Assembly: GCF_964355755.1 (NCBI RefSeq)
Contig: NC_092675.1
Span: forward strand, 6,110,312 to 6,174,311
Direction: 5' to 3'
Length of the DNA: 64,000 nt
DNA from: Antedon mediterranea
Taxonomy: Eukaryota; Echinodermata; Crinoidea; Comatulida; Antedonidae
Numbering within the stretch: the stretch's first letter is position 1; every line of letters begins with the position of its first letter. The notes under the pieces were generated by a model. The model saw only the letters and a list, made by a program, of their open reading frames with translations, ran no database searches and was not told the origin of the DNA. A program made the position numbers and the translations under genes. Of the stretch, positions 1 to 64,000 are shown piece by piece.

Positions 1-526
1 AAAAAAAATGTTTTTTTTATTTTAAAATATTTTCTTCACTACTCACACTAATGTTAAAGAAAACTTATATAAACAAATATTTGTGTAAGTTAAATATTTA
101 ATAACTTAAGTGAAATACTTAATATTTCATGATTGGTGAATACGGTCACATGGTTCATCGGAGTGTTTAGTGGATATTATATACAAATTATTTTTGTATA
201 ACTTTTAATTTTGTCTGTGCTTTACTATGGTTTTAAACATTGTTCATGTATTTTAAACTGTTTTAACAAAGATTTTCTGATTTTTATTCTTATCTATTTG
301 ACCAATAAATGAATTCGAATAGAATTTGATTGCTGTTCTCTCATAGGACACAGTAGCAATAACTACCAATCACACTTAAATGAAACTTTTGTCATTAATA
401 CTATTTCACTTAAGTATTTACCCCTGTTTACATTTTAAGAATAAGTGTTTCACTTCACTAAGTGTAATTAAATAGTGAAAACAGACACAGAATTATTGAT
501 GTTCCTTTTATCAGTAAAACACTTAC
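1..526. other. Left edge, presumed MTG1 intron; no exon recognised
   Basis: AT-rich non-coding sequence downstream (on the minus strand) of the MTG1 exon ending at 527. Later MTG1 exons, including those for the P-loop, should lie to the left of the window. I saw no further exon here. Confidence 0.5.
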
Positions 527-1438
527 TTTTGTTTTATCCAAATCAGCAAGATCCATTTTATTTAGAACCAGCAAACTTGGTCTAACACCCATCAACTCTT
601 TCAGTATTGTGTTTCTTCCTGCTATAGGAATGTTTAATAAATATAGGAGTTTTTTTTGTTTTGGTATAAAATAAAAAAAGAGAATTGTCCGATGTTGAAG
701 AGGATTGTGAATGGGTTTAAATGAGAGAATCAAGGTTATTATTTTGTAAACATTTCTATATATTTAGGTACATGTGGCCAAGGATTACCAATAGCAAATG
801 ATTCACTGTCAGATATAGGTGGTAGTCCCCCAGAACAGGGGCTATTTTGTGAACCAGTTCACCAGGGTAACCCTTACTTGTCTCAACTAATGAACTGGTT
901 TATAGTCCTCCAGAATTAGGAGCGAGTCACCTCCTAGTTATTTCAAAACTAAACAAATTTGACATTTTGAGGTTTGAAATGATACACACCTTTTGCGCAG
1001 GAAAGTTTTTTTTATCACTAGTTATCACAAACATAATATATTTCATTTCTTGTACCTATTTTGAAATTTCATAATTGTGTTGTAACAAATAAAAAGAGGG
1101 ATTAAGCTGTTATGCCAGCCATTTCTTATTGTTGTTAACCTAGTGATAACTTTTAATATTTTCGTTATAAAAGGATATTCTTGCATCATGAACTTCAACA
1201 ACTAAATCAACTTTCTTCAATGTTGCCATCATTTTCTTCATTCCTGAAATATGAAGTAGAAATAATGAAAAAAGTATATTTATATACGTTACGTCGTTAC
1301 CAATTTATTTTTTATGTTTTTCGTTTTTTGTACTGTAGTACGTTACTCGCCTTTTGCCATATGTGATGGAAACCAATGTGTCAGGTCTGTACTTCCAAAC
1401 TGAAAGATTTGACGAAAGATTCGATCTGGTTTACTCAT
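527..1438 (-). CDS. MTG1: Mitochondrial ribosome-associated GTPase 1, N-terminal exons only (partial)
   Basis: MTG1 is a circularly permuted YlqF/RbgA-type GTPase that helps assemble the large mitoribosomal subunit at the mitochondrial inner membrane (family knowledge). Three exons are seen on the minus strand: 1438-1351 (start ATG at 1438-1436), 1243-1179 and 631-527. Joined, they read M-S-K-P-D-R at the start, then WFPSHMAKGMKKM, then VDLVVEVHDARIPIAGRN and finally the G4 motif LVLNKMDLAD. This is the G4-first order expected of a permuted GTPase; G1 and G3 lie beyond the left edge. Two splice junctions are unusual: the first intron starts GC (AAAG then GCGAGT), and the second appears to be AT-AC, starting ATATCCTTT at 1178 and ending AC at 633-632. 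Frame is kept only with these boundaries. The gene is head-to-head with SEC31A. The N-terminus looks short, so a start further upstream is possible. Confidence 0.88.
812..960. other. MTG1 U12-type intron interior, no gene
   Basis: Interior of the MTG1 AT-AC intron (632-1178). It holds a partly self-similar stretch around 815-940 (words like accagttca and gaactggt recur) but no coding signal. Confidence 0.3.
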
Positions 1439-1970
1439 CTTTTCACTATGCTTATTTCAACAAAACTGAAAATGAATAAAAAAATAATAAATATAATATT
1501 TTCATAAAGATGATAGGCCCCTATATAAAAAAATAGTACAAGGAAGGTAGCTAGTTGTATTATTTAGTAAGTTTACATAATACTGTAAACTTATGCTATA
1601 ATATAGGCTAAAATAAAGTAATTAAATTGAAATATCCCTATCCCAATACAAATTACTAATGCAGGTACGAACTGTCCATAAAATAACCACACAGCATCTT
1701 TTTCAGTGTTGAATGAAGGTCTCCTCGGTCCTGTCTCCTCTGGCCTACACTACCTACTTTATATCATCAATCAGCTGCTAACTAGTCATACTCACTCACC
1801 TAAAACTATTCCTGTAACCTTAACACACGAGTAAGATGACATGCATGTAATTTTTCATTAAATTTCTAAAAACTTAACATTATTTTTCACCCGTTTTTAG
1901 TAACATGCTGTTTCGTTTTCGTGTTTATGCTTGTATTTGTATACGAAGAAGTCACAACTGAAATTTTCGT

Positions 1971-2005
1971 CCGGAAGAAGAGATGACCTAACTTTGACCC
2001 GGAAG
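1971..2005 (+). promoter_or_regulatory. Pair of ETS/GABP-like sites, candidate shared MTG1/SEC31A promoter
   Basis: CCGGAAG occurs at 1971-1977 and again at 1999-2005, 28 bp apart, within the gap between two divergent housekeeping genes. CCGGAAG is the classic ETS/GABPA core and is enriched in bidirectional housekeeping promoters (known). That these are functional is inference; no TATA box or start site can be fixed from sequence. Confidence 0.35.
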
Positions 2006-3107
2006 CTATCAAAACTAGAAAAATTATGGAAAGTCGACGAGTCGTTTGCCACGTTGATTTCTATTTCCATAATAAAAAGCCGGTAGGAAATCGACCTAGA
2101 AAGTGAATATAGGACGTTTACTAATACATCATTTGTTCAAATTTGTAATAACATAATTCTGCTTTTTTAACATCTAAGTTATAATTTATTGTCGGGTGAG
2201 TAATTCTATATTAATGAAAACATTCTGTTTCACTGCCTGAACATTCTCTTGTTAGCCCTCCCACCCACCAAGCTGCATGGAAAGAATCGTAATGTTTTAC
2301 CCCCCAGATATGAGTTGTGTTAGGCGACCGGTATTCATATATATGGTACCACGTACTAAATTCTGGGCCTAGACATTTAAGCTAAGAATATCATGTTTTT
2401 GTTTAAATAATTGAATAAAATTAAGAATTAGAATAGGTCGTAGATAACTGATCATACTTGTGGACTACCTAGCTCGATTAGAGAAGTTCTAGTTATTATT
2501 AGTAAATATATTTTATGTATTTATTATTAATAATAAGGTAGGCCCACCTGTCGGTACACTCACCACATCATCTGTCTATGCGTGTCATAAAATACAGACA
2601 CGTCAACGTTAGTAGGCCTACAGTATAAAAGGGTATTCATATTAACTTTTAATCTAGAAAATAGAATACACAGTATAAACATTTTATTTCTAATATATAA
2701 TATTAAATGTTGTTTTTATGATTTGTACTTTTGTTTGTTATTCTTAATACTAGATAATATTATTTTATGTTAATATTGCAGGACTTTAATCATATATGTA
2801 TGATGATGTTTGGGTCATACAATTCCATGGAGTATGTCCACTAGAGATTTGATGTAAAATAATTATCAAATATACAGTATATAATAACAATAACATGTTT
2901 TAATATTATTTGAATTGTTTGTTTTATGTAATATTTAAGTCAAAAGTGATTTAGTTTAATTCAGAAATTGAAGACTGCACCACAAGGCCAAATAAAAAAG
3001 CATTTGCATCAACTGAAATGTGTAACTCATTACTAAATTATGTTATTACAGTCATGACTTTAAATTTCAACAGATTTTAGGTTTATCTAGTTGAAAATAA
3101 TATACCA

Positions 3108-3362
3108 CATTTTTTTGTTTTGTTTTTTGACCATATTTAATGAGGGTGATCCATCCAGCGATTACTGATCATTAGGGGCCCTCAGAGGTTCACAAGACAA
3201 ACATATACACAAGATGCTCTACATAAACAAAGTCTTATTACAAATCTTTGGGAGTGGAGTTGTAATTTTGTCCTTTAAAAAAAAAATCCTGACATGTGAC
3301 GGGACTAAGAACCTTGTAGTGGAACACTAGCCAAGCATCATAACCACCAAGCCACTCAGTAA
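3108..3362 (-). mobile_element. tRNA-derived SINE
   Basis: On the minus strand 3362-3293 reads like a tRNA half: an A-box-like TGGCTTGGTGG followed by a B-box-like GGTTCTTAGTCCC. A body follows and the element ends in an A-rich tail (T-rich on the plus strand, about 3110-3130). It lies in the presumed first intron of SEC31A. Confidence 0.55.
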
Positions 3363-4168
3363 AATTGTTACTGTTATCAGATGATTACATATCTGCATAG
3401 TTACCATATGCCATGAGTTAATGCAAGAAGCTTTTATAGTTTCACTTTATTGTAATTGTATAAAGTACTAATTAATGTAGGAATAATTAAACATCTAATT
3501 ACTGTAAAAGGGATTAGTCAGTGTTTTCGTTTATAATCAATATTGAAATAGTTTGAAGGAATAATTGATCATTAATAAAATCATAACTCTATGAAAAAGT
3601 GGCCATGACGCAGTCTGTACATAGAGTTAAAATAATAACAAAACTGATTTTTGTTTTTCTGAAAAAACATATACTGTATAAAATACTTGATATTATTGTT
3701 ACTGAGTGTAAGGTAAAGTTAGTTTTGCAAGTTAATTGAAAATATACAGTACTGTAATACAACTAAAAGATACACTGTACTTTGTTTTGACATAAAAAAA
3801 CATTTTTAGCAGAAATCTCCATTTCTTTCATACACTGTTCCTTTTCACATACCTTCTGTACAATTGCATATACAGTGCAGTATGTGTCATTTCCTCTGCA
3901 CCCAGTTTAACCATGACTAGATTTTTAAAAATAAACTGAATAATGTGTCAAACTTAAATGTCTAAATAAAGATGTGCACGTTAATTTATCATTCAATAGC
4001 TTATTAAATAAGGTCATTTTTATTTGAATTTATATTTCTAAAAACTGAAATTACAGTATAGTTGTAATTATTATCTGTATTTACTAATTCAAGTAATTTG
4101 TATTACATCCAGTTATTATTGAAGATTATTTTACTTATTTTCAAATTAATTTACTTAGAGACGACAAA

Positions 4169-7100
4169 ATGAAGGTGAAAGAGATAGACATAACGGCCAA
4201 TGTGGCTTGGAGCCCATCATCTCAATACCCAATATACCTAGCCACCGGGACAGCTGCACAGCAACTAGATGCCACATTCAGCACCAGCGCTGCGCTAGAC
4301 ATTTACTCTCTGAGCCTGAATCAACCTGGCCTAGCTATGGAGAAAAAGGCTAGTCTTAGTACATCAATGAGGTAATTTACATTCAAACAACTTTCAGTTC
4401 AGTGCTTACTGTAGAGGCACCCTGTATTTTGCGCTATATAAATTAAACATTATTATTATTATTTACTAAAATAAAGAATTTTAAATAAAAAGATTATATA
4501 TGTGCAGTTTACAATGATTTCAAAGAATTATATCTATTTTTCAATGTTGCTACTTTTGGTGTGCTGGCATAGTTATTAATATAAAATGAAATAGCCATTA
4601 AAAGTGTTAGTTACAGACATCATTTGGAATAAGTTATCAATGATAATCTCCACAGACACTTTCCAGGAAGTTGTCTACAATAGTTTTCCTACTACTGTAT
4701 TAATACTATAGACATTAAAGAAAGTTGGAAGTACATTTACAGTACAGTATTTCAAGGTCTGAATATTCAATAACCAGAAGAGCTTACTATTTGCAATAAA
4801 TATTACAATATAATAAATATGGCCGTACTGCGTTAAAACACCGGTTCTCGTTAGATAACCGAAGTTAAGCAACATTGGGCCTGTTTAGAGCTTGGATGGA
4901 AGACCGTCTGGGATCGCGTCGAGTGCTGTATATTTGGGAGAGTGATGGTGTAATGATAATATCAGACAAGCATGTGATATTCATGGGTCCGAAAGCCTAC
5001 CTGTACCATATTAACTGTATCCTTAAGCAAGATGCTCATTGCCTTAGCCATTGGTTTCGTATACTGTACATACATTTTTTTTAAATCCAGTTATAAATTT
5101 ATACACTTATTTTATCTATAGATTTCATAAGTTAGTGTGGGGAAGTCATGGAATAAGCAGTGAGAACCAAGATGCTAGTGGCCTTATAATAGGAGGTACA
5201 GACAATGGACGAATATACTTATATGATGCACATAAAGTTTTGAATGAAGAAAAGGATCCTCTAGTTGAAATGATAGAAAGGGTTAGTATATAAAATATAT
5301 CTGTTACAAAAACTTGTGTTCTTAAGGTTTTGTGATATAGTATTTGATATCTTATACAGTATCGTTGTTTTAAAGATGTATTGTCCTCCTGAAAAAATAA
5401 TTCTTAACTAAATTTGTGTTGAATATTCCATTTTAATGTAACATAATAGTTATCCACTTTGAAAAAAAATTGAATCGAAAAAAAATGTATTTACCTGAAA
5501 AAACTGTAATTTAAGGCAAAAAATGGCCACATGTCTGCCAGCCAGTGGGTTTTTGGTTGAATTTAACCATTTATTTTGTCAATTTATAGGTGAAAACATT
5601 ATTTTGTTTTCATTTTTTTCTATGGAAGGGATTAACTTTATTAAAACTACAAAATAACTTATTCAAAGTCTGATTTAACTTCATTTTTCATGTATTTGGG
5701 GGACAATGCATCTTTAAAAATTATATTATTTTAGGATAACATGTAACTTAAGCTTTTTATATTTGCAGCATACTGGTACAGTCCGTGCGTTAGATGTGAA
5801 CCCATTTCAAGCAAATCTGTTAGCATCCGGAGCAAGCGATTCTGAAATATATGTGTGGGATCTTAACAATACAACCTCACCAATGACACCTGGAGCAAAA
5901 TCACAGGTAACCTTTGATAAACATCTGTTGATCACTTTATAAACCATAAATAACGATTTCCTACCTTTACGTAGGTATTTTGTACTAATAATTTTGTGGA
6001 TGTTTAATAGCTGTATATTTTACTAGCCAATATGCCATTTTCGTACCTAAAACTATAACTGCTGTACAGGTTGCCTAGGTGCAGTTCTTGCATTGGTAAA
6101 TGAGTCATGCAGTGGTTAGCTTAGCAGGCAAATATGACTATAATACAGTATACCTATATTTGGTCTATTTTATTACTTTATAATTATCTTCTTTTCTTTG
6201 TTTGCAGCCTCCAGATGAAATAAGTTGCTTAGCATGGAACAGGCAGGTGCAACATATATTAGCATCCACCTGCCCAGGTGGACGTTGTGTTGTATGGGAT
6301 TTACGTAAAAATGAGCCTATTATCAAAGTCACTGACCACAGCTCAAGAGTAAGTTTGCAATGGTTCGGGGTGTTCACACATAATGACTCTACAATGACAT
6401 TATAAATGTCAGTACAATGTCATTACACTATGTATCTTGTCAAACAATGCAAATTTTCCCCATTTCCCAAAATGGCAGCACCCTTGAATTGATTATTACT
6501 AAAACTAATTAATGAAAGCTTATTTCATTTTTAATGAAATGAAATGCGTGTTTATCTGACAGATGCGTTGTAAAGTTGTAGAGTGGCATCCAGAGGTAGC
6601 CACTCAGATGGCATTAGCGTCAGAAGATGATCACTCACCAGTTATACAAATGTGGGATCTTAGGTTTGCTACTTCACCACTAAAGGTCCTGGAGAATCAT
6701 CAGAGGTTAGTAGAAAAATACCATATTTAAATAAACTGGTATACAAAGACACAATTGTAATCAAAATGTGTAGGCATATCACATATACTATAAAATCAAT
6801 GGAGCGGAACATGATTTTGCATATTCGCACAGACCTGTATTCATCGCATTGTATCTGTGGATTTTAGGGATGTTAAACTAGATAATATGTTGTAAAAAAT
6901 GAATTTTTAAAAGGAGTAATAAATATAAAGTTGGTTGTACACCACATATATTTAGTTCTTAAAAGAACTGTTGAGTTTCTCGATATACTTTGATCATCCT
7001 CAGGAGTGAGAATGCAAAAAGTCCAGGAAACTCGGAATATAAGTGAAATAGGGTAAGACTGGTGTGAAAGCTAAAACAATAGCAAGGTTCACAGTGGGAG

Positions 7101-10100
7101 GGTTGAAACTAGCTATAGAAGAGCATTGTTTCTCATAAACAATATAAGTAGCTATAGAATAGCATTGTTCTTCATGAACAATGATGAATGGAAACTAGCT
7201 ATAGAAGAGCATTTTTCTCATGAACAATTGTTAATTACCAATTTAGTTCTATTTTTGTTATTAATCATTTTTTTCAGAGGAATACTGTCAATAGCCTGGT
7301 GTCCACAAGATTGCGACCTCCTCCTAAGTTGTGGCAAAGACAATCGCATTTTATGTTGGAATCCCAACAGTGCAGTAGCAGGAGGAGAAGTAACCTATGA
7401 ACTTCCAACCAGCAGCCAATGGTGTTTTGACGTTCAATGGTGTCCTCGTAATCCTGGTTTGATATCTACGGCATCGTTTGACGGTCACGTTAGCGTGCAT
7501 TCTCTGATGGGTGGATCTTATCCAGATAATCAACACTCGCAACAACAACAAAGTAATGTAAGTTAATAACCATATTTCTAGCAATCAAAACAATTTAGTG
7601 GAAATCCGTAGGACTGCTTAATCCCAAGTTAATTCCTAATTTAATTTGTTTTCTTATTTTTACTTGGTAAAATAGAATTTTGCTAAGTATACTACATGTT
7701 TTGTTAGCACGATAGCGTCCACAATTTTATAACAAAGTTATCATTCTGAATGTTTGGATGTTAGTAGGTATATACTTACAGAACATGCCTATTGATTTTC
7801 AGGAAAATTGATATATTGGTCACGTCACAAAAGCTTATTATATTAAAATCTGACTTACTAGCTGTATCTTTCATACAAGGTATTAAATAGCATGCCCACT
7901 CTATTCTTTTAACATTGACCAAAATATCAAGTAGTGAGCCCTCGTTCTCCAGATATAGTTTTTCACTCAGTTTTTGAGTGCTTTTATTTATTATTATTAT
8001 TTTTCTTTTGTTAGGTTGCCTCATCATTTCCTGGAATGGACCCTTACAATCAAGCACCTGGCCAACAACAGCAACAAGTACCAACAGAAGCTGTCATCCT
8101 TAAGAAGCCACCAAAGTGGTTAAGAAGGCCTGTCGGAGCTACCTTCGCTGTAAGTACATTCCTGTACTGGTCTCTTGACTATTTAATATATATTTATGTG
8201 GCAGTATAATATGGCGTGATACTTAGATAAGAAAAATAGAAAAAAATGCCAATAAAAATGTTTGGTTTTTTTTCAGTTTGGCGGTAAACTAGTATCCTTT
8301 GAAAATTCCAAGCCGCAGCAGGCTCACCAACCAACGCCTAAACAAGTGTCTATCAGTCAAGTTGTCACAGAAACGGATTTCATTGATCGTTCTAAACACT
8401 TGGAAAACGCCCTCAATGAGGGTGGTTTTGTCGAGTTTTGTAGTAACAAAATTGCTGCATCTGCAGATGAAATTGAGAAGCAAATGTGGAATTTCTTAAA
8501 AGTAAGTCATAAAGTTATGTTTTTACTTCTTTTATATTCATTAGCAGAATTGACATGACGTGACCCCTAGGGAAGAAGTATGTAGTTGAAACTTCTTCTA
8601 ATGCTTTGTCTACACTGTAAAACTATGTGACAAAAAATGTGATGTGCCCATATATGGACATGATGATGTCATATCACTACCATATTTGGGCATATCACTA
8701 CCATATTTGGGCACATAGTTTGATTGTGTAGACAGAGCTTAAGAACACAGCGCCATGAGCAATGTTAATACAAATAGAAATGTTTCAAATAATCCAAAGA
8801 TTTTATCAATTTAATGAATTCCTTATTTTATTCATTTAGGTTAATTTTGAAAAAGAACCGCGTAACCATTTTATAACATTGCTCGGCCACGACTCGCACG
8901 AGTTGACCAAGAAAGTGGCGCTAGCAACAGGAGCTAAAACCACCCTTCAGAACGGTAATAAAGAAGGCGTGAATATGGAAGAATTAGCAGCAAAAATGGA
9001 AACTATCAATACAGATGATGATGATAGTGAATTGAATTTAGGCAGTGGGACGCAGTCTCCAAGTGTTGGATCCAAGGTTTGTTGTCATAATGTTTATAAT
9101 ATTTTCTAATTTCACATTTTTAATGTTATATGATGTAAGGGCATGTGACACATTTTATTGAAACATTGGATTACTTATCGTTAGTTCAAATGCAACTATC
9201 TTGTATCCAAGACAAGACACTCTACACCAAGGTGTATAAATGGGTACCTGGTTAGACAATACAAGATACAACTTTGCTTTGATTGCTAGGTTCAATACGG
9301 GAGTATTTTTTCATACGCGTTTGATAAAAAAAAAATGACCGGGGTAATAATGCTATGTTTCCATATGTGTTGAAAACGTGTGTAGTTGGTAGCTTTCTTG
9401 TAGATGCTTTAATTGTAGAATGTAATTTTTTTTTTTTATTTTGGTCTGTGCTCTGTTCTTGGTTGACCAACTACCATACAGTATAGCACCTGTCTTTCCT
9501 TGCCTTTAATATTTGTTTGTTATTTTCTATGTATTGTATGGCAGAAATTGAATAAATAAAAAGTAAATAAAAATAAATAATAACAAAAAAACTCTGGTAA
9601 TAGAAGCATTACCCATTAAGCGCGATATAAGAATAAAATGTTTAAAAAAATTAAAATTAGGATGAATTTCTTGTATAATGTTATGAATATACGTATTTTG
9701 TTTACATTCGCAGACTCCAAGTGATGTTCTTGGTGATAGCGAGGGAGCAGCTGCATTTGATGCAATTGCTGCAGGAGGTCCAGTAGAAGTTGAGAACAGG
9801 ACTGATGGACAACAGGATCTAAGACCTGATTCACCTTTTAGTATAAGTAACAATGAAGGCAAGTACAATGCATTTGTAGCAAAGAAACCTTCAATAGCAC
9901 TACTAAAATTCATTTGTGTCGGCAAAGCTATTGAAGCCACAAATAGTGATAAATTTAAAGAGATAGTGTCCAATTAAAAGCCACTCCTAAAGTCCTCTTT
10001 GTCAGACTTCCTTGTAAAGTATTCAACCACCAAGTAGTATGTAAGCAAAGAAGGATTACTTAATTCAAGCCAACAAACTAAACATACCCGTAAGTGATTG

Positions 10101-13100
10101 AATAAATTCCACAGTTTATGCATGTGCAGAGAAATAAAATGATTCTTTTCACTAAATAATAATATCCTGGATTTATATAGCGCCCAATGTTGTGCTAACC
10201 TAACGATTAAGCGCCACACATTAATACTACCCTAGTCATTTTTTGGGATCAAACACGTATGGAAACATACGCCCATAATGCAGCTAGTAATCAGCGCAAA
10301 GTTGTGTCTTGATCTAACTGGGTTCCCATATATACACCTGGGTGGAGAGAGGCAAATGTAATAAAGTATCTTGCCTAAGTATACAAGCAATGCAGCGAGA
10401 GTTGGATTTGAACCTCGATCTCACGATCAGTAGTCGAACGTCCAACACACCATAGTTCAATAATCCTTGTGGTTGATTTGAATCAAGATATATGTGTGTT
10501 GCAATTCATTATCAAGTACCAATATATTAGCTACAACCTTACATTGAAAGACCAGACATTGGTCAATAGATCACCACTACATTAGTGGAATAAGTGAAAG
10601 TGAAACCACACAACATTATGTGAAACTTTTTGTAACTGTTATATGCATTATTGCATGACCCCCTAATAGGTGAGTGCCTTTTTTCTAATTCAGATACAAA
10701 TGGTCTTCTGAGCAAATCACTTCTTACTGGTAATTTTGAGGCAGCGGTAGAGATGTGTCTTCATGATGACAGATTAGCAGACGCCATCATACTTGCAATA
10801 GCCGGTGGGCCTGAACTACTCGCAAGAACTCAACGTAAATATTTCAAGAAGAATAAGAGTGATATATCAAGGGTAGGTAGCTGAGTATTACTACTACTAT
10901 ACTGAACTTTCATAAAGCATGGTTCCCACTAGGACGCAATACAACATGTACACGGAATGTAAGCAATTTGACCAATCACAAGCAACAGTTTGAATAGTCC
11001 TGTGCTTGTGATTGGTCCAATTGCTTGCATTGTGTACTAATAAAAGAAGAGCTAACTAATTTGCCTTGCTGTCAATGTTGACCCAACTTTTCCCCAATAA
11101 AATTGTTGTAAAATTCAAATTTCATTTTAAAGTTTGTTACTTTAATAATTTGATTTGTTTTTTTCTAGTTAATATCATCAATAGTTACCAGAGATCTATC
11201 TGATATGGTGAAATGTTGTGAATTAGATAATTGGAAAGAAGTGCTTACAGCATTACTCACATATGCTACAGCTGAAGAATTCCCTACCCTTTGTAGTAAG
11301 TTTGTTTGCTATCCTTAATATAAGCTCTGTCTACACTATCAATCTAGTTTGACAAAAGTGTGATTTACCCATATATGGACATGATGATGTCATATCACTC
11401 CCACATTTTGACAAAAAATGTGCCCAGATTTGGTAGTGGTAGTGATATTCCCAAATATGGTAGTGATATGACATCGTCATGTCCATATATTGGCACATCA
11501 CAATTTTTTGCCACATAAAGTTTGATAGTGTAGACAGTGCCTTATACTAAAGTATATATAATATTGTTTCTTCTAATATTCTTTACAAGCAGTAAAACAC
11601 TTTTCACCTAAGATTCATGTTTCCTGTGGTCTTCTTGCTAGAACCTGTATTAAAAGGAAACATCTCCTGGATTAAAATAAATGTCCCTCATTTGTTTCAC
11701 AGCAAAATGTTCCATTCAATCCAATTCGATTTATTTTCCACATACTTCATCTACTAAAACCAAGTACATGGAGGATGCATATTTAAGATCTGTGTAGAGC
11801 ATAGATCTTTAAGCTAATAAGCAACCGTAGACAATAATAATAAATACAATAAACATAAAAGCATTGAATAAATAAGTAAATAAATAAGGCAGTATGCACA
11901 AAAAATTAATTCCATATTTCATAATGTATTGTATGATATATAATAAATAAGCAGACTGGTATTTACTCACCATATATCGAGATCAGAGGTGTGTTAAATA
12001 AGCAGACTGGTATTTACTCACCATATATCGAGATCAGAGGTGTGTCCCAAAAACCCTCTACTGTGGTTTGGAAATCGAAAATTCAATTCACATTTTTAGT
12101 TTCTACAAATCAACCATCAATCCCAATTCTGTTTAATTTTATACAAATAAAAAAAATGATTTTTTTTTATTGTCTGTTTTATTTGTACCTGTTCAGTCTT
12201 GCTTTTTATATTTCTGTTTTGTATTTGTCATAATAAGTAAAGTGTATAAATAAATAACTGAAATGTACTTTGTGGTTGTGTGTAGATTCATTGGGTACAC
12301 GGCTTGAGACGGAGGGTGATGATGACCTTGTTGCAAGTGCTTGTCTTTGCTATATATGTGCTGGTAATGTTGAAAAGCTAGTATCCTGTTGGTGTAAGGT
12401 CACTCCTAATGGAAACTCGGCACTCGGATTACAGGTATTATAACACTTTAAAACCAAACTTTATCAAGTTTGTTTGATTATTAAATTTTCCACACACATC
12501 AAATAATACAGTTGTTAATTCTAATAAAACATGTGTGAACTGGATTAAAAGAAACATGTGTGCGTGGATGCAGGTCAAATAAGTTAAAGAACTTAAAGCT
12601 GAGCACCATTTGTGAAAAAATGTTTTCTCTTTTTTTGTACATCATTTATGATAGATTTCTAGCATTGTTTTTTTTTATATTATTTTTAATTATCTCGTAC
12701 AATATTCTAGTTTACAGTTACCAGCCAATAGTTTTTTTTTTTAAATTCAAAATTCAAATTTATTTTCCTTATCATAAAATTATCAATAATGGTAAATGAC
12801 ATAGGAAGGAGCTAAAAGAAGTGTTAATTACTTATCATAGTATGATAGTGGTTTGTTCTATTATGTTTTATTTAGTAATTGATTAAATTACATTTTACAT
12901 TTTAAATGTATTCTGAATGAACAGATGTGAAACATTGGACACAAACATTTTGATTAGCATTATTTTTTTTTAATAATTTAATTTTTCACTCGATTGCTTA
13001 CTGTAATAAGTTTGTTTTCTATGAATAAGTGATAATGTTCTCAAGTAATTCTCAGGAGGGACTCGAACCCACAATCTCAAGATTACTAGCCTGGCGTTCA

Positions 13101-16100
13101 TACCTTACGGGTACAGCACCAACAAGATTGATAATAATATTATCTGATAATTTTGATTCAGGATCTTGTAGAGAAGGTGATGATATTACGAGAAGCAGTG
13201 TCCCAGAAGCAAGGCTATGTTGAGAATGGTGGCAGTGTTATTGCTCAGAAACTTAGCAGCTATGCTCAGCTGCTAGCATCACAAGGAAGCTTAGCTACTG
13301 CTGTTAATTACCTTAGAGACTCTAACGAGGTATGCAGTAGCTTTTACAATCTTAATTCATACATCTGTTAGACTAGTTGATGTTACTTGATGTTAGTAAT
13401 ATCCCTTTCAAAGTTTTAGATAAATAGTATTTTTTATTAAGAATTTAGTAACAGCAATAGCTGAATTGTTATAATATTTACCTTATATATAAATGAATAA
13501 AATATCAAAAGTTATTACAAAAAAACATATTTATACATAGAGAGTATATAAAATATCAAATAACAAACAAACATTAAAAACATACACATAAACATTAAAA
13601 ACAGAATACACGGCCATACTGCTTTGAAACACCGGTTCTCGTCAGATCACCGAAGTTAAGCAACGTTGGGCCCGGTTGCGTTCTGGATGGGAGACCGTCT
13701 AGAAATCGTGGCGGGTGCTGTATATACTGGAGAGTGATGGTGTAATGGTAATATCGGACTAGCATGTGATAGGCATGGGTTCGAGGTTATCTGTACCATA
13801 CTAATTGCATCCTTAGGCAAGATGCTTTACTCTAATTGCCTAATCTGGTAGACGCTGCACTGCTGGCTGCCGTGGGTCCGTGGAGGGCCTAATCCGAATT
13901 TCCTCACTGAGGACAAATATTAATACAAAATACAAAAAAAAATACAAAAATAGAGAATATAACTTTGTTGATGTAAAGTTTGAGTGAGAATCCTGAGGAC
14001 GATCAAAGCATATTGATCGAACCGTTGAGAAACGCAACAGTTTTTTTCAGAACTAATATACGTGGTCTACCGCAAAATTTATATCAACATTTGATTTCGC
14101 CATGCAAACCTTCAAAGAATATAACATTATTTAAAAGCTGGATTTCATTAGAACATACTGTCGCCCTATTGCTCACAAGTTATATAAAATACATCAAATA
14201 TAGCTGTTTTAAACATTTTTTGATTGATATTTTTAGCCTATTGTAGCAACTTTACTTGAAAGATTGTATAAAGCTCAAGGACAAACGCCCACAAGTTATC
14301 AACAGCAGAATAGAGCGCCAGTTAAACCAACAACCAATCAAGTACCCCGAAACCAGGTATAGATAATGTGATTGGTCAGAATTTTTGCACTATTCTGACA
14401 AATTAATTTAGTAGCCTGATGCAAAACTAAAAATTACTGAGTATGATTGAGTATGTGAAAGTTAGGTAAAATTATTGGCTGGGTTTATACTCGAATTATG
14501 GACTTGGCAATTATGACCCACTATATGACCCCCGGGAGAGATGCGTCATGGGTGCATCATTTACAAATAATTACTGACGCAGGGGTGCATCAAAAAACCT
14601 AAATGGTACCTCACATCAATGAAAAATGTTGTGTCAATGTCCGTCACTTTACCACCCACCATATCATAAACAACATGGTCAAAGTGCGTCAAAATGGGTA
14701 CGTCATGGCCACCTAAAGGTAAGTTATATTTTTGGCGCACAGGTGAGTCATGGTATTCATAAGGTATGACGCACATCGGACAAAGGAAGCACCTCTCCCG
14801 GGGGTCGTATGGTGGGTCAAACAATTGACAAGTGCATTACATAAAAATGGATTCAGCAAAATCTAAATTTAACCTAAATTAGGAGGTGGGATTCTACCTG
14901 AGCATGTGATTATATTTGGTCATATTATCTGTTAATATTATACAATTATACAAGACCGTTTTTTAGAAATATAAAAAAGCAAAGTATTAAGAAAGATAGA
15001 ATATTAAAAAGTATAATTGTAATAAAAACTTTGTTTTTCTTTCAGGGAGTGAATTCATTCAAAACCACCACCACTTCAAGTAGCTCATATTACAACACTC
15101 AAGTTAGTTCACAAACTCAACCAAACAATGCATACTACAACCAACAACAGCCATCTCAAGGCTTTGCTTCTAACACACCAGCACCTAGCACTCAAAAATC
15201 CACCAATATATACTCCAAACAAGGCTTAAATCAACGAGCATACCCAAAGATGAACCAAGGCACTGCAGGCCAGAACCAATATTATCAACCCACAGGAAAC
15301 CCATCGTACACAGGTCAACAGGTCACAAACACGGCGTACTCAAGTGCTGGACCTACTAGTTTTTACAATCGAACAAATTACACACAATCGCCTAGTGCAG
15401 CACCAGCCCCCAATCAAGCATACGCTAACCAGAATCAGATGCCATCGCAGCCAATGCAGCATACACCAATGCAGCCCACACAGGTGGCAGCGAGCCAACA
15501 ACCCATAACATCTTTGCCACCTAGACCAAAACCAGACCAGGGAGCATGGAATGATCCTCCACCTATCAAACAAAAGGTATAGTTGAATAGAAGTTTTGTT
15601 TTGAAATTTTAACAAATTTGGGGGTTTACGGCCATTTTTTGGAAAACAAAATTTACTTCAAGTGACTCCCTGCTTGATTTTCATTGCTTGATTCTAGTTT
15701 TTTCGCTTTTGGGTTGAAATACAGAAATGCATCTTAAATAAATAAACATGGTTTATCAACTAAATAATTGTAACATTTTATGTTTTAAACATCATTTCAT
15801 ATTTAAAACATCATTTCATATACATTTTACATGAACATTGTATTTACAGTGATTCATTATGTTACATAGAATTTATGTTTTTTGGAGAGTATGTATATGT
15901 AAAAACATTATTCTTGTTTTGATAGGAGCAACGTTCATTTGTAGCCCCAGTACCAATCACAGCACCAATCATTGGTGGCCCTGAGCCTGCTCCCCACCAA
16001 GGTATGAACCCAGCAGCACCTGGTGGTCCCACAGGCTATGGCCAACAAGTATACAACACACAAATGTATAACGCACAGCAACAAGCTAAAGAAGTACAAG

Positions 16101-17726
16101 CTACTGAGGTTGCCCAGGTAATTGATTACGGTTTAAAAATAGAACAAATCACACATCTACACATAATCAAACATCGTATACTCTATCTCTAACAATATTT
16201 CAATCTTCTATCGACTAAAGCCGAAGTATAGTCGTTATCTCGGGATCGTTCTATGGTCACCACCAGGTAGGCTTACTTCATCAAGGCTTCTATGAATGGA
16301 TGACGAGTCGGGAGCAGGAACGCTAGTAGACCAAAACCAGTACCGTTTTGATTATGATCAATCGGGAAATTACCTCACGAGGATGACGATTAACAATCGT
16401 TTAAAAACATAAAATTCCACCCAGTAGCCAAAACTGTGAAGGATGGCTTATGTTGGCTAGTATACCACCAATTTTACTATACTATATTCCATAGTATTTT
16501 GACTATCCTATAGGAGACCTATACCAGGATGGCTCATTTACCATGCAATGTTTACTATTATTATTGAATGTGAAAATTAATGTTAAGTATGATTGGTTTG
16601 ATACACAGAAAGCAGAACCGGCAGAAAAAGAAGCCGCACCTAGAGCCCCTATCCCAACGGAACATCAAGTGTTAAATCAAGTTTTTGAAAGCTTAAAAGA
16701 CCGTTGTATCAAGGCAGCGGGAACGAATGCTGTGAGTTTAACTATATTACTTATATTTAACAACAACAAAGTTTTATTACCGGTGTATATTAAAACAAAA
16801 ACAAAATAGTTTAAGCTCTGTCTACACTATCAAACTTCATGTGACAAAAAAAATGTGATGTCACCATATGTGTACATGATGATGCAATATAACCACATTT
16901 TTTGGCATCACTACCATATTTGGACACATCACATTTTGTTGTCACATGAAGTTTGATAGTGTAGACAGAGCTTTAAATTACTTTAAACAATGTCATAACT
17001 AACCTGTCGCCAACAAGTTATACAAACCTACAGTATCTATACCTGAGGTTTTAAGTATTTTATTAATCAATTCTTCGCTATTTTTCACAGCAAATGAAAA
17101 GAAAACTTGATGATGTGACCAGAAAACTAAATGCTTTATATGATAAATTATCCGAAAATGCTGTAAGTCTAATTCATGTTTAATTTGGGTTTTTCCTGTA
17201 ATAGATTACAATTGTTACAAAAGAATGTGTAACAAATAAAAGTTTGAATTATTCTCATGTGTAGAAAGTGTAACCTTATTTTAAGCACAGTTAAACTACA
17301 TAACTTTGTGGAAGCTGTAAAAAGCTTTTGCACAGGACTTTTTCTGGTCAAATCTACCGGCCACTTGGGTTAGATTGCGTGAAAAATTGTCTGTGTGAAT
17401 GAGGTTTTAGAATATTTTGTCTTTACATAGGCATTTATATTGCAAAAATGTAACCATTTTGTGAAAACAAATTGTACTGTTATTATAAATATTTTCATGA
17501 ATAATTAAAAAAAATGTAATTATCATATTTATTTATTATTTTTCAGCTATCTCCAAATATTCTGCAAGGTCTGCATCAGATAGCCCAGTGCAGCGGATCC
17601 TTTGATTACAACAGTGGCTTAGAAATCTACAAGCAACTTGTGTCAAGCGGCAACTTCTCCGAGATCAGTACGTTCATGCCTGGCCTCAAAGTTCTCATGC
17701 AAGTTGCGATTCAACTACAAGTTTAA
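4169..17726 (+). CDS. SEC31A: COPII outer-coat protein Sec31
   Basis: Outer-cage subunit of COPII vesicles; with SEC13 it polymerises over SEC23/24-SAR1 at ER exit sites. Coding exons: 4169-4371, 5122-5281, 5769-5906, 6208-6348, 6563-6705, 7278-7557, 8015-8149, 8277-8501, 8840-9076, 9714-9858, 10694-10872, 11169-11295, 12286-12434, 13162-13329, 14237-14356, 15046-15576, 15926-16117, 16609-16731, 17091-17162, 17547-17726. All phases fit and give about 1215 residues, close to the human 1220. An N-terminal WD40 propeller (about 1-335; [44 protein letters not shown]) is followed by an alpha-solenoid (about 640-830; [16 protein letters not shown]), a Pro/Gln/Asn-rich linker (about 850-1090) and a C-terminal Sec31 helical domain. 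The linker holds W1018-N1019 (GAWNDPPP), the pair known to insert into the SAR1-SEC23 active site. Intron 10 probably starts with GC. Start codon has A at -3. Confidence 0.95.
4415..4470 (+). mobile_element. Fragment of a SINE 3' tail
   Basis: The string gcgctatataaatt followed by ATT trinucleotides is the same 3' tail seen (inverted) in the elements at 10145-10460 and 51177-51553. Only the tail is present. SEC31A intron 1. Confidence 0.4.
4821..5055 (+). mobile_element. 5S rRNA-derived SINE, family 1
   Basis: 4821-4940 reads as a diverged 5S rRNA gene: GGCCGTACTG near the start, CACCGGTTCTCG, AAGTTAAGCAAC, GGGCCTG and GGATGGAAGACCGTCTGGGA, which includes the internal polymerase III promoter region. 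A non-5S body follows with tatccttaagcaagatgct, shared with the copy at 13611. The head plus unrelated body marks a SINE rather than a 5S gene. SEC31A intron 1, same orientation as the gene. Confidence 0.8.
7108..7230 (+). repeat. Short imperfect tandem repeat
   Basis: Two to three copies of a roughly 40-50 bp unit containing aactagctatagaagagcat and a caattgttctc/atgaacaat inverted motif, in SEC31A intron 5 just upstream of exon 6. Confidence 0.5.
8602..8742. mobile_element. Hairpin MITE, family A copy 1
   Basis: Terminal inverted repeats gctttgtctacactgt and gtgtagacagagctt flank an inner part with catatatggacatgatgatg and two atatttgggcata units. SEC31A intron 8. No coding capacity. Confidence 0.75.
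9490..9570 (+). mobile_element. Probable LINE 3' end fragment
   Basis: Sequence running from ttgttattttctatgtattgtatggc to a tail of repeated aaataaa. This is a typical 5'-truncated LINE 3' end; family not identified. SEC31A intron 9. Confidence 0.3.
10145..10460 (-). mobile_element. tRNA-derived SINE with Deu-like core
   Basis: Minus strand: a tRNA-like head at 10460-10395 with a B-box GGTTCAAATCC, then a core tgcttgtatacttaggcaag close to the core of the 5S SINE at 13611, then a 3' tail gcgctatataaatcc. SEC31A intron 10. The same 3' tail occurs at 4415 and 51177. Confidence 0.65.
10915..11042. mobile_element. Palindromic MITE, family B copy 1
   Basis: Left end ggttcccactaggacgcaat and inner inverted motif gaccaatcacaagc / gcttgtgattggtcc match the better-kept copies at 18389 and 33311; the right terminus is degraded. 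SEC31A intron 11. Confidence 0.65.
11321..11542. mobile_element. Hairpin MITE, family A copy 2
   Basis: TIRs taagctctgtctacactatc and gatagtgtagacagtgcc; the inner part is itself palindromic around catatatggacatgatgatg. SEC31A intron 12, just after the donor site. Confidence 0.8.
11705..11930 (-). mobile_element. Probable LINE 3' end fragment
   Basis: Begins ccattcaatccaattcgatt on the plus strand, i.e. a minus-strand element ending in an AATC/AATTG-type microsatellite tail, as seen for other short LINE ends in this window. SEC31A intron 12. Confidence 0.4.
11943..12044 (+). repeat. 51-bp perfect tandem duplication
   Basis: The unit containing gcagactggtatttactcac and ending ggtgtgt occurs at 11951 and again at 12002, essentially identical over about 46 bp. 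SEC31A intron 12. Confidence 0.85.
12735..12800 (-). mobile_element. Probable LINE 3' end fragment
   Basis: ttttttaaattcaaaattcaaatttattttcc: a minus-strand LINE-type 3' end with an AATTTG microsatellite tail. SEC31A intron 13. Confidence 0.4.
13050..13130 (-). mobile_element. tRNA-like sequence (SINE head or tRNA pseudogene)
   Basis: Minus strand reads GGTGCTGTACCCGTAAGG, then an anticodon-arm-like stretch and a perfect B-box GGGTTCGAGTCCC. No complete acceptor stem pairs, so it is a SINE head or pseudogene rather than a working tRNA. SEC31A intron 13. Confidence 0.5.
13611..13945 (+). mobile_element. 5S rRNA-derived SINE, family 1, full length
   Basis: 13611-13725 is a well-kept 5S-like head (CGGCCATACTGC, CACCGGTTCTCGTCAGATCACC, AAGTTAAGCAACGTTGGGCC, TGGATGGGAGACCGTCT). 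A body with gcatccttaggcaagatgct and attgcctaat follows, the kind of core reported in Deu-SINEs (inference). The tail is aatacaaaatacaaaaaaaaa. SEC31A intron 14, same strand as the gene. Confidence 0.85.
14512..14821. mobile_element. Single-copy MITE with 30-bp inverted ends
   Basis: tgacccactatatgacccccgggagag at the left end (in pieces: tgacccactatatgaccc, cccgggagag) is mirrored by ctctcccgggggtcgta and tggtgggtca at the right. No transposase. SEC31A intron 15. Confidence 0.7.
14845..14930. repeat. Dispersed repeat family with ggtgggattatacctgag
   Basis: ctaaatttaacctaaattaggaggtgggattctacctgag matches pieces at 25190, 53745, 55515 and 60295 (shown here in shorter words: ctaaattagg, ggtgggatt, tacctgag). 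Nature unknown. Confidence 0.5.
16197..16400. repeat. Unclassified ~200-bp dispersed repeat, copy 1
   Basis: Shares tttcaatcttctatc, tctatggtcacc, cttctatgaatggatgac, ggaacgctagt and ccagtaccgttttgatt in order with 25366-25560. About 75 percent identical by eye, same orientation. No TIR, tRNA or 5S head recognised. SEC31A intron 17. Confidence 0.65.
16812..16975. mobile_element. Hairpin MITE, family A copy 3
   Basis: Near-perfect TIRs over about 45 bp: ttaagctctgtctacactat with caaacttcatgtgacaaaa, mirrored at the right end (tttgttgtcacatgaag, agtgtagacagagcttt). SEC31A intron 18. Confidence 0.85.
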
Positions 17727-18249
17727 TGTAACGTCTTCTTAGCATCTTTTCTAACTTATAAATCTTCTTATCATCTTTAATAAGGTTTCTTTAAACCTAT
17801 GTACTGTATATTCATATCTCTATTATCATTATGTAAATTTTGGAACATTGGCTATAGACATTTTATTTTTAATGAATTTCTTCATCGAAAGTTAAAAACA
17901 TGAAGTATATATATTGTAATGATAGCAAAGAGACAGGATTTAAATAATAATTATTGAATGACTTAAACAAATGTTTGGCAGTGACACCATCAAAGAAGTA
18001 ACTAATATTCTTTGCCATGCGTTATGAATAGTTTAGATATATATTAATATACAATTTTGCAAGTAAAACTTCTGCACAAAGATTATAGTGGTAATATTTG
18101 TTAATGCCTAATTGATAATAGTTTTGAATGGCAAACATTTCAAAATGCAGTGTACTGTACTTAATGTTAGTCACCTCTACCTTCATCTCTTCTAAGGGTC
18201 TCTATACCTTTCACATCTCCTAGCTAAAGTCCAAGAGTTTACACACAAT

Positions 18250-18373
18250 AAAGCTCTGTCCTCACTATCAAACTTTATGACAAAAAAATATGTGATGTGC
18301 CCATATATGGACATGATGATGTCATATCACTACCATATTTGGGCACATCAAAATTAGTCTGTAGACAGAGCTT
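18250..18373. mobile_element. Hairpin MITE, family A copy 4
   Basis: aagctctgtcctcactatca at left, gtagacagagctt at right; right arm shortened. Downstream of the SEC31A stop. Confidence 0.75.
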
Positions 18374-18388
18374 AAGAGGCATACCTAA

Positions 18389-18540
18389 TGCTTGGTTCCC
18401 AATGGAGCCGCAACACAAGGACGTAAGTGAGTTGACCAATCACAAGCGATGGATTATTCAAACTCTCGCTTGTCATTGGTCAACTCGCTTGTTTTGCGTT
18501 TACGTCCTTGCGTTGCGTCCTAGTGGGAACCAAGCTTTAT
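18389..18540. mobile_element. Palindromic MITE, family B copy 2
   Basis: gcttggttcccaatgga at left and gcgtcctagtgggaaccaagc at right (read in two parts: gcgtcctagtggg, gaaccaagc), with inner mirrored gaccaatcacaagcg / cgcttgtcattggtc. The element is almost entirely one hairpin. Confidence 0.8.
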
Positions 18541-18985
18541 AAAGCAGAGTTGTGTGTAAATTCCAGATTTTTGCTAGACGATGTTCACATACCTTTTATA
18601 GTTTTTAATAAGTTTCCTGACTATTTCACTCGACAGGCTAAGTGTAAAGCATCTTATTGTAACATTTTGGTTTAATGCATGTTTGTTATTTGTACATACT
18701 TAATGAAAAATATTTGATAGCTCTCAAGAATATTTTAACTTTATTTTAATGAATTTTGTTCACATTGACATTTATGCAATCAGGCTTGATTAATTATGAC
18801 GATATTAACACGTTATTATGGTATGTATGACGTCATACTCTACTTAGTATAGTATGTATGTACTGAGGATTACCTTGTGTGAGTTCACATCACAAAGTTC
18901 TCAGATTCCATAAAGATTATTTTAAAAACTCATATGATACCATGGTTGATATTTAGTTTCTATGTTAACAGTAATTTGCCTTTCT

Positions 18986-19123
18986 AAAGCTCTGTCTTCA
19001 CTATCAAGCTTTATGGGACAAAAAATGTGATGTGGCCATATATGGACACGATGATGTCATAACACTACCATATTTGGGCACATCATTTTTTATGGTGAAT
19101 TTGATAGTGTAGACAGAGCTTTA
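18986..19123. mobile_element. Hairpin MITE, family A copy 5
   Basis: TIRs taaagctctgtcttcactat and gatagtgtagacagagctt flanked by TA on both sides, suggesting a TA target duplication. Confidence 0.8.
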
Positions 19124-20677
19124 AATATAAAAAGGTTATATTTCAAATGATTTCTTGTATTTTAATGTATGGAAGGTGTGAAAACCCACCAAAATGACTG
19201 GAAATATGTAAGGTGGGTTTATAGAGAGTATTGTCTAAGTAATGGGCTTATATTTGAACAGTATGTTAAATCATTAGAACTGGGCTTCTTGGTATTTTAT
19301 GTGTCAGTGTGGATTTACATGTTAAATGTGATGAATAAATAATTTGATAGTTATTTTACAATCGATATTATCTCTGTAACAAGGGTTTTTTTGTACTGTG
19401 AACAAATTAAAATATGTGTGGAATAAAAGAAAGAAAGTTTATTTGTGTATTTATATTAGTGATTTGCACACCATATAATAATAACTGAATTTTAAATTTC
19501 CTGAGTTATTTAATTATCCTATAGAAATCCGTTTATATTTGTATGTGGATGAAAAGGACAAAAACTTATGCGCATAATATAGCCAACATGTTAATACACG
19601 TGACATTGGTGTATAAATAGGTTATAGTTTTTCATTTAGCTTCTTCTAGCATCAGTTAGTTTGCATACAAGCTCATAACAAGAACATTTGACAATGGGTT
19701 TATAATGTTGAATACGTTTACACATGATTGGAAACTTGGATTATGGCCTCACAAACAACATGCCTTGCCAAGCCAGCATTATATATTATAGTTTCACGCC
19801 GCGGCTTTAGCCAGCTATATCCCCAGAGGACTACTCATTCAGAAGCTATATCAAGCGGAAAGATTATTATCTAAGCCTGACATTTTTGGTATTTTGTAAA
19901 CACGACTGATAGGGCCCAGCTGCTGGACACAAAAAAACGTCTTAGAAAAGAGAGTCTATGAGGGCTCACGGTTGGACGATTTTGGATTCTCGCCCTTTGA
20001 TTGGTTGAGTTGCCGCGAATCAACACAAAGTGAAGTCATAATGTATTGAGGGTTGCATGTCCAAAACACGGGAACATAATGTATTGAAATTCTTTGAATA
20101 TTAGGTTAAATAAACAGTCTTTTTTATTTAATAAACATTCAATATTATATTTGATTGAATTTTACAATATTGATATACAAAATATATTACTAAAAACCGA
20201 CCCTATATTTCAAAAACTACGAGTCAGATTTTCATAATTCTTTCTTTATTTTAATATTTATACAAAATATCAACAGGCGATGTATGCTATTAACTTTTAA
20301 AATTGCATCGTTATCCCTAGCTAGGTAGTAGGCCTATAGACTAGTATGTGGGCCGGGTCAAATTAGGGAGTTATTAATGCCCCTACGATGGACCTATAAA
20401 TTAAATACTCCTACCCTTGAACATGTAGGCCAACATAGTTGTAGTTTAGTTTATGATTATATTTTTGTTCTGTAAAGTAGGCCAGACTATATTTACACAA
20501 AATGTTTACTCCTGACTGTTAAACAAAATAATTGATATAATAAACCATTATATCTGAAGAGAGAACAATGATCCATCCACTAAAATTGTTAGTCAAAAAG
20601 TCGAGCTGCGTTTAATAATAAGTAGACTCGGCTATTCATAATTAAATTTATAATCAGCCAATAGTAGGCCATCTTCT

Positions 20678-23600
20678 TCATAATGCACCTTCAAGCTGTG
20701 AGGCCTTTTTTACTACTTCTTCCACAGTTAAGGACATTTTTTCTTTGCTATTCAACAGGTGAACTTCAAAATGTGGTATATCTTTTAAGAGCTGTAATAA
20801 AAAATTAAATCTGAATTGAACTTAGTGGAAACTAGTGAAAATAAAATGGTGCAGGCTTGAGTAGATACCTATTTACACTATCAAACTTGTTTGAAAAAAA
20901 AGGTGTGATGTGCCCAAATACGGTAGTGATGACATCATCATGTCCATAAATGGTATCACATAAAGTTTGATAGTGTAGACAAAGCTTTACACAAGCACAT
21001 GCAAATTTGTTAGTGTATTATGAAATAATTTTATAAAATTTAAATAAAGCATACATACATCTCTACCGCAGACAACTACCATCGGGTAACCAAGACAACA
21101 GGCATTTTTTAAACGTTTTCCAATACCCAAATTCTGTCTGTCGTCTATTACAATCTCTCCTTTTAATTGATGATTATCTGACATTAGCTTGTCATGCAAT
21201 GATAAACATGTAGACATTAAAGATTCTTCCTTTGATCCTTGCTGTGAAAAAAAAAGTAGGGGTAATAAAGGATAGAGGGATAACTCAAACTATATATATT
21301 ACACAACTAGAAAGTGAACTCCTGTCTGTAATATCGGCCTATATCTAGAGAGTCAACTAACTGAAACCCATATATAACTCAATCACAGCTAAAAAAAATG
21401 AGTAACCATAATAACTATGTATTCATCAAATCAACCAATTAGATACGCCATTTAGAAGTAGCGTCCACAGTGGCGTAACGGCTATGAGTGCACACTGGCT
21501 AAACCCAGGGGCCCCAGAGCAGTGCCCCCAGAGCAGTGCCCAGAAAAAAAAACAGGCATTAAAACATGTCAAATAAGGCTAAAAATGCCCAAAGGCCTCC
21601 AGAGGGCCACTTAAAGACCCCTTCCCTGCAATTTTGGACGTTTTTTGGAAAATAATACATATATATCACTTTAAAAACATTAAACCATGTCATTCCTTGT
21701 CTTAAATGTACGTTTTATGGTAAATTATGATAAAAAGTGAGAAACAATGCACTACCTAAGTAGCTCGCGGCGATCGACCTCTCGTGGACGGTCTTAGGCC
21801 TAGCCTAGCTAGGCTTAGTTTTGTAGGCCTAGCTGGTAAACATCGGTAACGTACGAACATCGTACGCTACCTATATACCTAGCCTGACGTTGTATAGTTG
21901 CTGCATTAATTGTCTTTCTATTTTTGCCAGACTCCGTTGATACAAATTGGGGAAAACCCGGTATTTTCGCTGAAAAGTTAGGAGTCTTCCATTTGTTTTG
22001 GCCTCACGATCGATCGAAAAGTGGGCGAATTACAGGTGAAAAACAAAAATATCCATCCGCGCGCAATGCATTTTGGGATTTATAGCGGGCCGCTATAATT
22101 ATTAGAATCGACTTATTTTTCACATTTTTAACCGTTTAAAGACGAAAAAAGTTATCGCAATAGGACCATATAGTATTATTTTTACATTAAATATAGTTTG
22201 TGATCTTAAATTAGATCTAAAAAACGTAGGGAATGGGGCTTTAAGGTTCCTAAACCAGAGGCCTCAGGTCTGTATGTTATGCCACTGAGCTTCCACTACT
22301 CAGTCACACAACATTGCATGCAAGTTGAGCGTATTCTAACAATCCGGACGATCCTTTAAGAAACTAGATACATATTATTCATCTATGGTGTATGATAACA
22401 ATTATGTAAATCATGTTTTTACCTGTGGAAGTATAATACAAATTTGATACGGTGCAATTAAGCTAGGCCACCTAATTTCAGTTTCAGAAGACAAAACCTC
22501 AATGGCTCCAGCAAGAATTCTAGTAACGCCAAGTCCATAGCAACCCATCTCCACAAGCCTAGAAAATAATATATAACTGTTGTACTATATGTAAGATCTT
22601 TTTAATCCAGACCTTTTTATTTGAATTGCCCCTTGTGGGATGATTAAAGAATTTTGAATTGAATTGAATTGAATTATATTATACAGAGACAAAAACATGA
22701 GAAACTAGCTTAGCAAGATTAGATATGCACCCCATTTACACACTTGCCCGCATTTTTGTGCTTACTGCTCTGCATAAAATGCAATGTGTGCCATTTAATG
22801 GCATTTATTGCAACGCATTAGCATACATATGTTACAAATAGTTTACACCATGTATGAACACTAGAGTACACATTGTTACATACGCTAGGTAACAGGGTCT
22901 GTAGCCTCAAAATATGTTTGTATTGTTTGCTCATGCTATATTTTCTCTAGTCATGCCCTAGAATTAAATTTTAAATATTTGATAACATACTGTTTTTGTT
23001 TCTGATCATTCGTAAACTGGGTCTTAAATATTTCTGAGTATTTTTTGCCAAGATAGAATGCATGTCCAACTTCAATTCCCTTGGTGAGCTTTATTGCACA
23101 ATCTTCTTTAGATTTTCCTTTTGTACATTGTGGCTGCTTGTCATACTCTACAAAATCAAGTGTTCTGTTTAACAGTATAACAATTGAAATATTAACATAA
23201 TTAGTACAGTAACTTCTTTTGGGATATCCCTATTCAGACAACAAGGGTCAATATATGTTTAACACAACAACCAATCCCTATTCAGGGGACACCACTATTA
23301 AGGAGAAACTTTGTTGGGTCCCAAAGGTGTCTCTTTAATATGGGTTCTACTGGATGAATCAAATAAAGAAAGACTTACAAGGACAAGTAGACACTAACAC
23401 AATAACAAACCATCCTGCCATAATCAGACAAAAATGGAAACAAATTGTGGAAAGCGTAATGTCGGAAGACGGAAAACGTTAACAAGAAAGAAGAAGGGTA
23501 CTATTTTTTGTTCATACGCATCCAACAGCGAGAAACTCTGGATGGATAAACTATTTTATAATTTATCGAGATCAGGCTGTTTATAATAATACTGTATATA

Positions 23601-26600
23601 ATTATAAGCACAATATGAATATTCTATGAGAATTTCAACAATTCTTTTCTTGAGTAAAAGGTAGACAACTTAAAATAGAGTTGTTAAACATTGTCAATCT
23701 TGTATTTTTATGGATTGTTAATAGCCTCACCTATTGTTTCCACATTAGCACCATAACCACAATCACTACATGTATAAATGTCATCTTCTCCTAGCGTTGA
23801 TAAGAAATGATACTCATGAGAAGTACTGCCACCAATTTCCCCTGTAGCACCTTGCACTAAGAAATCAATCAAAAAAGATTGAAAAGAAATTGCTTTAAAT
23901 CTTTCTTTTTTTTTTTTATTAAATCGAAACCAACAGCATTATATACCACCACTAACAGGTTTGATACAAACAAAGTCAGGACTGTTTAAAGCACCTTGAT
24001 TGGTCCTAACATTGACAAGGGCTTCTCTCGTCCAGCGCCCACCTTGACCAGAGGAAAGGCATAAGCCAATACGTCTGAGGCAGATACTAGATGCAGGGGC
24101 TGCCATAAGAGTCAGCAGTGCTGATTTCAAATGCCTAACGGGACCCCAGCTCCATATGCAGCACCTGATATTCCCAGATGGGACATTGAATGTCTTTATG
24201 AGAGTATAAGACAAAAGAAAAGACAAATAAATATTTGTTTGCTGTAAATTTAAACCATTCTAAAAGACAATAATAAGCTTTCGCATTGGGAAAAAGTCTG
24301 AGAGAATACTTGTTGTAAGCCTTATACTATATTACCTTTTACATACTGTACGTTTAATTTATCAAACAGTCTTGCATAAGCCTCACAAACTGATTCATAA
24401 GTTAACATAGCACTTTCAACTGATGTATCAAATGTGTAAAGATCTAAAAATAGAAATATACTATTGTAATTTAAAATAAGATAAGATATTTTTTTGGAAT
24501 AGTGGTTTCAAATACTTGAGCTCATCAACACTATGTTTTTCCCCTCCCTCTTCTAATGATCAAAATATTCAACTGACATATCAAACATGTAAAGATCTAA
24601 ATATAGAAATATACCTCTGTAATTTTGGAATAGTACTTTCAAACACTTTCAAATAAGATAAACCCACTGATTTCTACTTAAAACTTAAAACAAAAACATT
24701 TACCTTTCATTAGAAATTCTCTTGTTCTTAGTAAGCCAAACCTTGGTCTCTGTTCATCTCTGAACTTTTGAGAGATCTGAGAATAGATATGACAATTAAA
24801 ACACAGTACAATTTTCAATTCAACTTTATTTCAGACAAACGAAATTTATAAACACATTAAAAAAAGAGAAAGGAATACAAAGCATTATGTGACAACCATA
24901 ATAGAGAGAGGACCAAGAATTATGAGAAGAATTATTATTATTAATATATAAACTAGTAATCATTTCAGGCAGGAAAATATTTCATTTTCATACCTTTCTG
25001 TCAATACAAAATCCAATTTATAAAGTCATAAAAGTGTAAGTTAGTTCACGAATGAATTACCTGGTAAAGTCTTATTGGAAGATTTCTATATGACAGGTTA
25101 ATATCTGCAGCAACAAGACTGGTAATGGCCTCTTCGTGTGTCTGAAAATAAAGATAATTGTTAAACAATAAAATAACCATATATCCTCTGGTATAATCCC
25201 ACCCCCTAGAACACAACATCGAGCTGACTTTGGGGGTGGGACTATACCTAGGGAAACCTCGGTTCAGGGAAAAAAATTATTGGTAAGCATTTGTTTGTAA
25301 AAACTACATCCAGACATAATTTCATTAAACATCCACATACAGTACAACTCTTCTTAACAATTTTTTTCAATCTTCTATCAACTAAAAGTCCTAGTTAGTC
25401 ATGTCTCGGGTCACATTCTATGGTCACCGTACAGATAGGCTACTACATCAGTACTTCTATGAATGGATGACTAGTTGGTGACAAGAACGCTAGTTGGTCA
25501 TACCCAGTACCGTTTTGATTTTACGATCATTCGGGAAACCACCTCACGACGGAATATGCCTGTTTGTAAATGGATGATTCTAGACATTTAAACCTTTGTA
25601 CTTTTGACTAAATTAAAATTTAAGAGGAGAACGAAATACCAACAATAACTATAACAAACTTACTGGACTTAAACAATGTTCAACGCCATGACGATCTTTT
25701 AACTTATACAATTCAGTATCCATGATATCCCATCTATCTAGAAAAAAAATCAATCTGAATGAATAATAAAAAGTAGTATATTTTTTTTTATTAAATAAAA
25801 TTGTTGATTCTAGTTTATGAGTGTTTATTTTAAATTTATTTTAAAATACAATTTTAAAAACCATGTTGATAACCAATAGATGTACTGATTATGTTTATAT
25901 AACATAGTATAAAACTGACTCCAAATAACGAGAGCAAAGCATCTACTTCAAATGTTGTTATGATCTAAATGTACAGCACATCTTCCCTATATCCTTAAGC
26001 TCTGTCTACACTATAAAACTTTATGTGACAAAAAAATGTGATGTGCCAATATCAGTGTTCTCCCAATATACAAGATACAAGATACAAGATAACTTTATTG
26101 TCAAAATTGTTTACAATTTCGAGATATGTTTTGTACCTGAGTAGAATAAATAATACGATGTGATAACAATATAAAATACAAATGATACAAGTGACTATCT
26201 TGAAAAGTTTTTGTTAAATAAATTGCATGCTATGTACATTGGTGAAAATCTGAAACGGTTTGTGGATATTTTTTCCTGTGTCAGTCTAACCCTTCCTGAT
26301 CTACTTATAATGTCTGAATGTAATGGGTGTGATAGGTCTTGCATAATTGTGTCAAATTTCTTAAGTATGAATATATTAAACATTTCATCTAAAGATTTCA
26401 CTTCTACACCGATAACTCTGCTGGCCTTGTTTACTAATCTCTGAATTTGACTTTTACTGTTTACATTGATATGAGAAAACCAAACAATAATACAATAAGG
26501 AATGATTGATTGAACAACAGAGGAATAAAACATATGAATGAGATGATAACTAACATTAAACCGTTTCATTTTGTATAAAGTACATTCTCTTATTAGCCTT

Positions 26601-28061
26601 GGTACGGAGTTCTTTAGTGTTGCTCTCCCAATTTAGTTTATTATCAATTATTAATCCCAAGTACTTATGACTTTCTACTATTTCAACTATTTCATTATCG
26701 ATTTCAATATTTACATGATTAGTTTTATTTTTCCTTCTAAAATCGACAATAACCTCTTTAGTTTTTTTGGCATTTAGTTCAAGAAAATTTTGTTTACACC
26801 AGACTACAAAATGTTCAACATATTCATTAAACAGGGATGTATCATTATTTGAAATTAAACCAACTAGGCAAGTATCATCTGCAAACTTAACATTGAATGA
26901 TTTACTTGGGTCAATATCATTATAAAAATCAGAATACTGTATAATGAAAAAAGTAAGGGTGAGAGAACGCATCCCTGTGGTGCACCTGTATTACAAGTTA
27001 ACTGCTTAGATACGCTACCCCTAAACTTAACAATCTGTGTTCTTTCATTTAAGAATTTACTTTTCATACACAATTTGTTATACCGGTTGGAGCCAATTTA
27101 GTCCGGCAAATGTTGCTGGCAAAACCTGCTTCAAGAGAACACTGCATATGTAGACATATTGATGTCATATCACTATCATATTTGGTCATATCACTACCAC
27201 ACAGTATATGGGCACATCACACTTTATTTGTCAAAATAGTTTGATAGTGTAGACAGAGCATTATACTCTATAGCCCTCGACACTATATTAAAAATAAACT
27301 AACTAGATTTCTTCCAAAGACCTGCTGCCCCAAGAGTTGGCATCACCATCTTCTGTGCCCCTACCATCGCCATTTGTTCATCAATTAATTTGGTCAATTT
27401 CTCTACTGCTCTCCATGCAAATGGAAGGATGTGATAGGTTCCTGGTCCAGCATGTTTCATTAATCCCATTTCTATCATTAACTGTAAAATTAGAATACAT
27501 TTTGTGTTAATATCTTATAATAGTTTGACAAAAAGTAGGTGCCCAAATATAGTAGTGATATGCCCAAATATGGTAGTGATATCCCCAAATATGGTAGTGA
27601 TATAACATCATAAGCACTTCACATTTTTTTTGTCACATAAATATTGATAGTGTAAACAGAGCAATTTTTATGTACACAGGACCAACGGCTTTAAGTCCCA
27701 TCCAAAGGATAAGTTAATGAGTGTAAAGTATCTTGCCTAAGGATACAAGCACTAGAGCACTTAGGTGCTACAGTATGTACCTGTAATACCAAAATAAATT
27801 GGGATGTGTGGTATGAGAAAATTATACTTGATATTTGAGATGCTGAAATAAAAATGAGACAGATATAACACACATAATACTGACCCTCTGACTGTTACAC
27901 AATTTATCATTTTTTGGAGCATCTTTTGGATGTATTACAGTTGGTAAAAAAAGCTTTGAGAGACAGAGGCGATTATCAAATGATATGGATCTTGTTTGCT
28001 GTAAAAATAGTCTGTTTACTTGCTCTGAATACAGCCGCAAGGTTAGTGGTGTTACCATCAT
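20678..28061 (-). CDS. PARS2: Mitochondrial prolyl-tRNA synthetase
   Basis: Class II synthetase that attaches proline to mitochondrial tRNA-Pro in the matrix. Exons (minus): 28061-27885, 27481-27304, 25737-25664, 25141-25061, 24776-24704, 24443-24336, 23856-23731, 23147-22991, 22558-22423, 21241-21059, 20791-20678. All phases fit; product 468 residues against human 475. Recognisable parts: a basic N-terminus likely to be a mitochondrial presequence, SNRWDIM (about 119-125), the proline-binding THEE (144-147), motif 2 [14 protein letters not shown] (182-195), GGSTSHEY (239-246), motif 3 [11 protein letters not shown] with Arg338, and the anticodon-binding domain with [15 protein letters not shown]. 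As in human PARS2, no large editing insertion lies between motifs 2 and 3. Two ATGs occur in tandem at the start (28061 and 28058). Its introns hold two family A MITEs, a nested LINE, a TTAA-flanked element and a 5S SINE. Head-to-head with EIF2B2. Confidence 0.95.
20870..20990. mobile_element. Hairpin MITE, family A copy 6 (left end worn)
   Basis: Starts tacactatcaaacttgtttg and ends tttgatagtgtagacaaagc; the outer left end is lost. PARS2 intron 10. Confidence 0.7.
21615..22240. mobile_element. TTAA-flanked inverted-repeat element (piggyBac-like MITE)
   Basis: TTAA at 21611-21614 and at 22241-22244 immediately flank inverted ends agaccccttccctgca and gtagggaatggggct. TTAA duplications are typical of piggyBac elements (known). 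About 626 bp, no transposase ORF. PARS2 intron 9. Confidence 0.65.
22615..22680 (+). mobile_element. LINE 3' end fragment
   Basis: tttttatttgaattgcccct, then gtgggatgattaaag and a (TTGAA)n tail: a very short 5'-truncated LINE copy. PARS2 intron 8. Confidence 0.5.
23225..23355. repeat. Single unit of the gtgtccc...taatagagg repeat
   Basis: ggggacaccactattaagg, gaaactttgttgggtccc, aaaggtgtctctttaata and gggttctactgga match the units of the tandem array at 57905-58395. PARS2 intron 7. Confidence 0.55.
23920..24190 (-). mobile_element. 5S rRNA-derived SINE, family 2, 5' truncated
   Basis: Minus strand: a remnant of the 5S 3' end (CATCTGGGAATATCAGGTGCTG), then cattagg-type body with atttgaaatcagcactgctg, aggaccaatcaaggtgct and atcaaacctgttagtg, and a tail gtttcgatttaataaaaa. 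Body and tail match 60365-60605, not the family 1 copies. PARS2 intron 6. Confidence 0.7.
24815..24960 (-). mobile_element. Probable LINE 3' end fragment
   Basis: aattttcaattcaactttatttcagac on plus: minus-strand LINE end with AATTG-type tail, PARS2 intron 4. Confidence 0.4.
25190..25330. repeat. Dispersed repeat with ggtgggactatacc
   Basis: tctggtataatcccaccccc, ctgactttgggggtgggact and cggttcagggaaaaaaatta recur at 53745-53870. PARS2 intron 3. Confidence 0.6.
25366..25560. repeat. Unclassified ~200-bp dispersed repeat, copy 2
   Basis: Colinear with 16197-16400 (see that entry). PARS2 intron 3. Confidence 0.65.
26057..27146. mobile_element. TIR element with CAGTGTTCTC ends, interrupted by a LINE
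   Basis: cagtgttctccc at about 26057 and the exact inverse gagaacactg ending near 27146 bracket the LINE. The right arm includes ggttggagccaatttagtcc and ggcaaatgttgctggc. Family not identified. Confidence 0.5.
26067..27075 (-). pseudogene. 5'-truncated non-LTR retrotransposon (LINE), reverse transcriptase remnant
   Basis: Three overlapping minus-strand frames carry a reverse transcriptase: [16 protein letters not shown], then FADDT (the catalytic Y/FxDD box), [12 protein letters not shown] and [14 protein letters not shown], then [16 protein letters not shown] and the C-terminal SRSGRVR region typical of CR1/Rex1-like elements (family-level inference). The frames at 27073-26864, 26972-26556 and 26569-26195 are out of register, so it is dead. 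No endonuclease domain remains. The 3' end is a (TATCTTG)n-type repeat at about 26070-26092 on the plus strand. Confidence 0.85.
27518..27664. mobile_element. Hairpin MITE, family A copy 8, with internal repeat expansion
   Basis: Three near-identical units of cccaaatatggtagtgatat lie before the right end tattgatagtgtaaacagagc; the left TIR is worn. PARS2 intron 1. Confidence 0.7.
27660..27790 (-). mobile_element. SINE core fragment (Deu-like)
   Basis: aaagtatcttgcctaaggat is the inverse of the core in the 5S SINE at 13805. No head recognised. PARS2 intron 1. Confidence 0.45.
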
Positions 28062-29321
28062 TGCTATATAGAAAAATAAAACATATAATAATTAATATTA
28101 ATCAATAGACTGTACAGTATGTTGGTATAAAGTTTGAGGTACAACACATGGTTGGTGTACCGCAAACAGCGTAATATATTTAGTACTCATGTCGCATAAT
28201 CAGTGCACCACTATATACTTTATACAGCAGCTGGCTAATATTAAATAGAAGAACATGTTAAGCTAGCTGGCTATATTCTAGTCAAACTATACATACAGTT
28301 TATAGTACTACAATTAACTAGTACAGTCTCAGATACTACTAATAATAATACTAGGCCTAGTTAGTTACTACTAACTGGCAGGGCTCTAGAAGAATACCGC
28401 TGAACTGTAAGTGGTGTATTAATCTAGTCTTCTATGTCTAGATATTAGTCTAACAAGTTAATAATTTACATCAACTATCTAGATTTGTTTTTATACCGGA
28501 ATATTTTGGTAAACTTGAGTGAGACGTTATCCCTGTTGTTATTTACTATGTTACTACATGTGGTTTGAACAGTAAAACAGATCCACGTGGTGTACTTACA
28601 CCTTGCAATACTTATAGCTGATTGGTTGACGTTGGACATACAATAGATCTGTTATTGTGGTAGTCAAAAATGAAAACACACTGATGCAATTTTCAATTTT
28701 CCCGACAAGATTGTTGGTTTTATGAGTCGGAGTATGAGGGTAAAATAAAGTTAATATTCATATTGACATATGTCAAGCTAATTGTAGTCAATAATTAATT
28801 TAAAAACTAGTGAAATATTGATTTTTAATTACTTAAGGGTGTGCCAGGTTAGGTTGTGACAACCAGCTGGTAGGGTAGGCATTGCACTGGTGGGGGTATG
28901 GTTGGTTATCTGGTCGTTTCGGTCGCCAGTCATTTGACGACCGCTGCTTACGAAACACCAACATTTATGATGCGCCATTCTCGTCATAATAGCATAATGT
29001 ACTCACCATCAAGTTTATTGAGCACATGTGTTATTAGACCTACTTGTTTGCCAAAAGAAATAAAAGAAAAGTAAAGTAAAGAATGTGTCTTCGAATTATG
29101 ATCGGTTTTTAATTGGGAAATTGAATATTCAAGCATTTCTGGATTAATTACTGACAATAATGATAAGTGTGATGAACTGTTATTTTTATTATAATCCTGC
29201 TTCATTGATTTACTTTTGTACTATTTTATTGTATAAAAATTACTGTACTGTACTGAACTGTACTACTTTGAAATGGATGAATATAATATGATAATTTGAT
29301 GTAGTTTTTTTTTTCTTTCAG
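28062..29321. promoter_or_regulatory. Divergent PARS2/EIF2B2 promoter gap
   Basis: The start codons lie 1.26 kb apart on opposite strands. A 3' splice site ends at 29321, three bases before the EIF2B2 ATG, so EIF2B2 has an untranslated first exon in this gap. I see no TATA box or clear motif. Confidence 0.5.
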
Positions 29322-29324
29322 AAA

Positions 29325-32300
29325 ATGCCTGTCACAGATTCACAAAGTGCTGAACTTGATGAAAGAATTGAAGCTTTTATTGCAAGTTTAAAACTTGGGT
29401 AATAATATAGTTGTTAATCCATTGATTGTTAAAGCCCAGCGAACACTAGAGCTATCGGCTGAACCAACTGGCACGAGTAACGCTTTGCTCACAGTGTGCG
29501 CAAGGGATTTTGTGAGGAATTGGCCACACATGCATGCGTATCATTTTCCTCAAGTGGGCGCCGAACGTGAGAAGATAGCTCACTAAAAAATTCCACTGCG
29601 CAATGTTCTGATTTATTATATGTCAGCACGTGCCGTATAGCGTAGTAAGTAATTATTCAATCAGAAAATTGTGTATGTTTAGTGTGCGTCCGATAGAATG
29701 CGATCAAAGTTTGCGGCAAATTTGTTAGTGAGCCAAGTGTTAGTCGTGCCAGATAGCTCAGTCGATAGCTCTAGTGTGTGCCGGGCTTTATAGAAATAGA
29801 ATCCCTTAATAGGAATTCTACTGTAACTTCATACTTTATAATATTCCTCTTTTAAATAGTATAGTATATTACAGATACATATTTCTGATAACATTTAGGC
29901 AAGTGGTTGGTTCATACGATGTAGCAAACAAAACAGTAAAGCTATTAAGACGTGTCGTCTCGCAAACCAGATGGAATCACGCCGGCGATCTGATGGATAG
30001 AATACGAAAGGAAGGCAAGAAGATGATGGCAGCTCAGCCGTCTGAGTCTGCTGTCGGAAATGTTGTCAGAAGAGTTTTAAAAATCATCCGTGAGGAACAT
30101 ACAGCGTAAGTGTGAACTGTGATCAATATTAGGATATTATTATATTGGATTGATAGCATGTTGAATAATAAAATGTATTGTTTATTTTGTTTGCAGGATT
30201 CAGGGAGCACGGGATGACACTGGAGACAATCAACAATCTTTACATGTAAGACATTTTCAAGTTTTCTTTTGTTCACGCTTTCAACTACAATACATGGAAA
30301 ACATAATTAAGTGCAATTTTCCAAAGATTTGATTCACATAGTGTTGGCTTTGACCTATCCAGGACAGTTCTTTAAAGTGTTCTATCCAGGACAGTTCTTG
30401 AAAGTGTTCTATCCAGGGTAGTTCCTGAGAAGTGTCCTATCCAGGGTAATTTCTGTAACTTGTCTTATCCAGGGTAATGCCTGAAATTTTGCATATCCAT
30501 GGTAATTTCTGAAACTTTGCATATCTAGGATAGTATCTGAAACTTTGCATATCGAGGGTAGTGTCTGAAACTTGGCTTATCCAGGGTAGTGTCTGAAACT
30601 TTGCATATCGAGGGTAGTGTCTGAAACTTGGCCTATCCAGGGTAGTGTCTGAAACTTGGCTTATCCAGGGTAGTGTCTGAAACTTAACATATCCAGGGTA
30701 ATGTCTGAAACTTGGCTTATCCAGTGTAATGTCTGAAACTTGGCCTATCCAGGGTAGTGTCTGAAACTTTGCATATCCAGGATAGTGTCTGAAATTTTGC
30801 ATATCCAGGATAGTGTCTAAAACTTAGCTTATCCGGGGTAGTGTCTGAAACTTGTCATATCCAGAGTAATTTCTAATTTCTAATTTCATAATATAATGAT
30901 TGACTCTGTATATGAATTTATTTCCATAGAAAATGTTATTAGCAGCAGGAAAATCAGATGATTTCCAGAAACCAAGTGTAAATTTGAAGGTAAGAACTTC
31001 TTCTATGCTAGTGTCTTAGGCCAATGCATTCTCTCTCTATCTGCATCATATGGAACAGAGTTGGTACTACCCTGCTTAATTGCACCTTCATAGGTTCAAC
31101 CTGATGCAACCTACACTCTGTACTAACAAACCAATAAGTTGTTATTTGTTTCTGTGATTAGGGTCGTGTTATTGAGAGCATCAATGAGTTTCTAACAGAA
31201 CTTGAGAGCAGTGCAGACAACATTGCGATACAAGCACTTGAGCATATCCACTCAAATGAAGTGATTATGACGGCTGGGAAATCAAGAACTGTTCAAGCAT
31301 TTCTTTTGGTAAAAAAACTATCAAGTTATTTTTTAAATAATCCATATACAGCGATGTAGCTATAGAAAGTTGAATAATAATAAGATAATAAAAGTCAATA
31401 CTGAGGAAGACCTGTCTTTATATTAGTTATCCATCTTATCTGAAGATGTACTAGATGTATGTAGTACAGTACTATAATATGTGATATCACTGATAAGTTG
31501 CAGTTGTTATTGTTGACCTATGACCTTTACTTTACCTTTATTACTGTACCAACAAAATTTTTTTTTTTTTCAGAATGCTGCCAGAAAAAGAAAATTCCAA
31601 GTTATAGTTGCAGAATGCGCTCCATCTTATCAGGTCAGCTTAAGGTCAATTCAGACAGCATCGTACGACGAGGAATATTAAGCATGTTTAAGGTATCAAA
31701 AACCCAAAAGCTATTCCTGACGCTTTTCAAGACGACTCGTCTGGCCTCGTCATACGATGATGTCTGTCACAATTATTACAATTTTATGACATAGTCTTTG
31801 ATAAAGTCAAATTTTCAGTCACATGATTTTTTAATTATCTGCAATGTCATATTAGACCATTGTAACAGTTACCCCTAATACCATGTTTTATAGGGTCAAG
31901 AACTTGCAGTAAACCTTGCAAAGGCTGGAATAGAGACTACTGTGATTACTGACTCAGCTGTATTTGCTATGATGTCAAGGGTCAATAAGGTCATCATTGG
32001 AACACACACAGTCATGGCAAATGGCGGGTTAGTAGATAAAACTTTCTGTTTTTTCTTTAGTCTTTTTTTTAAAGCTATTTAATTAAATTACATTACTACA
32101 ACTTATACATGCATTCCATCGTTTATTTAAATTTAATGACTGAAGTACTGTTAATAAACTGCATTAAAACTTTAGTATAGTAGTATAAGATCCCTTGGTT
32201 TGCTCGGAAAATTGTGTATTTTTATTACACTGGTACATGGACTTAATTTATTTATTTATACTATACCTCAACACCAGTGTAATAAATACATTTAACTTGT

Positions 32301-33785
32301 AAAATCATCCTCTTAGTCTTAATCAATGTGAATACATATTTATGACAATGTGAAGGTTAAAGTTTAAATGTCCTTTATTTTAGGTTAAAAGCTGTCAATG
32401 GAAGCCATGCTATAGCATTAGCAGCTAAACACCATTCTGTTCCTGTAAGTATAGTAATAGTCGAACATCTATAATAATCTTGTATAAATCTATACAAACA
32501 CCTGTTATGGAGTTAGGCCTATTTACTAGCAGTTTCACTTGTTAAGTATAAATGTATATTTCGGTATCTTTTATTCATCAAAAAGTATATACAATAAAAA
32601 CATAAAACAATTCATGGCAGTATAAACTGAATTGCGAACTGAGTAGTTAAATACATTATACAAAATATACAGAATTAAACAAAATGAGCAATATGAAGAT
32701 TAATACAATAGTTAAGTTATGGTACATAGTCAATTAATTAGTAGAAAAATATCTTTAAAAGTATAACATGTAAGTCAACCAATTTTGTTTCAAATGCATC
32801 ATTTTCATATTTCAGCTGATCGTCTGCGCACCAATGTTCAAGCTATCTCCAGAATACCTATGCTCGCATGACCAGGTAACTATTAAATGTTTTTAATTAA
32901 AAAAAAGCAAGCCCATAGCCTTGCAAAAACTCCCCCACCTCTTTTCCTAAAGTGCCCTTTTTAAACTACAGACCAGAAATGGAAGTGATGGTTAATATTA
33001 ATAAGATAGCCCTTTTCGTGCAAAAAATTAAACCCTTATAAAATTGAATTAAGGATTGCTGTTGATTTCTGGATTTGAGAAAAGCAGTTTCGCCATGACT
33101 TTTTCAAATTTATTATTGTACCACTGTTGTATTTTTAATTATGTTGTTTTTAGAATGGTTTTAACAAGTTTGAATCGCCGCATGATGTAATGAAATTTGC
33201 CGATTCAGATGTACTTTCACAAGCACAGGTTTATAACCCAGCTTTTGATTATGTGCCACCTGATCTTGTCACACTCTATATATCAAATATGTAAGTTTTA
33301 TACATTATTAAAGCTTGGTTCCCACTAGGACGCAACGCAAGGGCATAACGGAATGCAAAGTGATTTGACCAATCTCAAGCGATAGATTATTCAAACAGTT
33401 GTATGTCATTGGCTTGCGTTGGGTCTACGTCCTAGTGGGAACCAAGCTTATCATTTTTTGTCATCATTTTTTGTCGCGTATCTGTATGATATATGTATCT
33501 TTCAATAAATTTGACCAAGTTAGCCATCCTATGTGGTATGGTTAGCTTACTGAAAATAAATCTTATGCTATTGAGAGTAAGAGTTCAAAAGCGTGCTCTT
33601 GTTCTTCTCAAGGACGGGTTGTGATCGCAGGTCTTCCATCGCTCTTGATGAAGGGGGTTTGTAGTTTTGACTTTCTGTGTGATTTTCTTTACAATATTTA
33701 TTCTTTTTCTAGTGGTGGTAATGCTCCTTCATATGTTTATCGGTTGCTTAGTGAACTCTACCATGCAGATGATCATGACCTTTGA
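29325..33785 (+). CDS. EIF2B2: Translation initiation factor eIF2B subunit beta
   Basis: Regulatory beta subunit of the decameric eIF2B, the guanine nucleotide exchange factor for eIF2; with alpha and delta it senses phosphorylated eIF2 in the integrated stress response (cytosol). Exons: 29325-29398, 29899-30105, 30197-30245, 30930-30989, 31162-31308, 31574-31633, 31894-32027, 32384-32444, 32816-32875, 33154-33290, 33713-33785. Phases fit and give 353 residues (human 351). Diagnostic stretches: [74 protein letters not shown]-type loop, [24 protein letters not shown] and [16 protein letters not shown] at the end. The N-terminal helical domain is followed by the Rossmann-like fold shared by eIF2B alpha/beta/delta. 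A. minisatellite fills intron 3 and a MITE sits in intron 1. Confidence 0.96.
29431..29789. mobile_element. Inverted-repeat element (MITE-like) in EIF2B2 intron 1
   Basis: aaagcccagcgaacactaga with gctatcggct at the left end is mirrored by cgatagctctagtgtgtgcc and gggcttt at the right; the paired region is about 45 bp with ctggcacga on both arms. No coding capacity. Confidence 0.75.
30353..30875 (+). repeat. 28-bp minisatellite
   Basis: About 18 imperfect copies of a 28-bp unit built from tatccagggtagtgtctgaa plus acttggct. Units near the ends are more diverged than central ones. EIF2B2 intron 3. Confidence 0.9.
33311..33450. mobile_element. Palindromic MITE, family B copy 3
   Basis: aagcttggttcccactagga at left and tcctagtgggaaccaagctt at right; exact 20-bp inverse ends. 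EIF2B2 intron 10. Confidence 0.85.
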
Positions 33786-34129
33786 CATGATCAGATGACA
33801 TCATTGTCTGGATTGATAACATACATGATTGAACAAAATGTGCACAGTGAATAAGAAAGCACTAGTGAGATGAGAATAATGGGCATATTCTACTCCAAGA
33901 AGATTGTCACATTATGCATCACTTAACATGACCATCTGTGGTTGGAATAGGACTGCATGGTTGACTGCACACACATTTTCTTAAACCAACTATTGTTGCA
34001 GCTGAGAATAAAAACCTCTAAATTTATAATTCTCATGTTGTTCTGAAGTAATTTTCCAAATGGTGGTGCGATTGAGCTGAAAATAGATGAGTTAATATAA
34101 TAATTATTCGGTAATCATAGAACTTGAAG

Positions 34130-34193
34130 GTCACTGATTGGTGTTACTATTAACACATTATCAGTGGTCAGTTAAAACATGCCAATCAGTGAC
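34130..34193 (+). other. Short hairpin in the EIF2B2 3' UTR
   Basis: gtcactgattggt at 34130-34142 pairs with gccaatcagtgac at 34181-34193, giving a 12-13 bp stem and a loop of about 38 nt. Function unknown. Confidence 0.5.
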
Positions 34194-34480
34194 TGATAAC
34201 AATCTTTGTTAGTGTACGTGTCTGCGTGCAAATAGTCCTGGGCTTGATGTTTGCTTTTACTAATATCGAAAGTAACTTGCAGCAATGTTGGAAATAATAG
34301 TACGTAAATAAATGCATCATTTTACTTTCTTTGTCATAACATTTATTCTAGTAGTACAGTATGATGGCCGTTGAAAGACTGATTTGTGGACTTGTTTGGT
34401 TTGTGTTATACTATGTTTTTTTTTTCTTTGATAAAGTTTTTTAAATATTTATGTCAACTTCATCACTGTTTACTGGATGC

Positions 34481-34486
34481 AATAAA
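34481..34486 (+). terminator. EIF2B2 poly(A) signal
   Basis: Canonical AATAAA about 700 bp after the stop codon; further overlapping copies follow to about 34514. Confidence 0.55.
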
Positions 34487-35050
34487 GGAAATAAATAAAA
34501 TAAAATAAATAAATACTATCAGAAATGCAATTAAAAACATTTCAGCAGGGTAGAAAACAAGTCTTCAGTATGTTCACTGAAAAAAACTTGCGGTGGTCGA
34601 CATGTCTGGTTTTCTTGCATTCTCATACCAGCAACAGGTCCAAAACATAACACTAAAATTTAACCTAGACCCACTAATCTCACTATAGTACAGTATCACA
34701 TATAAGATTGCCAAATGTTTGTTTGTTGCTAGCCCAGAAGGTAGTGCTCAGCCTCTTAAATTTATGAAGCTTCCGAGATCATATTAGAATTATACATGGC
34801 TAGGTCACAAGTACACATCCTTAGCAGGGAGGTATAACAATTTATACCTCCCTGTCTTCAGGTTAAAAAATTTCAATTTTCCTCTCACTGAGGAATATTC
34901 ACGAAAGATCAACGAAAGAGACATCCAGTACTGGTTAAAACTGTAATCCATCTGCAATGACCTTAGCATTTCTGGTTCAGAAAGCAATTAGATCGAGTTT
35001 TCAAAGTTGACTATAAAACAATGACAACATTTTGAGTCACATGGAAAAGA

Positions 35051-35056
35051 TTTATT
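35051..35056 (-). terminator. Candidate SERBP1 poly(A) signal
   Basis: AATAAA on the minus strand, about 1.3 kb past the SERBP1 stop. Other AATAAA copies exist, so the exact end is uncertain. Confidence 0.35.
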
Positions 35057-36339
35057 AACAAAAGAAGCACAGCATGGTGGCATTATGTCTATCTGCTGTA
35101 GATATGAACAGAACAGTTTATATATATAAAGAAATTCAAATTATGTTTTGAAATGTGGCAACTAATCCATAAGATTCTTCCGTTAAAGTTCAAACCAATA
35201 TTCTTTTGTGCATATTTTTCAAATTTTATAATTTTTTTTCTTGGTTTCATTTCTTATTCAACCCAAGGTTTACTAAACTCTTATTTCAGATAAAATTGGT
35301 ACAAAAAAAAGAAGTTGAATTTTATTTGAAATCCGATTTTGAACAATATAACAATTGTTATACTTGTAGAATATAAAGAAATTCTAAAAAATGAAAATTC
35401 ATTTTTAATAATTAATATTATTGAGAGCATTAAGGTTCATAATCCAAGCTTTACTTTGTATAGTCTAAGATCAGCATAGGGCCCTACATTTTGACTCAAT
35501 AAATACTTAAGCACAAAAGTCAGGCTTATCAACAATCTTATTTGTATCTGATTAGGCTAGTTTTTTTTCATTCTGCTGCACTCAACGCTAATCCTATATT
35601 AAACATTGTAGGTTGAAGCCAAGTACTGGATTAGGGCCAAATTACAGGAAACAGATCGCCCAAATGGATGATGAATATATACTGGAAGGAAACTATTTGA
35701 AATATTTGTATTAAATTAACTGGTAACTACATTTATCATATTATTGGTCTACAGTATTACATACTTTCCTTTATAAACGAAGTACTGCCTATGAATGTAT
35801 TCGGTTTAAACTGTCGGAACAGAAATTTCAATTACCGCTTCAACTCACTTACATGTACTTTTAAAATGTTTGCAATTTAAATAAAATTCTTATTTTCCAC
35901 ACATTTCTTTATAAATTTACAACAGTGTTTAGACATTAAGGCGCTACCTTACTTTAAAAGATGTAATAATATTACAGACATCACATAAGCTATCCTCAAT
36001 CTCCTTTAGGAGAATTACGGACTATTATAATTCCTTACGGATTACAAGAAATAAAAATCATATCCGAGTACTTAAATATAATTTTTTTCTTTGTGAAGCG
36101 CCAATAATTTCCACGGTTATTGATATCTACATGTTTGTTTCTTTTTAAACCATGAGACGTTCTAAAATACCACATACACTTATTTCTATGTTAGAAAACT
36201 TAATTTAAAATTGGCCGATGTTTGAACACCAGAAGTGACTTTTCGCATTGCTTTTGACAACACGAAATCACGCAAACAGTTTTGTTGCTGCTTTCAAATA
36301 GTTACTACTCACTTTTCATGGGGTTTAAAATTTGATAAC

Positions 36340-39300
36340 CTAGTTACTACCCCCTAGACTTGGGAATTCATCCTCGTTGTCTACACGTGGTGCAACAGGC
36401 CCGTCATTGCGGTACCTTCCTCCTCCTCCTCCACCGCCACCGCCGCCACCACCAGCATTACCTCCACGTCCTCCCCCAAAACCACCTCGCCTACCACGGC
36501 CACCCTCTCTTCCACGTCCGCCACCCCTTCCTCCGCGTCCACCACGTCCGCCACCCCTTCCTCCGCGTCCACCTCGTCCAGACGGTTCGTTAAAACTTAT
36601 GTCGATATCCAGTAAGTGCTTTTGTGATGGCCGTCCTTGATGCCCATGTTCTTCTTCCTATTAAATCAAGAAAATATAAACTATACACAAAATATCCAGA
36701 TAGATTAGAAATACAGAGATTAATTTACAGGTTCAATTTCTTAATTGTTTATTAATCAGAAAGTGAGAATTTCCAGTTTCATTTCGTCAATTTTATACAC
36801 ATCCAACCAAACCTGGCAGTGTGGATAAACTATAGTTAAAAACCAATTCTCATTTGAAGCTTAGGAGGCAGAGTAGAATCATGGGTTACAACCCTAGCAC
36901 TAAGTTAGGATTGTACCTGGACTTTGGGATTAGGAGTTCCAACTACAAGGGATCACCATCACTAAACAACCAGTGAACCGACTGTTGTATGTATACTAAT
37001 GTAAGCGCCTACATACCCTTTCATAATCCATATTATCAGTAGTAGCAGCAATTTTTCTCGAGTCCAATTTATATGTTTTTTTCCATTGTTCAGCATTTTC
37101 TCCTTCACCAGCTTTTCGTATCTTGAAGTCCTTTTTGTAACGGTTTTGATTTATTTGTGCCTTGTATTCTTCCAGGGTCATTTCATGAGCGGTTTCCTCA
37201 ACGCCTTCCACTGTCGTTTCTTCATCTGGTTTTTCTCCATCCCTAAAATAAATAGAAAAAATTATAGAAATCAAGGGAGGAATGTTTTTAGTTCTTTTTT
37301 GCAGAATCAAAAATAAACAAAATTATATAATCAATGCTCATAGTTAATTAAGAGGTTATTTAGCAGTTTTAATTTTCTTATTAGTAAAGTTGGCTGAAGC
37401 CTATACTATTCGCATGCATTTACTAGCCAAATCTAAACAAGCCAACTATCCTCTAAAGTGCTACCTTTATCTGGTAAATAAGCTGGCGATACAAATGCTA
37501 ACTATTAACTACGAAAAATAGTAACTAATTAGCCCATACATACAAATTCATTAAGTAGGGACCTTGTTCACCATTTCAATTACACTAGTTGACCAACGCT
37601 ATCTAACAAGCCAAACACTGGTTTCACTATTAGTAGTACAAGGCAAGTGTTATCTTAAGACCAGGAATACCACAACATCATGGTGCCGTGCTTAGTGGCC
37701 AGATGTATTAGAATGTGAATAGCAACACAAAGTTCTCTACTCACTTTTGCACATTTGTATTTTCATGTTCTTCTGCCTGGCTGTCGTCGGTCACATTGGA
37801 AGTGTCAAGTTCGCTAAAAGATAATGAATTGCATTCGTGATTGCAAACAAGCATTGAATTGATTTTAACAAAATGATGTACAGTACAGTCTTGTACATGC
37901 TTTCTACAGCTAGGTACATGATATATTAGCACGCATGGTGAAATCCAGAAACCAAATCTTTATTCAAAGAAATGACTGCTGGTTTTTAAACCAAGGGAAT
38001 GAACACCGACAAAAAAACTAAAACATCGCTGTTAAAAGCCGCTTTCAAACAATTGCTGCACTTAAACCTTTAAAAAGTGTTACTGTATTGTTAAAACATT
38101 ATCTGGTCATGTAGAAATAAATTGAGCAGAAGAAAATCAATATTACATTACAGTAATGTGTTTGACAATGGCTTTAAAACACTGTACTATTTATCAATGT
38201 AAGGGATCTAAGGTAAATATATTATACATTGAATGATATTAATGTTAATTTGATTAATGAATGCAAGTTGCTTAACATTTCAATTTGGCCTTGACCTTTA
38301 AAGTGGGAATCTGGACATGAAATGGAAACAATGCAAATTATTGATGAGTATGATTAATAATACAATATGATTATTATTACATGTCATTTTTAATGGCAAA
38401 TATATATCCCAAAGATTGTCTTTGTTGAATTGTTAATTTAGGCGAACAACCACAGATATAAACAACTAGTGTTTTAATTTTTAATACGATCCCAGCACAA
38501 AGTGTAATTGTGAGAAACCATGGAGGGAGGCCATTGAATATACGACCACATATGAAGCATATTCTATAAACAATCCTTGTATACGAATATAGTGTATTTA
38601 GTATACGTTGCCCATTTTGGACAGGGTTTTTTTATTGCCTTACTTCACTGGTAACTAGTTAAAATTAGTTGTTTATTATTACCAATAGACAATGATACAG
38701 TAATGTTGGTTGTGGTTAAACTTGGTTTTCGCACTTTGACGCAAGCACACTGCTTAAAACTATATATTGCTTGTTCAACTCCTTTGTGTTCCGCTTACAC
38801 AGGTGCATCGCATCTAAGTGGGAACCAAGCTTTAACATTGCCGATTATATCGGAAAATCCAAGATTGAAACGTTAAAGGTTAATAACAACAATTAGGAAT
38901 AATTACAAATATTTTACCTATACATTTCATAATTCTGTACCATTGATGGATGGGAATATCTAATAAGAACATTGTAGCATTATGAATTATACGTAAAACA
39001 CAGAACCATGATTTGTACTGCCATTGTGCAACTATGCTTCTACCAACGTTAATCCACAATCTACACTACCAAACATTACGCGACAACAAAATGTGATGTG
39101 TCATATATAGACATGTCATATCACTACTTTATTTGGGTATATCACTACCATATTTGGGCTTATTATATCAGTTTTTTTGTTAGTTTGATAGTGTAGACAG
39201 CGCTAAATAATCCTGGCTTTAGTAATGACAATTATATGACAGGGTGAAAATCATGATACCTACCTAACTTCATCTCGTACACTACCCCAGTTGTGAGGCC

Positions 39301-40521
39301 CATTTCCTTCTCTCTTCTCATGTGGCTTAATTGAACTGTGGATAAATCAAAAAACAAAATAAACCAAAGAATATACAGGTAATACAAAATTAAAATTATT
39401 CATTGTGTTGTATAAAAAACATGGACTGCATATTTTTCTGAAAGGAAATCTGCACTTGATATGTACCATTTACAGCACACTTGGTAAACTTCTACACACC
39501 CCCAAGATATAGACACGGCACACCTGTAATTTTAAGGCATGATGGGGTTGAAAAGTTGAGGAGATAAATTATATTATATATGAACAAATTGACATAAAAA
39601 ATTAACATTTTTGGGGACTACATGCCTCTTGTCACTTCCACTGTGTCGATCAAATTCACGTTTTCCTCTGTAATCTCTGCCGCCGTTGGATGATCCGCGT
39701 CCTCGCCCACCACGTCCCCGTCCTCCGCGTCCTCTTCGCTCACCAAACTCCCCTCTTGATTGCTGGCCGAATCCCCTTGGACGTTCGCTAAATGACCTTT
39801 CGTTTTTCATTTCCGTTGTCATGCCTTCATTATTGTTGAATGTTGAGGGTTCTTCATTTTCACGGTTTTCTCGGTCTTGATATGAACGTCCGCCTCTTCT
39901 ATTGCCTCGTCCCCCACGACCTCGTCCACCTCTCCTTGGTGGGACATCAGCCTCTTTTCCAAAACGCTCTGGTTTATCTTTCAAGTCTAAAAATATATTT
40001 GCAATTAAAAAAATCTAAATTCCTGATACACGCCATATTATTAATCATGATACAGTAAATAGAAAATACTTTACTTCACTAACATTAATTGGGGGCACAC
40101 TAGGTCGCTCGAAAACTATGAGAATCAACCACCAGGGTGCAGGTCACACTCTCACTAAAAAAACACGCGAGATCAACATTTATTGTATGTTGGCTAGCAG
40201 ATACACGAGGTGCGAATCCCTGATAATGCCTCGACAAAACAACATTGTTTTACAACTAAAACATATGCAATTTAAACCAAGTATATATGAAAATAACATA
40301 CCATCTCTTCTGTTTGATCGAGTATCTGTTTCAACGGGCTTTTGAATGTTTTTCTCATTCAATTGCTTGTTCTGATTACTACCACTAGGTTTTTTCTTCT
40401 TTTTCTCCTTGGTCACCTTTGGATCTATTGGTGCTGGTTGTTGGTCTAAAATATCTTCAGCATCATCAACTAAAAAGGCACCGTACCTGTTGGACGTCCC
40501 TATACCGTACGCGTGTTCCAT
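36340..40521 (-). CDS. SERBP1: SERBP1/HABP4-family RGG RNA-binding protein
   Basis: Ribosome-associated mRNA-binding protein; family members plug the mRNA channel of idle 80S ribosomes. Exons (minus): 40521-40302, 39986-39626, 39335-39264, 37813-37745, 37242-37017, 36657-36340. Phases fit, product 421 residues (human SERBP1 408, HABP4 about the same). Seen in order: NRYGAFLVDD near the N-terminus, a Lys-rich stretch, a first RGG block (RRGGRGRGGRGN, later GRGGRGRGGRG), HNWGSVRDE, the acidic linker, the conserved EMTLEEYKA...FKIRKAGEGE...QWKK block, a second RGG/poly-Gly block (about 341-395) and the terminal DNEDEFPSLGG. Only one such gene is visible, so it may represent the single ancestor of vertebrate SERBP1 and HABP4 (inference). 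The donor after exon 2 is GC, not GT. Start codon has A at -3 and G at +4. Head-to-head with ZNF367. Confidence 0.93.
38721..38834. mobile_element. Palindromic MITE, family B copy 4 (diverged)
   Basis: cttggttttcgcactttgac at left and aagtgggaaccaagcttt at right. SERBP1 intron 3. Confidence 0.6.
39052..39207. mobile_element. Hairpin MITE, family A copy 9
   Basis: aatctacactaccaaacatt at left, gtttgatagtgtagacagcgc at right in pieces (gtttgatagtg, tagacagcgc), with inner tcactaccatatttgggctt. SERBP1 intron 3. Confidence 0.7.
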
Positions 40522-41503
40522 GATGAAATTCCTTCACTTTCTAGAAGGATGATTTTGGATTGTAAATACTACCTAGAAAACATGAGGAATTAGAAAATAT
40601 GGCGATCTCGTACAGAGAGGAGTAGTGCAATTGAGCAATAGTGGGAGTGTGAGGGCGCTGCATGAAACAACCCTGGTAATAATAGATTCTTCCATGTGAG
40701 GGAAACAGAAATATGGTACACTACGAAAATAGATTTTTTATTATTTCTGAGAAAATAAATTTATAAAAATGTTATTATATAATGTTTTAAGAGTTTATAA
40801 TTTGAATTTATCAAATATACATCGTTCTGGTAATGTATAATATATTTGGTCATTTCCGAATACCCCTACTACAAAATGATTGCTACGAAATGGTGCTAAA
40901 AATCACCTCTAGAAACACCGCGCGAAAAATGCTGATCCCTAGTTTGTACCTTTACAAATTGGTAGCTTGTAAAAGGTTTTTAATTTTAGTAGTAGCAATT
41001 ACAATCATATTTAATTACATTATACATTGGTTTTATTTTTTATAGTTTGCTACAATAATCGTATTCGAAACAAAACAAAGGAAATTTACATTTATGTCCA
41101 TATATGGTCGTTGATTGAATACTGAATATATTTTTATGGAAGAAGAAACTGTAAAAATAGCCTAAAATCAATGATAAATCGAATTTAAAGCATAGGGCTC
41201 GTTGAATCTAAATTAAATATATAACACTTTGTATGTGGATTTATTTAGTTTGGTAATATTAAATAAAGCATTTTAAAGAAATGTGCGACGTCGACAGGAG
41301 GACCGTTAAAAATAAAACGACATGCGACATGTGAAGAAAGGTCAAACAATTAATTATGCAAAGCAACGCTGTGACCCGTAAAGATAATCCAATCGATTCA
41401 ACAACAAATACGGCGCGCCAAATTCAGTTGGCGCGGAACTTGATAACGCTTTATCAATGAAGAGAGGTTTGTCTTTTAAAAACCAAGCATTTAAACAGCA
41501 AAC
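40522..41503. promoter_or_regulatory. Divergent SERBP1/ZNF367 promoter gap
   Basis: 0.98 kb between opposite start codons, free of recognised transposons. The right end holds paired E2F-like sites (next entry). Confidence 0.55.
41412..41436. promoter_or_regulatory. Two E2F-like sites upstream of ZNF367
   Basis: ggcgcgccaaa at 41412-41422 (TTTGGCGCGCC on the other strand, an E2F consensus match) and ttggcgcgg at 41428-41436 in the opposite orientation, 68-90 bp before the ZNF367 ATG. These GC-rich words stand out in very AT-rich DNA. E2F control fits a cell-cycle regulator; binding is not shown. Confidence 0.6.
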
Positions 41504-44596
<3,093 letters not shown>

Positions 44597-45532
44597 ATTA
44601 TAAAGTGTTTTTTTTTTTTAAGTGATTTTTATAAATTACATTGGTGGTATGTAGCGCCTATAACACAAGAATTTTTTATATTATCCTATCTTCTCTACAG
44701 TATATAGAAAGATTTCATCTTTTACATATTGAGGAAGCACTACTTAATTGGCTTTAAAAAGCCCCTCTCATTGGCTCTATTCTATCCCACAATGCCATCC
44801 GAAATGTTACACGTCTTAGATGAACAGAAGATTCTTGGGTTATATGTTTTTTGGTAAATGGGGACAAATGTAAACAACCCTTTAGTTTAGAGTAATTTTC
44901 TTCACGTGCCAGCAAGACTAAATGAATTCATTCAATGAGCCCTCATACTTTTTCAAGTGGGTTTATCTTTTGTATTGTTGTATATAAAACACATCTAGTC
45001 AAACTAGTGATTTTTAAAAACATTTTTTCTTTAAATAAATAATTACAGTAATTGATTTTTTTAAAAGCAATAGCTGTATTTTTGGTAAAATTAATTTTTA
45101 CCAAAAGTTTATGTCCATTCATTGGTATCATTTTAAGGTTTGTTTAAAAAATTGACTCATAGTTTTTTTGGAATAATTTTTAAACATGTAATTAAACTAC
45201 TATTGAAAATAGTATCAGATTTATGAATTTATGTAAATTAGTTGTCACAAATTGAAACAAATTTTATTGAAATTGTTTTGTACAATATAACATTAAATCA
45301 AAGCTTTTATAAATATTTTTAGGATAATTATGGAAAATTGAACATATTTAAATATTTATATTCGGTTAATATTGATGTTGCTTATACAGGTAAAATTACA
45401 TTTTACAACTGTGTATGTTTTGTATATAAATATAGTGTAAATAAATATACTGTACAATGTAATATGTTTGTAACTTACTTTGTATAAAAGGAACAGTGAT
45501 AAAAAAACAAGTGTTTAATGAATATGAAGTAG

Positions 45533-45732
45533 GTCAGTCTTGGCCTAGCTAATTCAGTCTTCGCATAGCTAATTCAGTCTTGGCCTAGCTAATTCAGTCT
45601 TGGCCTAGCTAATTCAGCCTTTGCATAGCTAATTCAGTCTTTGCATAGCTAATTCAGTCTTTGCATAGCTAATTCAGTCTTGGTCTAGCCAATTCAGTCT
45701 CTGCCTAGCTTATTCAGTCTTGGCATAGCTAA
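45533..45732 (+). repeat. 20-bp tandem repeat, ten copies
   Basis: Ten units of tcagtcttggcctagctaat with substitutions (tggcc, tcgca, ttgca variants). Just 120 bp before the 45-bp array. Confidence 0.9.
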
Positions 45733-45852
45733 TTTGTCGTTGAAATAAAACTTTGAGCTCTGACTTCTGTTTTAAACTAGTTTGATTTTGTTGTCATAAT
45801 GCGATGTTTAATACAGTACTTTAAATAGTGAAATTTGTAGAGTATACTTTTG

Positions 45853-46887
45853 GGGTGTAGGCCTAAGTGGAATTGTCTTCCTGCATGGTAGTGCGTTGGG
45901 TGTAGGCCTAAGTGGAATTGTCTTCCTGCATGGTAGTGCGTTGGGTGTAGGCCTAAGTGGAATTGTCTTCCTGCATGGTAGTGCGTTGGGTGTAGGCCTA
46001 AGTGGAATTGTCTTCCTGCATGGTAGTGCGTTGGGTGTAGGCCTAAGTGGAATTGTCTTCCTGCATGGTAGTGCGTTGGGTGTAGGCCTAAGTGGAATTG
46101 TCTTCCTGCATGGTAGTGCGTTGGGTGTAGGCCTAAGTGGAATTGTCTTCCTGCATGGTAGTGCGTTGGGTGTAGGCCTAAGTGGAATTGTCTTCCTGCA
46201 TGGTAGTGCGTTGGGTGTAGGCCTAAGTGGAATTGTCTTCCTGCATGGTAGTGCGTTGGGTGTAGGCCTAAGTGGAATTGTCTTCCTGCATGGTAGTGCG
46301 TTGGGTGTAGGCCTAAGTGGAATTGTCTTCCTGCATGGTAGTGCGTTGGGTGTAGGCCTAAGTGGAATTGTCTTCCTGCATGGTAGTGCGTTGGGTGTAG
46401 GCCTAAGTGGAATTGTCTTCCTGCATGGTAGTGCGTTGGGTGTAGGCCTAAGTGGAATTGTCTTCCTGCATGGTAGTGCGTTGGGTGTAGGCCTAAGTGG
46501 AATTGTCTTCCTGCATGGTAGTGCGTTGGGTGTAGGCCTAAGTGGAATTGTCTTCCTGCATGGTAGTGCGTTGGGTGTAGGCCTAAGTGGAATTGTCTTC
46601 CTGCATGGTAGTGCGTTGGGTGTAGGCCTAAGTGGAATTGTCTTCCTGCATGGTAGTGCGTTGGGTGTAGGCCTAAGTGGAATTGTCTTCCTGCATGGTA
46701 GTGCGTTGGGTGTAGGCCTAAGTGGAATTGTCTTCCTGCATGGTAGTGCGTTGGGTGTAGGCCTAAGTGGAATTGTCTTCCTGCATGGTAGTGCGTTGGG
46801 TGTAGGCCTAAGTGGAATTGTCTTCCTGCATGGTAGTGCGTTGGGTGTAGGCCTAAGTGGAATTGTCTTCCTGCATGGTAGTGCGTT
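45853..46887 (+). repeat. 45-bp minisatellite, 23 identical copies
   Basis: The unit starts gggtgtaggcctaagtggaa, continues ttgtcttcctgcatggtagt and ends gcgtt. 1035 bp equals exactly 23 units and I see no mismatch between them. The unit length is a multiple of 3, so long open frames occur on both strands (45896-46909 plus, 46943-45777 minus), but they have no start context, splice signals or non-repetitive domain, so I do not call a gene. Confidence 0.97.
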
Positions 46888-47594
46888 AGACTTGGTAAAT
46901 TTACACTAATTGGTTGGTATACCACAGGGGCCGTAATCACCATTCACACTTGGTCTAAGGGAATTTATGGAAAATACTTAAATTATCTCAGTTTGATTGG
47001 TGAATACAGCCACAGTATCCCACATTGGCTGAAGATAATATATATGGTATATATATTTCCTCCCAAAAACTACATATAGGAGGGAAGGGGGTAGATAACT
47101 GAGGAACAAGTTGCTAACACCTGTCAGAAGATGTAATACTGCAGAAAGCTTAACGCTAATCTCACATGTATAAGGTATAATGATTTACATTAGAGTATTG
47201 TCATTGCAAAATAAACGTGATACATTAAAAAGAGAAACAACCAAAATTGCTTAGCACAATCAACTTTATTTTATAAACACAACATATCTTCATCCTCACT
47301 TTAAAACAAAACACTAATTTCTGTCAATATTCAATGTAATTAAACACAGTATCGTAAATGTTCGAATTAATAACTGTTTTTCACTGCTGTTGCGCAAGCT
47401 CTATGGATAAAAATATACCATATTTGTGTGTGCCATGTATTTTATAAACGCCCCAGCACTTATTTGATCAATCACAGTATTTTACTAATAGCAACACTCG
47501 ATAGCAAATTAAACCATTCAACCTAGGATTTCATTGTGATATATTGCAACAGTACTGATTGTTACCCTGTATAAATCAAATTGATTACACAATA

Positions 47595-47745
47595 GTTATG
47601 TTCAGACGGCATTCTAGTGTGAAGTTACTACATGTAAATTATACATGTGTTCACACTAAACAAACAAAATATTTTTAATATTGGTATTGCTAATTGAGAA
47701 CTGGGAGGTAAGAAAAAGCTTACTTCTATCTCGCCTGAACATAAC
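47595..47745. mobile_element. Short MITE-like inverted repeat
   Basis: gttatgttcagacg at left, cgcctgaacataac at right, 14-bp ends with one mismatch. Confidence 0.5.
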
Positions 47746-48028
47746 AAATAACAACCTAACAACTTATTATTATAATAAAATCAAACTGTATTACTGGGAA
47801 AATAAAAAAAACAAAATCGGGCTTAGAAAATAACAATCCCTATTATTAACAATTGGCAATTGTAATAAAAAAAACATATTAGTTTCATTTACATTAAAAT
47901 ATACATAGAAATAAACAAATGAATACAACAGACTAAAGAGTTTCTGACTCACAACAATTAATAGACAACGATCTTATTTACTGTTTGAAAATTAAAAAAA
48001 CATTCCATTTATAGTATACAAAGGGACC

Positions 48029-48229
48029 ATGTCAAAATTATTCTAGTGCAGTTACTGCAGTAACTATATATATTTTACTAATTTATGTAAATATTTTCAT
48101 TATTCTGGGTAATCATACGTATGGTTCATTGTCAGACTCAAATTCTAAATTGAAACAAAGTAAAATCATACATCATTACAGTAATAAATTGTAGTTGCTT
48201 CAGTAACTGCAGTAAAATAATTTTGACAT
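48029..48229. repeat. Inverted repeat with ~37-bp arms
   Basis: atgtcaaaattattctagtg and cagttactgcagtaact at the left pair with agtaactgcagtaaaataat and tttgacat at the right. Would form a hairpin in a long SLC4A11 3' UTR if transcribed. Confidence 0.65.
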
Positions 48230-49261
48230 AAAATAGCACTGTGTGACATGTATACTTTATTGCATTGCATGTACAAGACGGATAATTTTCATTCCTTTCA
48301 TTTAATAAAATAGATTAGTTTCAGTTTTTATGTGTAAAATAACATTAGAAACTTCTAAACCAAAGGCACTTTCTATTTAGGAAGGTCTCGTAACAAGGCT
48401 ATTCTCTCCAAAACAAAACGGAAACTGTCAGTTACACAGAAGCAGCAGGAATTTTGCAAGCTCAAAAGTAATAAAAAATAGTTCATATTTGAGAAAACAC
48501 TGCACAGCACTAACAACTATAAAGCAACCAAGCGTATAAAACATCTGAACATTCTCTCAAACCAATCTGCATTTTGTATGTCACTAAAAAATTTTTTTTT
48601 TCCCAACAAGAAATGAGCCTAGCAAATGGTACAACTTAACGCTGCCCACTTAAAGTCATGAAGAAATCCTTAGCATAATGCGGACACAGAGTTAAAAATA
48701 GGATCATCATTACTTTCGTGGAATTATAGATATTATGCTGTCCTGTTTACATTGGCACAAAATCCCCTTAAAACACAAAAATATATATCTATAACAATAG
48801 TTATGACACACAACTAGACTATACAGCTATCGAGTCAAAAAGTCATTCTGTACATTCAATAGTTGCGTAGTTTAGTGGCATGTTGTAAAAACACAGGTCA
48901 AAGGTCAATATCACAAAACAATTAAGTTCAAGTTAATGTGACCTTTGTCTCAATAATAAAAATCTATTGTGGCGAAGCCCAATATTTATATACCACCGCT
49001 TAATAAAGTATGTGACCATTATTTTTTATAATATAACCTACAATCATATCATAGAATAAATTACAATATATATTATATATTAACATTTTCATATATAAAC
49101 AACGTATTTAATTTAATACAATGACAAGTAAATGAAAAATTCAAGATAAAATATGAAATCGAAATACTCTGTTAACATTTAGGAAAGTATAGATAAAAAT
49201 ACTGTAATATTAAAAATAAATGAATGAAAACTGTGCAAAACTAGTATCCCTATCGGCTGGC

Positions 49262-49402
49262 AAAAATCTGGAGTTTACAACACAAGGGTGTACACCATAC
49301 AAAACACTGTTGATGCCAGTGTATGCAAACTCTGGAGTTTACACACAAGGCTGTACACCATACAAAACACTGTTGATGCCAGTGTGTGCAAACTCTGAGT
49401 TT
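49262..49402 (+). repeat. Tandem duplication of ~66 bp
   Basis: ctggagtttacaacacaagg ... atgccagtgtatgcaaactc occurs twice in a row, nearly identical. Confidence 0.85.
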
Positions 49403-49654
49403 TTCTAGCTCATGTAAATGATGCAACTCAGTACATACAAAGATAATATATAAGAAACTACACTGGATACGATAGTACTGTTTGTGCATTGACTAAAACC
49501 CTTTTCACATTTCTCAAGTTGTAACCTATTTTGAAGTCATTACTCATACATGCATTTGCTAAACTCGTGAAATCTTGAAAGAAAGAAAGGAGCTTGTGTG
49601 GTATTTGATTATCATGCATGTACTGATATTTCATGATTCTTGTGAATCTTTATC

Positions 49655-49725
49655 AAGATGTGTTTTATTTGACTGTACCTCCTAAGGGAGGTGAATAGAT
49701 TTGATATGATTTGATTTACAACTTG
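49655..49725 (+). mobile_element. LINE 3' end fragment
   Basis: tttatttgactgtacctcct then aagggaggtgaatag and a tail of (TTTGATATGA)-like repeats. Confidence 0.45.
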
Positions 49726-50837
49726 TTACAAATACTTTGCATGAGGCTTGGAATATGATTTATAATACATTTTAGAGTTTTTGTGTATAAAAAAAAAAAT
49801 ACATTGTAAAGTGTCACCTTCTTCTTAACCCCTCCTCTACAACAAGCAATTACTAAAAAGTGTAAATCTACCCTATTCTGTTTTCTCAACCCTTCTTAAC
49901 ATTACACATTTTTTTTTTTCAGTAAATATCTAATTTAATAAGAATGAATTATATATTATACATTCTTAAAAATATAATGTATTTTATACCCTATATAATG
50001 TAGTTTTTTTATAAAATATTATGTATCTAGGCCTGTTTATATTATTATGACAATAAGGAACGATAAAATTCATACAATACAATGTTATTCATTATGGCGT
50101 CATTTAGGTTAACATGTAGTTTCAGGATTGGAACTTTTCTAGAAAAATGTATATATATATCGTGGTTCTTTATGGTCCTAAGTATAAACAGGCCATAATT
50201 GTTAATATTTTGATGAATTTTGTTTATGTTTTTGTGCTAGTGACATTATAAAGAAGTCTTATTCATGTACTAGTTTGTTATGGCGTAACTATAATCCTAC
50301 TAACAAATAAACTCGCCATAAATTATGGTTTTGCTGGTAACTAAATTGCACAACAATAGCAAAGGGATTTTGGTAGCACAATCGAAATATACGGTATGCA
50401 TAGCTAGCTTTATCAACATCAGTAAATTACAAACGCAAAAAAAAATAAACTAATTGTTGGTAGTTTCGCTGAGATGACAAGAATGTGCATGCATTACTAT
50501 GTAATGCAAGAATTCCTGTAAATTGTACCAAATTTGGTCCAAAACAGTATTATATTCCTATAGCTATCCTTCTAGGTTTCAAATGTTCTAATAAACAGTA
50601 CAGTTTCGTTCCTCCCACTGATGCCAGTCGCATCCAAGAGGCAGTCTTCTCTAGCATTCAAATATATGCTGGGTCCGACTGTTGAAGGGCTTCCTTGACT
50701 GGGTTACTAAGTCAGAAACCATTTGGTTTGAATTCTTCAATAAAGAAAATATGATCGGAAAGATGGCTCGGAAACTTCTGATATGTCTGAAGCTGGTTTG
50801 GAATTTTCCCGCATATTTTCGATGTGTTTTGTAGTTG

Positions 50838-50998
50838 TTCCTGTCACCAATTTGGTTCCAAAAGTATTATTATATAAGAATTGTCACCAATTTGGTTCCA
50901 AAAATATTATTATATAAGAATTGTAACCAATTTGGTTCCAAAAATATTATTATATAAGAATTGTCATCAATTTGGCTCTAAATGTTCTATTATACTGG
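50838..50998 (+). repeat. 40-bp tandem repeat, four copies
   Basis: Units start tgtcaccaatttggttccaa and continue aaatattattatataagaat; the last is diverged. Ends 16 bp from the SLC4A11 stop codon, so it lies in that 3' UTR. Confidence 0.9.
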
Positions 50999-51014
50999 CG
51001 ATGTTGTTTTGGTA

Positions 51015-54000
51015 CTAATGGCTTCGATCTAAAGCTGCAATAAACTTTGGTTCGATTATCTTGGGAAGTAATTTATGCCTGAAAAAAATAACATTAATGA
51101 TGATCATTAAATTCCTTTAAGACTAAGAGACTTGTTCATGGTTGATTTCACATGAGATCTCTGTATGCGACATTATGATAATGATGATTTATATAGCGCA
51201 ATATCCGCAATAGCGCAATAGCGCTCATTGCGCTGTAGACTTAGATGCTAACCTTTTCAAACATTATTCTCCTTTAAGGGTCATGTCGTGGGACCGGCTG
51301 CCGACTACGGCACTATTACGTCTGCCCACAACAGTGGCTGTGTCAGCTAGGACAAAGTGTAACCCCCTACTCGTTTCGAAAGTTGTACTAGGTACTTTCA
51401 AATGCACACTAGCATTATTGTGTACACTGGACCTATGGTTTATAGTCCTTATCCGAGAAGACCCACCAGAACCATGGAGCGAGTGAGCCCTGAACCCTTG
51501 CCATGAGGCAATAGATTACCACTGTCTTAACCATTCGGCCACTCACTCATATGTTGCAGCACTGTTTCAATTTTGTGAAAGGACAAGATATAAATATGCA
51601 GTGGCTGTTCTCAACATTCAAACAAGCTATTGGAAACAATTTCCATTTAAATTTGAAAATACCAATTAAAGGAAATCTTTAAATATGTATTGACACCAAC
51701 AAGCTACAGCACTGTTATATTAAATACAGAAAAATTACAAAAACATTAACCTACCTTATGGGAAGCAGAATCAGAATAAGAATGGGAAAAACCATTTTAA
51801 GATAGGGGTATGGTGCAAAGCCAAATGAACATAGTATAATTAATTGAATAAGCTGGAAAAATGTAAAGGTATGCATCTTGCGTTGTGGTACCCGTCTCAC
51901 ATAATGGTTTGGAGGATACGCAGCCTGAAAAGAAAATATAGTTTTTATAAAATACAAAGTTTTTATTTAACTTTTTTTTTCAACTTACACAACAAAATTG
52001 TTATACTTATATATATTTTCAAATTCTTAATATTGTTATAATTATTTGATTATTTATATATATGATTATAATAAACTTACTTGTTCAGTAATCAAAAGCT
52101 TCATACGTTCAAACAATTGATTGCCGTCGAGGGCAGTGTATGCTACGTATAGAAATAGGCCATAGAGGACAGGCTTCGGAATGTACTGCAGCGGGTCGGG
52201 AATCATAAACAGTGATAAGCCAATCAGAATATGAGAAAACAAACTGGTGACGCGAGTTTCTCGCACACGTACAATACTGAAAAAAGAACAATATTTATTT
52301 ATTAATAGGTGTATATATGTATTGAATGTTTCTGGTTTGTCTGTTAAACATGGTGTTCCATCTTTTCAAGAAGTATGTTAAGTAGTAGTAATGTTCTCAT
52401 TTTGAAATGTAGATATAGTATAGATGGAGAAGTGTTTTGTATCCATCAAATCTGCATCTATAGTTTATTTCTATAGAGATAGAAATATACAGTACAATTG
52501 TTACAATTTGTTTTTGTTAATTGTATGGATATGAACTACAACACCAATTTTTAGAAGTAACAGATATTTCAACATACTTGGTTATCTCATACAAAGAATA
52601 TTCAGAGGCAGATCCAGGATTTTCTTTAAATGGGGGCCGTCAAAAACGGCAGAGAGTTACTGTTTGACATTAGCGTTGCCCTGGATCCAATCCTAATATT
52701 ACTTACATGTTATAGACATGTCCTTGGTCAACTCTTTCTTCTACATCAGCAAGTGCCTTGACATGAAGAGGTGAGTGAGGTAAAGCAGCATGCACCCACG
52801 GTAAACCAACTATCGATAAAAGTGCATTCAGCATAGCAACTACAAATAAATCTAAATGATACGCTGAACCTTTCTTAAGCCTACAATAGAAAAAAAATGT
52901 TTTTAGTTATTTATTATTATATCATAATAGGGGATAATAGTATAATTTTTTATTATTTTGTTTTTGCTTTACAATCATAATAATACAGTATCATACTTAT
53001 AGTTGATCATATGGTTACAATTGATCACAATACAATTCATATGTTACTACTTGAATGAAACAATTGAAGAATTGAACATAAATGAAATCTCTTTTTTTAA
53101 TGTTTTTTAATCTGTTATTACTCTAAAAACAGGACCATATGTAAAACCGGTATCTATATACAATAATTAACATTAACACATAATAATTGGTTAAAATACA
53201 CAATAATGTATTAATAAATTACATGATTTACAAAAAAGTCACTTAAAATGTATTGACAGTTTAAGGTTCCATAGAGTAAAGTAGAAAAAAGGGCTTAATT
53301 ATTGAAACACAACAATGTACACTTTATATTAGTTGAATAGTGGTTATTACACCTCTTTTAAATAATGATGTGACTTTTGTAATGATGTATCTAAGAACAA
53401 TTCATTACCCATGTAGAGGAATAGTCTTATTGTTCCTATAATAAAAAAGATTTAAACACACTAATAATTTAATATCACGATCATCACAGGATATCTTTTA
53501 TCACGGCCAACCAAAGTGATTCCGGGGAAACCACAATTTCCTACTTTTGAACAGACAATAGACTTTAACACCGTCATCACAACAATTTTAGGATTTTTCG
53601 TCAATTTTTTATTAATTTGGAAAGGTTTTTCTTGTAATTTGTTGATAGTAAATATCTTTATATTTTCATGAAGATGAATAAAGGTTCTTGGACTGTATCT
53701 TGTATTCATTTACATCTTGATATGCACACACAGCTATTGCTCTGGTATAATCCCACCACCCTAGCTAGAACACAAAATTAGGCTGACTTTGTGAGGGTGG
53801 GACTAAACCTGGGGGAAAACTGGTTCAGGAAAAAAATTATTGATAAGCACCTGAACTGGTTAGAGATAGGCCTACATCCAAACCTAAAATCAATACTGGG
53901 ATTATACCAAGGAAGTGCCTGTTTGTAAAATCAGACATAAAGTAGGGGGGTGGGATTAGACCCCAAGTGGGATTATACCTGAGGATATATGGTATATACT

Positions 54001-57000
54001 GTTCTATGTCACTTAATCATCTTATGAAAACTATACTCACTTATTTGCTGGGTTATTAACCATGGCACTTGATATATTTTGATCCATAAAGAAGAGTAGC
54101 GACAGGCAGAATCCTAGACCCATGGCCCCAAACCATGCACCCACTGGTAGGGTCTCCAAGGGAGCTATCACAAAGATGTTACTGTCATGGTATGGCAATG
54201 ATTCCACTGTAACAAATTTTAATATCAAATAGTTCATTACAAAACATAAAATAATATATTTAAATAGTATATAAACATTGATGATGTATTAAGTATCAAT
54301 GACTATTTTATAGATATAGACATCTTGATATGTGGTCAAGAACCACTCCATTAAATTTTGGAGGCGATCCGGACCAGGGTCCCAATTCTGGACCAATTTT
54401 TAGTATTATTTTCTGACCTGCTAGTGTTAAAAGATAGGAAAACAATTTTAAAAGCTAGGGAGCAGTCTTAAAGTGGGCTAGCACTAATCATTGTAAGATG
54501 TTTCTTGAAAATTCAAATTTGGTTGCGATTACTGATGAAAATATTTTATCTTCTTTGTTCCAATTTGTGTATATTATTGTGTACATCCTTACCTTTGATA
54601 TCCCTGAAGACATATGACCCAATGAAGGACATGAACAAAACAGAGACAGGCAAGGCGTAGTCAGTTAAAAGTTCTCTCTTGCTGGCGTCTAATAAAGGAC
54701 TATCAAAAAATAAATTACATTAAATACATAAATACATTATTATTGAATTTTAGGTTGTTTTTGTGGAAGTTGCTATTCGTAATCTTCTGGTAAAATGTTT
54801 TCTCTTTTTATTTTGTATAATTTGTATATGGATGTACTATCTGAAATAAAAGAAATGAATGAATACGGTAATTAAAAGTCTGTATAATTGTTATCAGTAA
54901 TTACCTTTTGGTTGTATTGTACAAAAGTACACCGACCCATAATGTACCAAACATGAGTATAACATACAACAAGCTCACTTCCCTACTGCAGTACACATAA
55001 TCTTCTACGTGAGAGTGAATGTATTCTTGTGTGTCGTTGAGCACAATACAGTTGTCTGTGTTATAGTATAGATCAAAATCTGTAAATAAAAAACAATGGC
55101 GATTGTCAAACATAAATTAAAAATAAACAAATGTTGTAAAATATTATGTTACTTATTATATACCAACAGCTAACTGAGCTTAAAGCGTGGTTCCCACTAG
55201 CAACGCAAAGCAACCCACGCAACGTAACAAAATGCCTTTCCAATAATACGCGCTGTACTTTTGAGTACACCGCATTTTTTACGGTGTTCCTTTGCTTTGC
55301 GTTGCGATGTTTGCAGCTCTGTTACGTCGTCGGTTCCCACTTGTGATTAAGCAATACAACACTTTGCATCGATACGTCGCTGTGTTTACTTGATTGCGTT
55401 GTAGTGGGAACCACGCTTTAGTGGTCAAGGCACTCAGGTTGCTCTTTCAGTTGATCTACAGTAGAGTAAAACGTTCACTGTAGCACCCTTATTTATGAAT
55501 ACCATACATCAGTGAATAGTCCCACCCAGGGTGCCTGGGTATGAAATTAGGGGATGGGACTATACTCGGATTGCATTAAAAATAAATTTACCAAAGTTTT
55601 ATGTTCAGTTTTAGTCTAAATTAGGGGGTGGGATTATACTCAAAGCATGGGATTATTCTTAGGTCATAAAGGTTTACTACTAATGTAAAAACCAATGATT
55701 TACACAGACGAGCATTAACGGTAATAAAAATATAGAATCCATGTTTATCCGTATGACATTTATACACAACGCGGAGTGGATAGATACAGATTGTACATGG
55801 TATTCCGCTTACTGTTATCGGCTCTTAAATTGGCTCATATACAAAATAATCAAGCAAAAATCTAAATTTATCTAAAGATATAAAACATATTTTTTTTATT
55901 TGTACACAACGCGAAGTGGATAGATACAGATTGTACGTGGTATTCTAAATATTTACTGTACAAGACTACTCTAGTAATACTATTAGCTTTTCATCATTAC
56001 AAATATAAATTATTGAAAAGAACTGAGCAAGATAATAACTGAACAATAAAGCATAATTGAAAGCATTATTTTATGTTTCAATTTCATAATAGTAATTACT
56101 TTTATTGCCTCCTGCTAGTTAATTTGCATTTTTCTCATTACGTGTCGAGGAAAAACAGAGAATAACAAATACAATACACTAGTAAAGTATTTTTTTTTTA
56201 GTTTTTCGTTTCGTTTATTAAACAATTCTCTACACATACAAAAAAATACAAGATGTTACATAGTAAAAAGCATGTCTACAAGGAAGCCTAGATAAGTTTT
56301 TTGTTACAAACAAATAAACTTTAAGCCTAGACTCCCTGCAGTAACAATATTAAAGTAGGTTTGGTGTACACAAGATTCAAGATTCAATTTATTGTCACAT
56401 AAAAATTACATAAAATTTGCCTTGCAATACAATATAAAATTTGAAAAAACACCTTAAAAAAATCATCTTGAAAAATGTACATTATAAAGCTGATAGACAT
56501 ATATAGTAGTAAAAACAAGTCCCAAAAGTGGTTTGTTTAACTTTACATTGTCAATTTCTACCGATTCTATCTATACACTTTGTGATCCAAAAAGGTAATA
56601 AAATAAAGTTGAAAATGTCTCAACATTTCGATTGTGAGTAAAGTTATGGCGATTATAATATATAGGCCTACATATTTATACAACACAAAAAACTTTCTTA
56701 TAAAATGTGAACTCTCTGCAAAACCAGAAATTTGTTTTAAGGTCCCAAACACATTATTACTTTTTAAATTGTAGACCGTCGGAATGAAATATACTATATA
56801 GTAGAGTACTCACTGTGTGCCAAGTCTTTGAAAGCATCTACACTAAAGGCTACTGATATAAACAAAGAAAAAATCTCCTCAGTTGACCTGTTGATGAAAA
56901 GATACAAATATCAATCATTACAGCACAAATTGATTTTTCTTTAAATTTAACTGAGGCGACCAAGCGCGACTAATCTTGTTTATAACATCTTTCACTTTGC

Positions 57001-60000
57001 TTATTTGACAAGAGAAATTTGAAAACTTGCTTCTGATTATTAGAAATTCAATCATGACAAACCAATTACAAGTACTGGAATGTGATACAAATGACAGTTC
57101 CTTGGGCATATTATTATTATTTTTTACATCTTTGAAATTTATATTTCAAAGTAATTATCTTTGAAAACGAGTAAACAGTTTTAATCCATAAGATTCTCTG
57201 TACTGTATCTCCACATGTAACACTAAATGTACTATCATAGGCATATTCTGTAATACAGTGTCATATATGTATCACAAGTGGTACCGTATTATGTTAAGAC
57301 GGTGCTTATGGCCTATGATACAGGGATCACATATGATACATATGGGACGCTGTATTACAGAACCGGCTAGTTTTAATCATGATTTGTTTTTAGACATGGT
57401 AAAATAACAAATTCAACTCTTCTTAAACCGGACTACCAGAAAACTGGGAACTATCCCAGTAGAGTAGTTCAACATTTGCTGTTGGTAGTATATTCCAAAT
57501 GTGTTTTGAAGACTTTTAGAAAATAATCATTTGGGCCAGCCCAAAGATGTCCGATTTCAGAAGAGTTGAGTGTACACAAGTGAATTACAAAAAAAAGAAA
57601 ACAAAAGATTGTTGTGTTAGGCTACTTGCAGCTCTTCACATATCATCACCTTGTAGACCATTTAATGAGTAGGCTAGCATCAACAACAGAATAGATGAAC
57701 AAGAAGAAGGCATTCCATAGGCCTACACATGCATACATAGCAAAGAAGTTCAACTCAAGATCCTCACAAATATTGTAGATAACTATAGTAATGAAATCAA
57801 GAAATATAAACATGAGGCATGCATGTGAACCTCATACATCCGATTGATTGCCAATTTTAAATGAAAACTTGAAGCACAATTCAACTACAGTAAAACCCAT
57901 ATTAAGCATTAAGGGGAAAATTTTGAGACCCAAAAAATGTTTCCCCTGAAGAGGGGTGTCCCATCAATAGAGGTTGGCCATATTAGTAAAACATACATTT
58001 ATCCTTGTTTATTTTACAGGAAAATTTCCCCAATTTTGAGACACAACGAAGTTTCCCCTAAAGAGGGGTGTCCCATCAATAGAGGTTGGCCATATTAGTA
58101 ACATACATTTATCCTTGTTTATTTTACAGGAAAATTTCCCCAATTTTGAGACACAACAAAGTTTCCCCTAAAGAGGGGTGTCCCATCAATAGAGGTTGGC
58201 CATATTGGTAACATACATCTATCCTTGTTTATTTTCACAGGAAAATTTCCCAAATTTTGAGACCCAACAAAGCTTCCCCTAGAGAGGGGTGTCCAATCAA
58301 TAGAGGTCTGGCCATATTGGTAAAACCTATATTTATCCTTGTTTATTTTACAGGAAAATGTCCTCTTTAGGGGTGTTCCGAAGGAGGGATGCTACTGTAA
58401 ACAATTAGTTACTAATCATTGATGCTTAGTTATGCTTAGCTAAAGTAGTTATTATTAGTTGTTTGAACTTTTGGTTAATGTTCGTTACCTAAGGGGACAT
58501 GATGCACGAAGAGAAATACTGATGTATTACGGGTCATACTGTTTACACAGGCTAAGAGAAATATATGTTTTAACACTACAGCAAACCACTATTCACACTA
58601 GTTGGATACTGAAAGTGTCCCCTATATAGGAGTTCTACTGTATAGTTAATAAACCTCTGTCTACACTAGTGCTAAATTTGGTTATGACTGGCTGACTGGC
58701 ATCATCTCAATTTTTCACATAAAGTTTGATAGTTTAGACAGAGCTTTAAAAGTAATACAGCAGTGTTTTTTTACGTTTGTTACCTAAAGGGAAATGACGC
58801 ATGAAGACAAAAAAGAATACTGATGTATTACTATTAGGCTATTGTTACAAATGTTAGGATTGTGTAATTTATCAAAACAGTAATCATAAGAGTATTATTA
58901 GATCTTTTTATTTATACAAATAATGAATGTTTTTAATTTCTTTGACACAAGAAGTACAGAGTAATTAGTTTCGGAGCTCCACAGATAATCAACGGCCATT
59001 AAATACACATAAAATATTTGAAATCAATTGAGGTGGTTAATTTAATGTCATGTGACCAGATATCATCCAATTAAATCACAAGAATTTTAACTTGTGTTCT
59101 ATATACTGTAAAGAAATGTTTACTGTATTAAAATTTAACTTTCAAAGCCATTACTTACTAGAAAGGTCACAATCAGATATTATTAGAAATAATTGTTGTT
59201 ATGTAATTTCTGTAAACATCCATCATTTTCTTTGATTGGAACCTGGGATTATATACAGTAATTGGACTAAGCCATATATCTTGGCCAAATAAGCTTACAT
59301 GCCATGAGCATTTAATACCTATCAAATTAACATTAATATTTATGTAATTTTGCTCGTATTACGTCTAATCATTAAATTCATTAATGTTTACAAGCAGATT
59401 ATTATGCGTCATTGAAAAACATACGAATGGACTAACCTTTAATGTACAAGGTAAGAGGAGCTGTAGTTAACAACACAATCAATGGTTGTCCACCTAATAA
59501 TGCAAACACTATCCCTCCAAACATCTGAGCAAAAATCACCTTTTGTACATCTATTTGTAAAAGAAAATCATAGAGGTATATTTATGAAAAGTTATGATAG
59601 GTTTTAGAAAATAAATGTTGTTTTGGGAATAAAGTAATCAGAGACACAAGCCATCTCTAAGCAAAAATCACCTTTTGTACATCTATTTGTAAAAGAAAAT
59701 CATAGAGGTATATTTATGAAAAGTTAGGTTTTAGAAAATAAATGTTGTTTTGGAAGTTATTATCATGGTTTTTTATTGAAAAAATACCCTATAACCACCA
59801 TGAATTTTAAACTGAGTGAATATTTTATAGCACATCTTATTTGGCCCAAACAAAATAAAATCAATCCAATCCACACCTTAACAGCAAATTGACACCTCAA
59901 CAGCAAACCCACACCACCCCCACCCCCCTCTCCCCAAAAAATCAGCCCTGTTTTTAATTGATGTTGTGCATCAGCAACATAACAATGTTTATATTTAGGC

Positions 60001-62103
60001 CTATAATATAAGTAATATGAAATACCAACCTATTGCACCCTTTGTATTTTTGTCATTTAGAACACCAAAAGCAATTGATGGTAAAATACACGCAAAATAG
60101 AGAAATATAGTTGCAGCCATCATCTTCTGTACTGTCTTATGCCCTACAAAGCCATCCTTGAAATCTGACCAATAGTATGGCAGACGTCGTTGAATGTCAC
60201 TTCGTAAGCCACGTCCAAAATACCAATTTGGAAACTAAAAAAATTCCAGAGATACAGTATTGTAAATTTGTATATTATTAAGTTAGATCCCACCCACTTT
60301 ATATTTATGATAAATTTAGACACAAATTAATGTACTCTCAAGTATAATTCCACTCCCCAATTTTTATTTTTATTTTTTATTTTATTCAATCGAAACCAAA
60401 AGCGATAATTACCGCACTAACAGGTTTGATACAGCACCTTGATTGGTCAGCAATACTGATTTCAAAAGCCTAATGGGACCCAGCTCCATATACAGCACCC
60501 GATATTCCCAGATGGTCTCCCATCCAAGCTCTAACCAGGCCCAACATTGCTTAACTTCGGTGATCTGACGAGAACCGGTGTTTCAACGTGGTAAAGCCAT
60601 ATAAATGCCAAATTGTTATACCTACAGTAGGCCTCCTACCTACAGTAGTATTTTATCATGTTATGATTATCATCTAACTTAAAAAGATACAAACAAGAAT
60701 ATTTAATTAAATAGTATAAATTGAATAGTTTATAAAAATAGAAATGCTGCCGTCTTAATATTAGCTATCAGTATCATTCATTAATTATTAACATGAAAAA
60801 TTATACATTTTTGATAGAACATTAAAATATTTCATGTGAAAAAAGCACGCATAGTTAACCCAGCACAAACACGCTTCTGTAATTTGATAGGCAAATTGTG
60901 TAAATTACTTTCTATGTTGAACCTAGTGTTTTTCAATATCATATGACCCAGTTAAATTTGACCTTTTCCATTTCAATTTTTGTATCATTTCTGCCTAATT
61001 ATCTATACAACTTTGTAGAAATTAGTTTTTTTCACAAAAGTGTGTTCAATTATTTGAAAACTGTATCCATTAACGCAAACATTTTGTCCATTTTAATCTA
61101 AGATATAGATGAAAAAAATTGATTGTAAAATAATATTTTATACTATTATATGATACAAATATTTAAAGTGATCAAGTCAACATCTTCTTGTCGCTTGTGT
61201 GGCTGATAACTTAATGTGTACAACAAAATTGCAGTACTCGCATATAACGTCATTGCACTCTGGATGACCTCAGAGTGCGATAGAACTTAAATTATGTAAT
61301 ATTATACAAATAATGAATGTTTTATATTCGTGTAATGGTACAAATAATGGCATGAGGTGAATGATGAAAGGTTATATCAATCAAGCGTAATCCTAACAGG
61401 CCTAGCTTAGTAGTTACTAGTAGTAGTACTGTATACTAGCTTGGCTGAAAGGCAAAACTTCGACAGAAAATTGGAACTTATCTAGGCTAATTATGGTTTT
61501 TCCAACGATTCCACGTCTTGTAGGGATGTCCCCAATAATTAATCAAAATCCTAAAAACGATCTAAAGCTAATTTAAATGCCTTTTTAAATGAAATTAGTA
61601 CATATATATCTCCAAATCGTACACAAAAATCTGTTGCTGTTGCATATCTCGCAGTGGTGTTTACAACAAACAGAGGCAGGACGACAGGTGGCGCTGTTGT
61701 ATTTCACAGTAATTTTTGTATAGGGGATTTTTTTTCATCCGCCAAAACGTTTTTTTTTTCGTACACAAAAACGTTTAAAAAAGTACTATTAAACGATCGT
61801 TTAATAGTGCGTACTATTGCACGCCATGCGACCCACAATCGTCCAATCAAATGACAGGAATTTATTTAGGTGTTGTATAACATGTGATATCATCTTCCAA
61901 TCTAATGACAAGAAATTAAATAATAGTGTCAGGTAACCAACCTTCTATGTCGGGAAATTTATTTTTGTTTTTTTATATTTAAATACTCACATTATCTGGT
62001 TCATCAAAAGAGGTTGTTGACCTAAGTCTTGCACGTGACGGTATTCTGTGGATGTAGCGCAGGTCTTTTCTTATAGCTAAAAGCACTTGATAGAACTCCT
62101 CCT
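51015..62103 (-). CDS. SLC4A11: SLC4A11-type transporter, C-terminal part (partial)
   Basis: Membrane protein of the SLC4 family; vertebrate SLC4A11 moves H+/OH-, NH3 or water rather than bicarbonate. Exons (minus): 62103-61991, 60234-60030, 59550-59437, 57782-57650, 56887-56814, 55079-54905, 54699-54593, 54206-54041, 52880-52707, 52276-52081, 51924-51755, 51078-51015. Phases fit; 562 residues are seen, i.e. the membrane domain and C-terminus. SLC4 signatures: [102 protein letters not shown]. Choice of A11 rests on [26 protein letters not shown] and a C-terminus ending just after [10 protein letters not shown], unlike the long tails of bicarbonate transporters. The N-terminal cytoplasmic part and start lie beyond the right edge. 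No further exon found from 62104 to 64000. Confidence 0.93.
51177..51555 (-). mobile_element. tRNA-derived SINE
   Basis: Minus strand head 51553-51485: GTGGCCGAATGGTTAAG (A-box) and GGGTTCAGGGCTC (B-box-like), resembling a Leu/Ser-type tRNA; the 3' end is the gcgctatataaat tail shared with 10145 and 4415. Last SLC4A11 intron. Confidence 0.7.
53745..53995. repeat. Dispersed repeat with gtgggattatacctgag
   Basis: tctggtataatcccaccacc at the left and gtgggattatacctgaggat at the right are partly inverse, so it may be a worn TIR element; the interior matches 25190-25290. SLC4A11 intron. Confidence 0.55.
54785..54870 (+). mobile_element. Probable LINE 3' end fragment
   Basis: tttttattttgtataatttg ... 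ctgaaataaaagaaatgaat gaat: a CR1/RTE-style 3' terminus with GAAT repeats. Confidence 0.35.
55181..55425. mobile_element. Palindromic MITE, family B copy 5 (longest)
   Basis: taaagcgtggttcccactag at left, tagtgggaaccacgcttta at right; the inside has further gttgcg/cgcaac motifs. SLC4A11 intron. Confidence 0.8.
55510..55670. repeat. Dispersed repeat with ggtgggattatact
   Basis: ggggatgggactatactcgg and attagggggtgggattatac; related to 14845, 53745 and 60295. SLC4A11 intron. Confidence 0.5.
55755..55945 (+). repeat. Direct duplication of ~50 bp
   Basis: acacaacgcgaagtggatag and atacagattgtacgtggtat occur at about 55763 and again at about 55903, near identical, 140 bp apart. SLC4A11 intron. Confidence 0.75.
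56370..56545 (-). mobile_element. LINE 3' end fragment
   Basis: caagattcaagattcaattt attgtcac on plus: minus-strand LINE end with a (GAATCTT)n tail, similar in design to the LINE at 26067. SLC4A11 intron. Confidence 0.55.
57246..57361. mobile_element. Short inverted-repeat element
   Basis: ttctgtaatacagtgtcata at left and gacgctgtattacagaa at right, about 30-bp arms. SLC4A11 intron. Confidence 0.55.
57413..57571. mobile_element. Short MITE with tcaactcttct ends
   Basis: tcaactcttcttaaaccgga at left, tccgatttcagaagagttga at right, about 20-bp TIR. SLC4A11 intron. Confidence 0.65.
57905..58395 (+). repeat. ~111-bp tandem repeat, four copies
   Basis: Units contain gtttcccctaaagaggggtg, tcccatcaatagaggttggc and tttatccttgtttattttac. 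The word tagagg recurs at 57968, 58080, 58190 and 58301. A dispersed single unit sits at 23225. SLC4A11 intron. Confidence 0.85.
58652..58749. mobile_element. Hairpin MITE, family A copy 12 (short)
   Basis: aacctctgtctacactag at left and agtttgatagtttagacaga gctt at right; middle largely deleted. SLC4A11 intron. Confidence 0.65.
59652..59753 (-). pseudogene. Duplicated splice acceptor and exon start of SLC4A11
   Basis: A direct copy of 59522-59629, about 130 bp away. It repeats the last part of the intron, the acceptor (aaatag on minus) and the first 23 nt of the exon 59550-59437, but not the rest. On the minus strand it precedes the true exon. Confidence 0.85.
60295..60362. repeat. Fragment of the gtgggattatac repeat
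   Basis: ctctcaagtataattccact ccccaat is the inverse of the right end seen at 55610 and 53960. Confidence 0.4.
60365..60605 (-). mobile_element. 5S rRNA-derived SINE, family 2
   Basis: Minus strand: a complete 5S-like head (CACCGGTTCTCGTCAGATCACC, AAGTTAAGCAATGTTGGGCC, GGATGGGAGACCATCTGGGA), then ggagctgggtcccattaggc, gaccaatcaaggtgctgtat and tttggtttcgattgaataaa. The body and tail match 23920-24190, with a deletion of its central part. SLC4A11 intron, same strand as the gene. Confidence 0.85.
61785..61806. repeat. 22-bp perfect palindrome
   Basis: ctattaaacg followed by atcgtttaatag reads the same on both strands. SLC4A11 intron; a chance match in AT-rich DNA is possible. Confidence 0.6.
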
Positions 62104-62197
62104 CTGAAAATAGAAACAATAAATAAAATGTAGTATTAAACTGTATGCAGCAGTATCAATGTAGCATCAATATAGGATTTAGGCACTATGCACTAAA

Positions 62198-62609
62198 AGG
62201 ACAACTTGACCTCGTTAGGGAGGACTATATTTTTCAACGTATTAGGGATGTACATATGATTTCAGAACAATCGTTAGATTAAGGATATCGCCGCACGCGT
62301 TCGCTGTACACCCGTTGCATCGCAAAATCTACTTAATGAGTCCAGATAAGCAAAAGAAACAATAAAAAAATCAACATTTATATTTTTTACGATTTTTTTA
62401 CAAAGTGTGTTGACTAGATAGAAATTGTTCACGATTTGTCAGACTTTCCAAGAAAACTCATGTAAATTTTGCGATGCACCTGTGACATCACAGCAATTTA
62501 TGGCGACGGCTGTACGGCAAGCGCGTGCGGCAATATCCTTAATCTCGCGATGGAACTGATATGTACATCCCTATACGTTGTTAAAATATGGTCCTCAGTC
62601 AAGTTGTCC
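62198..62609. mobile_element. Long inverted-repeat element (~130-bp arms)
   Basis: ggacaacttgac at 62199 and gtcaagttgtcc at 62598 are the tips; within the arms cgtattagggatgtacata / tatgtacatccctatacg and taaggatatcgccgcacgcg / cgcgtgcggcaatatcctta pair. GC-rich islands inside AT-rich surroundings. No transposase. Confidence 0.8.
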
Positions 62610-62649
62610 GTTAATAAACTTTACAAACAAATAAGTGTTTTGCATGCCC

Positions 62650-62728
62650 TTGATGCATATAGCAAGTCTCGAACTTGTACTTTCCAACAGTCCAGCCCAT
62701 ACTTTACCATTGTGCCATAATTACAGTA
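62650..62728 (-). mobile_element. tRNA-like sequence (SINE head)
   Basis: Minus strand: TATGGCACAATGGTAAAG, a short anticodon-arm region, then the B-box-like AGTTCGAGACT. No paired acceptor stem. Confidence 0.5.
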
Positions 62729-63188
62729 CATCATACACTGCTAAGTGTTTGAATACAAATTATGTTATGATATAGTCAGGTTAAATAGACCTGGCTTTAT
62801 ATTTTGGATAATTTACGAGACCTAGACAAGCTAATGAAACTGTTACCAATTACGGTTTTTGGTTCGTTAGACTATGATAACTCAACTCTGTTACTTTCAT
62901 TTAAATTTTGTTTTTAGCTAGATGCGGCTTTAATCATAGCAATGAAATTAATTACAGGTATGTACCGTACTGTACAGAATATATATATATATATATATTA
63001 TATACTACTATATAATATCATAATGCACTCTTTGCAGAATTGTCAAAATAAATTCTAAAATTCACTTTAATAACTTGTAACTGCATAATTGCATAATTTT
63101 TCCAGAAACAAATTACCAGTATTAACTGACATAACGGATTGAAAACCATCCTGACCTTTAAATTAAGAATTTGACGTATCTCAATATC

Positions 63189-63395
63189 TAAAGATTTGTC
63201 TACACTATCAAACTTTATGTGACAAAAAAAATGTGATGTGCCTATATTTGGACATATCACTACCATATTTGGACATACTGTATCACTACCATATTTGGGC
63301 ATATCACTATCATAGTTGGGCATATCACTACCATATTTGGGCACATAACACTTCATTTGTCAAAACTAGTTTAGCGTAGACAAAGCAAAGCTTAA
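63189..63395. mobile_element. Hairpin MITE, family A copy 13, with internal repeats
   Basis: taaagatttgtctacactat at left, gcgtagacaaagcaaagctt at right, with five atatcactaccatatttggg-like units inside. Confidence 0.8.
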
Positions 63396-64000
63396 GAATT
63401 GTTATGTTGCATAAAATAAGTTGGTTCAGCAATACAATACTGTACATTGAATCACTTCAAATTTGTAATGTCATCTATTAAATGATATTTTTTTCCAATT
63501 GATTCATACTTCTGGGGATTTATTGCCTCTTTCATTTTTTATATAATCTAATCACCTTTTTATACATGATCATTTATTATAAATCTCAAAAAGAAAATCT
63601 CAGAATTTATAATGTATTAATTTTAATTTGAAAATGAAAGAAATAAATGTTTATTTGAATTTAAATGTTTATTTGAATCAGACTTTCTCTGAAGATATAT
63701 TGTATTAATACAACAAAATTAGTGATGTAGATTGTAAGTTTTTAAACAGTTAATTTTGGTGTCAAAGGTCATGATGTATTTGCATACACATTAAGAAGAT
63801 AAAAAAGATGCTATATCAACAGATAAGTTTAATTATGTAGGCCTACTTGTATAAACACATGATTCACAGCGCTTGTTTTATCATTATACTTTAAATATTT
63901 TAATGTCATTTTTATATGTTGTAATGTGAACTTGTATTTTTAATTATTTATTGTTATTTTAATATTGTAAATTCAACAATGTTTACTTTGTTGCAATAAA

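Follow-up and report, generated by a model that had tools for sequence, protein, structure and literature searches.

From its sequence, intron 2 of MTG1 in Antedon mediterranea appears to be a U12-type AT-AC spliceosomal intron that separates exons 2 and 3 in phase 0; we put the probability of this reading at about 0.88. The intron is 547 nt long and occupies positions 1178 to 632 on the minus strand of the window (the whole stretch of 64,000 nucleotides that was analysed), exactly where an earlier note on this DNA had placed it. The U12-type AT-AC assignment is the best reading on account of the donor, the reading frame, the AC end, the absence of a polypyrimidine tract and the genomic context. 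Given the weak branch site, most of the weight falls on the donor.

The start of the window falls within the gene, and the whole of MTG1 was obtained by reading 8 kb past that start. The resulting gene model, on the minus strand, has ten exons and 945 coding bases and encodes 314 amino acids uninterrupted by a stop, a complete MTG1. Residues 8-312 of the product match mammalian MTG1 chains in the PDB (E 1.3e-89), and the TIGR03596 YlqF model covers residues 21-312 with a score slightly below its curated cut-off, which is expected of a eukaryotic relative. The homology is full-length, and the product has the G motifs in permuted order as well as the DARIPxxGRN segment. On these sequence matches we identify the gene as MTG1, mitochondrial ribosome-associated GTPase 1, and the full-length match to the mammalian protein (E about 1e-89) bears out the name given in the earlier note. 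One copy was detected in the genome, and no retrocopy carrying the spliced junction was found there, all ten matches being the gene's own exons. The parts of the gene to which the argument refers are as follows.

1351 to 1438, minus strand: exon 1, coding, 88 nt, start ATGAGTAAACC (gene model, aligns to mammalian MTG1)
1244 to 1350, minus strand: intron 1, 107 nt, GC-AG (GCGAGT...TTTCAG), U2-like (gene model)
1179 to 1243, minus strand: exon 2, 65 nt, ending ...CATGATGCAAGA, read as HDAR, phase 0
632 to 1178, minus strand: intron 2, 547 nt, phase 0, probably U12-type AT-AC
1169 to 1178, minus strand: 5' splice site of intron 2, ATATCCTTTT, nine of nine positions matching the U12 AT-AC consensus ATATCCTTT
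736 to 901, no strand assigned: dispersed-repeat fragment inside intron 2, from genomic matches
641 to 648, minus strand: candidate branch site TCCTATAT, five of eight positions matching the consensus; the A at 644 may bulge from the U12 helix
632 to 633, minus strand: 3' splice site AC, AAAC/ATTCCT at 632/631
527 to 631, minus strand: exon 3, 105 nt, start ATTCCTATAGCAGG, read as IPIAGR
L012 6229 to 6759, minus strand: intron 6, GC-AG, donor GCAAGT

Non-GT donors are found in three of the nine MTG1 introns (introns 1 and 6 being GC-AG and intron 2 AT-AC). The repeat fragment inside intron 2 has 39 further scored matches in the genome, at 80-86% identity and on many contigs. Elsewhere in the window, a SEC31-like gene, identified by eye, seems to begin at 4097 on the plus strand, head-to-head with MTG1. 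Three scattered matches to 5S rRNA, at 4815-4934 (plus), 13606-13726 (plus) and 60487-60604 (minus), score 62, 66 and 84.5 bits, above the gathering score, and may be either dispersed 5S genes or repeats of 5S origin. A minisatellite at 45780-46943, with repeats such as THYHAGRQFHLGLHP, is open in three frames and is probably non-coding.

Read on the minus strand, the last bases of exon 2 are GATGCAAGA, up to 1179, and ATATCCTTTT (1178-1169) follows directly. The intron closes with ATTAAAC at 632 (3' end TTATTAAAC), and exon 3 starts with ATTCCTATAGCAGG at 631. In the modelled junction 1179/631, GATGCAAGA is joined to ATTCCTATAG, so that HDAR runs into IPIAGRN. We enumerated all joins within set limits, up to 45 nt upstream and 120 nt downstream for the donor and up to 90 nt upstream and 50 nt downstream for the acceptor; 3771 of them were in frame and open. 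The best protein score was common to four placements, all giving HDAR followed by IPIAGRN; the tie arises from the synonymous Ile codons ATA and ATT. Their termini are AT-AC, TA-CA, AT-AT and TC-TT, and AT-AC is the only recognised pair among them. The intron thus has the AC 3' terminus of a U12 AT-AC intron, and no other placement that leaves the protein intact has recognised termini. This agrees with the earlier argument that exon 3 must begin where HDAR-IP-AGRN is kept, behind an AC acceptor, since no recognised termini other than AT-AC keep DARIPxxGRN. The best GT-AG, GC-AG and AT-AG joins had lower protein scores and broke DARIP. A GC-AG join near the site was rejected, as it deletes the conserved segment.

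Two of the joins to AG termini deserve comment. The earlier statement that no GT donor is available nearby was slightly too strong, for there is an open-frame GT at 1150 (AAAA/GTTATC). Spliced to the AG at 623-622, it would lengthen exon 2 by 28 nt and leave an ordinary U2 intron with canonical GT-AG termini. It is nevertheless a very poor donor, having neither A/G at +3 nor G at +5 and pairing with neither U11 nor U6atac. Moreover, its product, HDARISFYNENIKTGRN, loses the IP of the segment conserved in mammalian MTG1, and a perfect U12 donor would be left a coincidence. We consider this alternative very improbable. The same AG leads to an early stop when the exon ends at 1179, as had been noted earlier. 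It gives an open product, HDARISFSGRN, when joined to the donor ATAACG at 1168, and the protein score of this shifted AT-AG join, 235.5 against the best of 242.5, shows a slight deficit. Yet ATAACG suits neither spliceosome (U11 and U6atac pairing near 0 kcal/mol), the pairing of AT with AG termini is disfavoured (PMC3584512), and the product lacks the conserved proline; the shifted join is hardly credible.

The AT-AC reading is carried by its donor. ATATCCTTTT contains the extended U12 AT-AC donor ATATCCTT at +1 to +8, and the earlier description of the donor as canonical held at all nine positions of the published consensus (PMC2831892). ATATCCTTT is present once in the window, at this site. 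With the window modelled as a second-order Markov chain, the estimated probability that ATATCCTT falls by chance on any of the four placements that leave the protein unchanged is about 1e-4, and about 7e-6 if AC at the paired end is required as well. The only other RTATCCTTT in the window, GTATCCTTT at 8292, was considered as a further U12 donor and dropped, since it lies in an open frame and encodes LVSFE there.

The genome of A. mediterranea holds the minor-spliceosome machinery. U6atac (136.6 bits), U12 (125.7 bits), U4atac (97.6 bits) and two U11 genes (88.6 and 82.9 bits) were found, with the minor snRNA pairing elements AAAGGAGAG, GAGTAAGGAAAA and AAAAAGGGC intact, and exons of the CENATAC/CCDC84 family are present. 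Deuterostomes except tunicates have minor-intron densities near vertebrate levels (PMC10639083). Our literature search found no paper naming MTG1 as a minor-intron gene.

Control introns were sought in the same genome. PHB2 and KCMF1 contain AT-AC U12 introns common to fly and human (PMC2831892). Here the PHB2 intron reads GCAATCATG/ATATCCTTTC...AACCTTAACATTGATTTGTAC/CTGGGAG, with CCTTAAC before the AC, and that of KCMF1 reads GAGATCTT/ATATCCTTTTG...TTCTTAACGATAATGTTTAC/GATGAG, with the donor ATATCCTTTT, then TTCTTAAC, and the end TAC; both were matched to the fly and human introns at the level of the gene. The GT-AG controls came from JNK (GTATCCTT...CCTTTAAC...AG) and p38 (GTATCCTTTT...AG), which share the FPGTD position and have donors of the same kind as MTG1 intron 2. 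A sodium-channel segment, used as an AT-AC control query, gave no match and was uninformative. A pattern search of the genome, of very low power and confined to one narrow length band, found no short AT-AC intron that had a perfect branch site; its control likewise found none.

With the snRNAs of this genome, the MTG1 intron 2 donor can form 7 bp with U11 (-6.1 kcal/mol) and 7 bp with U6atac (-7.6 kcal/mol), and the p38 control donor has the same energies with both. With U6atac, the remaining eight MTG1 donors stay at -3.0 kcal/mol or weaker. The donors of introns 3, 6 and 7 reach -4.2 to -6.5 kcal/mol with U11, and the U11 energy alone therefore does not discriminate.

The branch site is the weaker element. 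U12 branch sites resemble TCCTTAAC and are placed some 10-20 nt before the 3' end. A search of the whole of MTG1 intron 2 for motifs like TTCCTTRAC, allowing one mismatch, found none. With a U12 branch matrix, an approximation based on the known consensus, TCCTATAT was the best candidate at 0.1 bits, a value equalled by 32% of random 60-mers. The branch-like TCCTATA of the earlier note is thus real and at the right distance, but its motif score is at chance level. On the same approximate matrix the control branch sites of PHB2, JNK and p38 score 8.4, 7.9 and 1.2 bits, respectively; in view of the p38 value, a weak branch site is not unique to MTG1 intron 2. Folding of the intron end against the U12 of this genome also picks TCCTATAT: UCCU and UAUUUAU form the helix, and between them a single A bulges out at 644, which is 12 nt from the last intron base. 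The duplex energy of -7.3 kcal/mol is at about the tenth percentile of random segments and is suggestive, no more, since on this measure neither of the controls PHB2 and JNK stands out. We also dismissed the branch-like TTATTAAAC at the very 3' end, which sits too close to the AC and could serve only with the AG at 622, an acceptor that is out of frame. The last 30 nt of the intron, AAACAAAAAAAACTCCTATATTTATTAAAC, are without a polypyrimidine tract, as expected of U12-type introns; this end is A-rich, and the T-rich tract of most other MTG1 introns is absent. A perfect donor thus accompanies a non-consensus branch site. Tentatively, U12 might pair with TCCU-A-UAUU such that the bulged branch adenosine comes one position before its usual place, a proposal that we think rather doubtful; if true, the strong donor (and CENATAC) would offset a degraded branch site.

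From these elements we infer that the minor spliceosome would remove intron 2 (1178-632, minus strand). U11, and then U6atac, would pair with ATATCCTTTT, and U12 would base-pair some 10-12 nt short of the 3' end, where the likeliest branch site is TCCTATAT with A 644 bulged. CENATAC, which promotes splicing of AT-AN minor introns in human cells (PMC8280824), may assist, as the intron is of the AT-AN subtype. In the predicted spliced product HDAR would be joined to IPIAGRN. Expression of MTG1 in A. mediterranea would then depend on the minor spliceosome, notably on its CENATAC-served AT-AN branch. Gene finders blind to AT-AC introns may misplace the junction 1179/631 and so break a core mitochondrial ribosome-assembly gene; recognition of intron 2 corrects the MTG1 gene model.

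Among known systems, the AT-AC termini are shared with the U2-type AT-AC introns of sodium-channel genes, such as SCN4A intron 21. The boundaries given here could therefore be right and the intron still be removed by the major spliceosome; such introns do exist, 85 major AT-AC introns having been counted in human (PMC8280824), and the weak branch site would suit this explanation. However, the sodium-channel U2-type AT-AC introns all have G at +5 (PMC2831892), whereas in the MTG1 donor both +5 and +6 are C and all nine positions agree with the U12 consensus. With its U6atac pairing of -7.6 kcal/mol, like that of the p38 control, and no polypyrimidine tract, removal by the major spliceosome is unlikely. 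The U12-type AT-AC (A-type minor) introns, exemplified by PHB2 and KCMF1, are the closer likeness: MTG1 intron 2 shares with them the ATATCCTT donor, the AC acceptor and the lack of a polypyrimidine tract. It differs in having TCCTATAT instead of a TCCTTAAC-like branch site, and its 3' end is AAC, in contrast to TAC in both controls. Its phase 0 is a minority phase among minor introns, averaging 22% (PMC10639083). The protein itself resembles the YlqF (RbgA) family of circularly permuted ribosome-assembly GTPases over its full length, with nothing unusual here. MTG1 intron 2 is one more case of a well-described intron class, and its sole oddity is the weak branch site.
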